Part shown: positions 1-60,182 of the stretch, in pieces
Position numbering within the stretch: position 1 is the first letter of the stretch
How the letters are laid out: the number at the start of each line of letters is the position of its first letter
Source of the DNA: Fimbriiglobus sp.
GTDB lineage: Bacteria; Planctomycetota; Planctomycetia; Gemmatales; Gemmataceae
Direction of reading: 5' to 3'
Length of the DNA: 60,182 nt
Assembly (NCBI GenBank): GCA_025351325.1
Contig: JANXWE010000119.1
Coordinates: forward strand, 1-60,182
Notes under the pieces: model-generated
Databases searched by the model: none
Told to the model about the DNA's origin: nothing
Seen by the model: only the letters and a program-made list of their open reading frames with translations
Translations under genes and position numbers: made by a program

Positions 1-43
1 GTAATTTATACCAGCACCGGCGGGGGAGCAAGGGAAATAAGCA

Positions 44-107
44 CCGGCGAGCCGTGCTCTCCGGCCGTCAGGATTCACCCGGCTCCTCACGGAGCACGGC
101 TCGCCGG
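44..107. repeat. REP-like palindromic element next to the RAYT gene
   Basis: A perfect 16-bp inverted repeat, ccggcgagccgtgctc at 44-59 and its complement at 92-107, encloses a 32-base loop. Within the right half is a small hairpin, GCTCC-TCAC-GGAGC at 82-95. The right arm lies inside the 3' end of the transposase gene and codes for its last residues. A second element with the same outer arm and the same TCAC-loop hairpin occurs at 20782-20862. REP palindromes beside RAYT genes are a known association; that this is the cognate REP is inference. Confidence 0.65.
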
Positions 108-667
108 CTCGCGTCGTATTCATCCAAGGCTGGCTGCCAGTGCTCCGCCCACCAAGTCGCCAACGGATTCGGTTGTTTGCTCGCGACGTAGATCACGGCG
201 GAGCGCACTGCCGTGTCGTCTGGTAGCTTTCGTTTCGAGCCTTTCGCAGTCCAAAATGTACCATTCGTTGGCAAAGGCCGAAGTTTCATCACCGCACGCG
301 TCGCCCAACTTTTGAACGTCTCCAATATCTGTTGAGGATCGGGATCACCGGCGACACCGACGACGAGGTGGGTGTGATTGAACATCGAGCTGGCCGCTTC
401 CAAGTTCCACTTTCGGACGCGTGCCGTTTCGCGGAATTGGGCGATCACCGCTTGGGCATCAGCACGGCTCAGCGAAACCGGGTCGCCGCTCATTTGTCCT
501 CGAACCCAATGCTCCAACCCGGGGAGATCCTCATCGTATGGTGTCCCGGGAATGTTGTGATTGACTTGATTGCCGTCATCATCGCGGATGTTGCCCACAA
601 AGCCGCGTTGATCGCCCGGTAGCCAATTGCCGTAGCAAGTCCACGTCAACAACCAGTACCGATCCAT
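68..667 (-). CDS. REP-associated tyrosine transposase (RAYT/IS200-like, Y1 family)
   Basis: About 199 residues. The HUH motif is visible as HTH at residues 98-100, inside the hydrophobic strand MFNHTHLVVGV. It is followed by the helix around QQILETFKSWATRAV and a C-terminal segment with AVIYVASKQPNP, matching the usual YIxxNP region that follows the nicking tyrosine in RAYTs. These proteins process single-stranded REP hairpins rather than moving as ordinary insertion sequences. I start at ATG 667 because GGGG lies six bases upstream. An in-frame ATG at 685 overlaps the stop of the upstream gene and cannot be excluded. The gene ends inside a palindrome (44-107) that is a plausible substrate. 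Confidence 0.75.
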   Translation of the reverse strand: MDRYWLLTWTCYGNWLPGDQRGFVGNIRDDDGNQVNHNIPGTPYDEDLPGLEHWVRGQMSGDPVSLSRADAQAVIAQFRETARVRKWNLEAASSMFNHTHLVVGVAGDPDPQQILETFKSWATRAVMKLRPLPTNGTFWTAKGSKRKLPDDTAVRSAVIYVASKQPNPLATWWAEHWQPALDEYDASRRAVLREEPGES

Positions 668-681
668 GATTATCCCCGGCC

Positions 682-2955
682 TCATTTCTTCACTGGCCCC
701 AGAGACATCGTCACGGCGGCCTCCGCGAACAACTTCCGCACGTCGAAACCGCCGTCGGTGAACTTCTTCGTCAGGTCGGTGTGCGCCGTTGGGCCGTACG
801 CGCGGATCGGTTGTTGGGCCACGTGGTGGAACACTTGCACCGCGAAGGCCGCGTGGACTTCCGGGCTGTTCGCCAAATATTTCCCGAGTTCTACCGGCCC
901 CTTCAACGTGATTGCTTGACCGTCGCGTGCCAAATAAGAACCGGTGTCGTCGACCGCTTTCGTGTTGTCCTGAGTCCGGTAGCGGCCGATGGCGTCGAAC
1001 TTCTCCAGCGTGAACCCCAGCGGATTGATGATCCCATGGCAGGTCATGCAGTTCTGCGCTTTGGTTTGCAAGCTCACCCGTTCTCGCGTGTTCAAGCTTG
1101 GGTGCAAGTCGGCCAACAGCGGTGCCACCGCTTCGGGTGGTGGCCGCAGCGATAATCCGAGTACCCCGCGAGTCAGAAAGACCCCGCGATGAATCGGTGA
1201 ACTCTCGGCGGTGTAGGCGAAGTTTGCCAAAATGTACGGGTGCGTCAGGACACCGGAACGCTGGCCCGCGTCGAGCTTCACCGTGGTGAACTTGGCGTCC
1301 GCTGGCAGATCTGCGCCGTACAGTTTGGCCAGGCGACCGTTCAACGGGATCGCATCGGCCGTCAAGAGTCGCTTGAATTCAGCCGATTTCCTCCAGACGA
1401 TGTCACCGACGAACAGATCGAGCGAGGTTCGCAAATCGGATACCACTTGCGGATCGAAGCCCGCGAAGCGCTTGGTATCTTTACCGAGTTCCCCAGCTTG
1501 TTCGACGTTCAACCAGTGGTGGAAAAACTGGCGGACTTTCGGTTTGGCACGCGGGCTATCGAGCATTCGCGTCGCTTGGGCCAGGACTTGTTCACGTGTT
1601 TTCAATTTCCCTTGAGTCGCTGCGCCGTAGAGTTCCGCATCGGGGATCGAATCCCACAACCCGAACGACAACCGCGACGCCACGTCGAAGCCGTCCCCTT
1701 GGCCGCCGACTTCGCGGTACAAAAATAGAGGTGATTTCAACACGATCAGCACGACCCGTTTGATGGAAACATCGGTGCCGCGCGACGGTTCGAACTGCTT
1801 CTCGATGAGCTTCTTCTGGTCGTCCGAAAGCGGTCGGCGGAAGGCCCGCTCCGCGAACGTCTTGGCGAATTCCTTGAGTTTGGACAACCGATCCGGGGCC
1901 ACGTCGGTCGTCTTGGCCAAGTCGTTGATCTTCGCAGAAATGTAGGTAGCCGTTTCCAGTGCCGCGTCAGTTGTGGCCGCGTCCCATTCCTTCGACACAG
2001 CGGTGCCACGCTCCCAGCCGAGGCTACGATCGTCGGGTGGGAACGGCGTCCCGGGGGCGAATTGTTCCGGAAAGTTCACCGGACTGAGCACCCGGCTTGG
2101 GATCGTTTCGACCGCACTTCGTGGCGGCTTCCAGTTCAAACTGATGCTGGCGGGTAACACCGGCCGCTTGGGATTTTTCTTGGAATCATCCACGCCCTGC
2201 TTCGCTTTGCTGAAGTTCAAGCGGATCGGATAAGCCCGCCCGGCCACCAAGTAGACGCTGTACACATATTCGGACTGCATGCCCGATTTCACGGTCGCGT
2301 CGATGGCCGGTTTTTCCAAGTCGTTGATCCAAAACTGCATGGCCTGTTCGGTGCGGATCACGAAGTCGTAGCTACCCGTTTCCTCCGGCAAAATGCTACC
2401 GTTCCACGAGATCGCGAACTGATGCGGGTCGGGGAACTTGCCCGTCTCGGGTGTCTCTTTTCCGAAGTCGAATACCACCTCAGCATCCAACCGTTCGATC
2501 ACCCGTTCATTTTTGTTGTGATCCCGGCCTTTGAAATACTCACCGTTCAGGCCCCGTTTGTCGCCCCAGTTGGCGTTCCAGCGGAACTGATTCACGATGT
2601 CGGCGATGCTGTTGCGGTACTGCGGCACCGTCAACCGAGCCAGTTCCACACGCGCCGGCCGATTGCGATCCCGGGCGACCGGGGAATAAAACGCATCGTG
2701 CAAGTACGCCGAGATTTTCTCCGCTTCCGCCTGCGAGACACTTCCGGGATCGTCTTCGGGCATCGTTTCGGCGACGTATTTGGACAACTGAAGAACCGAG
2801 CGATCCCCTTCGAGGCTCCGCTTGTATTTTTTGGTTCCTTCGCCCTTGCCCCCATGGCATGATGCGCATTTGGAAGCGTACAATTCCGCCCCAGTTGGCT
2901 CGGCAGCCAGCAATGGAGACGAATATAGGACGAAGGCGAACAGCGACAATCGCAT
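682..2955 (-). CDS. Planctomycete cytochrome c with DUF1587/DUF1592/DUF1588/DUF1585-type domains
   Basis: About 757 residues from ATG 2955, chosen because it begins a clean signal peptide (RLSLFAFVLYSSPLLAA); the frame stays open to 3015. A cytochrome c haem site CASCH follows at residues 30-34. Then come the PSD-type region with RLTVPQYRNSI, a central beta-rich PA14-like segment (FAISWNGSILPEETGSYDF), the RRPLSDDQ segment, and a second CMTCH site in the NPLGFTLEKFDAIGRYR motif typical of DUF1588. Such proteins are periplasmic, of unproven function, and usually sit beside DUF1552 or DUF1501 partners; none adjoins this one. Its stop touches the transposase gene. Confidence 0.85.
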   Translation of the reverse strand: MRLSLFAFVLYSSPLLAAEPTGAELYASKCASCHGGKGEGTKKYKRSLEGDRSVLQLSKYVAETMPEDDPGSVSQAEAEKISAYLHDAFYSPVARDRNRPARVELARLTVPQYRNSIADIVNQFRWNANWGDKRGLNGEYFKGRDHNKNERVIERLDAEVVFDFGKETPETGKFPDPHQFAISWNGSILPEETGSYDFVIRTEQAMQFWINDLEKPAIDATVKSGMQSEYVYSVYLVAGRAYPIRLNFSKAKQGVDDSKKNPKRPVLPASISLNWKPPRSAVETIPSRVLSPVNFPEQFAPGTPFPPDDRSLGWERGTAVSKEWDAATTDAALETATYISAKINDLAKTTDVAPDRLSKLKEFAKTFAERAFRRPLSDDQKKLIEKQFEPSRGTDVSIKRVVLIVLKSPLFLYREVGGQGDGFDVASRLSFGLWDSIPDAELYGAATQGKLKTREQVLAQATRMLDSPRAKPKVRQFFHHWLNVEQAGELGKDTKRFAGFDPQVVSDLRTSLDLFVGDIVWRKSAEFKRLLTADAIPLNGRLAKLYGADLPADAKFTTVKLDAGQRSGVLTHPYILANFAYTAESSPIHRGVFLTRGVLGLSLRPPPEAVAPLLADLHPSLNTRERVSLQTKAQNCMTCHGIINPLGFTLEKFDAIGRYRTQDNTKAVDDTGSYLARDGQAITLKGPVELGKYLANSPEVHAAFAVQVFHHVAQQPIRAYGPTAHTDLTKKFTDGGFDVRKLFAEAAVTMSLGPVKK

Positions 2956-3086
2956 AGCTTGGAACCGAAAGGCGTTGGGGTGAGACTCATTATTTTTGCA
3001 CCGGTACCAGCACAAGTCAAGGCGTCAGGCACGTTGGCTGTTTTTCTCAGTATTCGACGATTTGGACAAATTTCCATCAAAAGAAT

Positions 3087-3115
3087 TTGACAGCCCGCGC
3101 ATCCCGGCTTATAAC
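3087..3115 (+). promoter_or_regulatory. Sigma70-like promoter for the TIM-barrel gene
   Basis: TTGACA at 3087-3092 and TATAAC at 3110-3115 are separated by 17 bases, close to consensus. The predicted start of transcription is about 30 bases before ATG 3154. The block tttgacagcccg plus gcttataa recurs at 20895-20922. Confidence 0.7.
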
Positions 3116-3153
3116 CAATACTGTACACAAATTTACTAATCTCGAGATCACCG

Positions 3154-4020
3154 ATGTTCCTCGGTTACAACACCAATGGCTTCGCCCACCATCGCCTCGA
3201 AGATGCCGTCGGCATCCTCGCGGCCCAGGGCTACTGTGGCGTTGCGCTCACGCCCGACGTCCATCACTTGAATCCGTTCGAGCCGGACTACCCCAGTCAG
3301 GTCGCGGAATTCGCCGAACTGCTTGCGGAACGAGAGATGCGCTGCGTGATCGAAACGGGTGCCCGTTTTCTGCTGAATGCCCACTTCAAGCATCAACCGA
3401 CGCTCATTTCCAAAATGCCCGAAGACCGCGAGTACCGCTTCGAATTCCTCAGCCAAGATTGCGTGACGCTCGCCAAAGCACTGAACGCCGACTGCGTGAG
3501 CTTTTGGAGCGGCACGCCAACCGATGACGCGGCCCCGAGTACCATTTTGGATCGTTTAGTCGATCAGTGCATTCGCCTGGCCGATTTTGCGGCCGAGCGG
3601 GGTGTGAAACTCGCGTTTGAACCCGAACCGGGAATGTTCATCGACACGATGGAGAAGTTCGCGGAGCTACACGGCCGCGTCAACCGGCCGAATTTCGGCC
3701 TGACGATCGACGTCGGCCACTTGGTCTGCCAGGGGGAACTGCCCGTCTCGGAGCATTTGGTGAAGTGGAAGGACTGGCTCTGGAATGTCCACATCGAAGA
3801 CATGAAGCCGGGGGTCCATGATCACCTGCTGTTCGGCGAGGGAAGCGTGGATTTCACCGACGTGTTTGCCGGGCTGAAGAGTGCGGGGTACAACCGAGGC
3901 GTCTATGTCGAATTGAGTCGTCACAGTCACAATGCCGTGGCCACGGCCCGGCAATCGATGGAGTTTTTGAAGGAATGGGTCGATTCTGTCGATTCTTCGG
4001 ACAGTCCGACGGTTCGGTGA
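3154..4020 (+). CDS. Sugar phosphate isomerase/epimerase-like TIM-barrel protein
   Basis: 288 residues, the usual size for the xylose isomerase-like/AP endonuclease 2 fold. Expected metal-site elements appear in order: FEPEPG near residue 152, IDVGH near 188, HIED near 213, and a final VELSRHSHNA near 252. The substrate cannot be told from sequence. EboC-like proteins belong to this fold, but no ebo genes adjoin, so I leave it unnamed. It is transcribed divergently from the cytochrome gene from a near-consensus promoter. A hairpin at 4048-4068 follows the stop. Confidence 0.8.
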   Translation: MFLGYNTNGFAHHRLEDAVGILAAQGYCGVALTPDVHHLNPFEPDYPSQVAEFAELLAEREMRCVIETGARFLLNAHFKHQPTLISKMPEDREYRFEFLSQDCVTLAKALNADCVSFWSGTPTDDAAPSTILDRLVDQCIRLADFAAERGVKLAFEPEPGMFIDTMEKFAELHGRVNRPNFGLTIDVGHLVCQGELPVSEHLVKWKDWLWNVHIEDMKPGVHDHLLFGEGSVDFTDVFAGLKSAGYNRGVYVELSRHSHNAVATARQSMEFLKEWVDSVDSSDSPTVR

Positions 4021-4047
4021 GTCCGGAGATCTTGGTGGAGGATCGAC

Positions 4048-4068
4048 CAACTTCCGTGAGGAAAGTTG
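4048..4068 (+). terminator. Weak hairpin after the TIM-barrel gene
   Basis: caactt and aagttg arms with an inner cc-gtga-gg stem form a hairpin 28 bases after the stop, with one bulged base and no T-tract. It may slow or end transcription; evidence is weak. Confidence 0.3.
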
Positions 4069-4229
4069 CACTCCGCGCAGTATCGTTGTAAACTTGTGGA
4101 TGTTGCATCGTGCGGATTCTCGGGTTGTGTCGTATTCCCGGAAACGCGCGACGTTAACTTTTTGAATCATCCGGATTACTTAAACAGCGGTTTCGCACTC
4201 GAACAAGTGGCGAACCCAAAGAGGCAACC

Positions 4230-4985
4230 ATGGCGCTCGCACTCAACATCGGCAAGTGCAGCCTGCTGGGCAACTACCGCGAAAACAACGAAGACTCGAT
4301 CGAAGTGAAGCAATTCCCGGACATCACCGTGTCGGTGGTGGCCGACGGGATGGGCGGGCAAGCGGCCGGGGAGATCGCCAGTAAAAAAGCGATCGACATC
4401 ATCCCGCGCGAACTCCGCAAGCACCTCGCCTCGCACTTGAACGGCGACGGCGTGAAGGGGGTCATCAAGCGGTCCATCGTCCAGGCCAACGAAGAAATCA
4501 TGTCCATGGGGGCGCTCGACAAGGACATGCGCAACATGGGCACCACGGTGGTGATGACCCTGTGGCGGAAATCGGGCGAGATGTTCGTGACCGGCGTCGG
4601 CGACAGTCGGGTCTACTTGGTCCGCAACCATAAAATCGAACAGCTCACGGTCGATCATTCGCTGGCTCAAGCCCTCGTGGAAGCGAACACGATCTCGGCC
4701 GCGGAAGCCAAGGATCACCGCTTCAAGAACGTGCTGTGGAAGTACCTCGGGAGCAAAGAAGTCGGCGAAGGCCCGGATGTGCTCGCCGTGACACTCCAAG
4801 CCGGCGACCGCTTCCTGCTCTGCTCCGACGGACTGACCGGCGTCGTCAACGACGAAAAACTGCTCGAATACGTCGACGGCCAGACCGACATGCAAGTGTG
4901 TGCGGAAGGCTTGGGCCAACTGGCCCTCGACAGCGGTTCCCGCGACAACGTGTCGTGCGTGATGATGGAAGTGATCGAAGCGTAA
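4230..4985 (+). CDS. PP2C-family protein Ser/Thr phosphatase
   Basis: 251 residues, a full bacterial PP2C of the Stp/PrpC type. Motifs: RENNEDS at residues 17-23, VADGMGG with metal-binding Asp39, GDSRVYLV, DHSLAQALVEAN, the SDGLTG metal site, and DNVSCV near the C terminus. It removes phosphate from Ser/Thr using Mn or Mg and probably acts in the cytoplasm. A membrane Ser/Thr kinase gene converges on it from the other side of a repeat, so the two may oppose each other; that pairing is inference. The start ATG 4230 follows AAAGAGG. Confidence 0.9.
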   Translation: MALALNIGKCSLLGNYRENNEDSIEVKQFPDITVSVVADGMGGQAAGEIASKKAIDIIPRELRKHLASHLNGDGVKGVIKRSIVQANEEIMSMGALDKDMRNMGTTVVMTLWRKSGEMFVTGVGDSRVYLVRNHKIEQLTVDHSLAQALVEANTISAAEAKDHRFKNVLWKYLGSKEVGEGPDVLAVTLQAGDRFLLCSDGLTGVVNDEKLLEYVDGQTDMQVCAEGLGQLALDSGSRDNVSCVMMEVIEA

Positions 4986-4990
4986 ACAAA

Positions 4991-5192
4991 TCAGGAATAT
5001 TGAACCGCGGAGACGCGGAGGATACAAAAAAGAATTGGGATGAAACCGTTGATAGGCATCGACTGATTCATTTCCCTGCTTTTGTATCCTCCGCGTTTCT
5101 CTGCGTCTCCGCGGTTAAATTCTTAATTCGGTTTTCATCGCCCTGCTTTTTTATCCTCCGCGCCTCTGCGTCTCCGCGGTCAAAATTCCTGA
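4991..5192. repeat. Intergenic GCGGAGACGCGGAGG-type inverted repeat
   Basis: The left end (tcaggaatattgaaccgcgg, from 4991) is mirrored with few mismatches at the right end (ccgcggtcaaaattcctga, to 5192). Copies of ccgcggagacgc stand at 5005-5016 and, inverted, near 5101-5114 and 5166-5179, with tatcctccgcg at 5085 and 5152. The repeat fills the gap between the convergent phosphatase and kinase genes. It provides the kinase stop codon and can fold into a long hairpin that may end transcription both ways. The same family recurs at 55797-55970. Confidence 0.75.
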
Positions 5193-7342
5193 TTCAGTTT
5201 CAGTTGAGCAAGTGCAGCCAGGTCGGCCCGGATTCGCCATTCAATGACGTACGCCAACCCCACGCCTGCCAGTCCAGCAATTCCCATGGCCGCAACCGCA
5301 TAAAGTGACAGTGTCGCTTGGGAAGCCAGGAGCGTCACCGCGAGCAGGGGCACCGCAGCGGCCGCGGCCCGGTAGCGGCCCAACTCGCGTTCGACTCGTT
5401 TGAGGGCGGGGCCATCGGTCGGGGCCGGGCCGTCCGGGCCTAAAAGTGACGGGTAGAAGACGCGGACGGCTAAAAAGTTGACCAAAAAGTACGGATAGGC
5501 GGCTGCGACCAACCCGCAGACGGCGAGCGACAGCAAAAAGTGGGCGTAGGTTCCGAAGCCCCCCGGTGGAGGCCCCGCCGCCATGCGGAGGACGATCGGC
5601 CAGATGATCCCGGCGAACAGCCAAAATGCGACGCAAACGCCGGAGGTCGTTTCCCCCAACCGCAGCGTTCGCATTCGCAAGCGGGCCAGTTCAGCCGGAG
5701 TAACAGATTCCCCCCGACGCCTGCGCCGCAACCCACGGACAACCGGTCGCATGATGATCGCGATGACGAGCATGGCCACGGGAAAAAAGACCCCGTTCAC
5801 GACCGGCACAATGAACTGGAACGGCGCGTCGGCGTTCTGCCAACGGACGACGATTTCGGAATAGTTGTAGACGATGTTGAACAGGGACGCCAACGAGTTC
5901 ACGGCGAGCGCCGGTGGGTAAATCGCCAGCAGCGGGTGCCGTCGCACGATGTCGCGCCAGCCGCCGGGGGCGGGTCGAACCAAGGCGCGGGTTTCCGGTA
6001 GGAGGCAGAGTTCCAACTCGGCCGCCATCTCCCCGGCGGTGGCGGGTCGGTTGGCCCGATCCGGGGCCAAACAGCGGAGCAGCACGGCCTTCAAACCGGG
6101 CACATCGCCATCGGGGCATTCGGTGTCGGCATCGGACGTCGGTCGTACGCCCGTCGATAACTCCCAGAGAGTGACCGCCAAGCTGTAGACGTCGGCCCGC
6201 CCGTCGAGACTGTCCGGCTGACGCGGATGATCGGGGTCGAACGCCTCTAAATGCTCAGGGGCCATGTACGCCAAACTTCCACCGAACAAGGCGACCGGCC
6301 CGGCCTCGTCGAGCTTGGCACAACTGCCGATGTTGAAGTCGGCCAAGAGGGGTTCACCTTCGGCCGTCAGCAGTACATTGGCCGGTTTCACATCGCGGTG
6401 CAAGACCCCGCGGCGATGGGCGTAATCGAGCGCCCAGGCCAACTTCGCGCCGATGGCACAGACGGTGGCCGGCCAAGTTTGCTCGGCCCAGTGGCGTCGG
6501 CCCGCGGTGTCGGTGGGATGTTCGCCCCGTCGTTCCAAAGAGGCATCCACCGCTTCCAGCAAGGTGCGACCCGATCGTTGAACGGAAGGAACGGCCCGTG
6601 CCCGCTGGACAACATCCAACAAGGTTCCACCGGCCAAGTACGGCATGTAAACCAGCAGAACTCCGCGAGCGGGAAGCGCCCGCTGGTCGTACACCCGGAC
6701 AATGTTGGTGTGATCGAGCCGGGCCAGTGTTTGGGCTTCGGCACCACGCAGCGCTGAGACCTTCAGTGCTACCAATCGCTGCATCGACGTTTGCCGGGCG
6801 AGGAATACCTTGGCGAACTGGCCTTCGCCGACCAGGGCGAGCAGGTCGAACTCGTCCAGCCGGATGCCGGGGACAAATTCGGACAAATCTTGTGCGGTGT
6901 ATGCCGACGTCGGTGACGAGATTCCAAGTAAGCAGGCGAGTTCGGGCGCCCGCCGGGGGAAACGCAGGAAGTAATCGGTGGAGTCGGCAAGATAGCCGGC
7001 CTGCTGACGGAGCTGGAAGTCTTCATACAGCAGAGCACACGGTGGGCCGCCACCCGTGTCCAACTCCGGATACGCCTGAACGTAGTCTTCGATCCTCCAA
7101 GGGATCGCCCGTCGGAGCCGGCAGTCGATGTCGAATTTGACGATCTCAATCAGAACCATCTGCCGGACTTCCGACGGCCCCGGCGGGAGGTAATGGGCCG
7201 CAACGGGTGGTTCCGATGAATGGTCCCAAGCCCCGGCGAACGCTTCCAAATGCTCGGCGACCTGAGCCCAAGCCTGGGCCTTGGAGTCGGTCGGCGGCGG
7301 ACTGGTGGGTGTTCGCATGACGGGCCGGGGGTTCGTCGACAC
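5180..7342 (-). CDS. Membrane-anchored Ser/Thr protein kinase
   Basis: 720 residues if translation starts at GTG 7342, 712 from ATG 7318; neither has a clear ribosome site. An N-terminal helical region (1-155) precedes the kinase domain: glycine loop GEGQFAKV 172-179, Lys194 in ALK, HRDVKPAN 315-322, DFN in place of DFG at 335-337, and MAPE at 360-363. Several hydrophobic helices follow from about 475 to 710 with no recognisable sensor domain. It is divergent from an ECF sigma gene, an arrangement common in planctomycetes, where the kinase is thought to control the sigma factor. The last codons and stop (NQEF-stop) lie inside the flanking repeat. Confidence 0.9.
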   Translation of the reverse strand: MSTNPRPVMRTPTSPPPTDSKAQAWAQVAEHLEAFAGAWDHSSEPPVAAHYLPPGPSEVRQMVLIEIVKFDIDCRLRRAIPWRIEDYVQAYPELDTGGGPPCALLYEDFQLRQQAGYLADSTDYFLRFPRRAPELACLLGISSPTSAYTAQDLSEFVPGIRLDEFDLLALVGEGQFAKVFLARQTSMQRLVALKVSALRGAEAQTLARLDHTNIVRVYDQRALPARGVLLVYMPYLAGGTLLDVVQRARAVPSVQRSGRTLLEAVDASLERRGEHPTDTAGRRHWAEQTWPATVCAIGAKLAWALDYAHRRGVLHRDVKPANVLLTAEGEPLLADFNIGSCAKLDEAGPVALFGGSLAYMAPEHLEAFDPDHPRQPDSLDGRADVYSLAVTLWELSTGVRPTSDADTECPDGDVPGLKAVLLRCLAPDRANRPATAGEMAAELELCLLPETRALVRPAPGGWRDIVRRHPLLAIYPPALAVNSLASLFNIVYNYSEIVVRWQNADAPFQFIVPVVNGVFFPVAMLVIAIIMRPVVRGLRRRRRGESVTPAELARLRMRTLRLGETTSGVCVAFWLFAGIIWPIVLRMAAGPPPGGFGTYAHFLLSLAVCGLVAAAYPYFLVNFLAVRVFYPSLLGPDGPAPTDGPALKRVERELGRYRAAAAAVPLLAVTLLASQATLSLYAVAAMGIAGLAGVGLAYVIEWRIRADLAALAQLKLNQEF

Positions 7343-7401
7343 GATGAATCAATCCGGTTATGATACGAATCTTGAGTACTTGGAACTTGAAAGGATTCCC
7401 G

Positions 7402-8013
7402 ATGAGCCACCCGGACACCGTGACCCCGGCTGATGTTTTAGCCGACCAACTCCGGCGGGGTCAGCATGGATCGCTCGCCGCCTACTTGGAACTGCGGCGG
7501 CCGGCACTGCTGGGCTACATTGAACAGCGACTCGGGGCCGCCTTGCGCAGCAAAGTGGAGCCGGAAGACCTCTACCAAGAATTGGCCGTCAAGGCGTTGC
7601 GCGAACTGCCTCAAACCGACCTTTCGAGCCGAGATCCGTTCGGTTGGCTCTGCTTTTTATCGGAGCAATGCATCGTCGATTGGCACCGGCACTTCGCCGC
7701 CAAGAAACGAGCCAGCGGACGGGAAATCTCCGGGAACATCCACGTCGGTGAAGGGAGCCAAGACTTCATCGCGATGCTGGCCGCCAGTCTGACTTCGCCA
7801 ACGCAAGCCTCGGTTCGGGGCGAACGCCAACGGCGGCTGAATGAAGCCCTGGCCACGTTCCCAGACGACCAGCGTGAAGCTTTGAAATTGCGCTACGTCG
7901 ACGGCCTCCCGACCAAGGACGTGGCCGCCCGCATGGGAAAAACCGACGTGGCCACCCGCGTGCTGTTATCCCGCCTCATCCAGCGCCTCCAAGAGATGCT
8001 CGGCGGGGGGTGA
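7402..8013 (+). CDS. ECF-type RNA polymerase sigma factor
   Basis: 203 residues. Region 2 includes LRSKVEPEDLYQELAVKALRELP and the DPFGWLCFLSEQCIVDWHRH helix. Region 4 is the LATFPDDQREALKLRYVDGLPTKDVAARMG segment, a helix-turn-helix for -35 recognition. I start at ATG 7402 because AAAGGA sits seven bases before it, although the frame is open from 7360. No anti-sigma gene adjoins; the divergent kinase is the likely regulator. The exported Cys-rich gene starting 143 bases downstream and its duplicate, which share a conserved leader, are candidate targets (inference). Confidence 0.88.
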   Translation: MSHPDTVTPADVLADQLRRGQHGSLAAYLELRRPALLGYIEQRLGAALRSKVEPEDLYQELAVKALRELPQTDLSSRDPFGWLCFLSEQCIVDWHRHFAAKKRASGREISGNIHVGEGSQDFIAMLAASLTSPTQASVRGERQRRLNEALATFPDDQREALKLRYVDGLPTKDVAARMGKTDVATRVLLSRLIQRLQEMLGGG

Positions 8014-8071
8014 GGTCTGATCTGCGAACGGCCGCTCTAGCCAAGTTGGCCGGGCGAAACCCACTCCCTTA

Positions 8072-8156
8072 AAAGATTCCCGTAACACAGTTTCGGGGTT
8101 TCCGCTCATCTCGGTAGACCAGACATTTTGTCGGGTCACCTTGTGGAGGGAGTCCG
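8072..8156 (+). promoter_or_regulatory. Conserved leader of the Cys/Tyr-rich gene, copy 1
   Basis: This leader matches 8930-9015 upstream of the second copy, with shared blocks such as gtaacac, ccgctcatctcggtagacc and a gtggagggagtccgatgcg ribosome site. No sigma70 boxes are visible. Conservation through duplication, and position behind an ECF sigma gene, make it a candidate promoter for that sigma factor. Confidence 0.4.
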
Positions 8157-8867
8157 ATGCGTAAGTTCCTGATCGGTATGGTGGTGTCGGGTCTGGCAGC
8201 CGGGGCTGTGATGGCAGGCCCGCCGAGCGCAGGCAAAAGCGGCGGGGGGCAAACCTCGGTCAACAAAGGTCAAGTGCTGAACCTTCCGAAGTCCAGCATG
8301 CCCAGTTCCAGCACCCCACACAACAACGGGCAAACTTCGCAGATGCCCAAGTCCGGGGGGAACCACAACGGTGGTGGTCAAAACTCGTCGAGCCAACATT
8401 CCATGCCGAAGTCCGGCAGTTCTTACGTGAACTACCACAAGACCTACGGCACGTCGTTCTCCGGTGGCTACTGCTATCAAGGCCAGTCTCACAACCATTG
8501 GTCGTTCTCCGGCTACTCCAGCAAGTACGGTTGCACCTGCTACTGGTGCCCCTCGACGTGCTGCTACTACTACTGGTGCCAGCCATCGAACTGCTACTAC
8601 CCGGTGAGCTACTACAACTCGGCCCCGTGCCCGCCGGTGGTGGTTTCGTACCCGGCCCCGTGCCCGGTGGTGGTGGTTTCGTACCCAGCCCCGTGCCCGG
8701 TGGTGGTCTCGTGCCCGGTAGTGGCCCCGTATTGTGCCCCGGCCCCGTGCTGTGCCCCAGCCCCGTACCAGGTACAAACGCAAGTTCAGACCCAGACCCA
8801 GACTCAGACCCAAAGTCAGACGCAACTGCAAGGGCCACCAGCCGGTGTCCCACCACTCCCCCAGTAA
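8157..8867 (+). CDS. Exported Cys/Tyr/Pro-rich low-complexity protein
   Basis: 236 residues. A signal peptide (RKFLIGMVVSGLAAGAVMA) is followed by a Ser/Gly/Asn-rich spacer. A Cys- and Tyr-dense block follows (YGCTCYWCPSTCCYYYWCQ, then NCYYPVSYYN), then about four SYPAPCPVVV-like repeats. A Gln-Thr dipeptide tract near residues 205-225 and a PPAGVPPLPQ tail end the protein. The composition suggests a disulfide-rich surface or wall protein, but no function is known to me. GGAGGG precedes the ATG. A strong terminator follows at 8877-8904. A shortened duplicate lies at 9016-9321. Confidence 0.8.
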   Translation: MRKFLIGMVVSGLAAGAVMAGPPSAGKSGGGQTSVNKGQVLNLPKSSMPSSSTPHNNGQTSQMPKSGGNHNGGGQNSSSQHSMPKSGSSYVNYHKTYGTSFSGGYCYQGQSHNHWSFSGYSSKYGCTCYWCPSTCCYYYWCQPSNCYYPVSYYNSAPCPPVVVSYPAPCPVVVVSYPAPCPVVVSCPVVAPYCAPAPCCAPAPYQVQTQVQTQTQTQTQSQTQLQGPPAGVPPLPQ

Positions 8868-8876
8868 TCGACTTCC

Positions 8877-8904
8877 AAAAGTAGCGGCGTGAGCCGCTAC
8901 TTTT
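8877..8904 (+). terminator. Rho-independent terminator of copy 1
   Basis: Perfect 12-bp stem aaaagtagcggc / gccgctactttt with a gtga loop, ending in a T-run, eight bases after the stop codon. A decayed version is found at 9307-9330 after the second copy. Confidence 0.9.
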
Positions 8905-9015
8905 CGTTCACTCGAGCCACCGGCCGACGAAAGAATTCCGGTAACACCCGTCCGGGCTTCCCGCTCATCTCGGTAGACCCGACACTTCGCCGGGTCACCT
9001 TGTGGAGGGAGTCCG

Positions 9016-9321
9016 ATGCGAAAGTTCCTGATCGGTATGGTGGTGTCGGGTCTGGCGGCCGGGGCGGGGGCGGCAGGCCCAGTCGATAGGGTGGTGTCGG
9101 GTTTGGCCGCCGGGGTCGTGGTGATAACGCCGCCAAGTGATGGCGAGAACGGAGCGGGGCCGGCGAACCGGAACGTCCCGAAGGGGGGTGCGGGCACCAA
9201 CAGTGGCAGTCAAAACTCGAAGGGTCAATACTACCCTCCGAATTCTACGAAACTTTACAAAAAACGCATTGTGTACTACGTGTACTACCCCCATCTTCAA
9301 CTTCCAAAAGTAGCGGAGTGA
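9016..9321 (+). CDS. Decaying duplicate of the exported Cys/Tyr-rich protein
   Basis: 101 residues. Leader, ribosome site and signal peptide (RKFLIGMVVSGLAAGAGAA) are nearly identical to the gene at 8157, but the Cys-rich block and Pro repeats are gone. A GLAAG-containing piece is repeated inside the gene (VVSGLAAG at about residues 9-16 and again near 27). The old stop is lost, so the frame runs into the former terminator, which codes for the last residues LPKVAE before a TGA. It may still be exported, but the pattern fits a gene losing function. No cysteines remain. Confidence 0.6.
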   Translation: MRKFLIGMVVSGLAAGAGAAGPVDRVVSGLAAGVVVITPPSDGENGAGPANRNVPKGGAGTNSGSQNSKGQYYPPNSTKLYKKRIVYYVYYPHLQLPKVAE

Positions 9322-9391
9322 ACCGCTGCCTTGGTTCAACCCACCGCCGTCCGACGCTCGGCCGGCCGGTGGACTTTTGATGGAGAATCCG

Positions 9392-10024
9392 ATGAGCCGG
9401 GACTGTCCCCATTGCGGTGAAGAACTCGGTCGAATGAACGATGCGTTTTGCGGGTCGTGCCGTGAGGAGATTGAACCCACGGTCGCCCCGATCCACGCGG
9501 TGGACAGTTTTGCTCGACTCAGTGGCAACTCCGCATATGCGGTCGAGGTCACCTCCGTTGCGACCGAGATTCGCCCGTCGCGATCCGCATTCCGGTACGA
9601 AATGCTCAAACTGGTTGTGCTTCTGGTCATTTGGATTGGGTGTATCGCCTTATCCTACTTGGCAGACTCCCGAGTTCTGGGGTGTCTGGTGCCCATGATC
9701 ATCCTGATTCTGTCCGTCGTCTTGATCAACGCCGTGCGATCATTCCTGGTTCGCAACGATCCGTTGGTGGTCGACTCCACGGGGCGGCTGTATTACCGGG
9801 ACGCCGAACTGACCCGACCGAACAACTCGTGCCACCTCCGGTTGGAAGAACGTGGAGACAGTGAATCGAGTCCGACTTATTTTCTGCGATTGATCCACGA
9901 CGACGGGTCGTCCACGTCGCTTCCCAATCCGTACTTCACGGAAATCGATGAGGCACTCGATGCCGTCTGGCTCGCCAAGAAGCTCGAGACGTTGCTCGGT
10001 GTGAAATTAGAAGTCGTCGCGTGA
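9392..10024 (+). CDS. Zinc-ribbon membrane protein, unknown function
   Basis: About 210 residues. The N terminus holds two knuckles, CPHC and CGSC, that would bind one zinc ion. Two adjacent hydrophobic helices follow around residues 72-92 (LKLVVLLVIWIGCIALSYL) and 97-118 (CLVPMIILILSVVLINAV), then a hydrophilic beta-rich tail of about 90 residues. ATG 9392 is preferred because GGAGA lies seven bases upstream; in-frame starts at 9377 (TTG) and 9380 also exist. The family is not recognised. It follows the Cys-rich duplicate and converges on the dehydratase gene with a 13-base gap. Confidence 0.65.
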   Translation: MSRDCPHCGEELGRMNDAFCGSCREEIEPTVAPIHAVDSFARLSGNSAYAVEVTSVATEIRPSRSAFRYEMLKLVVLLVIWIGCIALSYLADSRVLGCLVPMIILILSVVLINAVRSFLVRNDPLVVDSTGRLYYRDAELTRPNNSCHLRLEERGDSESSPTYFLRLIHDDGSSTSLPNPYFTEIDEALDAVWLAKKLETLLGVKLEVVA

Positions 10025-10037
10025 TCCGGGAAACAGA

Positions 10038-11015
10038 TCAACTCGCCCAGTACAGTTTGTCCAAGCTCACGTTGCCGCCGCAGAGGACGATGCCCACCGT
10101 GTTCAAACCCGGGAGCGCTCGGAATTCGTCGCTCAGGGCCACGGCGACACCGACGGCCGCACTCGGTTCGATCACGAGTTTCATCCGCTCCCAGATCAGG
10201 CGCATCGCCCGGACGATTTGCTCTTCGCTCACGGTGAACACACGTTCCACGTTCGCTTCGATGATGGGCCACGTCAGCAGCCCGACGTAATTGGCGAGCA
10301 GACCATCGGCAATGCTTTTCGTGCCGGCGAGCGTCACCCGTTCCCCAGCAGCGATCGACTGCGCGGCGGCACTGGCGCCGGTCGGCTCGGCCCCGAAGAT
10401 TCGACAGGCCGGATTCAACCCTTTGGCCGCGAGGGAGAAGCCGGAGATCAAGCCGCCACCGCCGATGGGAACAATGAGAGCGTTAACATTTTCGGTATCT
10501 TGGAGCAGTTCGAGCGCGGCGGTACCCTGACCCGCGATCACATCCGGGTGGTCGAATGGCGGAACGTAGTTGGCTCCGGACTGCGCTTGAAGTTCAGCCA
10601 CTTTCGCTTCGCGGTCGGCCAAGCTCGGCCCCGATTCGACGATGGTGGCCCCGTAGCCGGCGATCGCCGCCATCTTCACGCTCGCGGCGTTCACCGGCAT
10701 CACGATGGTGGCGGGAATTCCACGGGTGCGTGCGGCCAACGCCAGGGCTTGACCGTGGTTCCCACTGCTGTGCGTGATCACACCGCGCGCCGCTGTTTCG
10801 GAATCGAGTTTCTGCACGGCATTGGTTGCCCCGCGGTACTTGAAGCTGCCGGTCTTCTGGAACAATTCGCACTTAAAGACGAGGTGGCGACCCGCCAATT
10901 CGTCGAGCGTGCCCGAGGTGAAGACGGGTGTCCGCTGGACGAACGGGCGGATTCGCTCGGCAGCCGCGAGGACATCGGCGAACGTGGGAAGGATCGGCAT
11001 GTTCGACTTTGCCAC
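10038..11015 (-). CDS. PLP-dependent threonine/serine dehydratase family protein
   Basis: 325 residues, fold type II. The cofactor lysine is Lys59 in KTGSFKYRGA, the substrate loop is SSGNHGQALA, and the phosphate-binding GGGGLISG loop lies near residue 186. The length fits catabolic dehydratase or serine racemase without the C-terminal regulatory ACT domain of biosynthetic IlvA. It would convert threonine to 2-oxobutanoate or serine to pyruvate, or racemise serine; sequence alone does not decide. It faces the TspO gene in the same direction with a 24-base gap. ATG 11000 is a possible alternative start. Confidence 0.85.
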   Translation of the reverse strand: MAKSNMPILPTFADVLAAAERIRPFVQRTPVFTSGTLDELAGRHLVFKCELFQKTGSFKYRGATNAVQKLDSETAARGVITHSSGNHGQALALAARTRGIPATIVMPVNAASVKMAAIAGYGATIVESGPSLADREAKVAELQAQSGANYVPPFDHPDVIAGQGTAALELLQDTENVNALIVPIGGGGLISGFSLAAKGLNPACRIFGAEPTGASAAAQSIAAGERVTLAGTKSIADGLLANYVGLLTWPIIEANVERVFTVSEEQIVRAMRLIWERMKLVIEPSAAVGVAVALSDEFRALPGLNTVGIVLCGGNVSLDKLYWAS

Positions 11016-11039
11016 AATTGAGTTGAAGATGCTGATATG

Positions 11040-11435
11040 CTACGAGTTCGCCCGGGTGATAGAAATTTGCAGAGTTGTGGCGAGTGACACCCAGACCAAG
11101 TAGGGCACTTGGGCCAGAGCGACCCAGCGATAGTTCGGCCAGACGGCGATCATGCACCAGATGATCGTGAGCCAAACCAGCAGGATGTCGGCGACGGCCA
11201 ACGGCAGATTGCGGAGTCCGAACTGAATCGGGGTGAAGAGTAAGTTCGTGATCAGGTTGATGGCGAAGGGCAACGTCGCCCGCCACGGTAGTTTCCGACG
11301 GATCGCTTGAACGAACACGAACCCGAAACTGACGATGATGACCGGATAAAGTATCGTCCAGATCATCCCGATGGTACCCGGTGCGGGCGTCCAACTGGGC
11401 TTCGCCAAACCGTTGTACCATTCGATCCAGGTCAT
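11040..11435 (-). CDS. TspO/MBR-family membrane protein
   Basis: About 131 residues from the ATG of MTWIEWYNGLAKPSWTPAPG, the typical TspO N terminus with the WTP motif; the frame is open to 11573 but that extension has no family resemblance. Five hydrophobic segments follow, with FAINLITNLLFTPIQFGLRN matching the signature region around the second and third helices. TspO proteins bind porphyrins or other hydrophobic ligands in the membrane; the ligand here is unknown. It is divergent from rpmB. Confidence 0.85.
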   Translation of the reverse strand: MTWIEWYNGLAKPSWTPAPGTIGMIWTILYPVIIVSFGFVFVQAIRRKLPWRATLPFAINLITNLLFTPIQFGLRNLPLAVADILLVWLTIIWCMIAVWPNYRWVALAQVPYLVWVSLATTLQISITRANS

Positions 11436-11494
11436 TTTGCTTGAGCCTTTGAGATTACTGGAGTGCAGACAGTCTATAACGGAATGATAGTGCC

Positions 11495-11522
11495 TTGTCG
11501 GTTTCGGTCCGTCCGCTATACT
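11495..11522 (+). promoter_or_regulatory. Promoter of rpmB-gatC
   Basis: TTGTCG at 11495-11500, 16-base spacer, TATACT at 11517-11522. It lies about 60 bases before the rpmB start and fits sigma70. Confidence 0.6.
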
Positions 11523-11584
11523 GCGTGTTCTGGAAAAATGGTTCCGCGCACGGACTACCGCGCTCGGCTGCAAGGGGTGTTTCG

Positions 11585-11845
11585 ATGGGTATGCATTGCC
11601 GAGTTTGCCTGAAAAAGCCCGCGATGGGCAACCAAAAGACCTACCGCGGTAAGGCCAAGTATCTCGGCGGGGTCGGTAAAAAGATCACCGGGATCAACAA
11701 GCGCGTCTATAAGCCGAACCTCCAGTGTATCCGCGTCGACGAAAACGGTGCCACCGTCCGCAAGTGGGTCTGCGTGCAGTGCATCCGCTCCGGTCGCATT
11801 GCCCGCCCGATCATCCGCAAGCCGTTCAGCACCGTCGTCGTCTAA
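11585..11845 (+). CDS. rpmB: Large ribosomal subunit protein bL28
   Basis: 86 residues from ATG 11585, preceded by AAGGGG. The protein keeps both zinc knuckles, CRVC at residues 5-8 and CVQC at 63-66, so it is the zinc-binding form. The basic central GNQKTYRGKAKYLGGVG region and the C-terminal CIRSGRIARP are typical. It binds 23S rRNA in the 50S subunit. gatC follows after 14 bases and is probably cotranscribed. Confidence 0.93.
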   Translation: MGMHCRVCLKKPAMGNQKTYRGKAKYLGGVGKKITGINKRVYKPNLQCIRVDENGATVRKWVCVQCIRSGRIARPIIRKPFSTVVV

Positions 11846-11859
11846 ATTTTGAGTGTTCC

Positions 11860-12159
11860 ATGTCGCTCAGTCTCGCCGATGTGAAAAAAGTGGCCACGCT
11901 CGCCCGGCTCGAACTCAGTCCGGGCGACTTGGCCGATATGGCCGACCAACTCAATCGAATCCTCGTGTATGTCGATCAACTTTCTGAAGTGGACACGGAA
12001 GGCTTGGAGCCGTTGGCCCACCCGTTGCCTTTGAATAATGTTTTTCGTGACGATGTGCCAACTCCATCTCTGCCCGTTGCGGCCGCACTTCAAAATGCCC
12101 CCAATCGACTCGCCGACTTCTTCGGGGTCCCCGCTGTGTTCGACACGGACGTGAGTTGA
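11860..12159 (+). CDS. gatC: Asp-tRNA(Asn)/Glu-tRNA(Gln) amidotransferase subunit C
   Basis: 99 residues. Typical GatC features: VKKVATLARLELS near the start, the helix MADQLNRILVYVDQLSEVDTEGLEPLAHP, and RDDVPTPSL. It stabilises the GatAB heterodimer that amidates misacylated tRNA. gatA and gatB are not in this window; instead a terminator follows directly, so gatC is transcribed with rpmB. Confidence 0.92.
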   Translation: MSLSLADVKKVATLARLELSPGDLADMADQLNRILVYVDQLSEVDTEGLEPLAHPLPLNNVFRDDVPTPSLPVAAALQNAPNRLADFFGVPAVFDTDVS

Positions 12160-12184
12160 ACCGCGTCAGCACATCGCGGTTTTT
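12159..12184. terminator. Terminator after gatC
   Basis: aaccgcg at 12159-12165 pairs with cgcggtt at 12175-12181, followed by a T-run. It overlaps the 3' end of the convergent AlkD-like gene. Confidence 0.7.
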
Positions 12185-12873
12185 CGTTTCTTCCCGGTGC
12201 GCCCCATCGCCTCGACTTTCGTGATCGCGTCCATCGCCGAGGGGATCTTGCAACCGGTGTCGCCGACATCGACTGCCACTTTGCCCATGGCCTTCCCCGT
12301 CGCCTTGGCGTGTGCCAGCAGCGGGGCAACCGCGCAACCGACCGCGATGACGAATCCGTTCATGCAATACTTCACGCGGTTCGGAGCTGTGGCGATCCGC
12401 GCTGGGACGCGATCGAGCAAGACGGCGAAGCGTGGTAAATCGATGGCGTCGTCGGGGGTGATGGCGACGTAGCTGGCGAGTGTCGCCCATCCGGACGATG
12501 CGACCGATTCCTTGGTGCTGTCGATCCACTCCTGCGCGAGTTCGACGGCGAAGCGTGATTCCGCAGTCGTCCAAGCGACGGCGTACTCGGACAACGTGGG
12601 CCAGAACGCGGCCTTCACCCATTTGTTGAGTTGAACCTTGGTCATCTGTTCCGGCTCGGCGACGAGCGCGGCCAAGTACATCGCGTCCGAAATGCCGCTG
12701 TCGTAAAGTGCCAAAGCGATCGCGTGGTTCCGCTTCACCCGCTTCTGAATTTTCTTGAGCTCTTCGATCTTCACGCCGTAGAACGGTTCGCGCGCGCCGT
12801 GCTTGAGCAGCACCCGCTTCACCGAGGCACTGCCGAGCTTGGGTAGCACCGCGAGAATCTCTTCGGCCGTCAT
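12166..12873 (-). CDS. DNA alkylation repair (AlkD-like HEAT) protein
   Basis: 235 residues of helical HEAT-like repeats, the size of AlkC/AlkD proteins. Recognisable elements are KHGAREPFYGVKIEELKKIQK, the buried NHAIALALYDSGISDAMYLAAL helix pair, VKAAFWPTLSEYAVAWTT and a basic tail (GRTGKKRKTAMC). Related proteins remove bulky or charged alkylpurines; some relatives lack glycosylase activity. It starts 17 bases after the DUF11 gene stop on the same strand, so the two may share a transcript. Confidence 0.8.
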   Translation of the reverse strand: MTAEEILAVLPKLGSASVKRVLLKHGAREPFYGVKIEELKKIQKRVKRNHAIALALYDSGISDAMYLAALVAEPEQMTKVQLNKWVKAAFWPTLSEYAVAWTTAESRFAVELAQEWIDSTKESVASSGWATLASYVAITPDDAIDLPRFAVLLDRVPARIATAPNRVKYCMNGFVIAVGCAVAPLLAHAKATGKAMGKVAVDVGDTGCKIPSAMDAITKVEAMGRTGKKRKTAMC

Positions 12874-12889
12874 CGGTGCGTCCTCAATT

Positions 12890-14515
12890 TCAGCGGGCGT
12901 TGTTGATCTGAACCAATTGATCTTTCGACAAGGGAACCTTGCCGAGTGAATCCGCTTCGAGGAGCAAGCGGAAATTCGCCGGGCCAGCCTGCTTCGCTTC
13001 GTAGGTGATCGTGAAGGTTTCTGTCTGACCCGGTGTCAACGGTCTGGGTTTAAAAATCACTTCCGTATCCGCCACGTCGTACTGCTTCGGCGACCCCTCG
13101 ACGAGTGTCACATTCGCCGGGAGTGCCACACGCAGTCGAGTGGCTTTCTCCGTTTCCGTACCGGTGTTTTTCACTTTCACTGTGAGCAGACCGCGCTTGC
13201 CGACGTTCACGCTGACGTCGTCGAATTCGGGTTTCCAAGTCAGGTCGGCGCGGCCGAGAAACGTCGACGCAAACTCTTTGGTGTCTTCCACGGTGCTGCG
13301 TGTCTCGCGGGCGATCACTTTGACGATCTTCTTCCCCGATGTCGGCGATTCGAGGCTCAACCGGTAGTCGCGGGCTTCCCCGGCGGGCAGTTTCGGAACC
13401 ACCCACAGCACTTGGCCCTTGGCCCGGCGGAAGCCAGATGTCACCTTGGTGACTTCGCAATCTTCGGGGTAACTCAGCAGAATCCGGACATTTTCCAGCG
13501 GTTGGGTGCCACTGTTCAGTACGCGCACCGTGTACAGCCCGGCTTCTTTCGAGGCCACGGTGTCCGGCCCACTGAGTTCGAGTTTGAGCGCCGGTACCAG
13601 GATTTTGGTTTTGCTCTCGGCCGTTTCCGACTGCACCGTGGCGAACTTGTCTTCGCTGGCGGCAATCGACGTGGTGACGAGTTCGCCCCCTTTTTTGCCG
13701 AGCAATTGATAGGTGACAATTTTGGTCTGACCCGGTTCTAGCGTGCCGAGTTGCCAACTGCGTTGGTTGGCGTCCGCACCCTTTTCGGAATCTTGATCGT
13801 TTTTGAATTCGGTGCCGGCCGTGACCGTTTCGACCAACCGAGAATTCGGGATCGGCACCGTGCCCGCATTCACCACTTCTACACGCACCGTGACGAGTTC
13901 CCCCATAGAAACCTGCTGCGTGGCAGTCTTCTTCACCGTCAACTTCGGTTTGTCGATTGTGGTGACGACTTCCGAGCCATGCTCGAACGACACGTGCCCG
14001 CGCAAACGGACTTCCTTCACCCCCACCGCCGGTTCAAATTCCAGTTCGATAACCTTTTGTTCGCCCTTGGCGAGTGACTTGAAGTCCCACGTCAACTCCT
14101 TGGGAGTATTCGAATCGGCCTCCGGATTGCGCTTGGTCATTTTGCCATTCTCAGGCAGTGGCACGCGAACGCGTACCCGGTAGGCCGTGGCACTGGAATT
14201 GTTGATGACGATGAGCTTGTACGTCAGAAGTTTGCCGTTAGCGACATGTGCCGGCGTGCGGATCTGCAATTGCACTGTGGGCGTCGGCGGGTCGTTCACG
14301 ACTGTGCTGGCCCGCGGCGCCGTCGAGGAGATGCCCGTGGCAATCCTCGGGCCAGTTGGAGAGTCTGGAATGGTGGCTTCCGGGCCGACCGGTTGTCCAA
14401 GGTACTGAGTTTGTTCAAGTGGAGAGGATTCGGGCTGCCCAGGTGCGGAGCCGGCTGCGAGGAGGCTGAAGATCAGGGCCGAAGCGAAACGGTGCAGGTT
14501 GAAATCACGGTGCAT
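12890..14515 (-). CDS. Exported DUF11-type repeat protein
   Basis: About 541 residues from ATG 14515, which begins a signal peptide (NLHRFASALIFSLLAAGSAPG); the frame is open to 14656 without such a start. After a Pro/Thr-rich linker, three to four immunoglobulin-like repeats of about 110 residues follow, each with a variant of VNAGTVPIPNSRLVETV or VLNSGTQPLENVRILLSYP. This is the conserved-repeat domain seen in surface proteins of many bacteria. No catalytic residues are apparent; a structural or adhesive role is likely. Confidence 0.75.
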   Translation of the reverse strand: MHRDFNLHRFASALIFSLLAAGSAPGQPESSPLEQTQYLGQPVGPEATIPDSPTGPRIATGISSTAPRASTVVNDPPTPTVQLQIRTPAHVANGKLLTYKLIVINNSSATAYRVRVRVPLPENGKMTKRNPEADSNTPKELTWDFKSLAKGEQKVIELEFEPAVGVKEVRLRGHVSFEHGSEVVTTIDKPKLTVKKTATQQVSMGELVTVRVEVVNAGTVPIPNSRLVETVTAGTEFKNDQDSEKGADANQRSWQLGTLEPGQTKIVTYQLLGKKGGELVTTSIAASEDKFATVQSETAESKTKILVPALKLELSGPDTVASKEAGLYTVRVLNSGTQPLENVRILLSYPEDCEVTKVTSGFRRAKGQVLWVVPKLPAGEARDYRLSLESPTSGKKIVKVIARETRSTVEDTKEFASTFLGRADLTWKPEFDDVSVNVGKRGLLTVKVKNTGTETEKATRLRVALPANVTLVEGSPKQYDVADTEVIFKPRPLTPGQTETFTITYEAKQAGPANFRLLLEADSLGKVPLSKDQLVQINNAR

Positions 14516-14931
14516 GTGCAGTCCCTCGCGGTCGGGCGTCCGCCGACAAACAGCCTCCGGCTTACCAGTTCCGGGAATCCGGGTAAAGTGCAACTGGGGT
14601 GCGAATTGGGGCGAGCCGGCCAGCGTCAGCCGTCGGTGCGGGACTTGCAGAATCACCGACCACTAAATAGACGGAGAATACTCGTCCCGACGAAGACAAC
14701 CCGAAGGTTGAACTCCAACGGAGACTGAAGACAGGGTGGATTCGTTCTGATGAGGTGAGTGATCGACTAAGCGGAGCGGACTCTGAGCTGCTTGTGGACA
14801 CGTCAAAAAGAATTCCAAATTCGGTACGGTTGCGTCCACTGATCAATCAGGCGCCTTCTCCGAACGGGCTGTGCGGCCAGTTCGGAGAAGGCAACCCCAG
14901 GGGAATCGCCGATTGCTTTGGGGGCGGAGGC
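14516..14931. other. 416-base gap between the DUF11 and barrel genes
   Basis: No convincing gene is seen. An open frame on the minus strand (14562-14846) is Ser/Arg-rich without a ribosome site. The only clear structure is the hairpin at 14853-14892. The upstream part must hold the DUF11 promoter, but no good sigma70 boxes stand out. Confidence 0.5.
14853..14892 (-). terminator. Hairpin after the BBP7-like gene
   Basis: Perfect 13-bp arms gccttctccgaac (14853-14865) and gttcggagaaggc (14880-14892) with a 14-base loop, 40 bases downstream of the barrel gene stop. No T-tract follows, so termination is likely but not certain. Confidence 0.55.
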
Positions 14932-16197
14932 CTAGAAGAACAAGCCGACGCCGAAGTTCACACCGTGGATCATGCGGAACGCTTGGTTGCCGTAACCGGG
15001 ATCGATGGCCCCCATGTTGAAGCCGACCGGGTCTTCCATGTTCTTCGTGTTGAAGAACGTGTTCGCACTGTAGCCCAGGCGAACTTGGACGCCTTGGATC
15101 GGATACCACCAGAGGTTGACGTTCGCACCCGCCGAGGGCACTAGGCGCAATTCGTTCACCGACCGCTTGGCCGACGTGCTGTTGTCCGAGAGCTTATACT
15201 TCGCCCGTTCTTTGATCACGCCCAGGAGCAAGGCCCCGGTCATGTCGGTGCTCACCGCGAAGCGGCTGCCCAAGTAGATGTCGTGACCGACGCCGCCGTA
15301 CGGGCCGTACAACCGCTGCGAGAGCACGTTGGTGTAAACGGCTTGGTCGCGGGCGGTGGTGCCACCGTTGACGTCGAAGCTGGTCGTGCGCCACGAGAAC
15401 TTCTCGTAGAACCAGTGGAAGCGACCCCCGGCCAAGGCGTAAATCCGGGATTGCTCGGTCTGGAACATCGGCACGCGGGCACCGACTTCGGCTTCTTGGT
15501 AGTTGGTGCGGTACGTGATCACCATCGTACTGGCCCCGTTCCAGATGCCGTAGAACAAGCCGTCGCCGAGCTGTTGCCGGAGTTGGAAGTTCCCGTTGGC
15601 ATCGATGAACGGCTTGAAGATCGTCGAACCTTCGTAAGCGGTCTTCCGTGCCGGGCCGGCGTACTGCGGCCCGAAGTTGAACACCCCGGCCGTCAAATAC
15701 GTGTCGGCGAGGTCGGGCCGCGACCGGGCGAATGGTGCGGCGAGGGTCGCGGCGGAATTGTAATCCGTCGGACTCAACGCCATGAACCGGGCCGTGATGC
15801 TGGTGCCGTCTTCGGTCTTGTAGCCGATCCCGAGGTTCATCGCGGGCATGAAGCTCCGCCGGCCGAAGTCGGCGGTGGTCAACGCCACTTGGCCGGAGCC
15901 GATGTAGGTGCCCGGCAAACCGGTGACCGCACCAGTGGTGTCGACGAGGCCGCGGTAGGCAATCGTCTGATCTTTCATCGTCCACGTTTGCGTAATGTAG
16001 TTGACATCCGCGAACGTGAAGACCCCGTGCGATCCGGGATTTCCCAGCGGCAACGGTACATTTTCGGATGCGGACCCCGGCAACCCGGCAGAATCCGACA
16101 ACCCCCCGGAATACAGCCCCGACTGGGCACGGCCCGGTGTCGCGGTCGAAAAGACCGCCGCCAGTGCCGCCAATCCCCCAAGCAATCTGGTGCGCAT
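14932..16197 (-). CDS. BBP7-type (DUF1551) outer membrane beta-barrel protein
   Basis: About 421 residues. A signal peptide (RTRLLGGLAALAAVFSTATPGRA) precedes alternating strands rich in Tyr, Gly and Phe: FTFADVNYITQTWTMKDQT, LGIGYKTEDGTSITARFMAL, YQEAEVGARVPMF, ALAGGRFHWFYEKFSWR. It ends GVNFGVGLFF, with the terminal Phe usual for barrel proteins. Planctomycetes carry many paralogs. I start at ATG 16197 because AAAGGGGG lies nine bases upstream; at ATG 16206 that site would touch the codon. Role: outer-membrane structural protein or porin, not further resolved. Confidence 0.78.
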   Translation of the reverse strand: MRTRLLGGLAALAAVFSTATPGRAQSGLYSGGLSDSAGLPGSASENVPLPLGNPGSHGVFTFADVNYITQTWTMKDQTIAYRGLVDTTGAVTGLPGTYIGSGQVALTTADFGRRSFMPAMNLGIGYKTEDGTSITARFMALSPTDYNSAATLAAPFARSRPDLADTYLTAGVFNFGPQYAGPARKTAYEGSTIFKPFIDANGNFQLRQQLGDGLFYGIWNGASTMVITYRTNYQEAEVGARVPMFQTEQSRIYALAGGRFHWFYEKFSWRTTSFDVNGGTTARDQAVYTNVLSQRLYGPYGGVGHDIYLGSRFAVSTDMTGALLLGVIKERAKYKLSDNSTSAKRSVNELRLVPSAGANVNLWWYPIQGVQVRLGYSANTFFNTKNMEDPVGFNMGAIDPGYGNQAFRMIHGVNFGVGLFF

Positions 16198-16206
16198 AAG
16201 CCGCAT

Positions 16207-16667
16207 CCCCCTTTAAAACTCGAACGGGCTGTTCTTCCCGGCCGTGTGGCTCCCCAACCTCACGACCGAGTCGACCCGTACGAGCGGTACGACCCAGGTT
16301 CCCCGAACCCGAACCGCACGAAGTTCTGTGCAGAAGTGGAGCGGTAATAACGTGACGAAATCTGGGGTCAAGTGCAGAAACAACCAAAAACCGACCGCTA
16401 CCAACTTTTTCTGCTCTGCTGAGCAAACGAAAGCTCGACTTCATCGTTTTGGCTGTATACGGACTCCGGCGATGCGGGTTCTTCCTTGCGGGTGGCGCAA
16501 GTGAGGCAGACTCGGCAAGATCGTTTCCGTTGTCGGTTGACGACCCTGTCGGGATCGTTCACAATAGATTTCATTCGAAAGTCTTTTGATTTGGTTCGGT
16601 ATTAATGGTCACGAATCCTGCTCTTTCGGAAACGAACGCCGAGTTGCCCCTTACTTCGAGGTTCTCC
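16207..16667. other. 460-base divergent intergenic region
   Basis: It lies between the barrel gene and the Gly/Gln-rich gene and must hold promoters for both. A TTGACG at 16537-16542 lacks a good -10 partner. No RNA gene, repeat or conserved frame is recognisable. Confidence 0.4.
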
Positions 16668-17693
16668 ATGTTCCGCAAACTGACTCACTACCTCGGTGCC
16701 GCCGTGTGCGTCCTCGGGGTGACTTCCGTGGTGCCGATGTTCCTCGATAAAGCGAACGCACAAGCTCCCGGCTTCCAAGGGACTTTCCGGCCTAGCGGCT
16801 TCCAACGCCCATCCGGACTGAGTCCGCTGCGGCCCAACGATCTCACCTTCTCGCAGTTCGGTGGCCAGCAAGGGCAAGGTGGCTTCGGTGGCGGCCAACA
16901 GGGTCAACAAGGTGGTGGCCAACAAGGTCAGCAGGGTGGGTTCGGCGGTGGTCAGCAAGGCGGCTTCGGTGGCGGCCAACAGGGCGGGTTCGGCGGCGGT
17001 CAGCAAGGTGGCTTCGGCGGCGGTCAACAGGGTGGGTTCGGCGGTGGCCAGCAGGGCGGGTTCGGTGGCGGTCAGCAGGGCGGGTTCGGTGGCGGCCAAC
17101 AGGGTGGCTTTGGCGGCGGCCAACAGGGTGGGTTCGGCGGCGGAGGCCAGCAAGGTGGCTTCGGCGGCGGTGGTCAACAGGGCGGTGGTCAACAAGGTGG
17201 TTTCGGTGGCGGTATGGGTGGCTTCCGTAGTATCGGCATCCAATTCGTACCAACGGTTTCCCCTTCCAACGGCTTTGCCGGTCAAGGTGGTCAACAAGGC
17301 GGTCAACAAGGTGGTGGATTCGGTGGCGGCCAGGGTGGATTCGGCGGCGGCCAAGGTGGATTCGGTGGCCAGGGCGGCGGTTTCGGAGGCCAAGGTGGCG
17401 GATTTGGTGGTATGGGTGGCGGCTTCGGCGGTGGCCGCGGTGGTCAAGGTGGTGGATTCGGCGGCGGTTTCGGCGGCCAGGGTGGTGGATTCGGCGGTCA
17501 AGGCGGAGGTTTCGGTGGCCAAGGCGGCGGATTCGGTGGCCAGGGCGGCGGATTCGGTGGCCAGGGCGGCGGATTCGGTGGCGGAGGTTTCGGTGGTCAA
17601 GGTGGGGGCTTCGGAGGAGGTTTCGGTGGCCAGGGCGGCGGCTTCGGCGGCGGCGGTGGCAAGATCGGCTTCAGCGGCGGTTCCGGTCTCTAA
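16668..17693 (+). CDS. Exported Gly/Gln/Phe repeat protein
   Basis: 341 residues from ATG 16668 (GAGG eight bases upstream). A signal peptide (RKLTHYLGAAVCVLGVTSVVP through ANAQA) and a short unique segment (residues 35-62) are followed by two repeat blocks. The first has about ten FGGGQQGG units. The second has FGGQGGG units. They are separated by a unique linker, IGIQFVPTVSPSNGFAG. The residue mix resembles elastomeric, phase-separating or amyloid-forming low-complexity proteins, but no function can be assigned. Repetitive DNA makes length variation likely. A strong terminator follows. Confidence 0.75.
   Translation: MFRKLTHYLGAAVCVLGVTSVVPMFLDKANAQAPGFQGTFRPSGFQRPSGLSPLRPNDLTFSQFGGQQGQGGFGGGQQGQQGGGQQGQQGGFGGGQQGGFGGGQQGGFGGGQQGGFGGGQQGGFGGGQQGGFGGGQQGGFGGGQQGGFGGGQQGGFGGGGQQGGFGGGGQQGGGQQGGFGGGMGGFRSIGIQFVPTVSPSNGFAGQGGQQGGQQGGGFGGGQGGFGGGQGGFGGQGGGFGGQGGGFGGMGGGFGGGRGGQGGGFGGGFGGQGGGFGGQGGGFGGQGGGFGGQGGGFGGQGGGFGGGGFGGQGGGFGGGFGGQGGGFGGGGGKIGFSGGSGL
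16855..17690 (+). repeat. Coding tandem repeats in the Gly/Gln-rich gene
   Basis: Imperfect units of 24 bases (ggcggcggtcagcagggcgg then ttcg) run from about 16900 to 17215. A second family built on ggtggccagggcggcggattc runs from about 17330 to 17660. Synonymous variation between units shows the protein repeat is kept. Confidence 0.8.
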
Positions 17694-17713
17694 TTGAACT
17701 TCACACACAACTC

Positions 17714-17755
17714 CACGCGGCCGATCTTCCCAGGTCGGCCGCGTGTTTTCATTTT
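17714..17755 (+). terminator. Rho-independent terminator of the repeat protein
   Basis: cacgcggccga (17714-17724) pairs perfectly with tcggccgcgtg (17735-17745), followed by ttttcatttt. Confidence 0.9.
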
Positions 17756-17767
17756 GTGGGGACTTCC

Positions 17768-19255
17768 ATGCACTTTCGCCTCGTCACCATCACGCTACTG
17801 CTCAGTTCGACCTTCGTTTTAGCGGAACCGCCGCCATGGAACGAAGCTGAGATCCGCAAGCAGATTGAAACCACCCGCCTATCCTGGCAAGCCCCAGGGC
17901 TAGCTGCGGTCATCGTCCGCGACGGAAAGGTGATCCACTTGGCCGGCTACGGAGTCAAAAGTCTCGGCGCAGACGCCCCGATTACCCCAGATACGCTCTT
18001 TCCGCTGGCATCGTGCGGCAAGGGGTTCACCAGCACCCTGATGGCCTCCCTGGTCGATTCCGGCGACGTCCGATGGGACGATCCTGTTCGCAAGCATCTG
18101 CCGACGTTCCGAATCTCCGACGTCGATGCCGACAAGCTCTTGTCCCTGCGGGATTTGCTCACGCACCGCAGCGGCCTGGGTGGCCACGATCTCCTCTGGT
18201 ACCGCGCCCCGTGGGATGCCGACGAAGTGTTACGGCGAACGGCGAAACTGCCGCTCACCGCACCGTTTCGGAGCGGCTTCCAATATTCGAGCCTGCCGTT
18301 CACCGCGGCGGGCAAAGCCGTCGAGAATCGCACGGGGAAAGGGTATGCGGAACTCGTCCGCGCGAGGATCACCGATCCACTCGGGATGAAATCGGTGACG
18401 TTCACCACCGCCGAAGCGCGGAAGAATCCGGATCGGGCCATGGGGTACGAATCCCGCGCCGGGAAGATTGTGCCGATGGCGGAGTACGACTCGAAAGAGC
18501 CGGACGCGGCTGGTTCCATGTCCGCATCGATCCGCGATCTCGGTACGTGGGTGCAATTCCACTTGAACGAGGGGAAACACGACAGCAAACAGATCGTCGC
18601 CGCCCCGAGCTTGCGCGAAACGAAGCAGCCTCACACGCCGATGCGAAAAGAGGGCGTGGTCGCATCGGTGTACCCCGATTCGCACCAGATCAGCTACGCC
18701 ATGGGTTGGGTGGTGTACGACCATCGCGGCAAATTGGTGATCGCCCACGGTGGCATCATCGATGGTTTCCGCGTGCAAATCACCTTGCTGCCCGAAGAGA
18801 AGCTCGGAATTGCTCTGTTCAACAATTTGCACGAATCGAAATTGAACATCGCCCTGACGAACCAGTTGATCGACTCGATTCTCGGCCTCGAACCAAAGGA
18901 TTGGACGGCTTACTACCAAGGCGTGGACCAAGCCGAGCACGCGGAGAAAATGAAAGTGAAGGAGAAACGGAACCGGGATCGCAAGCCGGAAGTCTTGGTG
19001 CTGGCGTCACTGGACGCACACATTGGGGACTACGAACACCCCGCCTATGGCACTGGCCGAGTGAAACGAGACGGTGCCAAGTTGATCTGGGAGTGGAGTT
19101 CGTTCCGCGTGCCTCTGGAGCACTGGGAAGCCGAACGCTTCCGGGCCACGTCCGGCTTCTTCGACGATGAACTCTTCGAGTTCACCGTGGATGCCGATGC
19201 TACCGCCGTGGTGGCCCTCACGCAGCGTGGGATCATCTTCGCCAAGAAGCCGTAG
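17768..19255 (+). CDS. Exported beta-lactamase-family serine hydrolase
   Basis: 495 residues from ATG 17768, which begins a signal peptide (HFRLVTITLLLSSTFVLA); the GTG at 17756 is in frame but less likely. The catalytic SxxK is Ser82-Cys-Gly-Lys85, the Tyr motif is YSS at 173-175, and the third motif is HGG in IAHGGIIDGF. The C-terminal 120 residues form a separate DUF3471-like domain. Members are class C-like peptidases or esterases; an antibiotic resistance role should not be assumed. The gene stands alone between a terminator and a convergent small gene. Confidence 0.88.
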   Translation: MHFRLVTITLLLSSTFVLAEPPPWNEAEIRKQIETTRLSWQAPGLAAVIVRDGKVIHLAGYGVKSLGADAPITPDTLFPLASCGKGFTSTLMASLVDSGDVRWDDPVRKHLPTFRISDVDADKLLSLRDLLTHRSGLGGHDLLWYRAPWDADEVLRRTAKLPLTAPFRSGFQYSSLPFTAAGKAVENRTGKGYAELVRARITDPLGMKSVTFTTAEARKNPDRAMGYESRAGKIVPMAEYDSKEPDAAGSMSASIRDLGTWVQFHLNEGKHDSKQIVAAPSLRETKQPHTPMRKEGVVASVYPDSHQISYAMGWVVYDHRGKLVIAHGGIIDGFRVQITLLPEEKLGIALFNNLHESKLNIALTNQLIDSILGLEPKDWTAYYQGVDQAEHAEKMKVKEKRNRDRKPEVLVLASLDAHIGDYEHPAYGTGRVKRDGAKLIWEWSSFRVPLEHWEAERFRATSGFFDDELFEFTVDADATAVVALTQRGIIFAKKP

Positions 19256-19302
19256 ATGGGATCACCAGTATCGCCCCCGACGGCTCACTCTGACCGGCTC
19301 GT

Positions 19303-19638
19303 TCAGAGCTGTGGCAACCTGGGAATGTGAACTTGACCACTCGGGTTCATCGCATGATTGATGTTGTTAAAGAGCGCCTCGGCAGTGATCCGGGCGACCT
19401 CGCCCGAAGCCGGAGCCGTGCAAAACGCGTTGATCGTGGTTGCGGTTCCTCCGTCCGCATCGAGAGCCAGCACCGTCACCATAATCCCCAAACCGTCATG
19501 GCTGGCCGCGACGGTGATCTTGCCATTGCTCGCCGGGTCGAAGACGTTGTACCCCGCGTCTCGCAGCGTCCGCTCGGCCACTTGAAGGCTGAACAGCGGG
19601 GCGATGGGCTTCTTGATCCCAAAAATGTAGAAGATCAC
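19303..19638 (-). CDS. Small conserved-looking protein, partner of the metzincin
   Basis: 111 residues starting at GTG 19638, a start supported by GGAGGTGA six bases upstream. No signal peptide or membrane helix is present. The middle (NGKITVAASHDGLGIMVTVLAL) and the Ala-rich C-terminal helix suggest a small alpha/beta domain. The gene lies 47 bases downstream of the metalloprotease gene on the same strand and is probably cotranscribed. It could be an inhibitor, a substrate or an unrelated passenger. The family is unknown to me. Confidence 0.6.
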   Translation of the reverse strand: MIFYIFGIKKPIAPLFSLQVAERTLRDAGYNVFDPASNGKITVAASHDGLGIMVTVLALDADGGTATTINAFCTAPASGEVARITAEALFNNINHAMNPSGQVHIPRLPQL

Positions 19639-19685
19639 GGGTCACCTCCGAAAAGTTGTCACCGTTTGGATCGTACCCAAACTGC

Positions 19686-20549
19686 TCAGTACACGCTTCG
19701 GGTTCGCGGTTGGAACGCCGATAGGAGTTGACCCACGTTCACGGGGCTATCCGGCGCAACGGCGAGGGTGTGGAATGGTTTCACCAGCCGAACCGGCGTC
19801 CCGTTGATCTGCACCAGCGAGCCGGCCCACACCAGTTGGTACAACCGCCTCAGGTCATCTTTGTCTTCGGCCGTCAACTGGCTCAGGGTGCCGTAATTCA
19901 TGATGGAGAACTTGCTGTGCGTCCCGAAGATTTCACTCGGCCACGCGGTTTCGCTGATCTTGGCGAAGAAATGCCGAAGCCCGAAGACATGGCCGATCTC
20001 ATGGATCAAAGTTTCGACCTGTTCCTGTCGGCTTTGGGTGAACATTTTGGGATACAAATCCAACTGGTGGCGACCGCCGTCGGGGAAGAACGCGCTGGCC
20101 AAAACGCATCCGCTCGCACTGCAGTCGTCGGCGCTTCGCATCACGATCTCGAAGTCCCATACGTCCGCGTCCTCGGTGAACAGGACGGGGGCGGCAGTCC
20201 CCCAGGCGAGCAGGGACTCGGCGAACAACGTTCGAATCTCGGCCTTGGCGGCGGCGGGGTTCGCGAAGTTGTTCATGGAACTCTCGCGGAACCGCCACCG
20301 GAGCGTCGTGTCTTTTGCCCACAGCGGGATGAAACCCTCCGAGGCATCGACGACGAGATCGAGCGGGGATCGGCCATGCGGCGTCGTTTGCCCCCGGGGT
20401 TCTGTGTCGCAGATGATCCCGAGTCCGAGAAGGTGGATCTGCGATTCCGCTTCGCGGGTCGGCCCCTCGCCTTCCCGCATCCGAAACAGATCGGCTCGCT
20501 GGGTGTTGGATTTCCCGTTCTTCAGGCGATTCGTGGAGATCTTTGCCAT
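19686..20549 (-). CDS. Matrixin-like (metzincin) zinc metalloprotease
   Basis: 287 residues. The zinc site is HEIGHVFGLRH (His183, Glu184, His187, His193), and the Met-turn SIMNYG has Met217. The following LTAEDKDDLRRLYQL helix is the usual end of matrixin catalytic domains. About 70 N-terminal residues are basic and hydrophilic with no signal peptide, unlike most metzincins, which act outside the cell. A 50-residue tail follows the catalytic domain. A nested palindrome lies upstream at 20619-20674. The protein begins MAKISTNRLK and starts after AGAG. Substrate unknown. Confidence 0.8.
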   Translation of the reverse strand: MAKISTNRLKNGKSNTQRADLFRMREGEGPTREAESQIHLLGLGIICDTEPRGQTTPHGRSPLDLVVDASEGFIPLWAKDTTLRWRFRESSMNNFANPAAAKAEIRTLFAESLLAWGTAAPVLFTEDADVWDFEIVMRSADDCSASGCVLASAFFPDGGRHQLDLYPKMFTQSRQEQVETLIHEIGHVFGLRHFFAKISETAWPSEIFGTHSKFSIMNYGTLSQLTAEDKDDLRRLYQLVWAGSLVQINGTPVRLVKPFHTLAVAPDSPVNVGQLLSAFQPRTRSVY

Positions 20550-20618
20550 GTTTCAGCTCTTTTCTGGTTCGGTACCGGAACAGTAAAAGACTCTTGAGGC
20601 TGACTAAAGATTCTGACG

Positions 20619-20674
20619 ACTTCAGAACATCCTAATTGGATGGAGAATGTTCTGAAGTTGCCACTTCGGAACAT
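20619..20674. promoter_or_regulatory. Nested palindrome with a third half-site, possible operator
   Basis: acttcagaacat (20619-20630) is followed 16 bases later by its exact complement atgttctgaagt (20647-20658), and then by acttcggaacat (20663-20674), a direct copy with one change. Inside lies a small catcc-taatt-ggatg hairpin. It could be an operator for a dimeric regulator of the metzincin gene, or an mRNA hairpin. Confidence 0.5.
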
Positions 20675-20781
20675 TTTGATTCTACTTTCTCAGGTTGTCA
20701 ACAAGAAATCACAAAAATATTCAAAAATAGTTTCGGACGTCTTTCTCAACTCGATCCGGTTGACCACGTCACAATTTGCAT

Positions 20782-20862
20782 CCCGGCGAGCCGGCCCCGT
20801 GAGGGGTCGGAGTCTGGCACGCACAAAATCACCCGGCCGCTCACGCGGCTCGGCTCGCCGGG
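20782..20862. repeat. Second REP-like element
   Basis: Outer arms cccggcgagccg (20782-20793) and cggctcgccggg (20851-20862) are perfect complements. Inside are two small hairpins, CCCC-GTGA-GGGG (20794-20805) and GCCGC-TCAC-GCGGC (20836-20849). The right half aligns with 75-107 of the RAYT-linked element, with stem bases changed in pairs. Confidence 0.7.
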
Positions 20863-20895
20863 AAACCGTTTTTCAAAATACCTGAACATATTTAT

Positions 20896-20923
20896 TTGAC
20901 AGCCCGATTCTGGAGCTTATAAG
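20896..20923 (+). promoter_or_regulatory. Sigma70-like promoter, near twin of 3087-3115
   Basis: TTGACA (20896-20901), 16-base spacer, TATAAG (20918-20923). It shares tttgacagcccg and gcttataa with the promoter at 3087 and drives the gene at 20960. Confidence 0.7.
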
Positions 20924-20959
20924 CATGGTGCACACGATTACACTCTTAGGAGCTTTCCC

Positions 20960-21544
20960 ATGACGACCACGTTACCGATCAACCGAATTGGCACCTATCT
21001 CGAGACTCCGCGGCCGATGTTACCGACGACCGAAATCGAGCGCGGCCAGCTTTGGAGCGATGTCGTGTTCGAGGCGGTGCTCGCGCTGCGAACTCAACTC
21101 GGCAGCCACAACGAAGCGATCTCGGCGGGCGCGGCGAGTACGATCCTCGAACTGGAACGGACGCGGATGCGCCACGATAAAAACGTCGCGGGGAGTCGGA
21201 TGAAACCGTTGGGGCTAGAACCCATCCTCGGATTCCAAGAAGACGAGTTCGACGAAGCCGAGGAGGAAGAAAACGAAGTGCCGATCCAGAACAAAGTCGA
21301 AAACCCGCCGGCGAAACGGAAACCATCGTCCGGTTCCAGAAACACAGATTCAGCACGGCTGTTCGATCACGTCCAAGAAGTGACTCTCCACTTCAATAAT
21401 TTGGGTTGCAAAGGCATGGACTATCTGGAAGCCGAGCAATTCGTGTTAGCAGGATTTCGACGCTGCGCCCTCCATGTCGAAGACATCGAGCGCGATCAGT
21501 TCGTGGCCACGCTGAAGAGGAAGGGCCAATGGGTGGAACGATGA
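20960..21544 (+). CDS. Hypothetical protein with acidic linker
   Basis: 194 residues, well-placed AGGAG before ATG 20960. The N-terminal half is helical (ERGQLWSDVVFEAVLALRTQ, then GAASTILELERTRMRH). A very acidic run (EDEFDEAEEEENE, about residues 94-106) and a basic Pro/Lys linker follow. The C-terminal helical domain begins with DHVQEVTLHFNNLGCKG. It has no signal peptide or membrane segment. The family is not recognised; the layout suggests a DNA- or protein-binding adaptor. It has its own strong promoter and converges on the 613-residue gene with a five-base gap. Confidence 0.65.
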   Translation: MTTTLPINRIGTYLETPRPMLPTTEIERGQLWSDVVFEAVLALRTQLGSHNEAISAGAASTILELERTRMRHDKNVAGSRMKPLGLEPILGFQEDEFDEAEEEENEVPIQNKVENPPAKRKPSSGSRNTDSARLFDHVQEVTLHFNNLGCKGMDYLEAEQFVLAGFRRCALHVEDIERDQFVATLKRKGQWVER

Positions 21545-21549
21545 ACCGA

Positions 21550-23391
21550 CTACTTCTTGTAAGCCTTCACCTCCTGCACGCGCTTTCGCAACGATTCCAA
21601 CTCTTGGGTGTACCGCAGATCGGTGATGCCGCCGAAGTCTTTCTCGAATCGGGATTCGCTCAGCCCTTCCCGGAGTCCTTTGATGTCCGGCACATAGTCG
21701 ACCACCGTGAACTCTTTGGCGATGGCGTCGAGCAACGGAGTCTTCTGGAGTCGGCCGGCGAATTCGGCCCCCGCCAAATCGGTACACAAGTCGGCGAAGC
21801 TGAAGCCGCTGGTTCCCTTCATGTCGGCGAGTTCCTTGGTGACGCCCGCCAGTTCCGCCAGCCCGGCGCCGACGATCTCGGTGAGGGCCACGCTGACGGC
21901 GAAGTGCTGGCACAGGTCGCGGCGCCGATGCATCGTCGGCGTGCCCAGCTTGGCGAGTCGTTCTTTGCGTTCGTCGGCACTCTCGACCGCCGCGCAGAGC
22001 TTCTTCGTGAGCGGGTTGTTGCTCAGGATCGTGGAGTGATCCAGCCCGATCCCCAGACCGATGAGGAACGCGGGCACCCGGACGGCTTCGTCGAGCTTGT
22101 TCGCCGCCGACGCCGCCGTGCGAATGTACGCTTCGGTCAGGGCATCTTGAACGGGACGCTCGTGGACGGGAAGTGTTTCCAGTTCGGTCGCCTTCTTCAA
22201 GATCGCTTGAACCACGGCCCGGACACCCTCTTCTTTGGCCGATCGGTTCCCAATTGCCGGCTCCGCTGGTTTCGGATCGACGGGCACGGCCCCCTCGGGA
22301 ACCTCACCGCCGACGGATCCGAGATCCGGACGCGGCAGCACGGCGACCTTCTCGCCGAGTTTCAAGATCTCCAGGGTGTCGGCGTAGGCCTTGGCTTGGC
22401 CATCGACTCGCTTGAGTTCGGTATGCAGCTTGGCCTGGGTGCGATAGAGCACGAGGAGTCGATCCCGAGCGGCCGGGCGCAGCTCGTCCCAGGTGCCACT
22501 GCGACCCGCACGCCGTTCCTCGACCCAGATGTGCACCACGAGCAGGTTCAACGGATCGAACGCCAGTTGGAAGTTGGTTCGGTTCGCACGACCGTCGTTG
22601 AGTTTGAGCCGCATGACCGAGTTGGGGTCGGCTGTGCGAACCGCCCCGAGATACAGTCCCAAGTGATGCAGCAGCATCTCGGTGCGTTCTCCTTCGGTTT
22701 TCGGAACCCCCTCACGCATCAGCAGATGCGATGTCCACGGGCTCCGCATGGTGCCGAAGAGGGGATCGGCTTTCAGCGGCCGCGTCATGACCCCCAGCAT
22801 CAGGACGCCGGGTTTGGCAGGCACCACCAGTTCGAAACTCTCGTGCCGGGACACCAAGTCCAACGCTTTGGGGTCGGACTTCCACTCCCCGGTCTCGGCA
22901 ACTTTGAGCGCGACCCCGCACTGGCTTTCCAGAACGTCGCCAGCCGTGCCGAGCCGTGCCCGCAGTGCTTTCTCCCAACTCGCTTGCGAACGGGGTTCGG
23001 CATCGTCCACCAGCAAATGCACGGTCAACGGGTAGGGTTTGACGGCAGCCGGGGTCACGGGCACATCGGTCGGCTTGGGCAGTTCCCCGGCGAGCTGCAA
23101 CCCCTGGAACGCCGGCTGTTGGTTCTTGTTGGGGAAGAAGATGTACGCCGAGTAGGGATCGAGCTGGAACGTCTCGGGTTTGCCAGTGAGCGTCACGGTC
23201 AACGCCGGATCGCGGCCGACGGTTATGGCCTTGGTGTCCCCGGCGGGCAGTTTGATATCCAACGCGGGGTTCTCCCCCTGCGTGATGCTGAACGAAACGG
23301 CTTGATCGGTGTTGTTGGTAATGGTCACCACGGCGGCGCCGGCTGGCGACGCTGCAAACACCAAGAGGAGAAAGGTCGAGAGTCGAAGCAT
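21550..23391 (-). CDS. Exported protein resembling an inactive metallopeptidase
   Basis: 613 residues. A signal peptide (LRLSTFLLLVFAASPAGA) leads into a beta domain. The middle has MLLHHLGLYLGAVRTADPNSVMR, which reads like a metzincin zinc helix (HExxHxxGxxH) and Met-turn in which the catalytic Glu is His and the later His residues are missing. The C-terminal half is mostly helical (residues 300-600). I infer a catalytically dead relative of planctomycete exported metalloproteases; without a search this stays tentative. Confidence 0.55.
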   Translation of the reverse strand: MLRLSTFLLLVFAASPAGAAVVTITNNTDQAVSFSITQGENPALDIKLPAGDTKAITVGRDPALTVTLTGKPETFQLDPYSAYIFFPNKNQQPAFQGLQLAGELPKPTDVPVTPAAVKPYPLTVHLLVDDAEPRSQASWEKALRARLGTAGDVLESQCGVALKVAETGEWKSDPKALDLVSRHESFELVVPAKPGVLMLGVMTRPLKADPLFGTMRSPWTSHLLMREGVPKTEGERTEMLLHHLGLYLGAVRTADPNSVMRLKLNDGRANRTNFQLAFDPLNLLVVHIWVEERRAGRSGTWDELRPAARDRLLVLYRTQAKLHTELKRVDGQAKAYADTLEILKLGEKVAVLPRPDLGSVGGEVPEGAVPVDPKPAEPAIGNRSAKEEGVRAVVQAILKKATELETLPVHERPVQDALTEAYIRTAASAANKLDEAVRVPAFLIGLGIGLDHSTILSNNPLTKKLCAAVESADERKERLAKLGTPTMHRRRDLCQHFAVSVALTEIVGAGLAELAGVTKELADMKGTSGFSFADLCTDLAGAEFAGRLQKTPLLDAIAKEFTVVDYVPDIKGLREGLSESRFEKDFGGITDLRYTQELESLRKRVQEVKAYKK

Positions 23392-23673
23392 GGAACACCT
23401 CAGTCTGCAAGTGAGCGAGCCGGTCGCCGTGGAGCAGCTTAGTTCAAAATAGGAACGACACCCGGAGATGTCATTCCGGGCAATCCGGCCAGTCTGGAGT
23501 GAATGCGGGAACGTGCCATGGAGGCCGGCGAAATGCCGGGCGATCCTCTTGCGGATAAGCGGCGATGGCGGTATGTCTCAGCCTGACCAAGGCGGATGGA
23601 GTCGGCTTGCGAAAACTGGGCGTGGGGGGAACTCGCCTGGGATTTTCGTCGCCAGCCGGTTTCGAGGGGCGTT

Positions 23674-24033
23674 ATGTCGAATGCGAACGATCTGATCCTG
23701 CGCGGAATCGCCCGGGATGAATCTTTGACGCGTGGACTTGGCGACGAAGAGGCACGCATGTTGATCGATTGGCTCGTGGGATGGGCCGAACTCCTGACCG
23801 TGACGGCACGAACCTCGGCGGATGCGGAGCGGTTGGCCGCGCGGCTCTGCCGCCGGGGGCGGGCCATCAGCCGGTTCGTCCAGTTGTGGCTAGAACCGCG
23901 ATCACGGGGTTCGGCCGCGCAATTGGCCGCCAGCGAACGATTCACCTGGCCTTTGCCGTCGGGGCAACGCACCGACCCTGCGGATGTCATGGAGCACATC
24001 TTGAACTGGGAACGTCAGCATCAGCCGGCATGA
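23674..24033 (+). CDS. Small hypothetical helical protein
   Basis: 119 residues from ATG 23674, chosen because GAGGGG lies five bases upstream; the frame is open from 23596. It is Arg/Ala/Leu-rich and helical, with LGDEEARMLIDWLVGWAELLT and ADAERLAARLCRRGRAISRFVQLW as the main helices. No signal peptide, membrane segment or known motif. It stands alone in a 280-base gap before the hydrolase gene. Confidence 0.55.
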   Translation: MSNANDLILRGIARDESLTRGLGDEEARMLIDWLVGWAELLTVTARTSADAERLAARLCRRGRAISRFVQLWLEPRSRGSAAQLAASERFTWPLPSGQRTDPADVMEHILNWERQHQPA

Positions 24034-24145
24034 ACTCGGCGAAACGTCGGCCGGATTCTACTTTTCCAACGATTTATCGTCGGGGGACGTTGTAGAATTC
24101 AGGGAGTTGCGGCTTCGCGTTCGAGATCCTCTCCGGAGATGTGCC

Positions 24146-25267
24146 ATGGTTCGCCCTGCGGTTTGGTTACTGGCTCTGCTGGCGTTCACTACGGCGACAG
24201 TCTTGGGCCAAGAACCGAAAAAGCCCGACGTGCCCCCGAAAGAAGCCGAGAAATTCGTCACGAAAGAAGTGGCCTTCGACACGGCCGATGGCGTGGAACT
24301 CCAAGGGACGCTGTACCCGTCCGTCAAAGGGGGCACCAGCCCGGTGGTGATTCTGCTGCACAGCTTCGGGAAAGACCCGAATCTCGGCGAGTGGAAGGGT
24401 TTGGCGATTACCCTGGCTAAGAAAGGGTTTACGGTGCTGCGGTTCGACTTTCGCGGGCACGGCAAGAGCACGGTCATCGGCAATCCGAAATCGTTTTGGA
24501 ACGACTACCCGGTGAACGCCAAATACATGCCGACGTTGGCCAACAAATCGCCGCTGCCGAAGAAGCTAGATATGAAAGACGTCACTGCCAAACCGGGCTA
24601 TTTTCCGGTGGTAGTGAACGACATCATGGCGGCGCGGGTGGCCCTCGACAAGATGAACGACGCGGGCGATGTGAACACCAGCAGTGTGTATCTGATCGGT
24701 TCTACCGATGCCGCGACCGCCGGGTTGATGTACATGGCCGTGGAGTGGTCTCGACCGCAAGTGATCGAACAAGCTCGCAATTGGTCTGAAATTGGGCCGC
24801 TGAAACTTCCGAACAACATCGATTCCGCAGGGAAAGACATCGCCGGGGCGATTTGGCTCTCGGCGGAGCGCCATCCGTCGATTCCCGCTGAAACCGTCAA
24901 GAATTGGGTGTCACTCGACAGCGCGATCGAACTGCGCGATAAGAACCCGATGCTGTTTCTCTACGGGGGGAAAGACACGACCAAAACCGGTGCGAGTTCG
25001 GCGAAATTCTTCGTGAATGAAGTCCTGGTGGCCAAGCCCCCCAAGGGAACGAAAATCTCGCCGTTGACGTTCACGGAATTCTCGGACGTCAAAGACTCCA
25101 AACTCGTCGGCGTCAACCTGCTCGGCGTGCCCGGAACCGAAGACACAATCGTGAAGTATCTCGAAACACTCGAAAAAGATCGCAAAAACGTGGTGCGGAC
25201 GCCGAACCGCAACTGGACGAAACCACCTTACATTTTGGGGAACCTCTACGGGGCCTATAAGAACTGA
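24146..25267 (+). CDS. Exported alpha/beta-hydrolase-like protein
   Basis: 373 residues from ATG 24146, the start of a signal peptide (VRPAVWLLALLAFTTATVLGQ). The fold is indicated by VVILLHSFGKDPNLGEWKGLA, the FDFRGHGKST turn and the MLFLYGGKDTT strand. The expected nucleophile elbow GxSxG appears as GSTDA, and I see no convincing catalytic His near the C terminus, so activity may be changed or lost. It stands alone; a hairpin at 25283-25308 separates it from the convergent ACT gene. Confidence 0.7.
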   Translation: MVRPAVWLLALLAFTTATVLGQEPKKPDVPPKEAEKFVTKEVAFDTADGVELQGTLYPSVKGGTSPVVILLHSFGKDPNLGEWKGLAITLAKKGFTVLRFDFRGHGKSTVIGNPKSFWNDYPVNAKYMPTLANKSPLPKKLDMKDVTAKPGYFPVVVNDIMAARVALDKMNDAGDVNTSSVYLIGSTDAATAGLMYMAVEWSRPQVIEQARNWSEIGPLKLPNNIDSAGKDIAGAIWLSAERHPSIPAETVKNWVSLDSAIELRDKNPMLFLYGGKDTTKTGASSAKFFVNEVLVAKPPKGTKISPLTFTEFSDVKDSKLVGVNLLGVPGTEDTIVKYLETLEKDRKNVVRTPNRNWTKPPYILGNLYGAYKN

Positions 25268-25282
25268 TCCCAGGTGTTTACC

Positions 25283-25308
25283 GGAGTGTCATCGGCCTGA
25301 TGCACTCC
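25283..25308. terminator. Hairpin between convergent genes
   Basis: ggagtg and catc arms pair with gatg and cactcc around a five-base loop. It lies in the 47-base gap between the hydrolase and ACT genes, without a T-tract. Confidence 0.45.
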
Positions 25309-25314
25309 GATTGT

Positions 25315-25821
25315 TCAATCGCGCAAGTCGGACTCGGTGAAGAGCGTGAATCCGAGGTTTTGCAAGTGGCCTGCCGCCGCTTCGAAACTGTCGACGTGGA
25401 TGGCCACGGCGGTACTGCCCATCGGGCCCACGCCGATGAGCAAAGGGTACATGTAGTGGATGTCGTATTCGCCGGACAAGAAGGCTTTGGTGATCGTCAG
25501 AAGAGGTTGATCGTTGTCCGGCAGCTTCACCACCATCAAGTCCGATTCGGTGAACGGCAGTTTCGCGGCCGTCAAAATCTCGAAGGCACGTTCGTAATCG
25601 CTCGGTACCAACCGGATGATGGCGCAATCGGCCGTTTCGACGACCGTGAGCGACACCACCCGGACGTCGGTCATCTCGAAGCGGCGGACGAGGTCGAGTA
25701 GAGCACCCATCCGGTTCGCCAAGAAGACGTTGAACTGCCGCACGCTCGGCCAATCGCGGCCGCGAATTGTGGCGAATCCCACTCCGGCGGCGCCTTCTTC
25801 GTTATCGATTTCGAAACTCAT
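25315..25821 (-). CDS. ACT-domain-like protein
   Basis: 168 residues. Two ACT-type beta-alpha-beta halves are suggested: RQFNVFLANRMGALLDLVRRF with VVETADCAIIRLVPSD, and then DIHYMYPLLIGVGPMGSTAVAIHV with EAAAGHLQNLGFTLFTESDL. Such proteins bind amino acids or other small ligands and regulate enzymes. The partner is unknown. No signal peptide. It starts 62 bases after the stop of the zinc-ribbon/propeller gene on the same strand. Confidence 0.7.
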   Translation of the reverse strand: MSFEIDNEEGAAGVGFATIRGRDWPSVRQFNVFLANRMGALLDLVRRFEMTDVRVVSLTVVETADCAIIRLVPSDYERAFEILTAAKLPFTESDLMVVKLPDNDQPLLTITKAFLSGEYDIHYMYPLLIGVGPMGSTAVAIHVDSFEAAAGHLQNLGFTLFTESDLRD

Positions 25822-25883
25822 TTGCGATCCTCTCCACGCGTGTTCGTCAGTTTATCAACGTCGTCGGCCGAATGCCAATTTGC

Positions 25884-27374
25884 TCAGCGGGCGACTTTCT
25901 TCAGTTCCAACACGCCGGCTTTATATTCCCAAACCGGGTTCTTCTGGATCGTAGTTGGGGTTCGCAACGGCAAGTTGAATCCGAACGATCGTGCCGGCAG
26001 CGTTTCGGTTTCAATCATCAAAATGCGATTCGTACCAGCATCGAGCGTGACCTGTTTTCGAGGGTCAGTGCATTCGATTGTTGCAATCAACTTGCCGTCG
26101 GCTAATCGGTAGGCTGTTGCCGTTCCCGCTGTGGAACGGTGGACGAGGAGCGACTCGGTACCGACCGACCAAGTGATCGGCTCCGCTGGGTCGCGATTCG
26201 ACGGGATCGTCCATTCACTGATGCGTTTCCCAGTGGCGGAGTCAAACAGTTCCACGCGCTCATGGACGGTGTCCGGTGACGCCACAATCGGGGTGACGAT
26301 GACGATTCGTTTTCCATCGGTGGTGAAGCGCGTTCGCTCCGTGGTTCCTTGGGCGGGTCGAACCGGGGATTCGATGGCGAAATTCGGGCCAAACGCATCG
26401 TCTTCGAGAGAATAGAGTTCCAATTTCACACCGTTGAAATTCGCCAGCAAGGAGCGCTCAGGATTCATGGCGGATCGATCCCAATTGGACGCATCCCAAG
26501 CCGCTCGCGTCGCTAAGATTCGGCGAATGTACAACCCACTAGGGATCGCCCACAAATCAATACTTCCATCGTTCGAGATCGTCAGTAGTCGTTCGTCCGA
26601 AAGGAAAGCACAGCTGGCGAGTCGCGTGGCACCTTCGCCACTCTCGGGATAAGGGTTCCACTTCAAAGCGGGCTCGTCCGGTGCCCGACAGGCGTAGAGT
26701 TCGATTCCCATTTCGCCGGGCGTGGTGCGGTACAACGCCAGCCAACGCCCACTGGGCGAATGGGTGGCGTTGACCACTGCAGAATTCCGTTCACTGAAAA
26801 CGGTGGCGACGCCACCGTTGGTTCGATCATGCAAATGGAACATCGTGTTTTTCAGAACTGTTTCGCGAAAGAGCAGCCAACTTGGCGAGGTTCCCCAACC
26901 CACAATCACTTTCGAGCCGCGGCCGAACTTCGGCACGACAGTTTCTTGATCGGGCAAAATCACTTCGCGGTCGTAGCCAACGGCGGGCGGAACGTCCGTC
27001 GATTTCGATTCGGGCGGATTCCCCCCATTCGGCATGGGTGCGGCTTGGGTCGGGGCCGAATACGGCGACGACTTCGTGGTGACCGAAGAGGTTTTCGTGA
27101 TTCCGTAAATGATCAGCACAAAAATGCTCGCGACGATTCCGATTAAAAGCACTCCGACGATTGGCTCGGGGGAGCGGAACGGGATCGGCGTGTCCCAATT
27201 CGGGAGTGTCTCTTCGTCCTGTGGCTCGCGCGGTTCCAGAACCGCTGAGGTCGGGGATTCCCCAGGAACAATGAGCGCGGCGTTGCAGCTTCGGCACCGT
27301 GTCCGTTTGCCGGCCATCGACGCCGAGACGCCGAAGACGTGCTCGCAGCCCGGACATTGGATATCGATTGGCAA
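25884..27374 (-). CDS. Zinc-ribbon, single-helix membrane protein with propeller-like domain
   Basis: 496 residues. The N terminus is an MJ0042-type zinc ribbon (CPGC and CRSC within the first 33 residues). A Pro/Glu linker and one membrane helix (VGVLLIGIVASIFVLIIYGI, about 82-101) come next. The outer part has repeats such as SPSGRWLALYRT, SDERLLTISNDGSIDLWAI and TDGKRIVIVTP, like WD40 blades. The topology places the ribbon in the cytoplasm. Function unknown; a scaffold or sensor is plausible. It starts 16 bases after the Mrp gene stop. Confidence 0.7.
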   Translation of the reverse strand: MPIDIQCPGCEHVFGVSASMAGKRTRCRSCNAALIVPGESPTSAVLEPREPQDEETLPNWDTPIPFRSPEPIVGVLLIGIVASIFVLIIYGITKTSSVTTKSSPYSAPTQAAPMPNGGNPPESKSTDVPPAVGYDREVILPDQETVVPKFGRGSKVIVGWGTSPSWLLFRETVLKNTMFHLHDRTNGGVATVFSERNSAVVNATHSPSGRWLALYRTTPGEMGIELYACRAPDEPALKWNPYPESGEGATRLASCAFLSDERLLTISNDGSIDLWAIPSGLYIRRILATRAAWDASNWDRSAMNPERSLLANFNGVKLELYSLEDDAFGPNFAIESPVRPAQGTTERTRFTTDGKRIVIVTPIVASPDTVHERVELFDSATGKRISEWTIPSNRDPAEPITWSVGTESLLVHRSTAGTATAYRLADGKLIATIECTDPRKQVTLDAGTNRILMIETETLPARSFGFNLPLRTPTTIQKNPVWEYKAGVLELKKVAR

Positions 27375-27390
27375 CGGGGGATTCCACCTG

Positions 27391-28209
27391 TCAGAGTTCG
27401 ACGTCCGGCAACGCTCCGGTCGTCGGACGTTTCAGCATCTCGTTCAGCACCGTCTGAGCGAGGATCAAGTACGACTTCGAGATCGGATGATCGGGGAACT
27501 TCCGCACGATCGGTTCGCCACCGTCACCGCATTGGCTCACCTGAGCGTCGATGGGGATCTCCCCGAGAAACGGTACGCCGATTTCTGCAGCGAGTTTGGC
27601 CCCGCCCCCTTGTCCGAGCGGGTGCATCCGCGTCCCATCGGGAAGTGTGAGGTAGCTCATATTCTCGATAATCCCGAGGATCGGCACCCGGACTTCTTCA
27701 AACATTTTGACCCCTTTGCGGGCGTCGATCAACGAAACGTCCGCCGGCTGCGTCACCACGATGGCACCAGTCAGCGGTGCCGATTGGGACAGTGTGAGCT
27801 GGGCGTCGCCGGTGCCCGGTGGCAGATCGACGATGAGGAAATCGAGTTCGCCCCACGGCGGCTGGAACAACAGGGCGCCGACGGCTTGGGCCACCTTCGG
27901 ACCACGCCAAATTACCGCTTGATCGGCGCTGACGACGAAGCCCATGCTCATCAGTTTGATGCCGAACTTCTCGACGGGGAACGGAGTCTTGGTTTGATCC
28001 ACCATTCCCAAACCGAACATCATTGGCACGCTCGGCCCGTAGATATCGGCGTCCATCAGTCCGACTCGTTGGCCGTACATGTGCAACGCCAGCGCTAAGT
28101 TTGCAGCGACCGTCGATTTGCCGACGCCGCCTTTACCGCTGGCAATGGCGATGAGGTGCTTGACACCTGGTAATGGGGTCTTTTGGGGGGCGGCGGCTGG
28201 CGGCGGCAT
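27391..28209 (-). CDS. Mrp/ApbC-family iron-sulfur carrier ATPase
   Basis: 272 residues from ATG 28209; an upstream in-frame TTG is less likely. The deviant Walker A motif GKGGVGKS is at residues 25-32, and LMDADIYGPSVPMMFG and FLIVDLPPGTGDAQL follow as expected. The short form lacks the N-terminal DUF59 domain. The usual CxxC after ENMSY is replaced by TLPDGT, so cluster binding differs from E. coli ApbC; cyanobacterial and plant relatives also lack it. A DUF971 gene precedes it on the same strand, a recurrent partnership. Confidence 0.88.
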   Translation of the reverse strand: MPPPAAAPQKTPLPGVKHLIAIASGKGGVGKSTVAANLALALHMYGQRVGLMDADIYGPSVPMMFGLGMVDQTKTPFPVEKFGIKLMSMGFVVSADQAVIWRGPKVAQAVGALLFQPPWGELDFLIVDLPPGTGDAQLTLSQSAPLTGAIVVTQPADVSLIDARKGVKMFEEVRVPILGIIENMSYLTLPDGTRMHPLGQGGGAKLAAEIGVPFLGEIPIDAQVSQCGDGGEPIVRKFPDHPISKSYLILAQTVLNEMLKRPTTGALPDVEL

Positions 28210-28223
28210 GAGTGATCTCAAAG

Positions 28224-28297
28224 GCGTGCCGAACTCCGTCAGGAGTCGGGTAAATTCAAGGCGTGCCGAACTCCGTCAGGAGTCGGGTGAGTTCAAG
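28224..28297. repeat. 37-bp tandem duplication between DUF971 and Mrp genes
   Basis: Units 28224-28260 and 28261-28297 are identical except for two bases (taaattcaag versus tgagttcaag at the right ends). Each contains an ACTCC-gtca-GGAGT palindrome. The second unit overlaps the DUF971 stop codon. Confidence 0.85.
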
Positions 28298-28622
28298 CGG
28301 ACGGAAGTACGGTTCCGAGACACCGCAGCGCGTTAAGGGTGTAAATCCCGGTGCTGTGCCCATCGTTCCATTCGACTTGATAAGCATAGGCACCGACGGC
28401 TTGCATGCGAACGGGAGTCGGTGGCCCCGCAGCCACTTCCCGATCCGACAGCACCCGAAACGGGTTCGCCGGCTTCTTGCGGTCATCCTCACACGTCGCG
28501 CACGGGCACTGATTCCGCAGAATCCGCCAAGTCGTGTGCGTGCGAACACCGTCGGCCCAGTCGATGAGTAAGCCGTCGCCGTCGCGCTTAAGGGACAGGG
28601 GACGGAGTTCGGCTTCGGACAT
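28293..28622 (-). CDS. DUF971-domain protein
   Basis: 109 residues, a complete single DUF971 domain. Features: LIDWADGVRTHTTWRILRNQCPC with the CPCATC cysteine cluster, and the closing GAYAYQVEWNDGHSTGIYTL motif. The fold is also the N-terminal domain of gamma-butyrobetaine hydroxylase. Stand-alone copies often lie beside mrp/apbC, as here, suggesting a shared role in iron-sulfur handling; that role is inference. Confidence 0.85.
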   Translation of the reverse strand: MSEAELRPLSLKRDGDGLLIDWADGVRTHTTWRILRNQCPCATCEDDRKKPANPFRVLSDREVAAGPPTPVRMQAVGAYAYQVEWNDGHSTGIYTLNALRCLGTVLPSA

Positions 28623-28698
28623 GGAGTACTCAGTTGAAACAGGCCATCTTCCACATCCGAATTGTAGCGAAGTATTCGCATGAAGATCGGATTTGAAC

Positions 28699-30186
28699 CT
28701 ACCCCAACAAATCCCGAATCACGCTGCCATTCACCAAAGGTTGCGGTCGGCTGAGGCGGTCGGTGAGGGTCGTGTCCGGTTCGTAGCCGAGCAGGTGGTA
28801 GATCGTGGCCAGAATGTCTTTGGGCGAAACGGGATTGTCGAGCACCGTGCCGCCGATCTTGTCGGTCTTGCCGATGACTTTGCCGCGGGCGATTCCGCCG
28901 CCGGCGAAAAGGGCCGAGTAGGCCTGCGACCAGTGATCGCGGCCGCCGCCGCGTTCAGGGGTGATTTTGGGAGTGCGGCCGTGTTCGCTCAGGACCACCA
29001 CCAACGTTTCGTCGAGCAGGCCACGCGCATCGAGGTCGGCGATCAAGCCGGCATAGCCCCGGTCGAACCCCGGCATCAGCTCGTTCCGCAAACGCGGGTA
29101 ATGCTCCCAGTGCGTGTCCCACCCGGAACCGGCCAAGCCGAATTCGTCCCAGAAGACGGTGACGAATTTCGATTGGGCTTCCACCAAGCGCCGGGCCGCC
29201 AGACACGATTGACCGAACAGCGTCGGCCCGTAGAGATCGCGGGTCTTCGGCTCTTCCTTGCGGACGTCCAGAGCTTGGCGAACCTTCTCATTGCCAACCA
29301 TCGAATAGGCCGATTGACGGAATTGATCGTGGGCCAGCGATGGCGACAAATCGTGGTTCCGGCGTGCTTCTTCAAATTGCTTCAGTAGCGATTTCCGTGA
29401 ATCCAGGCGGTCGAGGGTCATCTCGGCCGGAAGTTGCGTCGCCTCACCGAGGCTGAACCGGCAATCGAGATCGACGCCGACATACGGTTCGTCGAACTCG
29501 ATGATGTCTTTGTTCAAAGTCTTGGTGATCTTGCGGTTCGCTTGACCGATGAACTGTGTGAAGTGGGGGTGATGCTCGGAACCGAGGAACCCCGCGTACG
29601 GCCCGGCCCGGTGGACTTCCCCGGTACGCTGGCTGCTGAACGGGAACGGCAACGCCACGTTGTCCGGGATCGGCTTGACGGAATAACTCTTTTTCTGGCG
29701 TTCCAGATAACTCACCACCGAACCGATGTACGGCCAGTGCTTGCTGTCGTAGCGATTCAATTCCATCGGCGCGTCGATTTCGGGAATGCCCGTGGTCGCG
29801 TAGGCGACACCATGCACCGGATATTTGTGGGTGACGCTGCGCACCACCGAAACCCGATCCAAGATCCTCGCCGTGTGCGGCAGTAGCTCGCAGACATCGC
29901 AGCCACGCAGTGCCGACGGGATCGGTTTGAGTTCCCCGCGGATTTCCACCGGGGCATCCGGCTTCATGTCGGCGAATTCCAACTGGCTCGGCGAACCATA
30001 CAAGAAGAGCAGAATGCACGATTTCGCCCGGCCGAAGTGAGCGTCCTTCACGGCGGGCTTGCGGTCGTTGGCCCGCAAATAGTCTTCCAACGTCAGGCCG
30101 AGGAGACTCAAACCGCCAGCGACGATGGCATCGCGGCGCGTGCTGCCATCGCAGAGTCGTTTGGAAGAGCCGAGGATGCGGAGCAC
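28699..30186 (-). CDS. DUF1501-family exported protein
   Basis: 495 residues. A Tat-type leader (STRRDAIVAGGLSLLGLTL) starts the protein. Typical DUF1501 elements follow: CILLFLYGSPSQLEFADMKPD, SVVRSVTHKYPVHGVAYATTG, AARRLVEAQSKFVTVFWDE, VVLSEHGRTPKI and GGGRDHWSQAYSALFAGGG. The family shares the alkaline phosphatase/sulfatase-like fold and is abundant in planctomycetes, usually beside DUF1549/DUF1553 cytochromes; none is adjacent here. A near-consensus promoter lies at 30227-30255. Confidence 0.9.
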   Translation of the reverse strand: MLRILGSSKRLCDGSTRRDAIVAGGLSLLGLTLEDYLRANDRKPAVKDAHFGRAKSCILLFLYGSPSQLEFADMKPDAPVEIRGELKPIPSALRGCDVCELLPHTARILDRVSVVRSVTHKYPVHGVAYATTGIPEIDAPMELNRYDSKHWPYIGSVVSYLERQKKSYSVKPIPDNVALPFPFSSQRTGEVHRAGPYAGFLGSEHHPHFTQFIGQANRKITKTLNKDIIEFDEPYVGVDLDCRFSLGEATQLPAEMTLDRLDSRKSLLKQFEEARRNHDLSPSLAHDQFRQSAYSMVGNEKVRQALDVRKEEPKTRDLYGPTLFGQSCLAARRLVEAQSKFVTVFWDEFGLAGSGWDTHWEHYPRLRNELMPGFDRGYAGLIADLDARGLLDETLVVVLSEHGRTPKITPERGGGRDHWSQAYSALFAGGGIARGKVIGKTDKIGGTVLDNPVSPKDILATIYHLLGYEPDTTLTDRLSRPQPLVNGSVIRDLLG

Positions 30187-30226
30187 GGTTGGCCTCCGAG
30201 ACGGACGTGCGGCAGGTGGTGGGAGA

Positions 30227-30255
30227 AGTATACTTTACAAGTTTTGGAGTGTCAC
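30227..30255 (-). promoter_or_regulatory. Promoter of the DUF1501 gene at 28699
   Basis: On the minus strand GTGACA (30255-30250), 17-base spacer, TATACT (30232-30227). The predicted start of transcription is about 35 bases before ATG 30186. Two tcacgtgaa copies lie nearby, one within the -35 region. Confidence 0.65.
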
Positions 30256-30277
30256 GTGAAATGGAGAATACACTTTA

Positions 30278-31501
30278 TCACGTGAACGCCGGGTTGAATT
30301 TCGGGATGCTGTTGAAGGCCACCCGAACCGGCGCCGAATCCTCGGCACCGAAGAGGGTGCCGAAGTGGATCGAGTTCTTGCCGAACTTGCGGTTCACTTG
30401 ATCCATCACATGCGAGACCTTCGTCAGTTGGCGATCTTGTTCAAAAAGCGACGGCGTCGCGCAGCGGCTCGGCGTCAACCCCGCCAAGCACATCGACACC
30501 TTCAAAGGCGTCTGGCCGTGCACCCCTTTGTCTTCCCAGAGTTTCGAAAAAATCATCAGCAGGTTGAACGTGTCTTGGCACAATGGCATATTCACGCCGA
30601 CTTCCCAACGCGGGCCATCGACGTAGTTCACGCTCGCGCTGAATGTGTTCGTCCAATAGTCCATGGTGCGCAACCGGGCGGCCGCCTTGTGGATCAGCCG
30701 CACCATGACACCGCGAGCGCCGAGGTCGGTGCGCAACTCGGGCGCCAGAATGTGTGAATGACCGACCGTGCGGCGCCGCGTGGGGGAATCGGCCACCTCG
30801 TCGCCACGCAATAAATAGTACCAACGCTCGGCGTGAACTTTGCTCCCCCAAATCATTGCCAGCGCCCCGATCGACAGTTCCACCAGTTGCGCCGTCGTCA
30901 CGATGCCGTGGCAGTGGAAGCGTTTCTCCATGCGCGGGCCGATGCCGGGGAAGTCGATGAGTTTGAGAGGGTGCAAGTTCCCCGGCAGTTCCCCAGGATG
31001 GAGGAACGTCAGCCCGTCGGGCTTCTTCATGTCCCCGGCCACTTTCGCCAGCATCACGTTGGGGCCGACGCCGATGGAGCAACGCAGCGTATTGCCGACG
31101 GTGGCCCGGATCTCCTGCTTAATAGCCTGGGCAATGCGGGTCGCGTTCTCCGGCTTCTGCTCGTCGCCGATCAACCGGCAGGCCATTTCGTCCACCGACA
31201 TGACCTTCGTGACGGGAATGCAGCGACCCACGGCTTGGACGATTTTCGTGTGGATTTGCACGTACCGTTCCGGCCGCGCCAGGGCCAGCACGATGTTGGG
31301 GCAGCGCTTGCGAGCCTCCCAGACCGGGGTGCCCGTGCGGACGCCCATCACCTTGGCCTCGTAGCTCGCGGCGATGCACGAACTCGTCTCGGCCCGCACC
31401 GGCACCACGGCCACGGGCTTGCCGCGCAGCTGCGGGAAGTCTTGCTGCTCCACCGAAGCGAAGTAAGCGTTCATATCGACAAAGAGGAAGCGCAGCGGCA
31501 T
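30278..31501 (-). CDS. Y-family DNA polymerase (DinB/Pol IV type)
   Basis: 407 residues. Catalytic acids are Asp9 (FVDMNAYF) and Asp104-Glu105 (MSVDEMA); the steric-gate Tyr-Phe follows Asp9. The thumb helix-hairpin-helix is PLKLIDFPGIGPRMEKRFHCHG, and a little-finger domain ends the protein. No beta-clamp binding tail is obvious. It performs error-prone translesion synthesis, often under SOS control. A promoter with a GTTGT-N6-ACAAC palindrome at the expected transcription start lies upstream. Confidence 0.88.
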   Translation of the reverse strand: MPLRFLFVDMNAYFASVEQQDFPQLRGKPVAVVPVRAETSSCIAASYEAKVMGVRTGTPVWEARKRCPNIVLALARPERYVQIHTKIVQAVGRCIPVTKVMSVDEMACRLIGDEQKPENATRIAQAIKQEIRATVGNTLRCSIGVGPNVMLAKVAGDMKKPDGLTFLHPGELPGNLHPLKLIDFPGIGPRMEKRFHCHGIVTTAQLVELSIGALAMIWGSKVHAERWYYLLRGDEVADSPTRRRTVGHSHILAPELRTDLGARGVMVRLIHKAAARLRTMDYWTNTFSASVNYVDGPRWEVGVNMPLCQDTFNLLMIFSKLWEDKGVHGQTPLKVSMCLAGLTPSRCATPSLFEQDRQLTKVSHVMDQVNRKFGKNSIHFGTLFGAEDSAPVRVAFNSIPKFNPAFT

Positions 31502-31565
31502 CGGAACGCCCTTTCAGAAGCGCGAGTCCTTCCGATGTCGCCGCCCTCTCCGAGGCCGGTTCCAG

Positions 31566-31612
31566 TTGTCTGTCCACAACTGTAAATAGATGATATGTGA
31601 ACGGAAGTCAAT
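31566..31612 (-). promoter_or_regulatory. Promoter and possible operator of the polymerase gene
   Basis: On the minus strand TTGACT (31612-31607), 17 bases, TATTTA (31589-31584). Just downstream, at the expected transcription start, is the palindrome GTTGT-CTGTCC-ACAAC (31566-31581). A repressor bound there would block transcription; whether it is LexA cannot be told. Confidence 0.5.
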
Positions 31613-31671
31613 TATTTCATTGGAAGGTATGGTTTGCTGGGGAGATGTCGAAAGATAATCAGAAAATGTGC

Positions 31672-31700
31672 TTGACAAAGCGGGGGGGGGGTAATCTAAC
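31672..31700 (+). promoter_or_regulatory. Promoter with a ten-G tract in its spacer
   Basis: TTGACA (31672-31677), 17 bases, TCTAAC (31695-31700). Ten consecutive G residues (31682-31691) fill most of the spacer, so slippage would alter the spacing. It lies 30 bases before the MauE-like gene. Confidence 0.55.
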
Positions 31701-31730
31701 GTCAATCAGCGTGATACTGGTAAGAAAAGC

Positions 31731-32537
31731 ATGCGTTTACAGCTCCATCGACTTCTGATCATCGTCACCGGGGTATTCCTCGTGACGGCGGCGTTATTGA
31801 AGTCATTGGACGCGGAACCGTCCGATCTGTCGATATTCGAAACGGTGGATTGGAATCGATTCCGGCCGATACTAATCGGTTGGGAACTGTTTTTGGGAGT
31901 CTGGTTGCTCTCAGGAGAAATGCGGTTCTGGGCTGCGATTTCCGGTACGGTGACGTTCGCACTCTTCGCGGTCGCCGCCGGGTTCAGTGGGTGGGTTGGC
32001 CAAGCCAATTGCCAGTGCTTCGGCACCGTGCCAACGAATCCTTGGCTCATGTCGGCCATTGACATCGGCATATCAATCGGTCTGTTGTTGACAACGAGTT
32101 GGAGAAAACAGACGGGCGAAACGACTCGGGCTGCCGATGTCTTACGTGTGGCGGTGGTCGGACTCCCTTTATCGTTGTTATTCGTATTGGGTGTACCGGC
32201 CGAGGTCGCAGCCAGGATTCGCGGGGAAGCGTTTCGGGTGGACGAAAGTCTGCTCGATATGGGTGATGGCAGGCCCGGTGACGTTTTGACTCACGAAGTG
32301 AGTGTGATGAACGTTTCTGGCTCGCCGTGGCGATTGGTGGGTGGCTCCCAAGATTGTTCGTGCCGAGTCACTGGGCTATCCACTCAGGTAGGGCCGCAGG
32401 AACGCTCCACAATCACCATTAAAATCCGCATTCCTGCGGACGCCGGGCCAGGCCGATTCCGGCGCCCGGTCGATGTGTACACCGATGTTCCAGAACAGCC
32501 GATGATCCGGCTGAATGTGAGCTGTCGCGTGCGATGA
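31731..32537 (+). CDS. MauE-like membrane protein fused to a DUF1573-like domain
   Basis: 268 residues. Four to five membrane helices occupy residues 5-155, with a CQCFG motif near residue 97 as in the MauE/DoxX-type redox membrane family. The C-terminal 100 residues form an exported Ig-like domain with DCSCRV, the cysteine signature of DUF1573, and end NVSCRVR. MauE helps form disulfides in methylamine dehydrogenase; a thiol-redox role here is inference. No mau structural genes adjoin. The next gene codes for a six-cysteine exported peptide. Confidence 0.65.
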   Translation: MRLQLHRLLIIVTGVFLVTAALLKSLDAEPSDLSIFETVDWNRFRPILIGWELFLGVWLLSGEMRFWAAISGTVTFALFAVAAGFSGWVGQANCQCFGTVPTNPWLMSAIDIGISIGLLLTTSWRKQTGETTRAADVLRVAVVGLPLSLLFVLGVPAEVAARIRGEAFRVDESLLDMGDGRPGDVLTHEVSVMNVSGSPWRLVGGSQDCSCRVTGLSTQVGPQERSTITIKIRIPADAGPGRFRRPVDVYTDVPEQPMIRLNVSCRVR

Positions 32538-32586
32538 ACGGCCACGTGTGTCGTTCCGAGTTTCCATCCGTCGAAAGGGAGAAACG

Positions 32587-32835
32587 ATGAATCGGCTTCT
32601 ATCAAACCTGTGGCTCGCGGTCGGGATCGCGTTGGTCGGTGTCGGAGCTTACAGTGTACCACTGCCGCGGGCACAAGCATCCTTCTGGTACTGCGAGGGC
32701 AAAGTGATCGCCGATGGCGATCAATGCGATGAGGGTTGGTGCTGGAACTCGAACAGGAATTGCAAAGAAGTCAGAGTAACTACCGGATACAATAATGGGC
32801 CGACCTACATTTTTGTGTGTAGATGCGAACTGTGA
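32587..32835 (+). CDS. Small exported six-cysteine peptide
   Basis: 82 residues, AAGGGAG before ATG 32587. A signal peptide (RLLSNLWLAVGIALVGVGAYS to about residue 31) leaves a 51-residue mature peptide with Cys36, 47, 52, 59, 78 and 80, an even number suited to three disulfides. It lies 49 bases after the MauE-like gene and is the most likely client of a thiol-oxidising partner. No known family is recognised. Confidence 0.65.
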   Translation: MNRLLSNLWLAVGIALVGVGAYSVPLPRAQASFWYCEGKVIADGDQCDEGWCWNSNRNCKEVRVTTGYNNGPTYIFVCRCEL

Positions 32836-33980
32836 ACCATCTCTTACCGGTGAACAACAGTAGTAAATACAACGTCATATTCAGGTAAATCGAGATATGC
32901 CGTTGTGATTTCATTATTTAATTAGCAGCTATATTAGAACAGCATAGAATATTATGGAAGATTCAAGGAATAATTAATATGGCATTGTATTGTAAAATAA
33001 TTTTGGCTTTTAGTCAGGCGTTATTATTATCTGCTTGTGTCTTCGCACAGCCTAAGGAATTGAACGATAGGATTGTGGCGAATCCAGAAGGCGAATTCGC
33101 AGTTGCCCTTGCAGAACAAGATCGCATTCAGTTACGACAATCTAAATTATCTTTACGATTTCAGTTGGAATTTTACTCCGCAATAAAAGAGAAAAGCGGT
33201 AAAAGCGAGGTCTCGAAAGTAAATTGGGATGGGGACAACTTACTGATCGATTCTGATCGATTCGTCTACGTATCGACACCGTATCGCGCATTCTTATTGG
33301 TTCGTGATTCTCGAAAGAGCCCGTTGTCGATTCAATTTATCTCTTCAATATCGACAGCAGTGAGAACTGTCGAAGAAATCATCCAATTCGATTGGAAAGT
33401 GGGCGATGGTTACGCGGAGGCATCACGGCCGACAGAGATGAGACGCTATAATTGCCAGTTAGGAATGTTTACACCGCGCAAAGGTGCTTCCATCGACCGG
33501 GCGACACGTACTCAGGATGGGTTGATTCGTTTTGAATTTCAGCGAACGGCTGAACCGGACGATTTTTTAATTCGAGAAAACGGTACTTGCTCAGTCGATC
33601 CCGCGCAGGGATATGCCGTCGTATCAGCGCAGATGAATATGATCTGCAAGAGGTCAAGTTCAAATGGAAATATGGCATCTCAATTTGAATATTATCCACC
33701 CATGGGGCCACTTCCGCAATTGATCAAATCGTACAAACATCAACAGGTCAAATCGGTTGATATTAAAGCGAAAAATTCAATTTATCACCAATACTATTAC
33801 TCTGATTACGCGATCGAACCGATGCCGAGGGAAAAGCTCACGCTGGAATACTATGGTTTACCAGACCCGATGACGTCGCCGACGAAATTCTGGGGTTGGC
33901 CGGCCGCCTTAATAGTGGCCGGTGTTCTTGCTATTATTGTCTTCATGATGATTCGCTATCGACGCAGGAGAGGTCATGAG
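32836..33980. other. AT-rich stretch within the four-gene cluster
   Basis: The 143-base gap and the following gene are visibly richer in A/T than everything around them, with runs such as ttatttaattagcagctatat and frequent A/T third codon positions. This suggests different ancestry. No second gene is seen in the gap. Confidence 0.6.
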
Positions 33981-33983
33981 TGA
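32979..33983 (+). CDS. Type I membrane protein, unknown, AT-rich gene
   Basis: 334 residues; AAGGA nine bases before ATG 32979. A signal peptide ([22 protein letters not shown]) could alternatively be a lipoprotein signal around SAC. A long beta-rich exported domain follows. One membrane helix near the C terminus ([20 protein letters not shown]) is followed by YRRRRGHE, so the tail is cytoplasmic. The stop overlaps the start of the DUF1559 gene by eight bases, implying coupled translation. The family is not recognised. Confidence 0.65.
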
Positions 33984-34875
33984 CTTTCGTCGGCGGGCCG
34001 GGTTTACTTTGGTGGAACTCCTCGTGGTGATCGCCATCATTGCGATTTTGATTGGCCTACTCTTGCCGGCTGTACAGAAGGTACGAGCGGCGGCGGCAAA
34101 CATTTCTTGCAAGAACAATTTGAAGCAACTCGCCTTGGGGATTCACAACTACGAAAGTGCTGCTGGGGAATTGCCACCGGGGCACCGGTCGGCCAAGCAC
34201 CCGGACAAACTCGCCTTTAGTGGCTGGCCGCTAACCATTCTCCCGCAAATCGAGCAGCAGGCGCTGTACGACAAATCACTGAGCGCCTATAAGGTATCTC
34301 CGATACCCTTTTTTAATCCGCCCCACACGGCATTTTCAACCGTGGTGTCGACGTTCCATTGCCCGGCCGACGACAAAACGTCGACGATGCAACTCGCCGA
34401 AAAGCAGGGCGGGGTACTCGTCGCGCTCACTGATTATTTGGGCAGCAACGGTACGAACAGCAAGGCCAAAGATGGGTTGCTCTTCGCCGACTCACGCGTT
34501 CATCTCAACGACATCCGCGACGGTACCTCGAATACCATTTTGTTCGGCGAGCGACCGCCCAGTAAATATTTCTCCTTCGGCTGGTGGTATGCCGGTCTCG
34601 GTTCCGACGGCGGTGGCAGCGCCGAAATGCACCTGGGCGCCCGAGAATTGCGGGGCAGCGTCGGCGGGGGGTCGTGTCCTCCGGGGCCATACACGTATAC
34701 GAGTGGATCATTCGACGACGAATGCGCGATATTCCATTTCTGGAGCTACCACACCGGCGGGGCCAATTTTGCGTTCGCCGATGGAAGTGTTCGTTTTCTC
34801 GCCTACTCCGCCGATTCGATTTTAGCGGCGCTGACCACCCGTGCTGGCGGCGAAATCGTCGGCCTCCCCGATTGA
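33976..34875 (+). CDS. DUF1559 pseudopilin-like protein
   Basis: 299 residues. The N terminus is a type IV prepilin-like signal: RRRAG, then [22 protein letters not shown], with cleavage expected after Gly9. The DUF1559 body has [18 protein letters not shown] near the start, then [17 protein letters not shown], and ends with [13 protein letters not shown]. Planctomycetes encode many, apparently fibre or secretion-related, function unproven. It is translationally coupled to the preceding membrane protein gene and ends the four-gene cluster. Confidence 0.9.
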
Positions 34876-34929
34876 CGGAATTGACAACAGCGCGCTTGCA
34901 AATGGCCTACTTGGCGTTGACGCAAGCTC

Positions 34930-35496
34930 TCATTGGCGAGTCGCATTCGCGTGGGCCAAGATGTTGCAGAATAATTCCCCCTGCCCGATGGCATCGTCCA
35001 ACGCTTGGTGAGTGCGCGGAGTCTTCCCGAACCAATTTTTGGGGAAGTTCCGCTTCGCAGTCTCACGGAACGAGGTGCCGAGTACGGCCATCGCGAAACT
35101 TTTGATGTCGAGTGCGGAAAATGAAAACGGCGACGCACCTGCGAATCGAATCAAGTACCAGTAGACGAACAGGAAGTCGAACCCGGCCGGATACCCGACG
35201 AACACGGGTTTACCGGGAAGTGATTTCAGCCAAGCGACATACTCCGCCATCGCTTCCATAGGCGGACGTAGCTTCTCACGGCACGCGGCCCAGGCATCCG
35301 GCTGCGTCGCCCACCAAGCCATCGTTTCTGGATGCCCGCTCGCCCCGGAAAGCAATTCGAGATTGGCTTCGAAGATCGATAACAATTCACCGTTTGCTGT
35401 GAACGCCGCCGAACCGAAACTCAGCATCGAATGCGGCCCTGGAATCGGACCGTCGGTTTCGATGTCGGTGCTCACGTAGATTTCTTGAGCGCTCAC
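34930..35496 (-). CDS. DEDD-type 3'-5' exonuclease
   Basis: 188 residues from GTG 35496, which has AAGGA nine bases upstream; the frame is open to 35616. The first acidic pair is in STDIETDG, the second region is [19 protein letters not shown], and the last motif is [10 protein letters not shown] with His and Asp of the DEDDh type. This is the core exonuclease fold alone, as in oligoribonucleases or DnaQ-like proofreaders; substrate unknown. It converges with the DUF1559 gene. Confidence 0.78.
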
Positions 35497-35695
35497 GGGT
35501 GCTATTCCTTGAATTTGATGCGGTTGCGGTAAGCCACTGCATAGCATTTGCAACTGTATCACGACATGACACCGCGAATCCACTCGTCGCGCCCGGCGCC
35601 CGAGGTGCTGAGCCAAACGAGCAAATCCCGCAGCGACGGCGGAAATAGCACGCAGCCAGTCACAACCGGGACGCCGGGCTTCCTACAATCACACC

Positions 35696-36577
35696 ATGCT
35701 CGCCACGGCCCGTAAACTCCTCGAACTCATCCGGTTCAGCCACACGATCTTCGCGCTGCCGTTCGCGCTGATGGCAGCGGCGCTCGCTTGGAGCACCGAA
35801 CTATTCCGCTGGCTCGACCTGCTCGGCATACTGCTGTGCATGGTCTGCGCCCGGTCGGCGGCTATGGCGTTCAACCGGCTCGTGGATCGCCGCATTGATG
35901 CCGGCAATGCCCGCACCGCCAAACGGCACCTCCCCGCCGGGACGCTCAGCGTGCCGCTGGTGCTGGCCTTCACGCTTCTCACTTCGGGTGGATTCCTCGC
36001 CTCGACATTACTATTCACATGGCATCACGAGCCGAACTTTTGGCCGCTGATCCTTGGCGGGCCGGTGCTACTGTTTCTGTTGGGCTACTCGCTGGCGAAA
36101 CGCTTCACGAGCTTGGCTCACTTCTGGCTCGGGGCCGCCCTCATGCTCGCGCCGATCGCCGCGTGGATCGCCGTTCGCGGCTTGGTGGAACTGGGTACCC
36201 CGGCGCTGATCGGCACGGCGGTACTCTTCTGGGTGAGCGGCTTCGACGTCTTGTACGCCTGCCAAGATGCGGAGTTCGACCGCGGTGCCGGGCTGCACAG
36301 TGTGCCGGCCCGCTTCGGCATCCGCCGCAGTTTGCGGATCGCCGCCGGCTGCCACGCCGTCATGTTCATCGTGCTCCTGTTGCTGGGGTTCACTTGCCCG
36401 CAACTCCATTGGGTTTACGCGGTCGGCCTCGTGCCTATCGGGGTTCTGCTGGTCTACGAACATCGCTTGGTGAAGCCGGACGACTTGACCCGTGTGAATG
36501 CGGCCTTCTTCCAGGTGAATGGCATCATCAGTTTCGGTCTGCTGGCGCTCGTGCTGCTGCAACTTTGGATCGGGTAA
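35696..36577 (+). CDS. UbiA-family prenyltransferase
   Basis: 293 residues, eight or nine membrane helices. The two Asp-rich motifs are present: NRLVDRRIDAGN with TAKRHLPAG, and DVLYACQDAEFDRGAGLHSVP. The enzyme transfers a polyprenyl chain to an aromatic acceptor, as in menaquinone or ubiquinone synthesis; the substrate is not fixed by the sequence. The DUF4261 gene begins four bases after its stop. Confidence 0.88.
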   Translation: MLATARKLLELIRFSHTIFALPFALMAAALAWSTELFRWLDLLGILLCMVCARSAAMAFNRLVDRRIDAGNARTAKRHLPAGTLSVPLVLAFTLLTSGGFLASTLLFTWHHEPNFWPLILGGPVLLFLLGYSLAKRFTSLAHFWLGAALMLAPIAAWIAVRGLVELGTPALIGTAVLFWVSGFDVLYACQDAEFDRGAGLHSVPARFGIRRSLRIAAGCHAVMFIVLLLLGFTCPQLHWVYAVGLVPIGVLLVYEHRLVKPDDLTRVNAAFFQVNGIISFGLLALVLLQLWIG

Positions 36578-36580
36578 ACC

Positions 36581-37450
36581 ATGACTCTCCTCGAACGATT
36601 CGCCGCCGCCAAGACCGCCGAGAATCCGCTCGGGTTGCAACTGCTCTTCTTCGCTCCTCCGAAGCTGGACGCCGATGCCCTGCTCGCATTTCTGCGGGTC
36701 GAGCCGGAGTTGGCGGCAGTCCAAGGCGAGCTGGTTCGCGTGGCCGATGTCCCCGGTGCGGCCGCGTTCATCGGGGGCGAGGGGCCACCGGCTTCGGTGC
36801 TCGGTTTATTTGCTTGGGGTCAACACGCGGTGAAGCTGGCGCAGTTCGACGCTCCGATGCCCTACGGCCCCGTCGAAAGTTGCGTCGGCCCGGCACTGCT
36901 GCCACCGCCGATGAAGGTCGATGCCAAACAGCACACGGCTCACATCTTGCTCTTCTACGCCGGCACCCACGCCGATGTCCGTGAGCAGTTCGTGGCCCTG
37001 TGCGCCGTCGCGGGGGCGCTGGCTCGGTACGACCAAGCCATCTGCGTGTTGAACGAGGACGCCCGCACCGCCTGCCCGGCCTTCGACTTGATCCCCGACG
37101 CCGGCGAAGATGCGTTGGCCACTTACCGACAGTTGCCCATCCCCTATTTGCTCGGCGGATTCACCAAGTTGACTGTCGGCGACGCCGGGGTGCTCTGGGC
37201 CAGAACCTTTGCCAACCACCGCCTCGGTTTGCCCGATTTGGCCATCCGAATGACCGACCATCAACAGACGGCACGCGTCTTTCAACTTTTCACCGGCATC
37301 GCCGGGTACCTGCTGGAAATGAAAGAGACCCTGACCCCCGGCGAGAGTTTGGACCTCGGCGACGGCACCACGTACCAAGTGCGTGAGCCGCTCGACGTCG
37401 AAGATTTCTTAACGTCACCCGGACTGATGTTGGTTCTCGAAGCCAGTTAG
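36581..37450 (+). CDS. DUF4261-like protein
   Basis: 289 residues, no signal peptide or membrane helix. The region with PLPIPYLLGGFTKL-type strands, CVGPALLPPPMKVDAKQHTAHILLFYAGTH and the C-terminal GESLDLGDGTTYQVREP resemble DUF4261 proteins of unknown function. It follows UbiA closely and may be cotranscribed; no functional link is known. Confidence 0.6.
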   Translation: MTLLERFAAAKTAENPLGLQLLFFAPPKLDADALLAFLRVEPELAAVQGELVRVADVPGAAAFIGGEGPPASVLGLFAWGQHAVKLAQFDAPMPYGPVESCVGPALLPPPMKVDAKQHTAHILLFYAGTHADVREQFVALCAVAGALARYDQAICVLNEDARTACPAFDLIPDAGEDALATYRQLPIPYLLGGFTKLTVGDAGVLWARTFANHRLGLPDLAIRMTDHQQTARVFQLFTGIAGYLLEMKETLTPGESLDLGDGTTYQVREPLDVEDFLTSPGLMLVLEAS

Positions 37451-37473
37451 CCGCGAGACGTCCGTCTCGCGGC
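37450..37473. terminator. Hairpin after the DUF4261 gene
   Basis: gccgcgagac (37450-37459) and gtctcgcggc (37464-37473) form a perfect ten-bp stem with a four-base loop directly at the stop codon. No T-tract; it may be an mRNA-stabilising element or a dispersed repeat. Confidence 0.5.
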
Positions 37474-37549
37474 CAATCACGCTCGACTTTCACCTCGCGG
37501 TGAATTACAATTCTCTTCCTGCACTCCCTCCTCGTCCGGTGGCCTGCCC

Positions 37550-38872
37550 ATGTTCGACATTTCTCTCGGTGGTTCGCAATCCACACGCCGCAATTTCCTG
37601 CGCGTGGGTGGACTTGGTGCGATGTCGCTGCCGATGCTGTTAAGGGCCGAAGCCGCGCAGGCGAAAGAAAAAGTACCGCTCAAAAAAGTTGGCGGCGCCC
37701 GAGCCAAGTCGGTGATTCTAGTCTACCTCGGGGGCGGGATGACCCACCATGACACGTTCGATCCGAAGCCGGACGCCGCGGAAGAAATCCGCGGCAAGTA
37801 CAAAGTGATCCCGACCAACGTCACAGGTCTAAGCATCAGCGAGAAGCTGCCGCTCATGGCGAAGCAGATGGACAAACTCTCCCTCGTGCGCTCCGGTGCC
37901 CACAACAACGACCACCACGAGACGGCGACCAACTGGGTCATGTCCGGTCGCTTCGGATCGCCGTTCGGCGATTACCCGGCGATCGGGGCCATCGCCGCCC
38001 ACGAATTCGGATTCACCGGGACCATCCCGCCGTACGTCAGCGTGCCCCGCAACCCGTCGTTCACGTGGGAACTCGGCAAGAGTGCGTTCCTCGGCGGCCG
38101 GTACGAATCGTTCCGCGCCGGCGACCCGAACGAGAAGGGCTTCAAGGTTCAAGACCTGTCCGCCGCCGAGCCGATGAGCGTGAAAAAGATCGAACGCCGC
38201 GAGAGTCTGTTGAAAGCCGTGGACGGCCTGGCCAAGAAAGTGAACGGCAACGATCAAATCGCCACCTACGACGAATTCCACCAACGGGCGTCGCAGATGA
38301 TCCTGTCGTCGGAGGCCCGCAAGGCGTTCGCCATTGACGAGGAAAATGCCAAATTACGAGATCGCTACGGCCGCACCACGGCGGGGCAATCGTGCTTGCT
38401 GGCACGCCGGCTGGTCGAAGCGGGCACGCGGTTCGTCACTGTCAACTACGGCGGCTGGGATCATCACAACAAGATTTTCGACCACCTCGAAAAGAAGCTC
38501 CCCGAATTCGACGCGGCCATCAGCACGCTGATTGCGGATTTGGCCGACCGGGGCACCCTCGATGAAACGCTGGTGGTCGTGATGGGGGAATTCGGACGCG
38601 GGCCGAAGATCAACAAGGAAGCGGGCCGCGATCACTGGGGCCAAGCGGCCTCAATGCTGTTCGCCGGGGCCGGCGTCAAGAAAGGCTTCGTGCTCGGGAA
38701 GACCGACAAACAAGGCGGCACCGTGACCCAACGCCCCGTTGCCCCCGCCGATGTCTGCTTCACCATTCTCGACGCCCTCGGCGTCAACCCCCGCAAGGAA
38801 CTGCGCACGCCCGACGGCCGGCCTATCGAAGCGCTCGACCTCGGCGAATCGGTGAAGGAACTGTTCGTGTAA
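37550..38872 (+). CDS. DUF1501-family exported protein (second copy)
   Basis: 440 residues with a Tat leader (STRRNFLRVGGLGAMSLPMLL). Family motifs: VILVYLGGGMTHHDTFDPKPD, SLVRSGAHNNDHHETATNWV, ARRLVEAGTRFVTVNYGGWDHH, VVVMGEFGRGPKI and GRDHWGQAASMLFAGAG. It is more canonical than the one at 28699, keeping the His pair in GGWDHH. No DUF1549/DUF1553 partner is adjacent. The convergent HEAT-like gene ends 12 bases away. Confidence 0.92.
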   Translation: MFDISLGGSQSTRRNFLRVGGLGAMSLPMLLRAEAAQAKEKVPLKKVGGARAKSVILVYLGGGMTHHDTFDPKPDAAEEIRGKYKVIPTNVTGLSISEKLPLMAKQMDKLSLVRSGAHNNDHHETATNWVMSGRFGSPFGDYPAIGAIAAHEFGFTGTIPPYVSVPRNPSFTWELGKSAFLGGRYESFRAGDPNEKGFKVQDLSAAEPMSVKKIERRESLLKAVDGLAKKVNGNDQIATYDEFHQRASQMILSSEARKAFAIDEENAKLRDRYGRTTAGQSCLLARRLVEAGTRFVTVNYGGWDHHNKIFDHLEKKLPEFDAAISTLIADLADRGTLDETLVVVMGEFGRGPKINKEAGRDHWGQAASMLFAGAGVKKGFVLGKTDKQGGTVTQRPVAPADVCFTILDALGVNPRKELRTPDGRPIEALDLGESVKELFV

Positions 38873-38883
38873 GGGTAGGCCCC

Positions 38884-39594
38884 TTACTTCTTCTTCAATC
38901 GCTCCAAACTTTCCTTCGCCGCTTTGGTCGGACTTGCCTCTGCGTGGCCCTCGCCCATCTGCTCGAGCAACTTCACGGCTCCGGGTGTGCCGATCTCTTC
39001 GAGGATCGCAATCGCCCGCGCCGCCCGCCGCCACGAGGGTTTCGTCGACCAAGTGCTCACGCCGATGCGGTCGACTTGGTGCTCCGCCCACCACGATCCG
39101 CCGTTGGAGCGGAAGTTGTACCCCTCGACCCCGATTTTGTTGATGGTGATCGTCTGGCCGGCCAACGAATCGGCCGTCCGCTGGCTGCATAACTCGACCA
39201 TTCGAGTGCGGGCCGGGTTCTCGGTGATGTCGTTCATCAGCGTAAGCAGGTCGATGGCCAACCGTGGGTCGAGGTAGTCGAGTTCGTCCCAGGCCGACTT
39301 CCACGTCTTCTCGTCGTCGCTGCCGAGATCTTTGAGCAGCTCCTCGCAGCGTTTCTGTTCCAGTTTCAACGGTCGGAGTTTCTCTTTCAAAAACGGCACC
39401 GCGTACTCCGGCTGTTTGAACATTCTGAGCAGGGCCTTGGAGGCCACCGGTTCGTCCTTGTACAAGTCGGCCCACAATCCTTCGAGTTCAGCGGCTTTGG
39501 CTTTCGGATCCACGCGCGGCACCGGCGCAGCGTGCAGCCAAGTCGCCACAGCTAGAGACACCATCATTGGCAGAACAAGTCGAAGTGGCACCAT
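38884..39594 (-). CDS. Exported stand-alone domain normally found after WD40 repeats
   Basis: 236 residues with a signal peptide (VPLRLVLPMMVSLAVATWLHA) and AGGAG before the ATG. The pattern is AVPFLKEKLRPL, DLGSDDEKTWKSAWDELDYL, then RRAARAIAILEEIGTPGAVKLL and KAAKESLERL. It matches the helical module behind many planctomycete WD40 repeats, but with no propeller and with an inserted segment (about residues 120-175). Function unknown, probably protein binding outside the cytoplasm. Confidence 0.65.
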   Translation of the reverse strand: MVPLRLVLPMMVSLAVATWLHAAPVPRVDPKAKAAELEGLWADLYKDEPVASKALLRMFKQPEYAVPFLKEKLRPLKLEQKRCEELLKDLGSDDEKTWKSAWDELDYLDPRLAIDLLTLMNDITENPARTRMVELCSQRTADSLAGQTITINKIGVEGYNFRSNGGSWWAEHQVDRIGVSTWSTKPSWRRAARAIAILEEIGTPGAVKLLEQMGEGHAEASPTKAAKESLERLKKK

Positions 39595-39732
39595 GACTTC
39601 AGCTCCTGAATGAGTGGCTCGAAATGAAGTGAAATCATACTATCCCATTTTCACGGTGTGGAATAGTTCGAGTTCACCGCCCGATCCGGCCGATAAATGA
39701 GAAACCTGTTTCCATCTCGGTTCGAGTGGCCC

Positions 39733-40161
39733 ATGACGCGGATCGTGGCTCTCCTGTTGCTGCTGAGCGCGACTTCGATTGCCGTGGTGTTGCCGCTGGG
39801 GTGCAGCCGGCCGGCGGCCTCCAGTCCGGGTGTCGTGCACGGCGAAGCCACGTTTCAAAATCGGCCGATGGCCGGCGGACTCGTCGTCTTCGTGCCGAAT
39901 GTGGATCGCGGTTGCGCCGGGAAAATGTACACGGCGACCATCGCAGCTGACGGTCAATATCAACTGGCGGAGGGGGCTAAACTCATCATCCCCGGTTGGT
40001 ACCGCGTCGCCCTCGCCGACCCAACCGACTGGTACGGTTCCGAGTGGAGCCTGGCATTTCCGATGGCCTTGCGCCGCCCCGATCTCTCCGGCATCGAGCG
40101 CGAAGTGAAACCTGGTCAGGATCACCACTTCGATTTCAGAATTGAACTCGCCGCTCGTTAA
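39733..40161 (+). CDS. Lipoprotein with a carboxypeptidase-regulatory-like fold
   Basis: 142 residues from ATG 39733, the start of a lipoprotein signal with lipobox LPLGC. The mature part is one beta-sandwich: VHGEATFQNRPMAGGLVVFVPN, then the TIAADGQYQL strand and IPGWYRVALADP. This type is frequent in planctomycetes as small surface lipoproteins. The 3' end overlaps the convergent permease gene by four bases. Confidence 0.75.
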   Translation: MTRIVALLLLLSATSIAVVLPLGCSRPAASSPGVVHGEATFQNRPMAGGLVVFVPNVDRGCAGKMYTATIAADGQYQLAEGAKLIIPGWYRVALADPTDWYGSEWSLAFPMALRRPDLSGIEREVKPGQDHHFDFRIELAAR

Positions 40162-41258
40162 ACACCGAGTGACTCCCGGGCCAGATCCCGCCCGGCGGCT
40201 GTCACCACCACACATTCCCCACGTTGTTCCACCAACCCATGCCGGGCTGCACGCCGTACGACTCGCAACACCTCGGCCGGTAACCAGTGCAGATGCCGAT
40301 GCAAACCGGCCAATCGCGATTCTTCCGCTTCCGCCGGCGTCCCTTCGTGTTGGTGCAAATGGATGGCCAGCATCCGCTCGGGGAACTCGCGGCGGTGCCG
40401 CCAACTCCGAAAAGCTTGCGCGATCAAACCCTGGCGCGGGGCGATCAAAAAGACCACTCCGAATTGCACGCCGACCACCGACGCGACCGTCCCGGCGATG
40501 TTCGTGTTCAGGGCCAGTGCCAGCAACGTCCCCAACACGCCACCGAGCACCCCGAACCCGACACTCAGGGCGATCATCGTGCTCAGTCGGTCGGTCAGCA
40601 AGTACGCGGTGGCCGCCGGCACTACGAGTAGCGCCACGACCACCACCGGCCCGACCGCATCGAACGCGGCGACCGCCGTGAGCGAGGTCATCGTCATCAA
40701 ACCGTAGTGCAGCAGCATCGGGGCGAAGCCGAACGTCGAAGCGAGTGCCGCATCGAATGTGGCCAGTTTCAACTCTTTGAAAAAGAGCACGACTAGGCCC
40801 ACTTCCACGACGAACAATGCCAGCAACACCACGACGGCCCTTGGTAAATAGTCGAACCACTCGAGCCGATCCGTAGGCGAGAACTCGGCGAAACCGAGCA
40901 GCACGCTGTCCACGTCCAAGTGCGTGCTGCGCAGGAACAGCGATGCCAGCAACGTGCCGATGGCGAACAGTGCCGGGAAGACCAAGCCGATGGCAGCATC
41001 CTCGGCGACACGATCACTGCGCCGCAGCAGTTCCACAAGTGCCACCGTAAGGACGCCACTGGCCGTGGCCCCGAAGAAGAGCCACGGTGAGCCAAGATCG
41101 CGGGTGACGAAGTAGGCCAGCACAATACCGAACAAGAGCACGTGGCTGATGGCGTCCGCGACGAGCGCCACCCGCCGCAGCACGAGGAAGACCCCCGGCA
41201 CGGCACAGGCCGCACCGACGGACGCGAGGACGAGGATCACTTCGAGTTGGTAAGTCAC
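40158..41258 (-). CDS. Metal ABC transporter permease fused to a winged-helix domain
   Basis: 366 residues from GTG 41258, which overlaps the stop of the upstream permease (GTGA); the open frame to 41552 is not used. Residues 1-275 are an ABC-3 family membrane domain of the ZnuB/MntB type. After RSWRHRREFPERM, residues 295-366 look like a winged helix-turn-helix (LPAEVLRVVRRAARHGLVEQRGECVVVTAAGRDLA), as in DtxR/MntR-type repressors. The fusion would place a regulatory-like domain in the cytoplasm beside the transporter. Confidence 0.78.
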   Translation of the reverse strand: MTYQLEVILVLASVGAACAVPGVFLVLRRVALVADAISHVLLFGIVLAYFVTRDLGSPWLFFGATASGVLTVALVELLRRSDRVAEDAAIGLVFPALFAIGTLLASLFLRSTHLDVDSVLLGFAEFSPTDRLEWFDYLPRAVVVLLALFVVEVGLVVLFFKELKLATFDAALASTFGFAPMLLHYGLMTMTSLTAVAAFDAVGPVVVVALLVVPAATAYLLTDRLSTMIALSVGFGVLGGVLGTLLALALNTNIAGTVASVVGVQFGVVFLIAPRQGLIAQAFRSWRHRREFPERMLAIHLHQHEGTPAEAEESRLAGLHRHLHWLPAEVLRVVRRAARHGLVEQRGECVVVTAAGRDLARESLGV

Positions 41259-42181
41259 GCGCTCACCCGCTTCCGAAACAGTCCCCACACCAAGCCGAGC
41301 CGCGGTGCGAACAAGATCGACAGAATCACCAGTGCCGTCACCGACAGTACCACCACTGGCCCTGCCGGCAAGCCGCTGCGTTGATGGCCCAACACGGCAC
41401 CGGCGAACCCGGCCGCGCCGCCGAACACACCGGCCAGCAAGCAGAGTGGCCCGAGCCGATCGACCCACTGCCGTGCCGTCACCACCGGTGCCACCAACAG
41501 GGCGCTCATCAGCACCACGCCGACGAACTGCAACCCGAGCACGACCGTGCAAACGATCAGCGAGGTCATCAGCAGTTCGAGCGCCCGCATGGGGAAACCC
41601 AGGCTAGCCGCAAAGTCGCGGTCGAAACTGGCGAGCTTCAACTGCTTCCAAAAGAGGGTCACAAGGATCAGGATCGCCGAGCCGAGGCCGACGATGGTGG
41701 TGACGTCCGCGTCTTCGAGAAACGCCGCTTGGCCGAACAGGTATTTCTCCAGACCGTGCCGGGTGGCATCACGGGCGTGCGGCTGCAACCACTCTTCGAG
41801 GAACCCGTCGGGCGGACGGGTGCTGAGGATTTCGTTGAGTTTCCGCAGGTACGTCATCAGCACCAATCCGAAGCCGAAGAAGACGGCGAGTGCCCCGGCC
41901 AAGGCCGTGTCGAACGGGATGCGACTCCGCCCCGTGATGCCCTTCACCGCGGTCATCGCCAGCCAGCCGGTGCAGGCCGCGCCGAGCACGATCATCAGCG
42001 GCGAACGCCCGCCGAGCATGAACGCCAACGCGACCCCCGGCAGCGCCGCGTGGGAAATGGCGTCCCCTTGCAGGCTCTGCCGCCGCACGACCGCGAAGGT
42101 ACCGACGAGGCCAGCCAGCGCCCCGATGGCCGTGAGGCCGAGTGCGACGGGACGGAGCGTTGGGTTATCGAGAATGAACAC
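41255..42181 (-). CDS. Metal ABC transporter permease (ABC-3 family)
   Basis: 308 residues, about eight helices. Family signatures: VVRRQSLQGDAISHAALPGVALAF near the start, FWKQLKLASFDRDFAASLGF, and LQFVGVVLMSALLVAPVVTARQW. It should form a heteromeric channel for Mn, Zn or Fe with the downstream permease, whose start overlaps its stop. Neither the ATPase nor the binding protein gene is beside it; an LRR gene lies directly upstream. Confidence 0.88.
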   Translation of the reverse strand: MFILDNPTLRPVALGLTAIGALAGLVGTFAVVRRQSLQGDAISHAALPGVALAFMLGGRSPLMIVLGAACTGWLAMTAVKGITGRSRIPFDTALAGALAVFFGFGLVLMTYLRKLNEILSTRPPDGFLEEWLQPHARDATRHGLEKYLFGQAAFLEDADVTTIVGLGSAILILVTLFWKQLKLASFDRDFAASLGFPMRALELLMTSLIVCTVVLGLQFVGVVLMSALLVAPVVTARQWVDRLGPLCLLAGVFGGAAGFAGAVLGHQRSGLPAGPVVVLSVTALVILSILFAPRLGLVWGLFRKRVSA

Positions 42182-42182
42182 G

Positions 42183-43484
42183 TTAGAAAATCTCCCGTCC
42201 GGGCAGCGCAGTCCTCAGTTGTTCGATTCCGTCCGGAGTCACTTTAGATCCGTAGATTGCAATGCGGCGGAGCGATTTGATGCCATGGAGGAACTTCAAA
42301 CTTTCGTTGTCCACACCGGTGTGAGATAAAAAGAGGTTGTCGAGTTTCGAAAAGCTTTTGAGATCGGCAAGTCCAGCGTTATCGACGGTGGCGCCGTGCA
42401 AACTCAAGAGCCGCAAGTCCGTCAAGCCTTTCAACTCTTTCCAATCCGCATCCTTGAGTTGCAGGTCTTCGAGACTCAACGAAACGAGCGTCTCCAGCGA
42501 ATTCAACTCCTTCAAGTTCTTCGCGGTCACCCGCGTGTGCGACAGAACCAGTCTCCGCAATCGTTTTAACCCGGCGAGATTCCGCATGGAATCGTCCGTC
42601 ATCGCGGTCCGGCTCAAATCCAGATTCGTCAACTCCGGAAACTCCCGGAGTTGCGACAAGCCCGCGTCTGTGATTTTCGTCGAGCCGAGGGCGAGGCAAT
42701 CGAGGCTTTTGAATTCGCGGAGTCGTTTGAAGCCCTCATCGGTTATGGCCGTGTACGACAGGCCGAGTTTTTCGAGCTTTCGCAATTCCGCTACCGCTTT
42801 CATACCTTCGTCCGTGAACTTGGTCTGACCGAGTTCCAGCATCACCAATTTGGGAAGTCGGGACAGCACCCAGGCGTCGGCGTCGCTGAACTCGGTACCC
42901 GACAATATGAGCGTGCGCAGGTTTTTGAGCTCGGCGAGTTCCTTGAAACCCTCGCCGGTAATCGGCCGGTTGTCGGCATTGCTACCGATTGCCAGCGTTT
43001 CCAAAAACGGCAAGCCGGAGATTGCTTTGACGCCGGCGTCGGTGAGGCCTTGCGAAGGGCAGATCAAGTGTTTGAGGCTTTTCGATTGCGCCAAGGATTT
43101 TAATGCGTCCGGTTCGCACTGTTGAGGAGAAAGGAATAGGCAAACCAAATTCTTCGATTCGGCCAACTTGTCGAGCGTGCCCGCGCTTATTTTCGCCCGA
43201 CTCATATCGATACCAAACGGTACGCCCGCCTCTGGCAATTCCTCCCCGTCGTATCGCTGCAATTGAAAAACGGGCACTCCGCCCGGCCTGAATTCCGAAC
43301 CAATATTCGTGCAAGTGATTCCACCGTTCGATTCGGTCACCAGAGTTCCGTAGCTGGCGCCCATCGCTTTGTAAGCCGCGATTGTCGACGCTTCCATGGT
43401 CTTTGGCTTCGGGGCAGGAGCTCGCGCTTTGACTCGCTCGGACACGCACATCAGCAAGGCGAATAAGACGAAGAATCTAAACAT
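42183..43484 (-). CDS. Exported leucine-rich-repeat protein
   Basis: 433 residues from ATG 43484 (GGAG seven bases upstream). A signal peptide (FRFFVLFALLMCVSERVKA) is followed by about 12 repeats of 24 residues with the pattern LxxLxxLxLSxTxITDxGLxxL, as in LKRLRRLVLSHTRVTAKNLKEL. Such exported LRR proteins are abundant in planctomycetes; ligands unknown. Its stop lies one base before the permease start, so the genes could be cotranscribed. Confidence 0.85.
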   Translation of the reverse strand: MFRFFVLFALLMCVSERVKARAPAPKPKTMEASTIAAYKAMGASYGTLVTESNGGITCTNIGSEFRPGGVPVFQLQRYDGEELPEAGVPFGIDMSRAKISAGTLDKLAESKNLVCLFLSPQQCEPDALKSLAQSKSLKHLICPSQGLTDAGVKAISGLPFLETLAIGSNADNRPITGEGFKELAELKNLRTLILSGTEFSDADAWVLSRLPKLVMLELGQTKFTDEGMKAVAELRKLEKLGLSYTAITDEGFKRLREFKSLDCLALGSTKITDAGLSQLREFPELTNLDLSRTAMTDDSMRNLAGLKRLRRLVLSHTRVTAKNLKELNSLETLVSLSLEDLQLKDADWKELKGLTDLRLLSLHGATVDNAGLADLKSFSKLDNLFLSHTGVDNESLKFLHGIKSLRRIAIYGSKVTPDGIEQLRTALPGREIF

Positions 43485-43559
43485 ATGGCGACTCCGGTTA
43501 GCGGACAACAAGATGAGCTATCCTACCAGGGCGGGATCAGCGGTAGCGACGGATTGCCT

Positions 43560-45026
43560 TCACATGCGCGAAGATTCCCGACTCCGGTGCAACTCCACTG
43601 CTTCGCGGAATACGGCTAACCACTTCGCGGCGATTTCGTCCCAGGACTTCGGCCAAACACGTTGGGCGGCGTCGAACTGCCTCGCGGCGTAACCGTCGCG
43701 CTCCTGCCAAAGAGTTCGCATCGCCCCGGCGATGGCAACCGGGTCGTGTGGGTCGAAGTAGAGCATGGCGTCGCCGAAACCGGCGCACTGTTCCCGCAGC
43801 GCGGGGATGTCCGAACAGGCGACGGGGCAACCAAGCAGCACCGCTTCGTAGATCGGGAACGACCCCTGTTCGTAGAGCGATGGCACGACGGTGGCGACGG
43901 CTTGGCGGTAAAGCGTTTTCAATTCGTCCCGTGAAACGGTGCCGAGGAAATGCACTCGCCCTTGCAACCCCGACGCCCGGATCAATTCCTTGAGATCTGC
44001 CGGGGCCGATGCCCGCGTTGCGGCGGTGAAGACCAAATCGGCGACGATCCCCAGCCGCTCCAATTCGGCCAACCCCGCGACCAATCCAGCGTGATTCTTA
44101 TACCCGCGGATGCCCCCCGGAAAAAAGAAGTAGCGGGTCGGAATGCGACGCGGTTCTTCCGGAACCGGTTCACCGCTCGGCCAGCAATCGCGGGGCACCG
44201 CCGGGCGAATCATCCGGATTCGCTCCGGCGATATCTTCAGCATGCCGATCAGGTCGTTCGTGCGGATGAACTCGGACATGCAGCCGAAGAGTGTCGCCTC
44301 GTCGCAGCGGTGCCTAAGGACAAATTCGAGTGCGTCGACATTGGCCTGCCCGAAGTATTCCGGGAAGCGCGAGAAGACGAGATCGTGGATGAACAGCACC
44401 GACGGATGGCTGCGGATCTCTTGGAGTACCCCGAGGTACGGGTAGACCCAGACCGCGCATCCGGCGGCCTGCGCCAGCAATTGGGGCTGCATCTGCTTCA
44501 GTTCAAAATCGGTCGGCGTGAACGCATCGAACGGAAGGAATAGTGGGGCTTCGGCTTGTGTCACCCAAGTGCGGTGCTGTTTGCGGAACGGCCAGAATAT
44601 CAACCCGAGCAATTTGGCCAGTACAAGCACCGGCCCGGCGACCGCCACCGTCGCCACCAGCCCCGGCGTGAGGGGCCGTTGCCGCAAACCGCGCCCCCAG
44701 TTTCGCAACCGGGTGAACCACCGCGTCGGGAAGGCCGTGGCACGGGAATAGCGTGCGGCGAATGTACGATTGCGATCCGCCAACGCCTTGGCCCGCACGG
44801 CGTCCGGGTGGTCGTTCCCGATGATGTTCAGTCGAAGGGGATGCCGCGCGGCGAAGGCGCTCAGTAGGGGAACATCACCCGCACGCACGGCGATGCAGAC
44901 TTCCACGTCCGAATGATTCGTCAGCAATGCCTCGATCAGTTCGTACGTGAAGACGCCGATGCCGTCGTGTGGCAACAGGGTGCTTCCATAGGCGCACCAG
45001 AAGCCAATGCGGAAGGGTTCGTGCAT
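43560..45026 (-). CDS. Glycosyltransferase family 4 protein
   Basis: 488 residues. The N-terminal half is the acceptor domain (FRIGFWCAYGSTLLPHDGIGVFTYEL). A hydrophobic insertion (about residues 120-145) may anchor it to the membrane. The C-terminal donor domain has YFFFPGGIRGYKNHAGLV, GRVHFLGTVSRDELKTLY and PSLYEQGSFPIYEAVLLGCPVACS, with the Glu expected in GT4. It uses a nucleotide-sugar for a surface polysaccharide or glycan. It is cotranscribed with the GT2 gene 10 bases upstream. Confidence 0.88.
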   Translation of the reverse strand: MHEPFRIGFWCAYGSTLLPHDGIGVFTYELIEALLTNHSDVEVCIAVRAGDVPLLSAFAARHPLRLNIIGNDHPDAVRAKALADRNRTFAARYSRATAFPTRWFTRLRNWGRGLRQRPLTPGLVATVAVAGPVLVLAKLLGLIFWPFRKQHRTWVTQAEAPLFLPFDAFTPTDFELKQMQPQLLAQAAGCAVWVYPYLGVLQEIRSHPSVLFIHDLVFSRFPEYFGQANVDALEFVLRHRCDEATLFGCMSEFIRTNDLIGMLKISPERIRMIRPAVPRDCWPSGEPVPEEPRRIPTRYFFFPGGIRGYKNHAGLVAGLAELERLGIVADLVFTAATRASAPADLKELIRASGLQGRVHFLGTVSRDELKTLYRQAVATVVPSLYEQGSFPIYEAVLLGCPVACSDIPALREQCAGFGDAMLYFDPHDPVAIAGAMRTLWQERDGYAARQFDAAQRVWPKSWDEIAAKWLAVFREAVELHRSRESSRM

Positions 45027-45036
45027 GGGAACGGAC

Positions 45037-47028
45037 TCATCCGGCGTTCAAGGCAAAATCCGGGCGATCCAGGCGAAAATTCCGGCTGTAGTAAGGGTCA
45101 CCCGCTTTCAGGAACTCGCCCCATTTCAGGTGGAAGAGGTCGTACTCTCTTTTGAAGCGTTTCTGCTTCTCCTCCGTGTCTTCCGGGCCGCGCGTCTTCG
45201 ATTCCAGATGGTACAACTCGGCGTCCGGCGTCCAGACGATGCGGTACCCCTTGGCCAGCACTTGCAGGCACAAATCGACGTCGTTGAATGCGAGTACGAA
45301 GCCTTCGTCGAAGCCGCCGATCTCGTCGAACACCGACTTGGGCATCAGCAGACACGCCCCGGTCACCGCCGCGACATTCTGGGCATATTGCAACCGCTGC
45401 ATGTGCCCCGGTGCCCGCCGGGGGTAGTTCAAATGCGAGTGGCCCGCGACGCCGCCCATCCCGACCACGATCCCCGCATGTTGGATGGTGTCGTCGGCGT
45501 AATAGAGCTTGGCCCCGACCGCACCGACGCCCGGCTGCACCGCTTGCTTCACCAACTCTTCGAGCCAATCCGGGTTGATCGATTCGATGTCGTTATTCAG
45601 AAACAGCAGCAGTTCCCCCCGGGCCGCGTGGGCCGCGAAGTTGTTCACGGCGGCATAGTTGAATGGCTTCGTCCATTCGAGAATCCGCACCCGCGGATCG
45701 CGCTTCAACTCGGCGTAATAGGCGTGGGTCTCGGGCAGTTGGCTGCCATTCTCGACCACGATGAGTTCGTAATTCGCGTAGCTGGCCTTCGCCAAACTGT
45801 CGACGCACCGGGCCAAGATGTCCGCGTGATCCTTGTTCGGAATGATGACCGTCACGAGCGGTTGCGACCGCAAATGGTACACGACATGGTACATGCCGAG
45901 CGAAGGGCCATCATGAACCGAAGCGTCGACCCCGACTCGTGCCAGATGCTTTGCAATGGCGTTCTTGCCGTGGTCGTAGGCGTAGTTCTTGCTCCCCTTG
46001 TTGAGGGCGGTACTCGCGGCGTGCATCCGCCAGTGGTACAGCACCTGCGGGATGTGGATGATGCGGTGGGCCACTTCGCTCGCCCGCAGAACCAGGTCGT
46101 AATCTTGGGCGCCATCGAACCCGGCCCGGAAGCAACCGATGCGTTCGACCAAACTCCGCTTCAGCATCAGCAAGTGGCAGATGTAATTCCGGCTCCGCAG
46201 CGTTTCCGGCGACCAATCGGGTTTGAAATTCGGTTCGACCCGCACGCCAGCGGTGTCCAGTTTGTCCTCGTCGCTGTAGAAGAACTCGGCTTGCGGATTC
46301 GCCGAGATCGCGGTCGCCAGTTCATGCAGCGCGAACGGGGCGAGCAGATCATCGTGATCGAGCAAGGCGACGAAGTCGCCGGTGGCGAGTGCAAGGGCGG
46401 CATTGCTGTTCCCGGCGATGCCGAGGTTGTTTTCGAGCATCTGCAGTTTGATCCGCGCGTCTTGCTTGGCGAAAGCTTCGAGCAGCGGCTTCACGTGCGG
46501 CAGCGTGCTGGCATCGGCCAGGCAGAGTTCCCAGTTCGCGTACGTTTGTGCCCGCACCGATTTCACCATCGCATCCAAGTACTCGGCCGGCGGGTTGAAG
46601 ACCGGAACCACGACGGAGATCTTCGGCGCGGTGGCGAAGCGGAATCCCCGCTGTTTCTCCAATTGGGCGCTGTTCGGTTCGTGCCTTGCGATCCAACGAC
46701 GGTACTCGTCCGGCGGCGTCGACTCCGTGAGGTAGCGCTGCTCGGGGGGCGGCCCGTTTCGCGCGGCTCGCTTGCCCAGCAGCCAACCGACGGCACCGCC
46801 GACCAACTTCAGCGACGAGCGCAGCATCGCCCGCCGACGGGTGTGGAGCGGAAAGAACCGGGTCATCAATTTCTCAACGGTGTTGGCGAACTGGAAGGCT
46901 TTGCCGGCTTGAATGTTGGCGAGTGCCGCCGTGCGCTGTTCGAGCAACTCGGTCCGGCGCGACAGGGCCGATTCGAGCTGGGCGATGCGTTTGTGGGCCA
47001 GGGTCAAGTTCGCGTGCGGATCATCCAT
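45037..47028 (-). CDS. Tandem glycosyltransferase family 2 protein
   Basis: 663 residues from ATG 47028; the frame stays open to 47274 but lacks a better start. A short coiled coil (about residues 8-35) precedes two GT2 domains: VVVPVFNPPAEYLDAMVKS with ALLDHDDLLAPFAL (near 120-240), and VIIPNKDHADILARCVDSL with LLFLNNDIESINPDWL and DVDLCLQVLAKGY (near 375-600). Such double enzymes add successive sugars in O-antigen or capsule synthesis. It heads a two-gene unit with the GT4. Confidence 0.88.
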   Translation of the reverse strand: MDDPHANLTLAHKRIAQLESALSRRTELLEQRTAALANIQAGKAFQFANTVEKLMTRFFPLHTRRRAMLRSSLKLVGGAVGWLLGKRAARNGPPPEQRYLTESTPPDEYRRWIARHEPNSAQLEKQRGFRFATAPKISVVVPVFNPPAEYLDAMVKSVRAQTYANWELCLADASTLPHVKPLLEAFAKQDARIKLQMLENNLGIAGNSNAALALATGDFVALLDHDDLLAPFALHELATAISANPQAEFFYSDEDKLDTAGVRVEPNFKPDWSPETLRSRNYICHLLMLKRSLVERIGCFRAGFDGAQDYDLVLRASEVAHRIIHIPQVLYHWRMHAASTALNKGSKNYAYDHGKNAIAKHLARVGVDASVHDGPSLGMYHVVYHLRSQPLVTVIIPNKDHADILARCVDSLAKASYANYELIVVENGSQLPETHAYYAELKRDPRVRILEWTKPFNYAAVNNFAAHAARGELLLFLNNDIESINPDWLEELVKQAVQPGVGAVGAKLYYADDTIQHAGIVVGMGGVAGHSHLNYPRRAPGHMQRLQYAQNVAAVTGACLLMPKSVFDEIGGFDEGFVLAFNDVDLCLQVLAKGYRIVWTPDAELYHLESKTRGPEDTEEKQKRFKREYDLFHLKWGEFLKAGDPYYSRNFRLDRPDFALNAG

Positions 47029-47139
47029 GCTGGGGTTATAGCAGCGCCCCGGCAAACGGGGCAAGTCAGGGTTGGCGAGGGGTGTACGACACGGTTTGCG
47101 AGTTGACCTTGCGCGTCGGGGGCGACTGTGCGGCCATTG

Positions 47140-47396
47140 CTGTTGGGGAATTGCCGCAACTCCTGATGGATCTCCAAGATGGCTCGCAAAACGATCACGC
47201 GTCCGGAAGTCGAGGTTCAGAAGGTCTACCTCGATGTGGTGGATCCGAAATGGGCGCCGGGCGGATGGTCGCACGGGTTTTGGTCGCCGACAACCGGGTC
47301 TACACGCTCATCGTCGTGAAGACGGGCCAGGGTGCCGGCAACCCCGAACAGACGGAACAATTCTTCGACTCGTTCGCGCTCACGCCGAAGAAGTGA
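47140..47396 (+). pseudogene. Frameshifted remnant of a planctomycete exported-protein tail
   Basis: The last frame codes for ARVLVADNRVYTLIVVKTG and EQTEQFFDSFALTPKK-stop, the typical ending of a common planctomycete family. The preceding segment of that family (EVQKVYLDVVDPKWAPGG) is read in a different frame around 47205-47262, so a frameshift separates them. No signal peptide or full-length N terminus precedes. The 3' end overlaps the convergent SMP-30 gene by 17 bases. Confidence 0.5.
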
Positions 47397-48345
47397 GCCG
47401 CAGGAGCACCACGGGCGGGACGGCGGTGAACGTCGTCTCGGCCAAAAAGAGGGCACCGGCATTCGGGCACAGCGCCCGCATCTCGGCCGGCATCCCTTCG
47501 GTGGCCGTGGTCAGCAGCAACTTGACGCCGTCGGGGCGTTGCACCAAGCACGGGCAGGTGACTCGCGGGGAACCGGGCGTCACCCAACCTTCCATTGCCC
47601 TGCCCGTTTGTAGGTCGTAGGCCACGGCAACCCCCTCGTCGGCGAAGTCTGGCTTGTAGATCGCAATGACGACGATACCGTCGCCGGCGGAGCACATGCC
47701 ATCGGGGAAACCTTCCCGGCCGCGCAGATCGAGGGCGACGCCAGCTTCCGTGAGCGTTCGTTTCGCCAAGTCGAACTGGTACCGAGTCACCCCCTTCCGC
47801 GGCGTATCGATGTCGTAGAGCGTCCGACCGTTGTCGGCGAAGACTTTGCCGTTGGAACAAGTTTGGCCGGTGGTCAGTACGGTCAACCGGTTGTCGGCGG
47901 GGGTGAACAGATACAGGCTAGCAATGGGTTCTGCGAACTGCGTGTCTTTGGTGCCGAAGATGACCGCGGTACCGTCCGGGTGGATTTCCCCGTCGTTGAT
48001 GATGACCCGCGGATTCGTGTCTGGCAACATCGCCAGCGGTTGCCAGAGGCCAATGGCGGTGTCATAGATTCCCACGACGTGATCGATGCCGAGCAGCCAC
48101 TTGCCGGGTTGATCGGTCGGCAATGCGAACCCCGGTCGACCCGGCAATTCGTGGACGATCACTGCTTGCGGGTCATCGAGTTCCGCCTGGTACAACTGCC
48201 CACACCCCGCGTTTGGGCCTGTTTGGATGTTCACCCAGACCAGCGAATCGCCGGTGGCCCGCGGCCCTTCCGGTAAGTAGCGCGCCTCCTCGGAGACGGG
48301 GTCGAACCAAACGTCGGCCGGGGTGACTGTGCGAGGACGCGTCAT
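47380..48345 (-). CDS. SMP-30/gluconolactonase-like beta-propeller protein
   Basis: 321 residues, no signal peptide. SMP-30 motifs: FDPVSEEARYLPEGPR, INDGEIHPDGTAVIFGTKD with metal-site Asn and Asp, REGFPDGMCSAGDGIVVIAIY, and SPRVTCPCL. These propellers bind Ca or Zn and hydrolyse lactones; the substrate is unknown. It stands alone between the remnant and an LRR gene. Confidence 0.82.
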   Translation of the reverse strand: MTRPRTVTPADVWFDPVSEEARYLPEGPRATGDSLVWVNIQTGPNAGCGQLYQAELDDPQAVIVHELPGRPGFALPTDQPGKWLLGIDHVVGIYDTAIGLWQPLAMLPDTNPRVIINDGEIHPDGTAVIFGTKDTQFAEPIASLYLFTPADNRLTVLTTGQTCSNGKVFADNGRTLYDIDTPRKGVTRYQFDLAKRTLTEAGVALDLRGREGFPDGMCSAGDGIVVIAIYKPDFADEGVAVAYDLQTGRAMEGWVTPGSPRVTCPCLVQRPDGVKLLLTTATEGMPAEMRALCPNAGALFLAETTFTAVPPVVLLRLTSSA

Positions 48346-48373
48346 GCCATTTCCATAATGGGCCGAAAATCCA

Positions 48374-49063
48374 TCACCATTTCACGGTCAGATCCTTACC
48401 GCGAGCGGCTTCGATGGCGTCGATCCCTTTGCGGGTGACATTGGATTGATTCAGGCGGAGAACCCGGAGCAACTCCAAGTCTTTCAAAGCCGTGACGCCG
48501 ACGTCGCCGAACTTGGTTCCCGACAGATTCAGTTCTTCGAGCTTCTTGAAGCCGACGAGCACGGACGCCGATTTGTCGGTGATGGCAGCAGCACCAGACA
48601 CATCGAGGGTCTTCAGATTCACGAGCTTCGCGAAGTGGGCGAGTGCCACATCCGTGAGTTTCGATTCCCCGATGAAGAGCACCGTGAGCGTGCGCAGGGT
48701 GCCAATCGCGTTCGCTTCTTTTTCGGTGAGTGGACACTTGCCCAAAACGAGCATTTGTAGGTCGGGCAGTTCTTTCAATTTGGCGAAGCCCACTTCGGTG
48801 CATTTCGTCGCGTCGAGGATTTCAACCGCCCCGATGTTCGGCAATTTGCACAACTGCTGGAGCGCGGCATCATTTGCGGTCGGGAGTTTCACAGCGACGC
48901 GAGCATTTTCATCGAGCTTTTCGTCGATTTTGGCTGACCCGCCGAGTTTCACAATGCGTGCGATCGCGTCGGCTTCCACTTCATCCGCCTTGGGGGCAGC
49001 CGCAAAACCGGTGGATGTGCCCAATACAACCGCCCCCAAGGTCATCATAAGTTGTCGCCACAT
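48374..49063 (-). CDS. Exported leucine-rich-repeat protein (short)
   Basis: 229 residues. A signal peptide (WRQLMMTLGAVVLGTSTGFAA) is followed by about six LRR units (for example LRTLTVLFIGESKLTDVALAHF and LKTLDVSGAAAITDKSASVL). Similar in type to the 433-residue LRR protein at 42183 but shorter. Function unknown, probably binding in the periplasm or at the surface. Confidence 0.82.
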   Translation of the reverse strand: MWRQLMMTLGAVVLGTSTGFAAAPKADEVEADAIARIVKLGGSAKIDEKLDENARVAVKLPTANDAALQQLCKLPNIGAVEILDATKCTEVGFAKLKELPDLQMLVLGKCPLTEKEANAIGTLRTLTVLFIGESKLTDVALAHFAKLVNLKTLDVSGAAAITDKSASVLVGFKKLEELNLSGTKFGDVGVTALKDLELLRVLRLNQSNVTRKGIDAIEAARGKDLTVKW

Positions 49064-49157
49064 ATTCGCTATCCTGTCAGAGTTATAATCTTCAATGAGA
49101 TTGTAATACGCTGACAGCTTGGCGCCATGCTTTATTCACACGGCCTATACAAACTCG

Positions 49158-50354
49158 TTACATCCCGGTGGCGAGGGCCAACGCCAACTGGCACCCGGCT
49201 TCGAACTCGACGAGGTCGACCCACTCCTTGGTCGTGTGGATTTCGTTCTGCCCGGCGCCGAACGTGACCGTCGGGATGTTGTGTTTGACCATCCAGTTGG
49301 CATCCAAGCCGCCGTTGGCGACGCGGATGTTTGGCGTCCGTCCGATGGCCGTGATGGCTCGACTCGCTTTGGCGACGACGGGGGCCTTTTCGGAGATTTT
49401 GAACGGGAAATAGTCGGTGTGCGACGTGAACTTCATCTTGCCCGGCTTGCCCTCGTGATCGAGCACTTTCTTGAGAGCGGCACTGAAAGCGTCCTTGTAC
49501 GCGTTCGAGATCGCTTTGAAGAATCGGGCGTCGTGGCTCCGGCTCTCGCCCTTCACCAGCACGTAATCGGTGACGACGTTCGTGGCATCGCCGGCCGTTT
49601 TGTCGTGCTTGCCACCGACCGGGCCGATGTTGCTCGCCCCTTCTTTGCCATCCTTGCTGATCTTGCCCCACCACCCCTTGGCTTTGATGTCGGTCATCGC
49701 GTACGCCAAGATCATCATCGCCGAAATGCCCCGCTCCGGAGCGACCCCGGCGTGCGACGCCTTGCCGAAGAGTTCGACTTCCCAGCGGTCGGCCCCGACG
49801 GCCCCGATGAACACGTCGCCGGCACTGCGACCGTCGAAGTTGAAGCCCATCGAAACGTCGTCGAATTCCGCCGGGTTGAGGTGCCGTGCCCCGTAGAGGC
49901 CCGATTCCTCGCGCACCGTAAACAGCAGCGTGATCGGCGGATGCGGCAACCGCTGTTGAATGAGTTCGGCGGCGAGCGTCACGAGGACGGCACAGCCGGT
50001 GCGGTTGTCGCCACCGAGTGCGGTCTCGGCCTCGTTGACGATTTTCTTGCCTTTGCGAACCGGTTTCGCGCCGGCGCAAAGCGGCACCGTGTCCAAGTGC
50101 GTCATGAACAATTGTCGGGGGGCATTCGCCAAAGCACCGACGCCCGGGAGCACCACCACGAGATTTCCGGTCTGCGTCGGCACGGGAATCCGCGTGTTGG
50201 CATCGTCGTGATGGATCGACTTCGGAGGCACACCGACCGCCTTGAGACTTTCCCCGATTTCCTTGGCGATTTTGCCTTCTTCCCCGGTGATCCCAGGCAC
50301 CGCGAGGAACCGTAGTAACCGGTCGATGGCCGCCTGGGAGTCGATCTTGAACAT
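49158..50354 (-). CDS. M20/M42-family metallopeptidase
   Basis: 398 residues, no signal peptide. Zinc-site motifs: MTHLDTVPLC (His-Asp), ALGGDNRTG (bridging Asp), TVREESGLYG (catalytic Glu pair), FNFDGRSAGD and a C-terminal HTTKEWVDL His. A dimerisation-type insert (FGKASHAGVAPERGISA) is present. It resembles tripeptidase/peptidase T enzymes that cleave small peptides in the cytoplasm. Its promoter must lie in the AT-rich gap 50355-50468. Confidence 0.88.
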   Translation of the reverse strand: MFKIDSQAAIDRLLRFLAVPGITGEEGKIAKEIGESLKAVGVPPKSIHHDDANTRIPVPTQTGNLVVVLPGVGALANAPRQLFMTHLDTVPLCAGAKPVRKGKKIVNEAETALGGDNRTGCAVLVTLAAELIQQRLPHPPITLLFTVREESGLYGARHLNPAEFDDVSMGFNFDGRSAGDVFIGAVGADRWEVELFGKASHAGVAPERGISAMMILAYAMTDIKAKGWWGKISKDGKEGASNIGPVGGKHDKTAGDATNVVTDYVLVKGESRSHDARFFKAISNAYKDAFSAALKKVLDHEGKPGKMKFTSHTDYFPFKISEKAPVVAKASRAITAIGRTPNIRVANGGLDANWMVKHNIPTVTFGAGQNEIHTTKEWVDLVEFEAGCQLALALATGM

Positions 50355-50531
50355 CGGGAAAACTCACTCGGAATAGATAAGATTCTTATTAAGATACGCA
50401 AATTCCAGCTTTTTCCGCGAATTCACCGGATTTGCAAGGTATTTCGCCGTTCGACGACCTCCGCAAAAATGAGATTTGATTTCGAACGAATGACTTTTCG
50501 ATTCGTGAAACCCGTTCACGTGGAGCACACT

Positions 50532-50747
50532 ATGTCAATTGAAGAATCGTTTGCGGCCAACATCGTCCCAGTACTGGCTATTGCCCTCGGAATCGTGTGT
50601 GCCATTGTTTGCGTGCTCGCGAACGTGTGGATGAAAGTCCGAACGGTCGAGCAAAACACCGCGCTGAAGATAGGATTGCTCAACAGTGGGATGAGTGCGG
50701 AGGAGATCATCGCCGTTGTGAACGCGGGAAACCGGGATCGGGCTTAA
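50532..50747 (+). CDS. Small single-helix membrane protein
   Basis: 71 residues from ATG 50532, chosen because GGAG lies eight bases upstream; an in-frame ATG at 50469 would add 21 residues. One membrane helix (IVPVLAIALGIVCAIVCVLANVW) is followed by a short cytoplasmic-type helix (ALKIGLLNSGMSAEEIIAVVNAG). Family unknown. Tandem hairpins (50753-50806) follow. Confidence 0.6.
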   Translation: MSIEESFAANIVPVLAIALGIVCAIVCVLANVWMKVRTVEQNTALKIGLLNSGMSAEEIIAVVNAGNRDRA

Positions 50748-50752
50748 CTTGG

Positions 50753-50806
50753 ACCCCAACGGGGTTACCGAAGGTAGCCAGGGGTGAAGCGCAGCGCAAC
50801 CCCTGG
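50753..50806. repeat. Tandem hairpin element
   Basis: acccc-aac-ggggt (50753-50765) is followed by ccaggggt (50778-50785) pairing with acccctgg (50799-50806). The second hairpin resembles dispersed intergenic palindromes of planctomycetes and may terminate the small gene. Confidence 0.55.
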
Positions 50807-50889
50807 AACGATCCAAGAAACCCAACTCACTCCCCCGGAATCTCTGATACCTTCAGGTGGAAGGTCGTCAGGTCGTCCAAGGAGTTCTT

Positions 50890-52542
50890 GTGAGTCCGTT
50901 CAGAATTCTGTTTTGCCTCGGTTTCATCGCACTCTGTTCGATTCCAGTTCGTGCCACTCCGCCCGGCATCACGTACCTCTATCCCGCTGGTACTCAGAGA
51001 GGCACTTCGGTCGAAGTGACGATGGGAGGGTCGTTTGACCCGTGGCCACCGAAGTTCTGGGTCAGTGACAAAGCCCTCACGGTCGTCGCCGGGAAAGACA
51101 AAGGCAAGCTCACCGTCACCGCGGCCAAGGACGCCGTGCCGGGGGTTTACTGGCTCCGTTCCCACAGCGACGAAGGCGTCAGCGGGTTGCGGCCGTTCAT
51201 CGTTGGTTTGCTCCCCGATGTGAAGGAGGTGGAGCCGAACAACGACGCCAAGAAGCCGCAAATGATCGAAGGCAATGTGGTCGTCAACGGTCGGTTCGAC
51301 AAAAACCACGACGTCGATTGCTACGGGGTGACACTCAAAAAGGGGCAAACGCTCGTCGCTTCGCTGGAAGCCCATCAGGCCCTGAAATCACCGGTCGATG
51401 CGATCCTGCAAATTGTCGCCGCCGACGGATTTGTGATGGTCGAAAACCACGATTACCACGGCCTCGATCCGCAAATTGTGTTCACCGCCCTCAAAGACGG
51501 CATTTACACCGTGCGGGCGTTCGCGTTCCCGTCAGTCCCCGATTCCGGCATCCGTTTCTACGGTTCCGACGCGGCGGTCTACCGGTTGACGCTGACCACC
51601 GGGCCGTACGGGGAATTCGCGGTGCCACTGGCGGCGACGGAGGCCCAATTGAAAGCATCCGGAGTCCGCGTCGAAGGTTGGAACTTGGCGAAAGGGTTGC
51701 GGCTCAAAGATTCGATTATTCCAGCCGGTTCCAGCCATGCGACGCTGTTCGCGCCGGAGTTGGCCAACCCGCTGCGTGTCCGGATTCAAGATTTTCCAAG
51801 CACGGTGCACGGGGAACCCGAAGGCAAGCCGGTGCCGTATCAAGTGCCGTTTTCGGTCAGCGGACGACTGGCCACGGAAAATGCAATTTCCACTTTCAAG
51901 CTGCCGTTGAAGAAGGATCAGGCGATCCGCATTGAAGTCGAAAGTCGGTCGCTCGGATTGTCGGTGAACCCGGTGATCGAAGTCTCGGGTACCGATGAAA
52001 ATCGCAAGTTCCGGCGGTTCAATCACAACGAGCAAGAGAAGCCCGATGATGATACCGCGTCGAACTTCACCGCCCCGGTCGATGGCGAATACACCATCAC
52101 CGTGAACGACATCTATGGCGGCGGTGGTGGCGTCCGCGATTGGTTCTTGCTCCGAGTGACCCCGCAAGTGCCCGACTATGAGTTGACGGTTGCTGCGGAT
52201 CGTTTCACAATTGTTCCGGGGAAGCCGACGGTGATCCCGGTGAAGGTCATGCGGAAATTTGGTTTTGCGAAAGCAGTGGAAGTGGTAGCTGAAGGGTTGC
52301 CTGCCGGGATCAAGTTTGAAATCACCCCGCCGGCGAAGCCCGATCCGAACAGCATCACGATCACGCTGACCTCCGACAAGCCCGTCTCCGGGATGTTCCG
52401 ACTCGTTGGCAGTGTGAAGGCCGAACCCAAGCTCAACCGAGTGGTGCATGCCCAGCTTCCGGAGTGGGAAACGTTGCCGATTCTCGATTTGTGGGTGACG
52501 GTGACGAATCCACCGCCACCACCCGCTCCGGCGAAAAAGTAA
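50890..52542 (+). CDS. Exported PPC-type beta-domain protein
   Basis: 550 residues from GTG 50890, supported by AAGGAG five bases upstream. A signal peptide (SPFRILFCLGFIALCSIPVRA) precedes Ig-like domains. Two pre-peptidase C-terminal-like regions are seen: EVEPNNDAKKPQMIEGNVVVNGRFDKNHDVDCYGVTLKKG (about 118-157), and another with ASNFTAPVDGEYTITVNDIYGGGG (about 395-418). No protease domain is attached. It is likely a surface or periplasmic scaffold, typical of planctomycetes. Confidence 0.78.
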   Translation: MSPFRILFCLGFIALCSIPVRATPPGITYLYPAGTQRGTSVEVTMGGSFDPWPPKFWVSDKALTVVAGKDKGKLTVTAAKDAVPGVYWLRSHSDEGVSGLRPFIVGLLPDVKEVEPNNDAKKPQMIEGNVVVNGRFDKNHDVDCYGVTLKKGQTLVASLEAHQALKSPVDAILQIVAADGFVMVENHDYHGLDPQIVFTALKDGIYTVRAFAFPSVPDSGIRFYGSDAAVYRLTLTTGPYGEFAVPLAATEAQLKASGVRVEGWNLAKGLRLKDSIIPAGSSHATLFAPELANPLRVRIQDFPSTVHGEPEGKPVPYQVPFSVSGRLATENAISTFKLPLKKDQAIRIEVESRSLGLSVNPVIEVSGTDENRKFRRFNHNEQEKPDDDTASNFTAPVDGEYTITVNDIYGGGGGVRDWFLLRVTPQVPDYELTVAADRFTIVPGKPTVIPVKVMRKFGFAKAVEVVAEGLPAGIKFEITPPAKPDPNSITITLTSDKPVSGMFRLVGSVKAEPKLNRVVHAQLPEWETLPILDLWVTVTNPPPPPAPAKK

Positions 52543-52544
52543 CT

Positions 52545-54419
52545 TCAAGTCCCAGCAATCAACCCCTTCAATTTCGCCCCGAGGCCCGGGATATACGTCA
52601 ACGGGCGAATCCACTTCAGTACCCCGACGGTTCCGAAGGCGGCGTCGGCGGCGGCAACACCCGTCGCATCGGGTTGGCCGGGCACGCTCCACTTCACGGG
52701 TCGAATCGCGCCCGGCTCGGTCGCGGCGACATCGAGGCAATCGACCGCACCGGCGAGATCGGCCGCGACGAGGAGCGCGGCTGCGCGGCTCTGTTGCGGC
52801 GATCGGGAGTTGAATCGGAAGGTGATTCGCCGCGTGGGACGGCTCCCCGTGAACTGGGCCAGGATCATCGACCCCGGCATAAACGACACCAGCATGGTCA
52901 TCATCAGCAGGCTGAAGACGAGTAGGCCCATGAAGACGCCAATGCCCAAGTGCAAGCCACAACCGAGCATAATCCAGTACGGCCGCAGCCGCGTCCAGAT
53001 CACGAACGGCAGCGAGATTTCGGTGAACAGCGTGAAGTACACCCCGACGGCCGCCATCACGGAATAGACCGGCCGCGACGCCGCCAGGGTCCGCACCATG
53101 TCTTGGTACCACCCGTAGTGGATCATGGTGAATTCCGGATTCACCAGCGTGTCCCAGTACGCGGTGTGGTTCCACCACGCGTCCCCTTTGAGCTTCGCCA
53201 ACCCGGATGCGGCGTAGATGAAGCAGAAGTGAATCTGCAACAAGCGCTGGGCGAAGCCGCACGATGGCGATGGCGGGGCGACGGCCAAGTAGCGCTGCGT
53301 GGCACTGTCGATGGTGCCCGACCGGCCGAGGCTGGCACGGGCGGCCCGGTAGCGGTTGATGAGCCGGTCGAGGGAGAAGGTGGCCCCGCAGTTGGCGATC
53401 ATCAAATAGATGAGCAGGATGTTCATCATGGTGTCTTGGCCGAAGAGCACTTGCTGGTTGCGGTGCAAATACGATGCGGCGGCAAACCACGTGAGGATCG
53501 CCGTGACCCGGGTGAACAGACCGAATGTGAACATCAACAGGATGACCAGCACCGCAGCGTGGGCCAACGCCATCTCGGTAGGGTCGGTGACGTGGAACCA
53601 GAACGAAAAGGTCGGATGGCCGATTTGGTTCGCTTTGCGCTTGTCGTAATTCCAATAGCCGAGATACTCGATGGCTTCGAGGCGCTCGGCGTCGTCGGCC
53701 GGTAAGTCGCGGACGAACTTCACCAAGTTGTCGCGGAGCACCGGGGCGAGTTCCAACAGGTAATTCGTGATGTACCGCCGGTCGTCCACCGCTGTCGTCA
53801 TGGTGCCGGGCAACGTACTCCCCAGCCCTTCGAGATCGCGGGCCAAGACCGTGCGTTCCTGTTCGAGGCCCAGGTCGAGCGCTTCGGGGAATTGCTCTTT
53901 TTCATCGCGCAGCGATTTCTTGACCAGCGCGTCCAACCGCCCTTTCCGAACCGCCGGATCTGGCCCGAGCGTGAACAAATAGGCCGCGGACGTGCGGATC
54001 GTCTCTTCGCTGTAACCGTTGCCTTGGTTGTCACTCATCGCACCGCGGGCATCGAGCAGCCGGAGTTTCTTGCGCAGTTCGGCCTTGTCTCGCGGTAAGG
54101 CCCGCAGCCAACCCATCACGGCGTTGCGGCGGTGCGGCTCTTCCGGCAGAGCGGCGGACTTGATCCGATCATTCCACTCCCAATCGAGCGATGGTGATCG
54201 CGTCGGCGCTTCCCGGCGTTCGCGGTTGGCCGTCTCGAGGTCGTACCAAGCGCTCTTGCCGAAAAATGAATGCAGGTCGTAGGTGTAGCACAGGTGGATG
54301 TAGACCACCAGCAACCCGGCCACGATGCGGATGAACGCCATCGTGCTCGGATCGGTCGGGGCGAACCAGAAGTTCGACCAGCGTTGCCAGTACGAGGCGC
54401 TCGACTGTGGTACCGTCAT
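52545..54419 (-). CDS. HTTM-domain membrane protein
   Basis: 624 residues from ATG 54419, which overlaps the upstream stop (ATGA) and has AAAGGAG four bases before it. The first membrane helix (AFIRIVAGLLVVYIHLCYTYDL) and later groups (LAHAAVLVILLMFTFGLFTRV, HRNQQVLFGQDTMMNILLIYLM, FCFIYAASGLAKLKGDAWWN, GVYFTLFTEISLPFVIWTR) match the horizontally transferred transmembrane domain found in vitamin K-dependent carboxylase relatives. A soluble insert covers about residues 60-270. Function unknown; coupled to the 425-residue gene. Confidence 0.82.
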   Translation of the reverse strand: MTVPQSSASYWQRWSNFWFAPTDPSTMAFIRIVAGLLVVYIHLCYTYDLHSFFGKSAWYDLETANRERREAPTRSPSLDWEWNDRIKSAALPEEPHRRNAVMGWLRALPRDKAELRKKLRLLDARGAMSDNQGNGYSEETIRTSAAYLFTLGPDPAVRKGRLDALVKKSLRDEKEQFPEALDLGLEQERTVLARDLEGLGSTLPGTMTTAVDDRRYITNYLLELAPVLRDNLVKFVRDLPADDAERLEAIEYLGYWNYDKRKANQIGHPTFSFWFHVTDPTEMALAHAAVLVILLMFTFGLFTRVTAILTWFAAASYLHRNQQVLFGQDTMMNILLIYLMIANCGATFSLDRLINRYRAARASLGRSGTIDSATQRYLAVAPPSPSCGFAQRLLQIHFCFIYAASGLAKLKGDAWWNHTAYWDTLVNPEFTMIHYGWYQDMVRTLAASRPVYSVMAAVGVYFTLFTEISLPFVIWTRLRPYWIMLGCGLHLGIGVFMGLLVFSLLMMTMLVSFMPGSMILAQFTGSRPTRRITFRFNSRSPQQSRAAALLVAADLAGAVDCLDVAATEPGAIRPVKWSVPGQPDATGVAAADAAFGTVGVLKWIRPLTYIPGLGAKLKGLIAGT

Positions 54420-55693
54420 GGTGCTCCTTTGACTCCGCCCGTCCATGGGAATTCGTACTTCAAATACAGCGACATGTAGTCATCGAAATAGCGTCCCTGA
54501 GCATTCGGAGTCGACCGCTGCACAATCGGCAACAACCAGTACAGCATCGGGTCGGTCGGGTTCATCAGCTCCCCGCCGGCGTTGTACTCGCCCAGGTAAT
54601 AAGGCCGGTACGTCGTCGGGTTGTACGGGCTGTCGCCGTCCTCACGCTTCAAGCCGGTGTCGGGATCGGTCTGGTGCAGAAACTCCGCCGGCGGAATCAC
54701 CCGGTGTTCCACACGCAACAATTTCACCGAAATCACCCGCCGCTCGGGGGTCGAATACTCGGCGGCGATGTGCCGGGCATACGACGGCAACAAGTGACGC
54801 GACACAATGCTGGTCGGCACCCGGTACTGCGACGCGATGGGATCGTACTTGTCGCTCAGGGGAATGCGGCTGCTCGGCGCGTCGACGTTCACGGCCACCC
54901 GCTTGCGCCGGTTCGCCGCGTCGTTCTTCTCGAAGTTGTCCGGGGTGAAATTGCTCGGCGACGACGACGCCACCAACTCCGAAATCGACAGCCGCCGTTG
55001 ATACGTCTGCCCGAGTGGGTCCTTGAACTGGCTCCCCCGGTTGGGCAGATCGATCCAGGCCGATTCCACCCGTTTCTTGTTCGTTTTCGGATCGATCTCG
55101 TCGAGTTCGTAGGTCACCAGGCCGAAAATCAAACTCGCTGGGCCGGGTTCCGGACTGTAAAAATGGTAGGCATTGCTGAGATACATGAACTTGTAATACG
55201 GCATGTAAATGCGCTGGGCGGCTTGCGTCGTCAGCCACGGGGCCGGGCTGGGCCACGTCGTCGCGGTTAGGATCGCCCCGAAGTGAAACAGGACTAAAAT
55301 CGACAGCGCCATGCAGCGAACGACCACGGGCACCCACGCCAGAAAACCGCCCAGAGCACACACCCCCGTGAGTACCCGGCAGACCATCGCGGCCGAATCC
55401 CAATGTGACGGAAAGCCCCAGTTGGCCAGCAGAAATGCCAGCGCACAGAGTTCCCACGCCCGCCAGTCGTCGGGTCGAAGCGAGAGACCGTAACCGGCGC
55501 ACAAGATGCCAATCGCCAGCGAAAGCAGGCAGCCGCTGGAGAGTAGGCCCGGTGGCACACCGCCGAAGATCGCCGGAATCACCGTGAATCCGCAGGCCAC
55601 CAGACCGACGATTTGCAGGGTGAACACGGTCTTTTCCGCGACCGGCGGCAGGACATCGACACTCGTATGAAGTGGCTCGGGCGTCCGATCCAT
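54416..55693 (-). CDS. Membrane protein partner of the HTTM protein
   Basis: 425 residues. About six helices fill residues 20-160, followed by a soluble domain with YYKFMYLSNAYHFYSPEPGPASL, in which the FYSPEPGP motif is distinctive, and a Tyr-rich tail (GRYFDDYMSLYLKYEFPWTGG). Translation is coupled to the HTTM gene by a four-base overlap, so the two likely form a complex. The family is not named to my knowledge. Confidence 0.7.
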   Translation of the reverse strand: MDRTPEPLHTSVDVLPPVAEKTVFTLQIVGLVACGFTVIPAIFGGVPPGLLSSGCLLSLAIGILCAGYGLSLRPDDWRAWELCALAFLLANWGFPSHWDSAAMVCRVLTGVCALGGFLAWVPVVVRCMALSILVLFHFGAILTATTWPSPAPWLTTQAAQRIYMPYYKFMYLSNAYHFYSPEPGPASLIFGLVTYELDEIDPKTNKKRVESAWIDLPNRGSQFKDPLGQTYQRRLSISELVASSSPSNFTPDNFEKNDAANRRKRVAVNVDAPSSRIPLSDKYDPIASQYRVPTSIVSRHLLPSYARHIAAEYSTPERRVISVKLLRVEHRVIPPAEFLHQTDPDTGLKREDGDSPYNPTTYRPYYLGEYNAGGELMNPTDPMLYWLLPIVQRSTPNAQGRYFDDYMSLYLKYEFPWTGGVKGAP

Positions 55694-55796
55694 GGTTGAG
55701 CCTCGGGTACAATCCTTGTCGAGCTGGCTAGATTAGCAAATCTCCCGGGCTTGTCTGCGCCGGTGCACAATTGAACTGTGATCTGAAAACGATTTA

Positions 55797-55970
55797 ACCG
55801 CGTCTCCGCGGTTCAAACCCAAAACAACTGAAACGCAGAGGCGCGGAGACGCGGAGGAAACCATCAGAAAACGAAACAGGGCGGGGCTTATGGCCAGGCA
55901 AGTCGCCCCACCCTGTTTCGTTTTCTGTCTTTTGCCTTCCTCCGCGACTCCGCGTCTCCGCGGTTCAAAA
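55797..55970. repeat. Second GCGGAGACGCGGAGG-type inverted repeat
   Basis: aaccgcgtctccgcggttcaaa (from 55796) and its mirrored copy near 55951-55970 bracket a central hairpin: cagaaaacgaaacagggcgggg (55865-55886) pairs with 55905-55926 with one mismatch. A gcggagacgcggagg copy lies at 55843-55857. The right edge supplies the stop codon of the biotin ligase gene. Confidence 0.8.
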
Positions 55971-56735
55971 ATTCGCACTTAAACCTCGAATCAGCTCGGG
56001 CAGGATCACCTCAATGGCGTGCTCGCCGGTTTCGAGTTCAAGCCCATCGAAACTCATGTCGCGGAGGCGACCGACGCGTTGGCCGCCATCGGCGAGGTCG
56101 ATCCGCACCTGGCGACCGATGAGGCCGATCCGCTGTTTCCACTGGCTTTCGGGGGTAATCCGTTCACCGGACAGCAAGCGGTCGTAGCCGGCATCGAGGT
56201 GCTGAACGACGGTCTTCAACACGGTGATCGCGTCGGGGTTGGTTCCCGAAATCATCCCCAGCGAAGTGGCATCCGGCAGACCCACGGCAGCGAAATCTTC
56301 CGCAGTTTGGCTCCGATTCAACCCGAAGCCTAAGACTACGCCACCCGATTGCTCGATCAGAATCCCACAGACTTTTTTACCGCCGATCAGCAGGTCGTTG
56401 GGCCACTTGATGCGGGCCTCGGCGCCGGTGAGTTCGAGGATGGCCTGCGCGATGCCGACGGCCGCCCAAGCGGTGAGGATCACCGGCCGACGCAACTCGG
56501 CAGGCGGGAACAGCAGAACCGACAAGAGCAGCGAACTGCCCGGACGGGCCTGCCAGAGCCGTCCGTACTGCCCCCGACCGTTCGTCTGATGCTCGGCGAC
56601 GTAGACGGTTCCGGCGGCGTCCGGATCGTGTGCGAAACTCGCCGCGAGGTCGTTGGTGCTCGGCACTTCCTCGAACAGTTGGATGGATCGGCCCAGATGA
56701 CGGCTGTTGAGGTGGAGAATTTCACGTGGAATCAT
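55965..56735 (-). CDS. birA: Biotin--[acetyl-CoA-carboxylase] ligase
   Basis: 256 residues, catalytic domain plus C-terminal SH3-like domain, without the N-terminal DNA-binding domain of E. coli BirA, so ligase only. Motifs: VPSTNDLA, EHQTNGRGQYGRLW (biotin and adenylate loop), IKWPNDLLIGGKKVCGIL with the catalytic Lys, and a C-terminal VRIDLADGGQRVGRLRDMSFDG. It attaches biotin to carboxylase carrier proteins. The last codons (NF-stop) come from the flanking repeat. Confidence 0.9.
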   Translation of the reverse strand: MIPREILHLNSRHLGRSIQLFEEVPSTNDLAASFAHDPDAAGTVYVAEHQTNGRGQYGRLWQARPGSSLLLSVLLFPPAELRRPVILTAWAAVGIAQAILELTGAEARIKWPNDLLIGGKKVCGILIEQSGGVVLGFGLNRSQTAEDFAAVGLPDATSLGMISGTNPDAITVLKTVVQHLDAGYDRLLSGERITPESQWKQRIGLIGRQVRIDLADGGQRVGRLRDMSFDGLELETGEHAIEVILPELIRGLSANF

Positions 56736-56793
56736 AGTGAATGATTTGGCCGAATGCCGACAGTCGGGAGCGGTGCATTTCTACAATGACCCC

Positions 56794-58029
56794 ATGATAC
56801 ACGACTGGGACGCGATTGTGATCGGCGCCGGTGCCGCCGGGTTATTTGCTGCGATCTTCGCGGCGGAGCGGGGCCGGCGCGTGCTGCTCCTCGAAAAGGG
56901 ACGCAAAGCCGGGGTGAAAATCCTGATGTCCGGCGGCACCCGCTGCAACATCACCCACGATTGCGAAATCCGCGGCATCATCGATGCCTTCGGCCCCAAC
57001 GGTCGCTTCCTCCATTCGGCGCTGGCTTCGTTCAGCCCGAAGGACGTTCTCGCATTCTTCCATGGCGAGGGCGTCGAAACCAAAGTCGAAGAGACCGGCA
57101 AAATCTTCCCCGTCAGCAATCGCGCCGTCGATGTTCTTGACGCCATCCTCCGTCGACTGGATCGCAGTCGGGCCAAACTCGCGCTCGGCGAACCGGCGCT
57201 CGCCGTGGAAAAGATTCCCGAGGGCGGCTTCCGCGTTTCCACTGGCACCCGGCAAATCAGCTGCGAGCACCTGCTCATCACCACGGGCGGACTGTCCTAC
57301 CCGGGTTGCGGTACCACCGGCGACGGATACGGTTTTGCCAAGCAGTTCGGCCACACCATCACCGCGACCACGCCGGCGCTCGTCCCCCTCACGATGAACG
57401 CGAGTTGGGTGCCCGAGTTGAAAGGGATCACGGTCCCGAGCGCCGGGTTGAAAGTGTACGACTCCGAGAATAAGCTTCTGGCGTCGCGCAAAGGATCATT
57501 ACTGTTCGCCCACTTCGGACTCACCGGCCCGGCTCCGCTCGATGTCAGCCGCGCGGTCAGTGGCCATGCGACGCCGAATCGGTTGAGCCTCGAGATGGAC
57601 TTTTTGCCCGGGGAAACCGAAGCGGGCTTCGACGAGTTCCTGAAGACCGAAACCCTCGCCCAGGGCAAAAAGCAACTCGCGGGGGTGATGGCCGAGCGGA
57701 TGCCGCGCCGCATCTGCGATACCTTGCTGGCCCAGGCCGAAATGCCTGCGGATCGAAAAGCGGCCGCACTCAGCAAACCCGACCGCCAGAAGCTCGCGGC
57801 CATGGCCAAGCGCCTGCGAGTGCCGTTGCGGGGCACCCTCGGCTTCGAGAAGGCCGAAGTGACCGCCGGCGGCGTGAGCTTGGATGAAGTGGACTCCCGC
57901 ACCATGCAAAGCAAGCTCCAGCCCGGCCTCTACTTCGCCGGGGAAGTCCTCGATCTCGACGGCTGGATTGGCGGCTACAACTTCCAGAGCGCCTGGAGCA
58001 CGGGCTACTTGGCGGCGAAATTTATCTGA
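56794..58029 (+). CDS. HI0933/YhiN-family FAD-dependent oxidoreductase
   Basis: 411 residues from ATG 56794 (preceding frame to 56707 discounted). The dinucleotide motif is DAIVIGAGAAGLFAAIFAAE, followed by KILMSGGTRCNITHD, LLITTGGLSYPGCGTTGDGYG, VTAGGVSLDEVDSRTMQSK and FAGEVLDLDGWIGGYN. The family includes BaiN-type reductases of unknown physiological substrate. It is divergent from birA. The end of the gene is 232 bases before the tRNA. Confidence 0.9.
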   Translation: MIHDWDAIVIGAGAAGLFAAIFAAERGRRVLLLEKGRKAGVKILMSGGTRCNITHDCEIRGIIDAFGPNGRFLHSALASFSPKDVLAFFHGEGVETKVEETGKIFPVSNRAVDVLDAILRRLDRSRAKLALGEPALAVEKIPEGGFRVSTGTRQISCEHLLITTGGLSYPGCGTTGDGYGFAKQFGHTITATTPALVPLTMNASWVPELKGITVPSAGLKVYDSENKLLASRKGSLLFAHFGLTGPAPLDVSRAVSGHATPNRLSLEMDFLPGETEAGFDEFLKTETLAQGKKQLAGVMAERMPRRICDTLLAQAEMPADRKAAALSKPDRQKLAAMAKRLRVPLRGTLGFEKAEVTAGGVSLDEVDSRTMQSKLQPGLYFAGEVLDLDGWIGGYNFQSAWSTGYLAAKFI

Positions 58030-58261
58030 AGTGCGTTCTGGTCAATGCGGTACAGGCACCCACGCGCTGCCTACAAATCGGAACTGCACCTTCCGGCCGA
58101 GACCCCATGCGGTGGCCGTCAATGTGATTGGTAAAATGTCACAAAACGGGCCGGGCAATCGTTCCGAACCGTCCGGCGCCGGTAGTAGTTTGTCGCCCCT
58201 TGCAAAGCGTTTGCTCAACCCCCCCCTTCACGCAACAGCAATCTCCCCTACACTATTATGA
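58030..58261. other. Gap before tRNA-Ser with tRNA promoter
   Basis: No gene is seen. TTCACG (58227-58232), 16 bases and TACACT (58249-58254) form a plausible promoter whose start would be at the first tRNA base. A run of eight C precedes it. Confidence 0.45.
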
Positions 58262-58348
58262 GGAGAGGTGGCGGAGTGGTCGATCGCGTTAGTCTCGAAA
58301 ACTAATTTACCCGAAAGGGTAACGAGGGTTCGAATCCCTCCCTCTCCG
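58262..58348 (+). tRNA. tRNA-Ser(CGA)
   Basis: Acceptor arms ggagagg (58262-58268) and cctctcc (58341-58347) pair perfectly, with discriminator G at 58348. The anticodon loop CTCGAAA with stem ttagt/actaa reads codon UCG. A long class II variable arm (ttacccgaaagggtaa) and the T arm gagggTTCGAATccctc are clear. CCA is not encoded. The gene directly precedes a tyrosine recombinase gene. Confidence 0.95.
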
Positions 58349-58350
58349 CT
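58329..58350 (+). other. Probable attL attachment site (tRNA-Ser 3' end)
   Basis: Integrases next to tRNA genes usually recombine in the T arm and acceptor end. The tRNA 3' segment (gttcgaatccctccctctcc) is the predicted core; no second copy is seen to the right within this window, so attR would lie beyond it. Confidence 0.5.
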
Positions 58351-58391
58351 GTTTTTTCACACGTCGATTCGCCGAAAACCCCTTGAATTCC

Positions 58392-58424
58392 AGGCTTTCA
58401 GGGTGCTCCCCGGAAAGCCTTTTT
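58392..58424 (+). terminator. Terminator after the tRNA
   Basis: aggctttc (58392-58399) pairs with gaaagcct (58413-58420), followed by T residues. Confidence 0.7.
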
Positions 58425-58525
58425 CGTTCCCACATCCCCGCTGGGTGGCAAATAGGGGGCAGCGTCGATCCTGCGTTGGGATTGCGTCGCTTGTCCCCAC
58501 CCGAACAATTCGTCGGGGGTGCAAC

Positions 58526-59740
58526 ATGGCGTGGCTCGAACGGCGGGGCAAGCGATTCCGAGTCGTCTTCCGATTCCAAGACCAAAGAATCTTCGCGATC
58601 CTGAAGACGGCCGACATCAAAGAAGCCGAGGCGTGTCTCGGCCGCATCGAAGAGAACCTGCGGCTCGTCGAGCGCGGGCGCCTCACGGTCCCAGATGGGG
58701 CCGATGTCGGCCTTTTCCTCCTCACCGATGGCAAACTCCAGAAACCGGTCGAACTCGTCCGGCCCGTGCGGCTCTCCGAACTTTTCTCGCTCTACAAAGC
58801 GGAGTTCACGGCGGGAGCCAAGGAGGCCATCACGAGGAAGATGGAAGACGTCCACATGAACCACGTCGCCCGCATCCTCGGCGGGGACACCGTCGTCGGC
58901 GGGATAACTGCGGCGTCGATCCAAAAGTTCGTAGATACGAGGAGCGGTGAGAAGCATCGCGGCGAGCCGTTGAAGCCGACGACGGTGAAGAAGGCTGTGG
59001 CGACGCTCCGCTTCGTATGGAACTGGGCCCATCGGCAGGGTCGAGTCTCGATCCGATTCCCGGCAGTCGATCTGGTCTTTCCCAAAGAGAAGCACGCGGA
59101 GCCGTTCCGGACTTACGACCAGATCCAAGCGATCTTGGCCCGCGGGGAACTCGACCCCAAACGGATCCGGGAACTTTGGGACGGACTCTTCCTCGATCCC
59201 GCCCAAGTGTCCGAAGTGCTCGTCCACGTGCAAAAGAAATCGAACGCCCGCTGGTTGTACCCCTTCCTCGTCGCCGCCGCTTACACGGGAGCCCGGCGGA
59301 GCGAACTCTTCCGGGCGCGGGTCGAGGACTTCGATTTCGACGCGAAGCAAGTCCTGCTCCGCGAGAAAAAGCGGAGCCGGGATCGGGAGACGTTTCGCAC
59401 CGTCGACATGACTCCCCGCGTGGAGGCAACAATGCGGGCTTACTTCAAAGACGGTCACCCCGGCGGGACGACCGCTTTCGCGTCGGAGACGAGCCGCACC
59501 CTCACCGACGGCCAGACTTGGAAAGCATTCCGCACGGCGGTCAAAGGTTCGAAGTGGCATGTTCTCCGCGGCTACCACGCCTTCCGGCACTCGTTCGCTT
59601 CGAACCTCGCGGCGGCGGGCGTTGACCAGCGGATCATCGACGAGTTGATGGGGCACACGACCGTGGAGATGCAAAAGCGATACCGGCACCTGTTCCCGGA
59701 TCAACGCCGAACGGCCATGTTCTCCGTCTTCGGTGGTTGA
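58526..59740 (+). CDS. Tyrosine recombinase (integrase)
   Basis: 404 residues from ATG 58526, with GGGGGT before it; the frame extends through the tRNA but that part is not coding. An N-terminal arm-binding region (MAWLERRGKRFRVVFRFQDQ), a core-binding domain (about 80-185) and the catalytic domain are present. Catalytic residues: Arg257 (TGARRSE), His351 and Arg354 (HAFRHSF), His377 (MGHTT) and Tyr386 (KRYRHLF). Lys in the beta hairpin is probably in LLREKKRSR. It integrates the element into tRNA-Ser. Confidence 0.92.
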   Translation: MAWLERRGKRFRVVFRFQDQRIFAILKTADIKEAEACLGRIEENLRLVERGRLTVPDGADVGLFLLTDGKLQKPVELVRPVRLSELFSLYKAEFTAGAKEAITRKMEDVHMNHVARILGGDTVVGGITAASIQKFVDTRSGEKHRGEPLKPTTVKKAVATLRFVWNWAHRQGRVSIRFPAVDLVFPKEKHAEPFRTYDQIQAILARGELDPKRIRELWDGLFLDPAQVSEVLVHVQKKSNARWLYPFLVAAAYTGARRSELFRARVEDFDFDAKQVLLREKKRSRDRETFRTVDMTPRVEATMRAYFKDGHPGGTTAFASETSRTLTDGQTWKAFRTAVKGSKWHVLRGYHAFRHSFASNLAAAGVDQRIIDELMGHTTVEMQKRYRHLFPDQRRTAMFSVFGG

Positions 59741-59772
59741 GTTCCCGCCGCGAGCCGTGGTAAGGATTGGAC

Positions 59773-60042
59773 ATGCCCAAAGCCTACGTCGGAATCGCCG
59801 GCCCCAACGGACTCACGATCTTGCAACCGGAGCGGGACGAGACTCTGCTCGCGATCGAACGGTTCGTCGGGCGGGGTCGCCGCGTAGGGTTCTGGGCGCT
59901 GCTCGGGGACGACGACGCCCGCTCGGTCCAAACCTTGATCCGCCAAGGCTACTGGCGAGAGGCTCTCCGGGCTCTGGAGCGATGCGCACAGGACTTCGGC
60001 CGCATCCTCCCCTTCGAGCCGGAACGATTCGATCTTCACTGA
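59773..60042 (+). CDS. Small unknown protein in the integrated element
   Basis: 89 residues from ATG 59773 (AAGGA six bases before). Mixed alpha/beta with VGIAGPNGLTILQPERDETLLAIERFV and a helical end (WREALRALERCAQDFGRIL). No signal peptide or known motif. It lies between the integrase and the KptA-like gene with short gaps (32 and 21 bases), so the three may share a transcript. Confidence 0.6.
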   Translation: MPKAYVGIAGPNGLTILQPERDETLLAIERFVGRGRRVGFWALLGDDDARSVQTLIRQGYWREALRALERCAQDFGRILPFEPERFDLH

Positions 60043-60063
60043 CCACTCCCCGAAAGGCCGACC

Positions 60064-60182
60064 ATGCCTCTCGAAACAGAACCGGCTCGGATCATCCGAG
60101 TGCTGGCGTTCGCCCTGCGGCACCAGCCGCTCCAGTTCGGCGTCGCCTTGGACAACGAAGGATTCGCCGACCTGGACGAACT
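60064..60182 (+). CDS. KptA-like RNA 2'-phosphotransferase (5' part, cut by window end)
   Basis: Only 39 residues are in the window, starting at ATG 60064 with AAAGG nearby. They read RIIRVLAFALRHQPLQFGVA and LDNEGFADLDE, matching the N terminus of KptA/Tpt1 (pattern LSxxLRHxP...LDxxGWVxVDEL). The enzyme removes a 2'-phosphate from RNA using NAD and makes an ADP-ribose cyclic phosphate. In bacteria its role is unclear. The short stretch limits confidence. Confidence 0.65.
   Translation, partial: MPLETEPARIIRVLAFALRHQPLQFGVALDNEGFADLDE

Follow-up and report, generated by a model that had tools for sequence, protein, structure and literature searches.

The window, that is, the whole stretch of DNA analysed here (60,182 nt, contig C278), carries hairpin repeats of one REP family beside a gene for a Y1 HUH transposase of the RAYT type, and these repeats share a one-strand plan: a GAG foot (mostly GGCGAG), an 8-bp stem often with a one-base bulge, and a GTNA tetraloop. 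Judged by sequence comparison, the plan recurs across the phylum, a recurrence missed by an earlier sequence-only reading that had pointed out two elements and a neighbouring RAYT. We consider it likely that the RAYT encoded at 667-68 and its close relatives bind these REPs, often arranged as REPINs, in the form of single-stranded hairpins and mobilise them.

REP copies in the window

We re-read the two elements and found the arms of the first (CCGGCGAGCCGTGCTC at 44-59 and GAGCACGGCTCGCCGG at 92-107) and of the second (CCCGGCGAGCCG at 20782-20793 and CGGCTCGCCGGG at 20851-20862) where the sequence-only reading had placed them, together with the inner hairpins it had described (GCTCC-TCAC-GGAGC and GCCGC-TCAC-GCGGC, TCACCCG preceding each). 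The outer arms that it took to be shared by the two elements are indeed present, but they partly consist of foot (GGCGAG) and lower stem from two REPs in inverted orientation. The stem itself is 8 bp long (CCG plus 5), with one unpaired base ahead of the closing CGG. The features are as follows.

44..59, plus strand: what remains of the inverted partner REP, namely its foot and 5' stem arm, which pair with 92-107; no separate model match
68..667, minus strand: RAYT (Y1 HUH transposase) gene, by profile, predicted fold and motifs
75..105, minus strand: REP copy overlapping the RAYT 3' end, by pattern and covariance model; foot GGCGAG (105-100), stem CCG-T-GCTCC, loop GTGA, stem GGAGC-CGG, tail GTGA
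20785..20810, plus strand: left REP of an inverted doublet, GGCGAG-CCG-G-CCCC-GTGA-GGGG-T-CGG, weak model score (E 0.012)
20829..20859, minus strand: right REP of the doublet, stem GCCGC/GCGGC, model E 2.4e-11
28223..28253, plus strand: first of two REP copies in direct tandem (37 nt), foot altered to GGCGTG, model E 5.5e-6
28260..28290, plus strand: second REP copy of the 37-nt tandem, model E 7.1e-8

In the element at 44-107 the left REP is a remnant, and the covariance model scores 75-105 only. Both elements folded better than any of 200 shuffles each (z -5.85 and -5.87), and a chance palindrome was rejected on this result and on the genome search, where the pattern gave 54 copies against 0 in the reversed control. 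Zero-mismatch matches to the core pattern in the window were these two elements only; with up to 2 mismatches there were 6 matches, where 2.65 were expected, and because 5 of 100 shuffles also reach 6 the four weaker ones are meaningless. Two other identities were rejected: an Rfam RNA, the sole Rfam match of the window being the tRNA at 58262-58348, and intrinsic terminators, as the terminator scan picked other hairpins. A weak match to the REP model (E 0.04), which may be chance, was also seen at 14610-14639, close to the start of a long open frame.

The repeat family in the genome

The genome (5.09-Mb assembly, 382 contigs, 96% complete) was searched as the sequence-only reading had proposed. 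The 54 pattern copies were obtained at up to 3 mismatches, and the covariance model found at least 122 copies at E<=0.1 and at least 106 at E<=0.01, so that further copies are numerous and their stems compensated, which are the two points on which that reading had staked itself. The inner stems among the 54 were ACCGC (16), ACCCC (9), GCTCC (8) and twelve rarer types.

Covariation was tested on 39 distinct cores with the structure CCG-N5-TNAC-N5-N-CGG. Results showed that 97.8% of the 312 stem cells were paired, with both sides changed in 53 cells, and that the covariation score was 0.421, whereas shuffles gave 0.110 and slid partners no more than 0.096, bearing out the paired stem changes first noticed between the two window elements. 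Pairs 8:21, 10:19 and 11:18 vary freely, while 9:20 and the loop-closing 12:17 are nearly fixed; the outer CCG/CGG is hardly variable in part because the search pattern demanded it.

Inverted doublets are the usual arrangement of the family, which the sequence-only reading had missed. Among the 106 copies at E<=0.01, 66 lie within 200 nt of another copy, forming 33 neighbour pairs, and 31 of these pairs are inverted with the CTCGCC ends (the feet) outward, where 0.44 pairs were expected. The spacer measures 11-53 nt in 30 of the 31 inverted pairs and 108 nt in the remaining one. A spacer of about 49 nt is common to several doublets in different surroundings (L015, L020, L025 and L027), and genome G013 has a recurring doublet form with an 84-nt spacer (L065, L066 and L083); inverted REP pairs are therefore dispersed here as units, as REPINs are. 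For one doublet an empty site was sought in three genomes of the same genus; no homologous flanks were matched, only REP or doublet sequence, and that in one genome. Near contig ends, the doublets L015/L016 (C139:19207-19308) and L074 (G002:C493:65-175) are bordered by perfect inverted copies of their flanks, perhaps fold-back assembly artefacts.

The neighbouring RAYT gene

The presence of a RAYT beside the element was borne out by profile, predicted fold and motifs, even though the scores of the window protein lie below the curated cut-offs of both Pfam and NCBIfam (Y1_Tnp, E 0.0016; NCBIfam RAYT model, E 1.3e-5 and 25 bits, cut-off 80). The start was set by homology at the ATG at 667, another in-frame ATG lying at 685, and the frame ends at 68; the overlap of the element with the 3' end of the gene, as originally noticed, thus covers 68-107. 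The RAYT model is matched at E<=0.001 by every one of the 61 proteins in alignment A4, which includes the window protein, and 58 of the 61, the window protein not among them, match Y1_Tnp at the same threshold. The A4 profile reaches solved IS200 transposases (2f4f, E 7e-7).

The AlphaFold model (pLDDT 89.8, pTM 0.83) had as its best Foldseek match 4er8, the E. coli TnpA-REP bound to a REP hairpin (E 4.6e-5). With VIA-align, IS200-type chains took ranks 1-14 (Z 11.5 to 12.9, about 101-105 residues) and 4er8 scored Z 10.1. The H-u-H motif and the catalytic tyrosine are in place, as H98, H100, Y160 and Q165 are invariant in the 61 A4 rows; HxH is present in 64 of 65 stop-free relatives, the exception, L146, being outside those rows. 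The Y----Q motif reads YVASKQ in the window protein, and the gap from Y160 to Q165 is three or four residues in relatives.

The window RAYT gene (A) is single copy. The genome carries three more RAYT homologues, B, C and D, which are 44%, 33% and 28% identical to A, B being thus its next homologue. B (C139) is flanked by similar REPs, copies of CCGACGGC-TNAC-GCC-A-GTCGG, and C and D by other hairpins. Gene A stands at a contig end, and we infer that repeats break assemblies at such ends. Directly upstream of A on the same strand, 682-3015 encodes a protein with DUF1592, DUF1588, PA14 and cytochrome c domains. Of the RAYT homologues in this genome, two more distant ones, L034 (C221:5847-6338) and L033 (C30:82-552), have flanking hairpins of their own, with feet read as TTAG and CGAG.

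Repeats beside related RAYTs

We collected relatives by keeping 80 of 122 from a scan of named genomes and adding 33 from a genome comparison set, giving 113 loci, 100 of them non-redundant. Most of the named-genome relatives are titled planctomycete MAGs or strains, two are titled Chloroflexi and one only "bacterium". The four nearest homologues of the window RAYT (L084, L035, L085 and L086; 58-69% identical) are flanked by REPs of the same plan, CCG-N-5bp-GTNA-5bp-CGG. The proposal that the REPs are the cognate substrates of the window RAYT is thus supported by homologues, not proved, and assignment of single copies to an enzyme is ambiguous because the genome has four RAYT homologues.

A 20-mer repeat (up to 2 mismatches) was present on both sides of the gene at 91 of the 102 loci with two flanks, compared to 1 of 78 control pairs taken from stretches 0.9-1.3 kb away, and at 79 of 90 after near-identical loci were removed. 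RAYT genes of this group are thus flanked by many-copy hairpin repeats, the window gene lying beside a repeat with at least 54 copies. A scripted check of 66 loci gave 23 in which a REP overlaps the 3' end of the RAYT frame and 29 more in which one begins no further than 60 nt past it (a few of the 66 frames hold stops or run long), and the overlap in the window is therefore a recurrent arrangement. GEPGA occurs in the C-terminal tails at L045, L046, L042 and L118 and looks encoded by the overlapping REP (GGC GAG CCG GGA GC).

Foot, loop and probable recognised strand

The commonest tetraloops near RAYT genes were GTCA (97), GTAA (57), GTGA (38) and GTTA (16), plus complements, and none of these or their complements was among the 15 commonest loops of the control. 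We used a strict scan asking for 8 of 8 stem pairs, with one 5'-arm bulge allowed and the foot unconstrained. Of the 155 GTNA hairpins that it gave, 145 had GAG directly before the stem; after the stem no trinucleotide occurred more than 18 times. Restricting the count to the 87 non-redundant close loci left 137 such hairpins, 128 of them with the GAG foot; the 137 came from 44 loci, at 41 of which the foot was present. Control stretches gave 26 hairpins in the same scan, and neither GTNA nor TNAC occurred as a loop in any of them. When GAG foot and GTNA loop were asked for together, 76 of the 99 close loci were positive, or 66 of the 87 non-redundant ones, and the control stretches were all negative.

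Conservation ends just upstream of GGCGAG (289 hairpins). Considering the GAG before the stem, the GTNA loop and this stop together, the element reads 5'-GGCGAG-stem-GTNA-stem-3', which for 75-105 is the minus strand. The recognised strand is probably the one with the GAG foot and GTNA loop, opposite to the TCAC strand on which the sequence-only reading had described the hairpins. A fixed cleavage dinucleotide sought around the 289 hairpins was not found, CT next to GGCGAG reaching only 0.12.

The GAG/GTNA scan was empty at 23 of the 99 close loci (21 of 87 non-redundant). The window RAYT is among these because its REP lies inside the 3' end of the gene, outside the scanned flank. As we read them, other scan-empty loci carry variant forms, with loop GCAA and foot GGCGAG at L129, loop CTCA and foot CCCGAG at L132, and a stem broken by an internal loop at L045 and L046. 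Distant homologues (E above 1e-30) had mostly other hairpins or none clear.

Stem divergence and co-occurrence with the transposase

We compared 3'-arm distances with RAYT distances at 66 non-redundant loci and obtained a Mantel r of 0.31 (p 0.0001, in a test that ignores shared ancestry). The mean 3'-arm difference was 0.12 within a locus and 0.28 between loci, the latter being a minimum over copies. As read from these distances, stems differ between lineages and track transposase divergence.

Among 59 genomes, REP model matches (E<=0.01) occurred in 23, at least 124 of them in G013 and at least 123 in G016, and a RAYT match (E<=1e-5) in 31. With thresholds picked after the tables had been seen (at least 3 REPs; RAYT E<1e-30), 12 genomes had both REPs and a close RAYT, 5 REPs only, 5 a RAYT only and 37 neither; the Fisher p of 2e-5 is indicative, as the genomes are related and shared ancestry is ignored. 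In four of the RAYT-only genomes the RAYT is flanked by hairpins with other stems (L037, L038, L039 and L040), and the fifth (L041) has diverged hairpins. The genomes with at least 3 such REPs and no close RAYT are G016, G018, G020, G033 and G043. The first four of these carry dozens to over a hundred R1-type REPs, and their close RAYT is either lost or unassembled, or else a distant homologue serves instead.

Proposed mechanism and alternatives

We infer that the RAYT transposes these repeats, and a possible course is as follows. The RAYT would bind the strand carrying foot and GTNA loop while that DNA is in single-stranded form, as on the lagging-strand template for instance. Four features would be read: GAG at the foot, which corresponds to GTAG (AG is the end of each), the base left unpaired in the 5' arm, the loop GTNA and the C-G pair that closes it. 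Several inner base pairs would act only as a rod and so could drift as long as pairing is kept. The RAYT tyrosine would nick beside the REP and transfer the strand, by which the doublet would spread. A GTNA loop would be closed by a sheared G-A pair. That foot, bulge and loop are what the enzyme reads is suggested by the free third position of GTNA, as in Marinomonas, and by the AG shared with GTAG. Several results weigh against this course: five genomes have REPs without a close RAYT, copies are hard to assign among four homologues, the empty-site search matched no homologous flanks, a fixed cleavage dinucleotide was not found, and the GAG/GTNA scan was empty at 21 of 87 non-redundant close loci.

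On balance we lean, by a little, towards a planctomycete RAYT recognition grammar distinct from that of GTAG systems, in which GAG foot, unpaired 5'-arm base and GTNA are read and the stem is a nearly free, co-diverging rod. If this is true, one enzyme would serve a cloud of stems united only by pairing, which would explain how new REP families could arise and still keep their transposase.

There is a sizeable chance, which we place below even, that most copies were spread by homologue B or by a lost or unassembled RAYT, with RAYT A serving only the GCTCC subset. GCTCC, the stem found at A, is in fact a minority stem (8 of 54), and the commonest, ACCGC (16 of 54), differs from it, as does ACCCC (9), which is evidence against a simple assignment of the family to A; in addition, B is flanked by similar REP copies and A is at a contig end. 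Against this, GCCGC-type inner stems flank both of the nearest relatives of A, L084 and L035, and ACGCC is found beside L035 in addition, so that one lineage uses several inner stems with the outer CCG/CGG and the foot in common.

We regard it as unlikely that the REPs are relics or domesticated elements, spread once by a RAYT and now kept for a host role such as mRNA 3'-end protection, transcription termination or protein binding, with the covariation reflecting that role. Such roles are reported for other REPs (accessible text of PMC6006769), some genomes keep REPs without a close RAYT, and the surroundings in the window would be compatible with them: the doublet at 20785-20859 sits between divergent open frames (19686-20549, minus; 20960-21544, plus), the tandem at 28223-28290 also lies between genes, its copy at 28260-28290 being placed between an NUBPL/Mrp-type gene (27391-28221) and a GBBH-like_N gene (28293-28622), and a run of five T follows the second element by about eight bases. 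The terminator scan, however, called neither REP hairpin, calling others at 20644-20677 and 208-226. Moreover, the strand asymmetry (a foot on one side, a bulge in one arm) and stems that track the RAYT point to the RAYT as the selecting agent.

Very improbable is a reading of the doublets as terminal inverted repeats of MITEs or mini-transposons moved double-stranded by an unrelated transposase: they do have inverted ends, their outer boundary is sharp at GGCGAG and their spacers differ in size, but a hairpin with a fixed loop is formed by either half alone, several stem bases are free if paired, which makes a double-strand-binding protein unlikely, and repeats flank a Y1 HUH gene on both sides at 91 of 102 loci, the window's gene being single copy.

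Comparison with known systems

Published systems are compared here by the accessible text of the papers cited. Class 3 TnpA-Y1 comprises HuH-Y1 proteins mainly from Planctomycetes (24 studied), with a Y....Q motif and extra N-terminal conservation, whose genes are flanked by non-GTAG hairpins that can reach high copy number and have a stated foot CnGA (PMC6006769). The system in the window most resembles this rare group, which is its closest known kind (PMC6006769): the window RAYT has the Y----Q motif and the hairpins are high-copy (at least 106 at E<=0.01). It differs in its foot, which is GAG, and in its invariant GTNA loop, absent from the accessible published description (PMC6006769). The C required by CnGA is found in 27 of 292 hairpins (24 of 246 non-redundant), with the register set by GAG at the foot. 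As the protein motif is present and the CnGA foot is not, we call the system class-3-like, by the published description, and do not file it as a member.

RAYT choice of repeats has been dissected biochemically in three models, with strand-specific binding; the E. coli REP needs an unpaired bulge and its loop has no sequence preference, and in the Marinomonas REP the loop has to keep its T, T and A but leaves the third position free, as GTNA does (PMC8266576). With GTAG REP/RAYT systems the family shares an HUH Y1 enzyme beside the repeats, tagged hairpins, doublets, a foot ending in AG, and bulge or loop as recognition features (PMC8266576, PMC3733652). It differs from them by the GAG foot, by a GTNA loop that most loci retain in spite of their varying stems, and by the RAYT-model score of 25 bits (cut-off 80). 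GTAG/CGTC-tagged REPs carry an unpaired GTAG or CGTC at one end (PMC3733652); the tag here is GGCGAG or, on the other strand, TCAC. Since only the final AG of a GT[AG]G foot is shared, we did not file the family as GTAG-type REPs.

REPINs are inverted REP doublets dispersed as units (PMC3116915, PMC6006769), and the doublets described above are alike in this respect, with a different sequence and host (PMC3116915). The predicted fold of the RAYT resembles IS200/IS605 transposases (IS608, ISDra2), and there too the hairpin is recognised through its loop and unpaired or mismatched bases (PMC8266576). Unlike those elements, where a multicopy transposase gene moves with its own ends, there is a single gene copy here against about a hundred hairpins.

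REP/RAYT is therefore a known kind of system, and a description of the GTNA loop or GAG foot was not found in the literature searched, mostly open papers, including the accessible text of PMC3733652, PMC6006769 and PMC8266576. The 100 non-redundant planctomycete-type loci separate kept features (foot, loop and closing pair) from those where only pairing is kept, so that recognition rules become testable with a handful of oligonucleotides, which bears on what makes a RAYT accept a repeat and on how families of REPs come to differ. GAG-stem-GTNA-stem also gives a search rule for REPs without GTAG that GTAG-based scans would miss.

Other repeats in the window

Another short repeat, CTCCGCGTCTCCGCGGTTCAA with variants, occurs in both orientations at 5000-5185 and 55793-55969. 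At 16868-17690, repeat units of 21-24 nt that are rich in GGT/GGC form a long and probably coding array, and a direct duplication of 151 nt (8071-8221 and 8930-9080; 87% identical) has its two copies 859 nt apart.
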